From NCBI GenBank assembly GCA_000733355.1, contig JNVV01000017.1:72783-96560 (forward strand): a DNA stretch of 23,778 nucleotides. Reading direction: 5' to 3'. Source of the DNA: Falciphora oryzae (Eukaryota > Ascomycota > Sordariomycetes > Magnaporthales > Magnaporthaceae). Each line of letters begins with the position of its first letter. Within the stretch, counting starts at the first letter, position 1. The notes beneath the pieces are model-generated. The model worked only from the letters and a program-made list of their open reading frames with translations, was not told the DNA's origin and made no database searches. Positions 1-23,778 of the stretch are shown one piece after another. Made by a program: the position numbers and the translations under genes.

Positions 1-298
1 TCGCCTTTTTCTTCCGGTACACCTGCCGGCCGACTGCTTTTCTACCACCCGCTGGGTTTACAGCGCCCTGGTGTTTATTCGCCCAACCGCCGATTGCCCG
101 CTTACCAACAAGGAGCGCCGGAATGCGGCCCGACTTCCGTGTGCCTTCGGGCTCAAATTGTTAGCCGCTTCGATAGCAACACTTAGCCTGGTGTAGGGAA
201 GCTTAGGTAGCGCTAGCACGTCATATGCACCTTGGGAGGCAGGGACCGGTAGATCCCGACTTAATGACGTTAAATATACTCACTCACTCCCTCACTCA
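1..298 (+). mobile_element. Dispersed repeat copy 1, possible 3' end of a non-LTR retrotransposon
   Basis: This stretch aligns along its whole length with 18957-19255 in the same orientation. Shared blocks include CCGATTGCCCGCT, CAACAAGGAGCG, TAGCCTGGTGTAG and GACGTTAAATAT. Both copies finish in a short run of CACT/ACTC units (about 278-298 here). Most differences between the copies are C/T or G/A. A unique body ending in a short tandem tail is what 3' ends of Tad/LINE-like elements look like, but no reverse transcriptase frame is present, so the class is inferred. The copy is cut by the window edge, so its 5' limit is unknown. Confidence 0.6.
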
Positions 299-840
299 TA
301 CCATTCCTACCCGCTTGAAAACCGTTGCTTTTCCGCGAACTCTTCGTTAAAAGCGCCCAGGACGCTCCCGAAATCCCGTACCTGTTTTCCCCCTCCCTCG
401 CGGGACTGCCGTTTTCGTTCGCTTTAGCGCTGGTTAATCGGCGCTGCGAGGACCCGCCCTTTTCCGCCCTTCTGGACGATTCGGCCCCGCCCCTCGAAAA
501 AAAAAATGCGGCCCTCCGACTCCGCCACACTTTTAGCCTCGCCGGCGGCTTTGCCCGACGGCTAGGGAGATTTTTCATTTCGCCTCGCGTCGAAATTGTC
601 AGCCGCCGTCTAAAGACCCAGTTCCGTCACTACTCGCCCTCTCGCGGCTGCCAGCATTCCCGCTAAGGGCCGGATGCCAAAATCCGCGAGTATCGCCGTG
701 TTCGGCCGGCTATACGCCTCGTCGGCGTAGGACTTGCGGTCTGGTGTCGTCCCTGCAGTCCTCCGCCGGGCCTGCCTCTCTATCCCAGCCGCTTCATGCT
801 GCCTTTGGCCCTCTTCGACTCCGCCACGAATGGTGAGCCG

Positions 841-990
841 GACAGCGTCTCAGGGACCTGCCGTTCGTTCGAGCCGCCCGACCACACCTCGGGGGCCTGC
901 TGGTCCGAACCGCCGGACAGCGTCTCAAAGACCCGCCGTCTGTCCGAGCCACCCAACCCCGCTGCTCGTCCGAGCCGCCACTCAAAGGAC
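841..990 (+). repeat. Degenerate tandem repeat, about 75-bp period
   Basis: The block starting GACAGCGTCTCAGGGACC at 841 recurs at 916 as GACAGCGTCTCAAAGACC. Both are followed by CGCCGT or TGCCGT and a TCCGAGCC/TCGAGCC motif. A third, shorter echo (CGTCCGAGCCGCCACTC) lies near 967. The unit is about 75 bp and diverged mainly by transitions. It is in phase with a possible 25-residue protein repeat, but no supported gene covers it. Confidence 0.6.
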
Positions 991-1124
991 ACATTGCCTG
1001 ACCGGGAGCTGCAAGAAAAACTCCAACCTTGTTGATCCGCGTGGATCTAGCGCGTGCATCCGGAAAGGGCCCACACCTCGTGGAGCAACAGGTCTATGAA
1101 CCGTGCGCTCCCACGAGCCTACAA

Positions 1125-1146
1125 AAGGGGATCGAAAGATCCCCTT
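1125..1146. other. Perfect 9-bp hairpin with GAAA loop
   Basis: AAGGGGATC at 1125-1133 and GATCCCCTT at 1138-1146 are exact reverse complements separated by GAAA. As RNA this would be a stable stem capped by a GNRA tetraloop. No flanking structure identifies it as a known RNA gene. It could be chance or a piece of a decayed element. Confidence 0.5.
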
Positions 1147-1572
1147 CCTGTAACTAGATTCCTCCTCCTTCATGCATCAATACAGACACCTTTCCAGATC
1201 TATAGATCCTTGTTCTTTCTCACTGGAGATCTCCGAGCCTACAGGAGTAACACCCCTACCAACAGATTCCGAAGGGTTATTCGTTAACACCCTGGGACCC
1301 TTCTCAAAGGCCAATCCTGCTGCTTGGGAGCGTGTTCGACGCTTATTCATTGGGCAAGTGGATTTATGACTGGACTGTTGGCAAGTATGGAGAAAGGAGA
1401 GTCTCATCGAGTGGTGGAAGCTAGCAGGCCGTAGGTTCGTTCATACCAGCAACAAGGAGGGGGGCTTAGCGGTCCTGGATGCAAGGCGGACCAGTCCGAG
1501 TGCGGACGCTTCGCGAACGCGGGCCCCGAGCAACATCCTGCAGCCGGCCTTTCTAGACGCAGCCTCGCCACC

Positions 1573-2034
1573 ATGCGAAAATGGCGCGTCCAAAAAGAGC
1601 GAACCGGCCGTGCGCGCCAGAAATGGCTGGTGGAGGTGGTTGTTCATGCAGATAGTGCCGAGGAGGCGCCGCTGCGTGGCTCACCATCCACGTTAGTCTC
1701 CGTGGACCTCTGTGCCCGAGGATATAACATGTTGACCAGAGTCTTCAACAGAGACCGGTACCTCGGGATATGTTACGGAACAGCACGGTACTCGTGCGTG
1801 TACTGGGTTGACCACTTGTTCGACGCGCAGGCAAGAAGCAAGGATGATCTACAAAACGGGGGTGCCGTCGATGGTTTCCTACGCACGAAACATCTCAACT
1901 GGCTTGAGGCGCTAAGTCTTGCTCGAGCTACCCCAAAGGGAGTCCTTGCAGTGGAAAAGCTGCGAAGCCTAGTCCAGGTGCGTCTTATCGTCCAAGTTTT
2001 CTATTTTGCGACAGTAACACCAAAAGTGGCTTAG
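1573..2034 (+). pseudogene. Relic of an NWD/HET-E-type NLR (region after the NACHT domain)
   Basis: The 153-residue frame carries, around residues 50-135, a segment typical of HET-E/NWD-class STAND proteins in the helical region between NACHT and WD40 repeats. Visible hallmarks are ARYSCVYWVDHL at about residues 70-81, then DLQNGGAVDGFLRTKHLNWL and EALSLARATPKGVL. Intact members are around 1000 aa or more, with an N-terminal effector, NACHT and WD40 repeats. None of these is present here. The frame ends at 2034 soon after the hallmark region, and the downstream DNA shows no WD40 repeats. The first ~50 residues do not look like the family and may be intron or unrelated sequence. It is best read as a decayed fragment in a locus that also holds two intact NLR genes. 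Whether it is transcribed cannot be told. Confidence 0.7.
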
Positions 2035-2618
2035 GCTACAGCAGAAAGCTCCCATCTAGGCTGTCTAGTTCAAGATACGCAGCGGAGGACGCGGTCGAGA
2101 ACACATTTCCGGACCGATGAGAGTTTGAGGCCGTTATCGCCCCAGTTCTCGACGGGGTACCGCCCCGGTTCCGGGGGTTCCGGGTTTTCGTGCTTTGAAG
2201 GGGTTAGCCAAGGAAGCGTAGTCATCTCCCGCCGAGATAATTAACCCTTTGGACGGAGGCACCCAGCCAAGCGCCTACAGGAAATGCGAAACCACACTGG
2301 TCTGCTGTCATCCGAGGCAGGAGCGTCCTCCGTTGAGCACGAGAGCGTGATTTGTGACCGAGTGACTCCGCTAGCTTATTTATCAGCTGTCTGTCGCCTA
2401 AGCTCACGGGTTTCATGAGTTTTTCCACACTATGCCACGGAACTACTCTACTACGGTTTCCGTTGATTACGTAGCCTTGATTGGAGATTGCGTCGTCCCA
2501 TTACAAATTATAGACCGTCCATCCACCAGTAGAACCGTCGGTTGACCGCAGCCAGATACAAAGCCATCCTGTCTCCGTTTTCATTCCTCACTGTTGACTG
2601 GGTGAGAAAAAAACATTC
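2035..2618. other. Intergenic stretch, no supported gene
   Basis: This lies between the NLR relic and the 3' end of the reductase gene. Short frames on both strands show no recognisable motif. Some sequence just after 2034 may be decayed continuation of the relic, but no WD40 signature can be seen. Confidence 0.4.
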
Positions 2619-3775
2619 TTAACGGAGCAGCTCATCAGCCGAATCGATGGTGTCGCGAAGGGCCGACTCGAGTGGGATCCAGCCGCGGCCGGCCCACTTC
2701 TTCAGCAGGGACAGCGCAAGGGAGACTTCATAGGTCTGGCCGGCGAGGCCGTCGACCCCAGGTGTGCCATCGGGGAACTTGCGGTCCGGGTACATGCGCC
2801 GCAGCAGGGCGAGGATGGTGTTCCAGTTGAATTTGTCCACCGCCGCGATGATGCGCTCGTTCCTGACGTCCGGGTCGACGGCGGCGGCGAAGTGGATGAC
2901 GGCGATGTCTTTGGCCTCCACGTGGGCACCTATTTTTCCGCCGGTGTAAACGTCAGCCACGAGCCGATAGCATTGTTGGGGCTCGTTCAGAATGGGAGTT
3001 GTCGTCGCGCGCGTGTGTGTTTCTCACCTTTTACATTCTTCTGGAAGCCGTCCGTGCCGTTGACGATGGCCATGAGGAACCCCGCCGAGGTGTTGAGTTG
3101 CTCCTTGGTAAACACCGTCCCGAACACGAAGAAGGGGTGGACGGTGTTGAAGACGAACCCGGGTCTTTCCTCGTCCACAAACTTCCAGGCCGCCTTCTCG
3201 GCCAGGACCTTGCTCGCCGCGTAGACGATCAGGCCCTGCACGATATCGGTCTCGCCGGGGCGGCGGTTATAGGCCCGCTCGACGGACTCGTCGTTCCACG
3301 AGTTCCTGTCCTTGACCGAGAAGTCGTCGGTCCGGTCGTCGATGCTGTAGACGGTGCCCATGCTGGAGCAATGCACGAACCGGGTAACCGATGTCTCGGC
3401 CGCCGCGGTGCGCAGCAGGTCCAGCATGGACGCCACGACGCCCGGCACGACCTTTTCAGGGTCTGGGTCCATGGTGAGGTTGCTGGCCACGTTGACGACC
3501 GCGGCGACGCCCTTGACAGCCTCCTTGTAGGCACCCGGGACTGTCATGTCGGGTACGTCGAAGAGCTCCAGGTACCCGTCCTTGGTGTACTTTTCGAAGG
3601 GTTCTTGGGAGAAGAAGCCCGCCTTGGAGCGGTTCCGGACCGTGCCCCGGACCCGGTAGCCCTCTTCCAGGAAGACCTTCACGACATGGGATGCGATGTA
3701 GCTCGTGGCGCCGGTCACCAGGACCAGGGAGCCGCGTGGGATCGCCACGGGGTTGTTGCTGCCTATGGGGCCCAT
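2619..3775 (-). CDS. NAD(P)-dependent extended short-chain reductase (aldehyde/ketone reductase, Gre2-like)
   Basis: Two exons (3775-3028 and 2929-2619) give 352 aa, the usual size for Gre2/dihydroflavonol-reductase-like extended SDRs. The 98-nt intron (3027-2930) has a GTGAGA donor, a CTGAC branch motif and a TAG acceptor, and it keeps the frame. The N-terminal Rossmann motif is LVLVTGATSYIASHVV, where the glycine-rich pattern is less standard than TGxxGxxA. An Arg-rich turn (VRGTVRNRSK) suggests NADP preference. The catalytic YxxxK pair is in VYAASKVLAEKA, and the upstream Ser is in FVHCSSMGTVY. Such cytosolic enzymes reduce carbonyls such as methylglyoxal, aldehydes or pathway intermediates. 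The substrate cannot be read here. The start is the ATG at 3775, because the frame further upstream reaches only a GTG. No biosynthetic neighbours are intact, though a flavin monooxygenase pseudogene follows at 4877-6780, so a former small metabolic cluster is possible. Confidence 0.88.
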
Positions 3776-4876
3776 TTCGGGATGTGGTGGAAGCACTTGT
3801 CAACCTCTTGGTGCCGATGTCACTCTGGTGGTAGACCAAGGACAAAGCAGAGGCGATCAGATGAGTTAGTATAGTAGAACGGGAATTATACGACTTTTTC
3901 ACCAAAGTTAGGGGCCCCTAAAGTTATATCACACTCTCGATGTTGAAGCTAATCGATACTTGTGCTGCTGATAGACATGAATCTGGAATCCATGCCAGTT
4001 ATAACTATGGCTGAGCCCTGTCGGACTCGGAAGTACCACCAGCAGCCGGGTTTAAAGCTCTCGCACTCATTTTAAGTCCGGCCCATCCTCCGCATCGGGT
4101 CATCTTCCGGTTGGTGCGGAGAATGGGGCATGCTTAGTCAGCTTGGCAGGAAAGAATGCCATTGTCATTGTGCATCGGGGCGCCCTTGTAAGCTATGATT
4201 ACCATTGTTACGTATGCGAGCGTCCTTCGAGAATCACACCGGCAGATGGGTGGGGACCCTAAATGCCGGTTGAGGAGAATTTGTAACATGCAATTTAGGC
4301 ATGTCAGCAAGGTATGGGCCAATGGGAACGCCGGGACCGGGACAAGAGCTTACAACTGCGCGTCAAGTTTGATAAGTGATAGGATGATAGAAATCTCGGT
4401 ACTTGCTGACGTCGCAGTCCATCCTTCGCCCTTGACCCCTCTCACCCCGACGCCCCGACCCCACGCCGAAGGGTGCCGCCCCGCGACAAAAATGCAGTCT
4501 GGGGGAGATCTGCCGAACATACGCTTCGAGCGGATTCAAACCTTCTTCGCAACGCTGATAAACCCCTAGTGCCACCATACGGGCGCATATTTGGCAAAAA
4601 GAGTTCGGGCGGGACCGTCGACCAAGAAAAGAAAAAAGTCTCAAAGGGCCAAAGTGGAGACAAAGCCGGGCGAAAGGTGTCGCGGCAGCAGCAGGGGAGC
4701 GGCAGCAGCGCCGTCCCGGACCGGACTCAGGTTCATCAACACGGTGCACCCCAGCGACGCGGTAAGCCCCTAGGAGCTGCGGACATCCGATCACACATCG
4801 TTACGCAGATACACGCGCGGGGCACCCACGCCGCCCATACCAGCACCAGCAGCAGCGGCGGCCAGACTGGAGGGTA
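3776..4876. other. Intergenic stretch upstream of the reductase
   Basis: No supported gene. It should include the reductase promoter, but no clear element can be named. An imperfect inverted repeat (CATCCTCCGCATC at about 4084 against GGTGCGGAGAATG at about 4113) lies in it. Frames at 4363-4794 and 4473-5417 are GC-rich shadows without domain signal. Confidence 0.4.
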
Positions 4877-6780
4877 CTACCTTAGCGGGGGTTGTAAGGG
4901 GCACCGCGATCGGCTGGTGCTGCTGCAAAAAGCAGGTCCGCCGGACCAGGAGGCGGACGTGGAGCTGTCCAACGGTATTTGGGATACCGGGGCTGCCGCC
5001 TCAGCTGGTGCTGAAGGTGTGGCGTGCTGCGTGTGGCCCCCGGCCACCCAGAAGTTGACGCCGCCGCCGTCCTGCTGCTCCAGCCCCAGGTGCCGCTTCC
5101 ACGCGCCCCTAACCTCCCCCTCGCCGTCCACACCCCACGTGCCATCCATACGCGCCGCCACATCCTCCGGCCCCAAAATCTGCTGTTTTTCCTTTGCCGC
5201 CGCCGCCATGGTCCCTGACGCCCCGAGAACCTCGGCCGCCTCCCGACGCGCGCCCTTGTCCCGGAGCCCCGTGCGCCACATCACCGCGTCCGCGTCCGCC
5301 GTCGTGCCGTCGCTAAAACGCAGCGCCGTTTCGGTAAACGCCACCGGCTCGGCTTCGGCCTTGTGCCCGACCCGGCCCTCCGCCACCAGCCGCGTCTCGC
5401 CGCAATCGTCGACGTAGGCCCGCCCGCCCGCTCCAGCAGGTGCACGTACGGCGACGGCGCCGACGGGTGCGCGCTATCGAGGACGGGGAACCCCGCGCTC
5501 GCAAGCGCCCGTACCGCCACGGCTCGGACGCGGCGAACCCCGCCAGCCCGGTCGTGACGATCTGCGCGTCGACGAAGGAGGGCAGCGAGAGCACCATGGC
5601 ATCAATCGCGGCAACGTTAACGCCATGCATGCCCATGGTCGACGGGTGTGTCAGGTATTTGATGTAAGTTGTGGACCGCGCCACCATTGTGACCGCGAGC
5701 CCGCCGGCGCCGTGCACGTCGCGGAGGATGCCCCAGGCCGTGCTAGCCGAGCCGACGACCAGCACGGTGCAGACGCATTTGGATCCTAGGGATGCCTCCG
5801 GGTTGGTGTACTGTGTCGAGTGGATGTTAATCTCTCTGTAAGCCGATTCGTTGCCAGCTGCGGCTTGTACGGCTTCCGCGACCCAATCCCGGCCGCCTGG
5901 ACCAGGTGGCGGGCGATGGCCGTCTTTGGCCCTGCCGGGGTTTGGAGTTTGACGGCCCAGCACTTCGAGGCGATGTTGTAGTTGTAGACCGGACAGTGGC
6001 CGACACGAGAACGTTAAGCTGGACCTCGTCCATGTATCGTCCCACCTGTTTGGAAAGCTCATCGCGAGGAAGCATCCGGCTGGAGGGTTTGTTATCCTAC
6101 GCCGGGGTGGGGGAACCCAGTGCGGCAGCTGGGAAGGGATCCGAGGGTGGATAAGGACGAATGTGACCTCCCAAACGGGTACATCAAGCCGGGGCCGAGC
6201 GACAAGCGGGCGCTGAAACCAACAGTTGTCCCCTTGAACACGCTGAGGCGGCACAGCGGATCACAAAAAAGTGTTTATGGCAGAATGGGGGCGATGCCAC
6301 AGCTCGTCGGCTCGTTGCCCTAACCGATAAGGTCCTGGGGTGGAGAACAGCACGAGCGGGGAGTCTCCGGTGATTCACTTCAGCCAATAGAGAGCCCCAA
6401 GGCCTCGTTCCTCTGGCGCCCTGATCCAATCGTAGGGGGCGTGACAATCACTATGCGGGTGGGTAGGCGTTACCTGTGCCGGCCACCCCAGCGAGCACCA
6501 CCTGCTCTAAACAGCTCCAGACGGGGCCGACCCTTGCCAGAGCGCAAGAATGCCCACGAGTACACGCTTGGTACTCTATCCTGACAAAGCTCCACTCCCC
6601 TATTCGTTCCCCCAGGCGATGGCCAAAAGAAGTTCGGGACCTGCTGTACCTCGAGGATGGACGCTGACCTTGATATGCGCCTGTCGATTCAGCGGCTTCA
6701 TTGGCGCGAGAGCCACCTGCCGGATTGTGGCAAGGCTGGAATATCCAGGCTGGTTCTTGGACATTGATTTGGGCCAAAGG
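4877..6780 (-). pseudogene. FAD/NADPH-dependent monooxygenase (FMO-like) pseudogene, many frameshifts
   Basis: Pieces of one flavin-dependent monooxygenase appear in order but in all three minus frames. About 6075-5990 gives LPRDELSKQVGRYMDEVQLN. About 5988-5855 gives KCWAVKLQTPAG then ARHLVQAAGIGSRKPY. About 5845-5515 gives the NADPH-binding motif VLVVGSASTAWGIL, then TMVARSTTYI and LPSFVDAQIV. About 5520-5425 gives GFPVLDSAHPS then LLERAGG. From 5410 down to about 5000 come RLVAEGRV, ALRFSDGTTADADAVMWRTG, AARMDGTWGVD and NFWVAGGHTQH. At least four frame changes are needed to connect them. N-terminal FAD-motif remnants may lie between 6250 and 6780, for example a decayed GAGQSG-like stretch near 6710, but this is weak. 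The C-terminal end after GGHTQH is not recognisable. Intact relatives hydroxylate or oxygenate small molecules in the cytosol. This copy cannot make a functional enzyme. Its decay is by indels as well as substitutions. Confidence 0.8.
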
Positions 6781-6838
6781 CGGCGCAGAGATTGATGGCG
6801 GGCGGCGGCGAAACGTATAAGCCGATCCCGATCGATTA

Positions 6839-7859
6839 CTAGGAATCCTGGACCTCTACCAGATCATCCTCTCCTGCCTCTCCATCCTCCCCCGGCGTCG
6901 GCTCCGGACTTGACCGTAACATGCTTTTGCGTAAAAGTTCGGCGAGTCTGGCAGGATCGAGGCTGTCACTTCCCGCCGCGTCACTCGATGCCGCGTCGTC
7001 GCCGCCGTAAAGGTCCATCTGCTCCCTGAGCATCCTCAAGGCCTCTTCTGCGCTCGGCATCTCCTCGTTCCAGCAACGCTGGATAACCTCGCCGAGAGCG
7101 GCAAGGTCCTCGCCGTCCAGACTGGGGAACTCCCTTCGTTCGTAGCGGCTTTCGATCTCTTCGTCCGGGACGCCGTCGAAGGGCTTCCGCCACTGCATCA
7201 CCTCGTAAATGGCGCATCCGAGAGCAAAAAGCTCCCTGCTTTTGGGCGGTCGTTCGTTGAACCCCGCCCCCAGCACAGCAGTTCGTATGCCTGCTCTTCG
7301 CAGGTTCCAGGCTTGATATCCCTCCCTTCCATCGTGGACCCGCCAAAATTGCCGATTTTGACGGGCATGTCTGGGAAGAGAAAAACATACGCATGCGAGC
7401 CTTTCGCGGGGGCTTGGCGTGCCGCCTAATGTATCTGCGCAGGTCCCCCAGGCCGGCGAGCTCCAGGACGAGCGCGTGCACGCCCGACGTGAGCTCGAGG
7501 AGGCCCCGGCATCTCAGCACCCGGTCGTGCTCGCCCGGGTGCGCATACACCTCGGCCTCGATGGCCAGCTCGTCTTCGGCATTGAGCTCGTAGCAGGCTC
7601 GCCTCTGTCCCTCCTCCCCGACCTGCCAGCCCTTGTAACCCGTTTCGTTGTCCGGGCAGGTGGCGAAGCAGGAGCCGCCCATGCCAATGATGGAGTCCCA
7701 CATTTCCTTGGCAATGGCGGGAAAACCCCAAGGCCGATGGGTTTCAGCCAAAGGGTGCTGTGGAAGCCGAAGCAATGGGGCGGATTCCGGTGGCGTCGAT
7801 CTTTGGGCGTCGCGTCGCGTCGCATGGCTCGAGGGCAGCCGTTCCTGATCCACGAACAT
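6839..7859 (-). pseudogene. Protein kinase-like pseudogene lacking the catalytic loop
   Basis: The N-lobe reads from ATG 7859: a glycine loop IIGMGGSCFATC, a candidate ATP-lysine in TGYKGWQV, then CYELNAEDELAIEAEVYAH, HDRVLRCRGLLEL and LVLELAGLGDLRRYIRRH. The expected 30-40 residues with the HxD catalytic loop are absent. ARMRM runs straight into a 20-nt block (7390-7371) that starts GTATGT and ends CCCAG, followed by MPVKIGNFGGST, where the DFG motif is NFG. A second break lies near 7262-7285. After it the C-lobe continues in another frame: RELFALGCAIYEVMQW, FDGVPDEEIESRYE and GEVIQRCWNEEMPSAEEALRML. An acidic tail follows to the TAG at 6839. Loss of HxD, the DFG Asp and frame continuity all argue against kinase activity. 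Related fungal kinase-like genes are common and of unknown role. Confidence 0.78.
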
Positions 7860-9097
7860 GTCAATTTATGGTCCTTTGTCCGCTTGCAGTGGGCAACTGT
7901 GTATATACCGGGCGGACAAGGTTAAGCGAGACAGGCCAACCAGAGAGGCAGGCCAAACTCGTGCACCGTAGGCCGTGGGCCGAAGCACAGGCGCGCAAGG
8001 ACCTACCGTGATCAAGAATAAATTCCTTGTTGGACAGGCGTAGAGATGAATGCACCCTAGCACGAACGCGGCGGAAACGCCGTCGAGCTAGCGGGGCGCG
8101 TTTGCCGGCGCCGTTGCAGGGTGAGGTGGCTGCCAGGCGTGCCGGTTGATTGTGGGGGAAGCTGAGATATTCTGTTCGACGTCAAGGCGGAAGAAATGTC
8201 GTTGGGCGGTTGCGCCCACCGCAGGGAGAATGGCTGTCTGGAGCGGTTGGCGGCGCTACGAGGGAGGGTTCACGAGTTCACGATATGTGGTCCGTGCGCT
8301 GGATCCACAGACTCTCCGCCCATGCGGTTCAACCCGCTCTAATGCGCACAAGTTACCGGGCTTGGCTCCCCTGACATAACCTCTTAGGGTGAGAAGGGCT
8401 CTTTGGCCTGTGAAGAGCAGCCTTCGCGTCGGTCCCCGCCCTCAATGCATGCGCCATGTAGTCTTGCTGTAAAGGTACCTAGAGAGGTCACCGGCGTTTG
8501 CGCGGAGCGCCATCGTTTTGGGCGACAGCCGATGGTGCAGACGCATGCTGCCTGCCTCCGACGAATGCGCCGAGCGGCATCATCTTGTTGTCCTTGGACG
8601 ACAGCCAATGGCGCAGATGCTTGCCTCCGGCGCCAGGAGGCTGTGCAACTCATCGGGCAGGGGTGTCCAAAACAGTATGGGGCATCCACGATTCGGTTCC
8701 GAAGGCGTGCGGGTTGCATGCTCAGCAAGGTCCGCTGATTGCAGATCCCTGGTGAGCGCCTTCACGGCATCAGGTGTGTCGGCAGTGTTCTGTAGGTCCC
8801 TTACCAATAGTCGCACGCAATGCAGCGTTGTACGACGATGCCCACGGCGCCGGCGGTGAAACCGAAGGGGTCAATCGCGACGAGGTGGTCCGAAGTCGGT
8901 CTTTTCGTTCGTACGCCTTACCGGATTTGGGCCTCGGGCGGGGAAGCGGGGGCAGCGGGCTAGACGGCCAGTCCCCACAGCCATTTTCGCGGCCCCCAGC
9001 CCACCGGGTAGTCAAGAAGCGGTGGAACGGGCGACACAGCGCAACGGCGCTCCGGCCCCACTGCCCGATTATCCTCCCTAACCACCCAGCAAGCAGC
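7860..9097. other. Intergenic stretch between kinase pseudogene and gasdermin-like gene
   Basis: No reading frame on either strand shows a recognisable domain. The frame of the downstream gene stays open upstream to 8774, but this extension is arginine/serine/proline-rich, has no family similarity, and is probably promoter or 5' UTR. An imperfect tandem duplication lies at about 8500-8635. Confidence 0.4.
8500..8635 (+). repeat. Imperfect tandem duplication, about 65-70 bp unit
   Basis: The first unit runs from GCGGAGCGCCATCGTTTTG through CGACAGCCGATGGTGCAGACG to CTGCCTCCGACG. The second runs from GCGCCGAGCGGCATCATC through CGACAGCCAATGGCGCAGATG to TTGCCTCCGGCG. The units are adjacent, with small indels between them. 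No gene is supported across it. Confidence 0.6.
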
Positions 9098-9964
9098 ATG
9101 GTCAAGACATACATCCTCGCGCCGGACTACTCGACGGCCCCACCGCCCGACGGGCCGGTCCGGCTTGGCGACGTGCTGACCGACCTGTCGGAGCTCGTGG
9201 CGACGAACAAGACGAGCCGCGTGCCCGTCCCCGCCGCCGACCTGCTGCCCGTCGACTACAAGTACAACTTCCGCGCGACGCGCTCGCGGCTCCTGGGCGG
9301 CGACCTGGGCATCTGGGCGCAGGTGGCCAGCATCTTCGGCGTCGGCGCCGAAACGGGCTGGGTCTACGAGGCCCAGAGCACCGACGTCATCAAATTCGCC
9401 GCCGTCGAGACGCACGCCTTCAACCCGACGCCTGAGTACGTGCGCGCCGTCATGGACAGCGAACCGGTGCGGGAATACGTGGAGAGAGTCGGCGGCAAGA
9501 GGGGCTTCGTGTTTATCATCACCGGCTTGAAGATCGGGCAGGGCGCACAGGTCGAGACCGAGTACAGCGTCGAGAAGGGCCTGAATCTCAAGCTGGGCTT
9601 CGCGCAACCCGGCATCCCCTTCGAGGGAGGGCCGGGGGGCGGTGTGCGAAGGCGGAAGGTCGAGGGGCTTTCCTTTGAGGATTCTACCGATTTCGTCATT
9701 GCTTTCCGCGTGCGCAAGATTGCTTATAAGAAGGGCGTGCTCCTCAACAAGGCGTATAACAAAGGGGCGACTATGATGGATGGGGAAGAAGGGGAGGGAG
9801 AGAAGGGGGAGCTTGATCTTGAGCTGGAGCTGGAGGGCGAGGCCGAGTTGGATGACGTGCAGTCGGATAGATGGCAAGAGGAGCTGCAGGCGGTTTCAGG
9901 TGGCAACGATGATGACCAAGAATCGCTGTGGATCATCCCCAAGGTCGCAGAGCTCATCGGTTAG
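9098..9964 (+). CDS. Gasdermin-like pore-forming cell-death protein (candidate)
   Basis: Single exon, 288 aa. ATG at 9098 was chosen because the N-terminus MVKTYILAPDYSTAPPPDGP fits a widespread fungal family and the open frame upstream does not. The pattern follows the gasdermin N-terminal pore-forming fold. Around residues 98-130, KFAAVETHAFNPTPEYVRAV and SEPVREYVERV precede a strand (GFVFIITGLKIGQGAQVE, 136-153) like the VYVVTEVLQTQKEVEV strand of vertebrate gasdermins. A glycine-rich loop follows (about 174-183), then FEDSTDFVIAFRVRKIAY (193-210), like their GSTLAFRV strand. Residues 228-270 form an acidic low-complexity tail (repeated EGE and LELELE), a candidate removable inhibitory end. 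In Podospora the gasdermin-like HET-Q1 is activated when the subtilase HET-Q2 clips its C-terminus. Here the next gene, 187 bp away and convergent, is a subtilase. The family call rests on pattern and context, with no alignment run. The alternative is a conserved fungal protein of unknown function. Confidence 0.68.
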   Translation: MVKTYILAPDYSTAPPPDGPVRLGDVLTDLSELVATNKTSRVPVPAADLLPVDYKYNFRATRSRLLGGDLGIWAQVASIFGVGAETGWVYEAQSTDVIKFAAVETHAFNPTPEYVRAVMDSEPVREYVERVGGKRGFVFIITGLKIGQGAQVETEYSVEKGLNLKLGFAQPGIPFEGGPGGGVRRRKVEGLSFEDSTDFVIAFRVRKIAYKKGVLLNKAYNKGATMMDGEEGEGEKGELDLELELEGEAELDDVQSDRWQEELQAVSGGNDDDQESLWIIPKVAELIG

Positions 9965-10151
9965 GAAAAGAGACGTCATCGGTAGTTTATGGGTCATCCT
10001 CGTTGTGGCTGCTATCCTCCACCATTTGACCGTGCCTTTGCCTAATACACAAGCAATTAACGTAATTATAACTGACCAACGCTAAATCATAACATATAAA
10101 TCCAAGTTCGCAGCGACAAGGGTATCCCAGTGAGTATCCTGTCCAGCAACG

Positions 10152-13100
10152 TTACCGCATCAGTTGCTTCTTGATAATCGCACAAACCTCCCTCTCATCG
10201 AGCCCAGGCTTCCAGAGGTTCCAAGGGCCGACAAAGTCGTATCCTCCCCTGACTTCCTGTTCCGCCATCAGGCGGAATATCTTCTTCATCCCCGGCCCCG
10301 TCCCCAGCTCCCTCAGCTGCTCAGGGGGGATTTTACCCTCGAGCGCCGGATGTCTAACGACGTCGAGGATGCTGGCCGCGATCCCCGCCGCTATTGGCGC
10401 CGAGTAAGACGTTCCCGACTTCCACACGCGCTTGTTGGACCAGGAGAACTCGATTCCCAGCCCGAGGGTAGTGAAGTTGTCCGTGTTTCGCAGCGCCGAG
10501 GGGTTGATGCCATGGTGGTCGTTGCCCTTCCCGTCGGAGGCGTGCATGCAGATGACGCGTTCGTCCTTCGCCGGGTACGCCCTGCCCGAGTTGCCGCCCG
10601 AGTTGGCGGCCGAGGCAATCAAGATCTTGCCACGGTGGTATGCGTCGTTGAGGGCAGCTTTGACCGTGACGTTGTTGCCGTCAACTGAGAAGGGCATGAC
10701 GATGATGTCGACGTTCCACTGCTTCTCGTCGCTAGCCTTCCGAATTGCCTGTTGTCGAGGAAAGAGTGTCCGATCAGCCGATTGGTACCAACACGTCAAG
10801 GGATGAACGTCAAGGTCTGAGGCGACGACTGGGCGTTAAAAGGGTGACCTACCTCAGCAATGGCATCGCATTCTCCAGATTTCCTGCCAGAAGCAATCTT
10901 CGCCACGTAAAGATCTGCCCGTGGCGCAGCCCTCAAGAGCAGAGTCGTCGTCAGTGTGCCATGGCCGTCTTTATCTTCACCGTCATCAGGTTTAAGCAGG
11001 AACGACTTGATGGCCTTGACAGGATGATCTAGCCGCGAATAGTCTCCTTTTATGCGTTGTCGAGCTTCCTTGAACGTGTCGTTCCCCTTATCGACGCCCG
11101 TGTCCAAAATGGCGATCCTGATTCGTCGGAGCTGGGTTGCCGTCGCTGTCGAGCCCGCACCTGGTCCAGCACGGCCAAGATCTTCGAGGTTCTCAAGCCG
11201 CTGCTCCGTCCATTGGTCTAGAAGCTTGAAGAACTCGATAGACCGAGTCTTGATAGTCCTTTTGATGAGTGGTCGGTCAGTACAGCTTATCAGGCTAACG
11301 TCTACCACGACGCCCAGTCCATCAAGTAGGGAAGGGAACTCACCGGCTTATTTCATCATCTTTACTTCCATCCTCAACCTCGTCAAAAAAAACCACGCTG
11401 GGAGTCCCGAGCGTGGTGATTCGAGTGGGCGGAGAGAAAGGCCTCTGTAGAGGTGACTTGAGGGGGTGGGAAGCTGGTGGTACCACCGCTATGCCCGTTA
11501 GGACCGCCATTGGCTCTTCGATGCTAGTAGCAGGAAGCGGAAGCACCACATTCTCTAGGTCAAACTCTCCATAGTTTGACAGTTCCTCCTCCAAGGGGAG
11601 AACTATGTTTTGGTATATGTAGTCCGAGTCTGTCTCGTTCGCGTCTCTGCGGCTCGTTCTGGCAAAGTCCAGGCAACTTTGGATGGCCGTGGTGTAGTGT
11701 TCCGTGAGTGAACCCGAAAGCTTGGTCGCCAGTATCGTGCTGATGGTCAGCCACTCGTTGTGGTGACCGGCTGACAATTGGCATTCCTCTTCTGTGATCC
11801 TGCGGCCACGCTCAATGTCGACCAAGAGTTTGGCGAATGATAAGACCGCCGGGTGGTGCGGAACGCTGGAATTACTGCAGACGACCTCGATGGAAGGGAC
11901 GGAGTATGACAAAGATCCAAGGACGTATGGATGGTGCATGTCGAAAAGTCGTATTGCCTGGCTCTCCGCGCCGCACAGGAAGACGAGGTCGATGGCCTCC
12001 CACTTGCGTTGAATCCACTTGCTCCCGAAGAGGCGGAGGAGACACCTCGCGAGGTTCAGGGCCAGCGCCCGCTTACTTCGTGGCGTGAACAAGCCACCTT
12101 CGTAGGCGCTTTTGAAGTAGCCCTTGTCCAGAAGGTCGGCCAACGACATACTGGCTGTGAATAGCGGGTATTTAAGACGTCTGCCGGTGTCAGGTGCGTC
12201 AAAGAGCGTTTCCCCGCCCAGGATCACGCGGAGAGGCTCCCGCCTTTCTCGGTATCCTTTTACTGTTTGACACACTTTCTCGAGCCTGGTTGCAATCGGA
12301 TAATCCGTGGGGCTGGTCGCATAATTAGCAGACATCCGCGAGGGGATTTGACGCTTAGTTGGACTCACTCGGTGACGAGACACTGCGCTTCATGCCAGTG
12401 AGTCTCTGTTTTTGCTGAGCAACAGGAAAGAAACATGCCGTACACCGGCCGAGTGAGACCTTCGCCAACCGGTTGCTTAAATCCTGTAAGGTGAAGCATC
12501 GCTCGATGCGGTATGCTACACTCAGTTGGGCAGCGAGCAAAGGCTTCAAAGAGAGCCCGTGAAGCATCCTGCGCTTTGTGGATCTCTGCCCTAGTTCCTG
12601 GGGAGATGAGCCGTTTGAGGGTCTTGGTGGATGTGTCGACCGGTCTCGTATTGTCGAGACATTCGAGGAAGCGGTTGAACTGCTCGAGGACGAGCAATGC
12701 GCTCTTATAGTCGTCCTTGCTGTTTCCGAGACTGATTAGGTACCCGAACTTGAAGACCGGGTCTCCCGAGCTGCCTAGATCTTCCAATAGAAGCCTAAGC
12801 GCCTTCAGCTTCGGGTAAACGCATTGAGCGTCAGAGGTTGGCTTAGGGTTGTAAACTTCAGAGGACGAGTAGACAGCTGCTCTGGCAAAGCTGCGGATCT
12901 TCGACGCAGCCCAAAACAGTGATGAAACCACGTCTTCGATGTGGGAGTTCCGTGTGTTCTTATTGTGGTCAGCGAGTCTGTTTCCTTGAATGGGAGGCAG
13001 TGGTGGCACTGGAATAGCCTACTTGTTCAGCTTGCACCTTTCTCTCACAGACGTCAAGCACATCATCGTCAATTTGGGATTCGAGAAGCCGCATGACTCG

Positions 13101-13406
13101 ACCTAGCTTTTCCCTCATCTCCTGGGCACTACTCTCCGTGAGATGATTCCAATCTCGGTCTGGCTTGAGGAGCATGGCCATCTGCTTGACCTCGTAACGA
13201 AAGAAAACACGAAAGTCCTCGATTGACCCTCGGTCTTTGTCGGGCAGTCCGTCGACGCGGAGGCGGGACGCGTACCAGGGGAGGTCGGCCGCCGCGAATA
13301 GAGCCAGGACCGCGCTTAGGCTGAGCCAATTCTCGGCCATGGTGCTGCTAGCCTCGCTCAAGTTGCGGAGGCCTAGGCCGGTGGCGGGAGTCCCGGCGCT
13401 CGCCAT
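10152..13406 (-). CDS. Subtilisin-like serine protease with N-terminal DUF7580-like region (HET-Q2-like candidate)
   Basis: Five exons: 13406-13023, 12958-12369, 12312-11344, 11258-10853 and 10748-10152, joining in frame to about 981 aa. Introns are 64, 56, 85 and 104 nt. The third could instead end at a TAG at 11295, giving 993 aa. Residues 1-130 are helical with no known domain. Residues about 150-640 resemble the fungal DUF7580 region, including RALALNLARCLLRLFGSKWI, HHPAVLSFAKLLVDIERGR, a YTTAIQSCLDFA segment and IVLPLEEEL. The S8 domain occupies about 690-980 with an intact triad: Asp about 700 (IAILDTGVD), His about 747 (DGHGT), oxyanion Asn about 832 (ASAANSGGN) and Ser about 897 (GTSYSAP). 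There is no signal peptide, so a cytosolic regulatory protease is likely rather than a secreted digestive one. The gasdermin-like gene lies tail-to-tail on one side and an NLR is divergent on the other. By analogy with HET-Q2 it may cleave the neighbour (inference). The DUF7580 name is from recognition of pattern only. Confidence 0.85.
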
Positions 13407-13831
13407 TGTATACACTTGCCTCGCATGTGGTCGACTGTGCCGCGCCAGAAGGCGCCCTCGTCCAGGGCAGGGAGGTAGGTAGGTAGGCCATCGTCGGATG
13501 TAGAGCGATGGCGCAACCACGATCGTTCAGCTCCCCACGTGATCAGACCAGGTGCGGGGTTGGGTTTTCGGTGCCCCGCGGCAGTCCATCATGATTGGAT
13601 GATGAGCACGTGCCCCACATTCTGGGCTCACCTCTCGACGTCGTTCGCCCTCAAGCTGCTTCCAGTCCACAAAGCTGGTCCAACGACAAAGGATACCAGC
13701 TAGTAAGACGAAGGTTTTCTTGTCATAAATGCTTCGGCATTGAGAGCAGCCCTCTCCCAGTTTCTCTGTTTGTCGATGGACACCGTGACTCGCATCCTGG
13801 AAGTAGCCTTCGAGCGCACCTTCTCCCTGTC
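13407..13831. promoter_or_regulatory. Shared divergent intergenic region (protease / NLR)
   Basis: These 425 bp separate the start codons of the protease gene (minus) and the NLR gene (plus), so they must hold both promoters. Frames run through it in both directions from non-ATG codons (13520 minus, 13595 plus), but the extensions lack family similarity. No TATA box or binding site can be named with confidence. A short GGTAGGTAGGTAGG run occurs near 13472-13487. The layout suggests co-regulation. Confidence 0.5.
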
Positions 13832-16800
13832 ATGGCCACTGAGCGTCACAGTCCCCAGGCGGTCAGAGAGATCAGCAGCCTCGCCCGGGACTGCAAGGTC
13901 TTGTTCCAGAAAACCCAGACGGCACCATGGCTGACCGAGGCCAACGCCCGTCTGGAGGAAGTGGCCCAACGCTTTGACGCCTGGGTGTCGTATCTCGGCG
14001 TGCTTGCTGTTGGCAATGCATCGCTCGACTATCGACTGAGACTGAGTGAAGAGATTCGCGTCATGGTTGTTGACTTACTTGCGCTCCTGGAAAGAAACCT
14101 AATCCGCCGTAAGCATCTCACGCTCTACTACCCAAATCCGTCTTTATGCTCACGTCCCTCCTCAGTCGTCTCGTCTGCACTGGATGATCTACTCGAGCCT
14201 CTGGATTCCCTTCGTGGCGGCGTCGATAGGCTGCATCGCATGGCCGTGGCAATCCGAAAGTCGTCCACCGCAAGTTTGGCCTCGAGGATCAAGTCTTTCT
14301 CTGACACCCACGACGACGAAGACTATTTCTACAGCCTCGCTTTGGAGATCGTCCGACTGAAGTTCCCGAATGCCAGTACTGGTCTCCGCAAGCATCTTGC
14401 CACTTCTATCAAGTTTCGACGCCAAAGCCTGCGATACAAGCGACGCCATCAAGTCAAACTACAGCCACATCCAGGTCAACATGGAGAACTTGTATATCAG
14501 CAAGCCTCGACCCCACTCCTTCCCAGTGTCCGGGCGCCATCCCCTACCCCCGATGTCCCTAACCCGCGGAATCCCTTTCCGGCTCCGTCCAGTACCAGCG
14601 CATCAACACTCATCCCTGAGGTGTTCGCACGTTATTATGTCCCACCGGAGTCTACTCTCGAACCTCCTCGACAAAGTGCACCAGCTCCGTCTGTCATCAG
14701 CACTGGATCGACTGTTGTCGAACACAACGACCTTCCCTACCCCAAGCCACCTAGCCTGCCAGACGGACAACAGGCACATTGCGACTGGTGTTTCCAGACG
14801 CATCCGGCCGTGAAGTATGGAAATAAGTCTTGGTGGAGGTGAGTTCCTCTCTCTACGCTAGCACCGAAATCGCCTGCTGACAGAACCAAGCCATCATGTC
14901 CTCCGACATCTGGAGCCTTACGCTTGCCTTTCCCAGGTATGCAAGGATCCCCCGAAGCTCTTCAGCAAGCGGACCGAATGGCGTGATCATATGCGTTCAG
15001 ACCACGGAATCCGCTGGCCGGAGGAGATCTATCCCCCAGTCCAGTGGTGTTGTGATATCGGACACGAACCTGTCTATTTTGACAAAGAACGCGACATGGA
15101 ACAACATCTCGCCGATGAACACTCGAATATCTTTACCCCTGCCCAGTACCCTACGGTCATCGAACAGAACTCACTACCGTCTTCACGGGAAGAGCATGTC
15201 TGTCCACTCTGCGACTCTATCCCAAGTACCGTCCAGGATCTACTTGCTAAGAGTGGCAAAGCTAAAGCCGGAGAGCAAGCTGCGGATGCGAGGCAGCAGG
15301 CCAAAGGAGCCAAGGAACCTGCTTCGAAACGCCGCAAGGTGACCTTCGAAGCGGACACAGACGAATCGTCATCGAGCGGGGATGACTCTCGCCCACAAAC
15401 CGCTATGCCGACCCAGCTCGACCTCTCAGGCAGGGAACTTCGCTGTTTCGTCGAGCTTGAGAGGCATGTTGCTGCGCATTTGCAATGTCTTGCCTTCGTC
15501 TCTATTCGAAACTTCGACAGCAACGATGATGGAATCGGAAACGCGAGCTCCAAGGCTGGAGCAGAACACGAAACTGCACAGTCTGGCTCAGGAACCCCGA
15601 AGTCGAGCCAGTCGACTCTGGTCTTTGAGGATCTTGCATCATCCCGCCGAAATTCTTCTGCCTCCCAGAAGGAAGAAGATGTTCCGCCTCCAATGCAACA
15701 AGGCTGGGCCGAGTTATTCGGACAGTCGCTCTCGACTCTGTCGACATCCAGCGACAGCATCGATGCCACCCTCAAAGAGTCTCTCGTAGACCGGCTCTTC
15801 TTCTCCGAAATCGACGTACGCTTGACAACCATAAGAGCGGCCATAGGCGGGTCGTGCCGCTGGTTCCTTGCCAAGCCGGAATACACCGCCTGGCGCGACA
15901 TGGCACAGCAGTCAAACGACTGCAATTTCCTCTGGATCAAAGGCAACCTTTGCACCGGGAAATCTACTCTAATGAAGTTCCTTTTTAAAGAGGCTAGGAA
16001 GAATGCAAAAGGCGACTCATCACAAATCATACTGTCCTTTTTCTTCAACGCGTGGAGCACGATCGAGGAAAAGTCAACAACAGGTCTTTACCGTTCTCTT
16101 CTCCACCAACTCTTCAACGAAGCGGTAGATTTAAAAGACAGTCTTGAGTGGATGACAGCTCATAGCGCAAGAGACATCCTACAAAATGGATGGTCCGAGG
16201 AAGCGTTAAAACAAACGTTAGCGCATGCTATTCCAAAGCTCGGAAGTCGGTCTTTGATGATATTTATTGATGCGTTGGACGAGTGCGACCCGAGCCAGAC
16301 TGCTGGCATGGTTTGCTTCTTCGAAAAGCTGTGCGACGACGCCAAAGACGCAAACGTGAAGCTGCGGATTTGCTTTTCGAGCCAGCACTATCCAGCCGTC
16401 GCCATCCGGCAAGGCGTCGAGGTCATTTTGGAGGCTGAGAACGGGCATACCGATGATATCAAGCGCTACATCGAGGCGAAACTTCGGCTTAGCAGGACCG
16501 AGCCCGCCAAAACACTCCGAGCCGACATTCTCAAAAAATCTTCGGGCATCTTTCTCTGGGTGGTTTTGATCCTCGAAATCGTCAATATGGAACTTGGAAA
16601 TAGCGGCTTCTCTATCCGCCGAATTCGCAACCGCCTCGAACAAATCCCGCCTGGATTCGACAAGTTGTTTGAGATGACCCTTGGTCGGTATGGGGAAAAT
16701 CTCGAGCAGTTGCATGTCTGTCTCAAATGGGTCCTTTTCGCTGCTCGTCCCCTCAGGCCACAGGAGCTCTACTTTGCCGTCCAACTAGGTCTCGGTAAAG

Positions 16801-18113
16801 AAAGCTCGGGTTATTGGAACCAAAAAGACATCGACTTGGACCAAATGAAGACGTTCGTACAAACTTCCTCCAAAGGCCTGGCCGAAGTCACGCGAAATAT
16901 AGCCTCCGAGGTCCAATTCATTCACGAATCTGTCCGGGACTTCTTGCTTGGCCGATACGGAGGCCAGTGGTCTGGGGCTTCTGGGAGCTTCGGGGGACAC
17001 TGCCACAACTTACTAAGAGATTGCTGCTTGGTTCAGCTAAACGGCCCCATTCACCAAAGCGTCGATGTACTGGACGCTCTATCGCAGGCCCAGGCAGCAC
17101 AACTAAGGGAGGATCTTCACCAAAAGTTTCCGTTTCTGGATTATTCGGTCTTCAACGTCCTTCATCACGCCAACAGCGCGCAGCAGCATGGGAGGGATCA
17201 AGGCGGTCTCCTTACAACTTTCCCTCTTGCGCAGTGGGTAACGCTCAACAATGCTCTCGAAAGACATGTCGTCCGGCGGTATACCAAATCAGTCAACCTC
17301 CTCTATATCCTCGCCGAAAAGAATTTGGCGGACCTCATTCGTATCCATCCTCAGCCGGCAGCCTTTTTTAATGTTGGAGAGGAACGCTATGGACCGCCAA
17401 TATTCGCTGCGCTAGCTACAAGGAGTTACGGCGCAGTTCAGGCCATTCTGGAAATCCTCCAGGCGCGAGTCCAGCACCATTCTCCTCTTCCCGACCTATG
17501 GACACAATACCAACAGAACCAAGGCAAACAGACCGACTTTGGGCGCAGTTTCGTCTTTTCACGAGGAAAAGGCATCCTCTCGTATCTGCGAGGGCGAGGC
17601 GACGAGCCGATAATTCTTGCCTATCTTTTCACGGGCCAGGTCGAGGTCGACGCGAAGGATATCGGCGGCCGGACGGCGCTGTCGCGGGCCGCCGAGAACG
17701 GCCAGGAAGCCGTTGTACAGCTGCTACTCAACACTGGCCAGGTCGAGGTTGACGCGAAGGATAAGGACGGCAAAACTGCGCTGTGGTGGGCATCCGGAAA
17801 CGGCCACGAAGCCGTTGTACAACTGTTGCTCAACACTGGCCAGGTCCAAGCCGACGCGAAGGATAACAACGGCCGGACGCCGCTGTCGTGGGCCGCCGAG
17901 AATGGCCGCGAAGGCGTTGTGCAGCTGCTCCTCAACACGGGCCAAGTCCAAGCCGATGCGAAGGACAACCAAGGACGGACGGCGCGATCAAGGGCCGCCG
18001 GAAACGGCCACGAGGCCATTGTGCAGCTGCTGCAGCAAGCCCTTTCTGGTAATCGCACTGTTCCTACAATTGCAACCCTGTCAGATGGTTCGGCAGAGAT
18101 GAGGACACAATAG
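13832..18113 (+). CDS. NLR protein: C2H2-type zinc fingers, NACHT NTPase, ankyrin repeats
   Basis: Two exons (13832-14838 and 14891-18113) give 1409 aa. The 52-nt intron has donor GTGAGT, branch GCTGAC and the less common acceptor AAG, which is the one that restores the zinc-finger frame. Residues 1-250 are a helical fungal N-terminus (VDRLHRMAVAIRKSS). A Pro/Ser linker follows, then C2H2-like units: Cys348/Cys353 with His369/His374, a CC..H..H unit near 390-415, and CPLC paired with a distant ERHVAAH. Walker A is GNLCTGKST (about 687-695) and Walker B is LMIFIDALDECD (about 790). The post-NACHT region includes FIHESVRDFLLGR. Ankyrin repeats begin near 1170, and the last four (about 1249-1384) are near identical. 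Such proteins are cytosolic ATP-dependent switches in non-self recognition. The ATG at 13832 is the first in frame and has good context (GTCATGGCC). A likely polyadenylation motif follows at 18146. The gene is intact and divergent from the protease. Confidence 0.9.
17628..18035 (+). repeat. Four near-identical 102-bp ankyrin-encoding repeats
   Basis: The units start at 17628, 17730, 17832 and 17934, exactly 102 bp (34 codons) apart. Each encodes a unit of the form NTGQVxxDAKDxxGRTALxxAAxNGHEAVVQLLL. The DNA is highly similar between units, for example CTGGCCAGGTC and GACGCGAAGGA. Differences concentrate at codons in the exposed ankyrin positions (IGG, KDG, NNG, NQG and SRAA, WWAS, SWAA, SRAA). 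This is the high-identity repeat pattern of fungal NLR sensors under concerted evolution. Confidence 0.92.
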
Positions 18114-18145
18114 TTGGCAATTGTTTTGTTCTGATTTCTCTTGAA

Positions 18146-18151
18146 AATAAA
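18146..18151 (+). terminator. Candidate polyadenylation signal AATAAA
   Basis: AATAAA lies 33 nt after the NLR stop codon in AT-rich sequence, followed by T-rich runs. Fungal signals are loose, so this is suggestive only. Confidence 0.4.
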
Positions 18152-18610
18152 GGCGCGGGAGATCGCGACAAGTATAATCTCTATTTGATTGCAGCATATT
18201 TTGGTGTATTCTATCCTTAGTCGTGATTTATATTTTTTCCAGGCCTGTTGGTGTCGTCCTCTCGATTTATTCTCTTTAGGTTGACTTTATAAGTACCCAT
18301 CCATCTCTGCACTCTACACCATGAAAGGCACAGTGATTTGAGCCATTCTAAAGGAGGAGCACAAAATCAGGCAAGCTAGACGCTAGACGGCATATTTAAG
18401 TCGGCTTGTCACTGGACAGCAACCTCCGAATCCCCAGCCGGCAGAAAGGTGCACAGAAGGCTGCGCCTCCCCGGACGGTATGGGCTGGATACTTCCGAGT
18501 CCAACACAACACCCATGAAGCTCTGATTGGACAAAGAAGACTCCGTCCATATCGCGGTCGCGAACGATGCGTGCATGAAGTGGCAGTGAGTTTGTGTTAG
18601 CGCGCGTCCA

Positions 18611-18648
18611 AATGGGGCTCACCCGAGTTGCCCTGTCGCCCCATTTAG
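18611..18648. other. Inverted repeat with 9-bp arms
   Basis: AAATGGGGC and GCCCCATTT are exact reverse complements separated by about 20 bp. They lie in gene-free DNA upstream of the second repeat copy. This may be an element boundary feature or chance. Confidence 0.4.
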
Positions 18649-18956
18649 GGTTCGTGCAAAAGTCAGCGGTCCACAGCCCCTCAGCCCTAGAGAGGGCCCG
18701 TAGCGGACCCCGCCCCAACATACAGCAGGCCTGGGTATTGGAAACAGCAGCTTCAAAAACCTTTCCTTTTCGCTTCGTTCGTCGAAGCCACTAATTATTA
18801 CACCATCGCTGGACGGTAACAGCAGGCCTACGGGGCCCGCACGCAACCTTTTCCTTATACCTCCTTTCTTTTATCCCAACCGGACCAACAGTAGGCTCGT
18901 TGGTCCCCCCGCAGCCCCGGCCGGGCCTAGGGGTGGTCCCGAGGGCCCCCGCCCAA

Positions 18957-19255
18957 ACCCGACCTTTCCTTTCCCCGGCACATTTACCGGCCGATCGCAC
19001 TACTACCACCCGCTGCGCTTACAACGCCCCGGCGTCTTTTCGCCCTATTGCCGATTGCCCGCTCACCAACAAGGAGCGTAGGAACGCGGCCTGACTTCCG
19101 TGTGTCTTCGGGTTTAATTTGTTAGCCGCCTCGATAGCAGCACTATATAGCCTGGTGTAGATAGGCTTAGGTAGCGCTAGCACGCCGTATACCCCTAGGG
19201 AGGCAGGGACTGGTAAATCCCGACTTACCGACGTTAAATATGCTCACTCACTCAC
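18957..19255 (+). mobile_element. Dispersed repeat copy 2, possible 3' end of a non-LTR retrotransposon
   Basis: The same sequence as 1-298 in the same orientation, ending in GCTCACTCACTCAC. Many differences from copy 1 are transitions (GAGCGCCGGAATG against GAGCGTAGGAACG, CGGGCTCAAAT against CGGGTTTAATT), as expected of ageing or mild repeat-induced point mutation. The tail passes into a T/C-rich run and then at once into the deiminase fragment, so this copy may mark the break in that gene. Confidence 0.65.
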
Positions 19256-19307
19256 TTTTTCTCTCTTTTTCTCCATTCTCTCCGACCAGTCCTTCGTCCG
19301 CACCTAG

Positions 19308-19742
19308 GCTTACGCGTAGCGGTGCTTCGACCAAAACCTGGCCGTCCTCCTACGCGAAGTCCCGCTTAACGAAACGGACGTATTGCGGGTGCCGACGCTG
19401 TTTAAAAATATAACGCACCCCTGGCCGATGGCACCAGACGGGCATCCGCGGCGGCTGGGCCTGCCGTGCCCCGGGGAGAGCCAGCTTAAGGCGCTGCTGC
19501 CGCAGGCGATTAACGGACTTGTGCCGGGGGGTAGGGTGTATACCGCGCCGAGGCAGTGGAGGCTGGTGGTGGAGGGCGAGGATGTTTTTGGGAAAGCGGT
19601 CGAGGAGGTTTACGCGAGGGTTGGGATGGAGGTTAGGTGGGTGGATGATTATATGAGCTACTAGGTTAGGGGCGGGGAGGTGCATTGTGGGACGAGCGCG
19701 TTGAGGGAGATGGGAGCCTGGTGGGAGAAAAATAAGAACTAG
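19308..19742 (+). pseudogene. Protein-arginine deiminase C-terminal fragment with in-frame stops
   Basis: Reading one frame from 19320 gives VLLREVPLNETDVLRVPTLF, then LPQAINGLVPGGRVYTAP, FGKAVEEVYARVGMEVRWVD, DYMSY, a TAG stop (19662-19664), then VRGGEVHCGTSALRE and a terminal AWWEK before a stop at 19740. This matches the order and spacing of the C-terminal catalytic domain of peptidylarginine deiminases. There a VP.LF segment, an NMLVLGKH-like segment, a DDFFTYHIRHGEVHCGTN-like segment with the catalytic Cys, and a final WW occur in that order. The Cys codon here is 19686-19688. The stop replaces the residue just after the DYxxY motif. Further stops at 19305 and 19317 and the absence of the upstream domains show that only a 3' piece of about 140 codons remains. 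Intact enzymes are about 600 aa or more and convert protein arginine to citrulline, with Ca2+ in animals. Fungal members are known but not widespread. Confidence 0.8.
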
Positions 19743-19754
19743 GGGTAAATAAGC

Positions 19755-19850
19755 TCCTAGCACATATGTCGCTAATAGTAGTTCAACGATAGCTTCGTGC
19801 CCGATTTTGGAAATATAGCTTAGCGACGTGGAACTATCGCTATCTTTCGC
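19755..19850 (-). pseudogene. Out-of-frame ankyrin remnant of the neighbouring NLR
   Basis: In a different frame from the NLR's last codons, the minus strand reads SYISKIGHEAIVELLLATYV, a clear ankyrin helix pair. The NLR frame stops at 19842-19840 after DKGATEGER, and switching frame just before the stop lets the array continue. An indel has therefore cut the repeat array short. The remnant runs to about 19755, where ankyrin similarity ends close to the deiminase fragment. Confidence 0.7.
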
Positions 19851-22800
19851 CTTCTGTTGCGCCTTTGTCGAGCAGCAGCTTAACGATAGCTTCACATTTA
19901 CCCATTATCGCGAGCGTTAACGCCGTCCGCGAGGAGGTGCGCCTGAGGCTGCAGTTGGAACCAGAGTCGTCGCGGCGGTTGTAGACCCGATCGTAAGCAA
20001 TCGAGCTGTAGCCGCGGGAGCCCCGCCCATGGTTGCCCATCGCGACGTTCATGTCGGAGTCGTGGTGGGAGAACGTATACGATAGCTGTTCCGCGTTGGC
20101 GTCGGCGCCACCTTCGAGCAGCAGCCGCACCATCGCCTCATCCCCCTTTTTTACCGCCAACATCAGCACCGTATCTGCGCCGCTGCCGAAGCTAAAGCAG
20201 TAGCCTCGCGTCGCGTTGGCGTCCGCGCCGCCGTTAAGCAGCAGCCGCACCACCGCCTCATGCCCCTTTTCTACCGCCAATATCAGCGCCGTCACGTCGT
20301 ATCCCCTCGCGTCAACGTTAGCGCCGGCGCCGAGTAGCAGCTCAACGATGCTCTCGCGCCCTTCCTCGGCAGCCCAAAGCAGCGGTGTCCGACCAGAGCT
20401 ATCCATCGAGTCCACATGGACTTTCTCTAGAAGAGCTTTTACCGCTTCCTGAACGCCGAAGTACGCCGCCAAGTGAAGCCCTGTCATCCGCAGTGGAACG
20501 TCTCGGCCGCGCGTCGTACGTCCCGACCACGTCTTAGCCATAAGAGCTTGGCCCGCTGCCTCGACCTTTTTGTCGCATTCTAGGAAGTTTGCAACCCCCT
20601 GGCATAAACTCGAAGCTTCGCGAGCATGGTGACCCCAGTTGCGTGCAGCGTAGTCGTAGAGCGGATTCGACCGCAGCCGCTCTTCAAGCTCGTCGTCCTT
20701 TCGACAAGACCCGTGGCCAAAAACGTTGAAAGAGAGGTACGCAACGCATATTTTCGTGATATTAGCATCCGCGTTCGGAAACCAATGTTCCCGCGTTCCC
20801 TCGAAATACTCCTGCGTTGTGTAGTGGACCAAGCGGATAATGGCGCTTTTTTCGTCAACCGTGACCAGTCCAGCACACAAGGAGACCACGCTTTCGATGT
20901 GCGGAAGGTTCTCTTCGTCAAGCTCTGGTTCGCCAACTTCCACAGCAAGAGCATGCCGAAGTTCAAACTTAGTCAATGGCCTCTTTGCGCAGGTGACCCA
21001 CGACAGAACCCGCTTAGCAAGCTCTCCACGGTCCTCGGTCTGGGCTTCGATGCGCTCCATTGCCTCCTTGTACGTATCGTTATACGATGTCGGAAGCTTT
21101 TTCAGGGCATTCCGAACAGCCTTGGGGGACAGCTTCCCGACCAGGGAATTCAGATGAAGCTGTGATAGTAGGAACCTGGCAAAAGTGTCAGTGTATTTCC
21201 TGTGTTGAGGTGAGGAAAGCCACATACATGCTGTCAGCGGCGCCGGCGATCCCGGTCCTGATTTCCTCTTGTAGACCCGGACCGTCCTTGATAAAGGACG
21301 GTAGGTGTTGTATATATTCGTCCACGTATGCCCGTACGTCACGTTCACTGGCGCGTATCTCCAACGATACGTCGCTGTCGAATTGCTCAGTGATCTCCGG
21401 GATGAATCTTGACGTTGCGAAGATGTTTGCCGTGCACTTGTCGCGGAGGTTGATGAGCTCCGACAGGAGTTTCGCTCGAATGCCATGGGATACACTGCAT
21501 TCATCGAGCCCGTCGACGACGATGAAGACTCTCGAGTACATGCCAACAACAGACTGGAGAGTTGTCGCGATTTCATTGCGTGATGGCCGAGTCTTGTTGT
21601 CCTTGTGCTTGCCGTGGAGAGATCTGACGCTGTCTGGCAGAGAAGGCCGGCCCTGGGCCAGCTGCTTCAGCAGACTCGCGAGTAGTTCTTCAGTCGTCTG
21701 TTCATTCTGCCGCCGAAAGCTGCAGTATAGGTATGCAACGACGTCGTCCTCGTTGCCTCGGAAGCGAGTAGTAAGCTCGTCGACCACGATCGATGTGATG
21801 ATCGTCTTTCCGGCGCCGGGAATGCCAGGGCAGAACAACGTCTGCGTTTTTCCCTCCACCCATGCTTTGAACTTGGCCGAATCGAGCAGCCATCGACCGG
21901 TACCTTCTTGTCGCCGACTGAGGTAATCGCTTTGCTGGGGCCCGTAATCGATCCTCGCGAGCCAGTTTAAAATATCCTGACGGTCGTGACTATCGTTGCC
22001 GAGTCTCACGTGGCGGATGTCCTTTTCTGCAGTTTCGGGGATGTAACTACCATCGATCAGCTAAATGGTAACACCTGATAGTTCTTGGATGCAGGTACAC
22101 ACCGCTTCACTTCGTCAACTGGCATGTGGACGAATAGCTGCCTCGCGTATGCAGCCGCTGCTGCCGCCGCGTACCCGTGCCATTGGTCATTCTTGTGAGA
22201 GTCGCAATAATCCGAGATTCCCCGGATGACGATGCAGGGGAAGTCGGCCAGTGCTCCCGCCGCCTCCATCTCAAAGCACAGCACACCGTGCTCCGTGGCC
22301 AGTCGGTCCCTCAATAAAGCATCCTTGACCACCAACTCTCCAGATGCGATCGTTCCCCGATGGACGACCACATATGGCTCCTCATCCTCGCCGTCGCTAG
22401 GTCGTTGGACCCTCTGAGAACCGTCGCATCCGCATTCATCGCAAGACGCTCCAGATGTCCGATGAACGTAGCCGGCTTTGTACAGATGATCCTGGTCTGT
22501 ACCCGGATGCTTGTATCGTCGCAGTCCTCGGATGCTCGTGTTGATCTTCTTGATATTCTCCTCAATCGGATCCTTGCGCGACCTCGCCCGCTTCGCTGCC
22601 AGATCCTGCGCAGCATTGAGGAGAACGGCCGGGGGTGGGGCGAGGACGCCGGTGCGCTCGAACCGTCCGTCCTTGGCTTTTCCGTGGTCGTATTGCACTG
22701 CTCCGGAATGTCCCCCGGTCGGCTTGCTGACGACGACGTCCCCGAGCCGGATCATACCGTTGTCGGTCTTCACAGGAACACCGCCTCCGATGCCAACCAA

Positions 22801-23058
22801 CAGGCCGAAGCGCAGGTTCGGAAACGTCATCCTCATCTGAGTGACCACCGTAGCTGCCGGGTTGTTGCCAGGTTGATGGAGTCCTGCAACGACGACGCTG
22901 TGACCAGCGATGCGCCCGAGGTTATAGACGTTGTGATCGGTTGGAGGCTGCGGCAGACGCTCATGCTCCTCGTCCAGCATCTCCAGTGCAGCGATCTGCT
23001 CCACCTCCAGAGGGCAAATCCACCCCACTGTGTAGTCCTCGTGGCTCTTTTTGGCCAT
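19840..23058 (-). CDS. NLR protein: PNP_UDP nucleoside-phosphorylase-like domain, NACHT NTPase, ankyrin repeats
   Basis: Three exons (23058-22103, 22046-21228 and 21175-19840) give 1036 aa. Introns of 56 and 52 nt have GTGTGT and GTATGT donors and TAG and CAG acceptors, and all joins keep the frame. Residues about 8-300 are the fungal PNP_UDP effector domain: YTVGWICPLEVEQIAALEML, LLVGIGGGVP, IRLGDVVVS, and the nucleoside-binding FEMEAAG and RGISDYCDSHKND. Walker A is PGIPGAGKT (about 392-400) and Walker B is FIVVDGLDECS (about 490). A helical region (ITKxx-like CVAYLSFNVF) leads to ankyrin repeats from about 810 (TGLHLAAYFGVQEAVKALLE to TALTLAIMGKCEAIVKLLLDKGA). PNP_UDP NLRs are presumed to act on nucleosides or nucleotides when triggered in non-self responses. 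The ATG at 23058 matches the family start, and the open frame upstream begins only at TTG. The C-terminus is truncated by a frameshift relative to a remnant repeat, but the core is intact. Confidence 0.9.
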
Positions 23059-23778
23059 CGTGGAAAATAGCCAAGGTGCACTCGGGCGGCTCGTCGCTTC
23101 CAACGGCGCTGGTACGTTATCGACAGGAGGGCGCAGAGGCCTGGGTTTCTGAGCAGACAGAGGTTGTTAGCATAAGATTACCAGGTATCAAATTGCTGTG
23201 AAACACGGTACTTACAGGTCTTGGTGACGCGATAATCGGGGACGAGGGGATTGAAAATGAGGATCAAAGTTGCCAGCCTAGTCGGATTGAGCGGAGATGG
23301 TCTGGATTGAACAGCAAGGGCATTTTGGGCAGCAATAGACATTTTAGGCAGCTAAAAATGCTCAAATATTTTTTCCCGGGAGCAAATGGGCAAAGAAGGC
23401 GTGGCCGTGCAATGGGGGCTGAGCCACTGAGACTATGGCAGGTAGCCTTACCGGCCGGCACAGAATATCAGGGCCCAACGTCGGGAAGCCACAACATAGG
23501 TCGGCGGTTCCGTGTCTCAACACATACAAAGGGACACGGTGGTCTACTTTGCCCCCGGCAGCGCACCCCAATTTCCTACACATCAAACTTGTGTGTGTGC
23601 GTGTGTGTGTCTTTGAACATGATTTGACAAACGGCGAAATCAACTCTTGAGAACGCGGACAGGGATGGCGGTTTGCCGGGGTGTATGCTTCAGCACATGC
23701 CAGGAAAAAAGAAAGAAAGAAAAAACCAAGAACAGGCCGTGGGGATGACGCAAGAGACCCGGTTGTGTCTTTGAGGGG
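23059..23778. other. Upstream region of the PNP_UDP NLR
   Basis: No gene is supported. It should contain the NLR promoter and 5' UTR. A GT microsatellite (23591-23610) and an A/G-rich run (about 23704-23725) are the only clear structures. Confidence 0.45.
23591..23610. repeat. GT microsatellite
   Basis: A run of GT dinucleotides interrupted once by GC. A GAAA-type purine run lies about 95 bp downstream. Simple repeats with no assigned role. Confidence 0.85.

What the first reader, a model, noticed from the sequence alone, without database searches (positions are those of the whole stretch)
9098..18113. Three-gene candidate cell-death module: gasdermin-like protein, DUF7580-subtilase, zinc-finger NLR
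Three intact genes sit side by side among gene corpses: a gasdermin-like effector, a cytosolic-looking subtilase with its full catalytic triad, and a NACHT/ankyrin NLR divergent from the protease. Seen in sequence: order, orientation, motifs. Established: Podospora het-Q1 (gasdermin-like) and het-Q2 (subtilase) are adjacent and the protease activates the pore former; bacterial gasdermins also sit next to proteases. Inference: the NLR is the sensor or an extra licensing arm of the same pathway. The combination of DUF7580-type protease plus a linked zinc-finger NLR is not one I recognise as characterised.
Basis: partly seen in the sequence, partly recalled or inferred. Interest (0 to 1): 0.92.

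Follow-up and report, generated by a model that had tools for sequence, protein, structure and literature searches.

The report
Three-gene fungal gasdermin death module
Three neighbouring fungal genes look like one cell-suicide switch, with a pore-former, a protease that should unlock it and a sensor protein, and the same trio recurs many times in this genome with the sensing end swapped, which suggests an undescribed receptor family for this kind of cell death.

Summary
(1) 9098-9964(+) is a fungal gasdermin: E 9e-10 to RCD-1-2 alone; a paralog profile reaches RCD-1 (3e-32), HET-Q1 (1e-17) and, weakly, bacterial gasdermins. (2) 13406-10152(-) is a 981-aa, five-exon DUF7580 + subtilase protein with its full triad. 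DUF7580 resembles MLKL/IRAK4 kinase domains, so it is probably a pseudokinase. (3) 13832-18113(+) is a 1409-aa zinc-module + NACHT + ankyrin protein. Gasdermin plus S8 protease is an already published two-gene cluster. The third gene is the news. Within this one genome, 21 of 27 loci matching its N-terminus or zinc module lie within 10 kb of a DUF7580 locus (0.3 expected by uniform placement), 18 of those 21 head-to-head, and 16 of 27 lie near a gasdermin; paralog distances correlate, largely through close pairs. NACHT is one of several C-terminal ends (ANK, WD40, TPR, HEAT, kinase). Best reading: sensor, then pseudokinase-protease, then gasdermin pore, as three genes. Linkage is shown; mechanism is inferred. 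Other species could not be searched; I found no description in the papers held. New variant of a known kind.

The parts
9098..9964 (+). fungal gasdermin (fGSDM), 288 aa, single exon: presumed pore-forming executioner
   Evidence: ORF; PDB rcd-1-2 E 9.3e-10; paralog profile to rcd-1-2 E 3.4e-32, HET-Q1 pore 9uv9 E 1.3e-17, bacterial gasdermin 7n50 E 0.0037
9782..9961 (+). acidic C-terminal tail of the gasdermin (last 60 aa, net charge -18); candidate inhibitory tail and cleavage region
   Evidence: 8 other paralog frames that reach the C-terminus have -8 to -21; the other 3 of the 12 are first-exon pieces (0, -1, +3). HET-Q1 loses its last 40 residues (PMC10989679)
10152..13406 (-). DUF7580-subtilase protease gene, five exons, 981 aa
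11574..12574 (-). DUF7580 domain (aa 257-571, spans intron 2), probable pseudokinase
   Evidence: Pfam E 2.3e-53; paralog profile to MLKL pseudokinase E 2.5e-5 and IRAK4 E 2.9e-4 in PDB; hhalign to one kinase not significant
10308..11122 (-). Peptidase_S8 domain (aa 694-930, spans intron 4); D700 codon 11104-11102, H747 10963-10961, N832 10604-10602, S897 10409-10407
13407..13831 (.). 425-bp stretch between the divergent protease and receptor genes, candidate shared promoter region
   Evidence: head-to-head order in 18 of 21 zinc-receptor/DUF7580 pairs
13832..18113 (+). zinc-module receptor (Zn-NLR), two exons 13832-14838 and 14891-18113, 1409 aa
13832..15536 (+). conserved N-terminal part of the receptor: N-domain plus Cys/His-rich zinc-like module across the intron
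   Evidence: alignments A1 (9 rows) and A5 (8 rows); Pfam has no hit for the window row of A5 and none better than E 0.05 in the other seven; in A1 scattered zinc-finger hits (zf-Di19 in 3 of 9, best 0.0039) and one WAC_Acf1 hit at 3.4e-6 in 1 of 9; genome searches. Zinc binding is assumed from residues, not tested
15849..16382 (+). NACHT (NPHP3_N) domain
   Evidence: Pfam E 2.5e-28
17619..18031 (+). ankyrin repeats encoded by a 102-bp tandem array, 3.9 copies, 79% matches

Best explanation
A three-gene, pyroptosis-like death pathway. Proposed mechanism: at rest the gasdermin is held by its acidic C-terminal tail, and the S8 protease is held in check by its own DUF7580 (pseudokinase-like) region. 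The divergently transcribed zinc-module receptor couples to the DUF7580 protein through its conserved N-terminal part and senses a trigger through its variable end (here NACHT plus ankyrins). Ligand-driven assembly of the receptor switches on the protease, which cuts off the gasdermin tail; the N-terminal part then forms plasma-membrane pores and kills the hyphal compartment. Shown here: the gene models, the family memberships, recurrent linkage and orientation in this genome, correlated divergence (partly through close pairs), and different sensor ends on related receptors. Inferred: autoinhibition, receptor-protease contact, activation order, cleavage and death.
For: Gasdermin membership. 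Triad-complete S8 fused to DUF7580. 19 of 22 gasdermin loci in this genome have an S8 hit within 5 kb and 16 of 22 a DUF7580 hit within 10 kb. 21 of 27 zinc-receptor loci lie within 10 kb of a DUF7580 locus (0.32 expected under uniform placement) and 16 of 27 within 10 kb of a gasdermin (0.25 expected); 18 of the 21 are head-to-head (at C7 the gasdermin lies between the two). Distances correlate by Mantel test: Zn-DUF7580 r 0.56, p 1e-4, n 14; Zn-gasdermin r 0.41, p 0.002, n 12; Zn-S8 r 0.30, p 0.014, n 13; gasdermin-S8 r 0.45, p 0.001, n 12. Pairs C2b/C31 and C7/C12 are mutual nearest neighbours in the Zn, gasdermin, S8 and DUF7580 sets, and C17b/C41 in the three sets that hold both; window/C52 in Zn and gasdermin only. 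Related receptors carry different ends: ANK (C7) versus NACHT (C12), TPR+HEAT (C2b) versus no Pfam hit in the frame scanned (C31), TPR/ANK with sub-cut-off SH3 (C17b) versus none (C41). Published two-gene systems show S8 or CHAT proteases activating gasdermins, and HET-Q2 is only 388 aa, which fits a protease freed of a regulatory part.
Against: All linkage evidence comes from one genome, and the receptor searches were seeded with cluster members. Uniform placement is a generous null, and paralogous clusters are not independent. Dropping one of each close pair makes Zn-gasdermin and Zn-S8 correlations non-significant, and Zn-DUF7580 keeps p < 0.05 in 3 of 4 such trials. DUF7580-S8 (p 0.06) and DUF7580-gasdermin (p 0.03) are weak although DUF7580 and S8 are one protein. 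7 of 27 receptor loci have DUF7580 but no detected S8 or gasdermin, and 4 of 27 have none of these. Two gasdermin loci (C17:545721, C4:1243543) have S8 without DUF7580 or receptor detected. No expression, interaction or cleavage data; the fold model failed.
Confidence: 0.6

Rival explanations
1. A plain two-gene gasdermin-protease unit in which DUF7580 itself is the sensor; the zinc-NLR is a separate immune receptor that sits nearby because such genes gather in the same genomic neighbourhoods.
For: Two-gene clusters are the published norm. The window holds another NLR at 19840-23058. Gasdermin loci C17:545721 and C4:1243543 have S8 but no DUF7580 or zinc receptor detected.
Against: 21 of 27 zinc receptors near DUF7580 and 18 of 21 head-to-head, whereas NACHT genes in general are not enriched (7 of 151 matches); correlated divergence with DUF7580.
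Confidence: 0.18
2. The zinc protein is a regulator of the cluster rather than a ligand sensor: either a C2H2-type DNA-binding regulator of the divergent promoter or an inhibitor that keeps the protease off until it is lost or inactivated.
For: Weak matches to zinc-finger families; head-to-head layout with a 425-bp stretch between the starts. Guard-by-inhibition fits linkage and co-divergence equally well.
Against: NACHT, ANK, WD40, TPR, HEAT and kinase ends are typical of receptors rather than of transcription factors. The inhibitor version is not excluded.
Confidence: 0.14
3. A drive or addiction locus (poison-antidote type) in which linkage is kept by selfish transmission rather than by immunity.
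For: Tight linkage, multiple diverged copies.
Against: The protease-gasdermin relation is known from allorecognition; no killer/target asymmetry visible; different sensor ends have no obvious role. Not tested.
Confidence: 0.04
4. Decaying genes without present function.
For: Some paralogous loci show stops in six-frame hits, part of which are probably introns; at C41 the S8 fragment reads GTP where others read GTS.
Against: All three window genes have full-length frames, plausible introns and catalytic residues in place.
Confidence: 0.04

Closest known systems
Podospora anserina HET-Q1 / HET-Q2 (fungal gasdermin and S8 protease allorecognition pair)
   Same: Gasdermin of 278 aa versus 288 aa here; S8 protease; short C-terminal tail on the gasdermin (PMC10989679 passages); profile match to the HET-Q1 pore.
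   Different: HET-Q2 is 388 aa, here 981 aa with DUF7580; het-Q1 and het-Q2 are idiomorphs at one locus, here both genes lie side by side, convergent; no zinc-module receptor is mentioned in the passages read.
Q2L two-gene clusters (about 80% of fungal gasdermins lie beside a protease gene, about 63% beside S8; review PMC10197012, passages)
   Same: S8 protease beside the gasdermin. PMC12881547 says protease domains can be fused to repeats or to predicted kinase-like domains and that two- or three-gene clusters occur, which may already cover the DUF7580-S8 protein.
   Different: In the published picture the sensor part is fused to the protease. Here sensor-type modules sit on a separate, divergently transcribed zinc-module protein.
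Neurospora crassa RCD-1-1 / RCD-1-2
   Same: Best PDB matches of the window gasdermin by itself.
   Different: Activated by co-expression of two allelic variants; tail of the window protein extends about 75 aa past the matched region.
Bacterial gasdermin operons and the animal inflammasome-caspase-gasdermin chain
   Same: Sensor, protease, gasdermin logic; remote gasdermin homology.
   Different: S8 protease with a pseudokinase-like domain in place of a caspase or CHAT protease, and a zinc-module receptor. Details of those systems are recalled, not tested.
MLKL pseudokinase (necroptosis)
   Same: DUF7580 paralog profile matches MLKL best among PDB sequences (E 2.5e-5); one DUF7580-like gene in this genome carries a HeLo domain (L056), and HeLo is linked to MLKL's helical bundle in PMC12881547.
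   Different: Here the domain is joined to a protease, not to a membrane-attacking bundle; profile alignment to a single kinase of this genome was not significant.

Membership tests
Fungal gasdermin (fGSDM) | significant sequence homology over the N-terminal pore-forming domain to RCD-1 / HET-Q1 | tested here: met
Fungal gasdermin (fGSDM) | short C-terminal tail beyond the pore domain | tested here: met
   match to rcd-1-2 ends at aa 213 and 75 aa follow; acidic tail
Fungal gasdermin (fGSDM) | gasdermin fold and membrane pores | tested here: inconclusive
   single-sequence AlphaFold model pLDDT 34; pores not testable here
Q2L protease | S8 (or CHAT) protease domain encoded within 10 kb of a gasdermin gene | tested here: met
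   (187 bp between the genes)
Q2L protease | cleaves the gasdermin tail | not testable with these tools
   needs co-expression
HET-Q1/HET-Q2 allorecognition system | idiomorphic presence/absence of the two genes between strains | not testable with these tools
   one genome only; here both genes are present side by side
Fungal NLR | NACHT or NB-ARC domain plus superstructure-forming repeats | tested here: met
   NPHP3_N E 2.5e-28 and ANK; P-loop GNLCTGKST read directly
Fungal NLR | a canonical Pfam-type N-terminal effector domain (HeLo, Goodbye, HET, patatin, PNP_UDP, RelA_SpoT; list from PMC12258605) | tested here: not met
   no such Pfam hit in exon 1 or the start of exon 2. Amyloid motifs and sesB-like profiles outside Pfam were not tested
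MLKL-like pseudokinase (DUF7580) | profile similarity to MLKL/IRAK4 kinase domains | tested here: met
   E 2.5e-5; 37 of the 38 distinct PDB sequences at E up to 1 are MLKL or IRAK4, many of them near-identical constructs. hhalign against one kinase of this genome was not significant
MLKL-like pseudokinase (DUF7580) | kinase fold lacking catalytic residues | not tested
   no structure model was made; loss of the catalytic motifs is my reading of alignment A3, not a test

The most novel reading that the evidence does not exclude
An undescribed receptor family, with a shared N-domain plus zinc-like module and freely exchanged sensor ends, is wired by gene pairing to DUF7580 pseudokinase proteins that carry exchangeable effectors: mostly an S8 protease that fires a gasdermin, elsewhere a PNP_UDP enzyme (C15:463718) or an unidentified C-terminal part (C67). 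It would be a plug-in immune platform in fungi that joins a necroptosis-type pseudokinase to a pyroptosis-type protease-gasdermin output.
Probability: 0.45. Interest if true: 0.88.

Novelty: new variant of a known kind. Interest (0 to 1): 0.74.

Why it matters
The stimuli and regulation of the protease-bearing proteins that fire fungal gasdermins are called open in the 2025 review PMC12881547 (passages). A recurrent neighbouring receptor family with different sensor ends gives concrete candidate triggers to test, and related receptors with ANK, NACHT, WD40, TPR, HEAT or kinase ends on one backbone provide ready comparisons. A likely pseudokinase between receptor and protease would link two death pathways that are separate in animals.

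Tried and rejected
Structure route: single-sequence AlphaFold of the gasdermin gave pLDDT 34, useless for fold search. Phage records hold no gasdermin match. NCBIfam has no match for the gasdermin or the receptor N-terminus. PADLOC bGSDM matched the window protein (7.6e-4) but neither of two paralogs. Kinase link by hhalign to one kinase failed; DUF7580 against gasdermin as a control gave nothing. The zinc module against PDB gave only weak zinc-finger hits, best E 0.03.

Rows dropped or kept: C47:150956 was dropped as a NACHT-linker match. Two weak receptor hits (C2:51030, E 0.008; C11, E 0.057) were counted but not confirmed by reading; without them the count is 19 of 25. C31 (E 0.067) was confirmed by reading (L070). 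Gasdermin hits C78 and C59 are weak or fragmentary but kept in n = 22; C9:1014722, C9:353140 and C2:1606078 were left out. In the distance tests, S8 fragments of C58c, C58d and C2a were left out because their receptors were not held as sequence. Of 27 receptor loci, 16 were read (window and L057-L071), 11 were not.

Literature: PMC10197012, PMC12881547, PMC10989679, PMC12258605, PMC11138114 and PMC9815663 were seen as passages only. Clave et al. 2022 (PMC8851545) is not held, so its own list of protease architectures was not seen. Absence of a description rests on searches in open-licence papers; of these 29, 59 and 85 listed only 15 of 261, 25 of 501 and 12 of 185 papers. One search was too broad (57,488 papers) to inform. 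DUF7580 is in 0 papers held.
Full report
What is there. The window lies in a 50.2-Mb genome in 123 contigs that is fungal by its introns and gene content; the species is unknown to me. Gene 1 (9098-9964, +) encodes 288 aa in one exon. It has no Pfam family over cut-off but matches RCD-1-2 in the PDB at E 9.3e-10 and RCD-1-1 at 1.7e-6. A profile of it with ten paralogs from the same genome (A2) reaches RCD-1-2 at 3.4e-32, the HET-Q1 pore at 1.3e-17 and bacterial gasdermins at 0.0037 to 0.017. Gene 2 (13406-10152, -) encodes 981 aa in five exons with DUF7580 and a subtilase domain with Asp, His, Ser and Asn in place. Gene 3 (13832-18113, +) encodes 1409 aa with a cysteine/histidine-rich module, NACHT and ankyrin repeats, the last encoded by a 102-bp tandem array.

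Is it a module? I used the genome as its own comparison set. Gasdermin queries gave 22 loci, DUF7580 29 after merging, the S8 family 53 after merging plus a query with the window's own S8 domain, and the receptor N-terminus or zinc module 27; all counts are. 19 of 22 gasdermin loci have an S8 hit within 5 kb and 16 of 22 a DUF7580 hit within 10 kb. 21 of 27 receptor loci lie within 10 kb of DUF7580 against 0.32 expected, 16 of 27 near a gasdermin against 0.25 expected, 23 of 27 near one or the other. Of the 21, 18 are head-to-head; the exceptions are C12, C58:110838 and the weak hit C2:51030. The window's layout, gasdermin facing the protease and receptor divergent from it, recurs at C98, C40, C2b and, mirrored, C58b; at C27, C31, C15b, C52, C17b and C41 the gasdermin points the same way as the protease; at C7, C12 and C58:110838 the gasdermin lies between receptor and protease (coordinates).

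Controls and weaknesses. The null is uniform placement, which ignores that defence genes may gather in certain regions. The families average 28% (zinc module), 22% (gasdermin) and 32% (S8) identity across clusters, so passive linkage after duplication would be expected to have decayed; that last step is inference. Distances correlate between families (Zn-DUF7580 r 0.56, p 1e-4, n 14; Zn-gasdermin r 0.41, p 0.002, n 12; Zn-S8 r 0.30, p 0.014, n 13; gasdermin-S8 r 0.45, p 0.001, n 12), but much of this rests on close pairs: with one of each pair removed, Zn-gasdermin and Zn-S8 lose significance in both trials and Zn-DUF7580 keeps p below 0.05 in 3 of 4 trials. DUF7580-S8 (p 0.06) and DUF7580-gasdermin (p 0.03) are weak, although DUF7580 and S8 are parts of one protein, so the test has little power, and several rows are exon fragments. 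Receptor queries came from cluster members. Everything is within one genome.

The receptor family. 16 of 27 receptor loci were read in part or whole (window and L057-L071). In the nine-row alignment A1 the H, C, C, W, H, H, W, C, H columns are invariant; in the 15-row alignment some of these are missing in C2b, C31 and C7. The N-domain shows an SLDxR motif in 6 of 8 rows of A5, the other two frames not covering it. Pfam has nothing better than E 0.05 for the N-domain rows and only scattered zinc-finger hits, plus one WAC_Acf1 hit in 1 of 9, for the module. The C-terminal ends by Pfam are: NACHT+ANK (window, C67), NACHT (C12), ANK (C98, where the contig ends, C58b, C7), WD40 (C55), TPR (C15b), TPR+HEAT (C2b), protein kinase in an overlapping frame that I presume to be spliced on (C40), TPR and ANK with a sub-cut-off SH3 (C17b); none found at C52, C27, C41, C31 and C32 in the frames scanned. 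Joins across frames are my reading, without transcripts. Related receptors carry different ends, as expected for swapped sensors.

The protease's other half. A profile of 19 DUF7580 paralogs (A4) matches MLKL pseudokinase at E 2.5e-5 and IRAK4 at 2.9e-4; 37 of the 38 PDB sequences listed are these two. With ten sequences MLKL was at 8.9e-4. Comparison with a single kinase by hhalign failed. I therefore call it probably a pseudokinase. Seven receptor loci have DUF7580 without a detected protease or gasdermin; at one of them, C15:463718, the DUF7580 protein carries PNP_UDP instead (E 2.2e-11), and at C67 a long C-terminal part without a hit over cut-off. This hints that the effector end is exchangeable too.

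Comparison with what is known. Reviews state that about 80% of fungal gasdermin genes sit beside a protease gene, about 63% S8 (PMC10197012), that protease domains can be fused to repeats or predicted kinase-like domains, and that two- or three-gene clusters exist (PMC12881547). HET-Q2 is 388 aa and removes 40 residues from HET-Q1 (PMC10989679). So genes 1 and 2 are new members of a known pair. [quoted passage not shown] a survey of fungal NLR effector domains does not contain zinc or C2H2 and notes S8 and CHAT NLRs next to gasdermins (PMC9815663). I found no account of a separate zinc-module receptor paired with DUF7580 proteases in the searches named in Tried and rejected; the primary paper on these proteases was not available.

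Verdict. It is a three-gene variant of the fungal gasdermin-protease system with a testable receptor; the mechanism is inferred.

Noticed in passing
window 19840-23058 (-): A second apparently intact NLR, PNP_UDP + NACHT + winged helix + ankyrins, 1036 aa with two introns; PNP_UDP is a canonical fungal NLR effector.
   Followed up: partly
L038 (C15:462218-466021): DUF7580 and PNP_UDP_1 in one open frame of 1142 aa, beside a zinc receptor, with no S8 or gasdermin detected: an alternative effector end.
   Followed up: partly
L029 (C67:95097-98813): DUF7580 protein beside a zinc receptor with about 500 aa of C-terminal sequence without a Pfam hit over the cut-off.
   Followed up: no
L056 (C18:250649-253870): HeLo domain (E 4.8e-24) plus DUF7580 just under its cut-off in one protein, an MLKL-like layout, not near a zinc receptor.
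   Followed up: no
L041 (C41:307066-307641): The S8 region reads QPGTPIATA where others read GTS: the catalytic Ser seems replaced, perhaps an inactive protease in a complete three-gene cluster.
   Followed up: no
gasdermin frames in window, L010, L012, L014-L017, L019: C-tails are strongly acidic and end in or near a short hydrophobic stretch (such as SLWII, SVWIL, AWWVL, CVCIAF), a possible inhibitory plug; L011 (C58b) lacks it.
   Followed up: partly
L059 (C27), 3242-4213: A HET-domain frame (E 3e-16) next to the C27 three-gene cluster.
   Followed up: no
window 2987-3799 (-) and 6842-7513 (-): An NAD-dependent epimerase-like frame (E 9e-13) and a weak, sub-cut-off protein-kinase match left of the module.
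   Followed up: no
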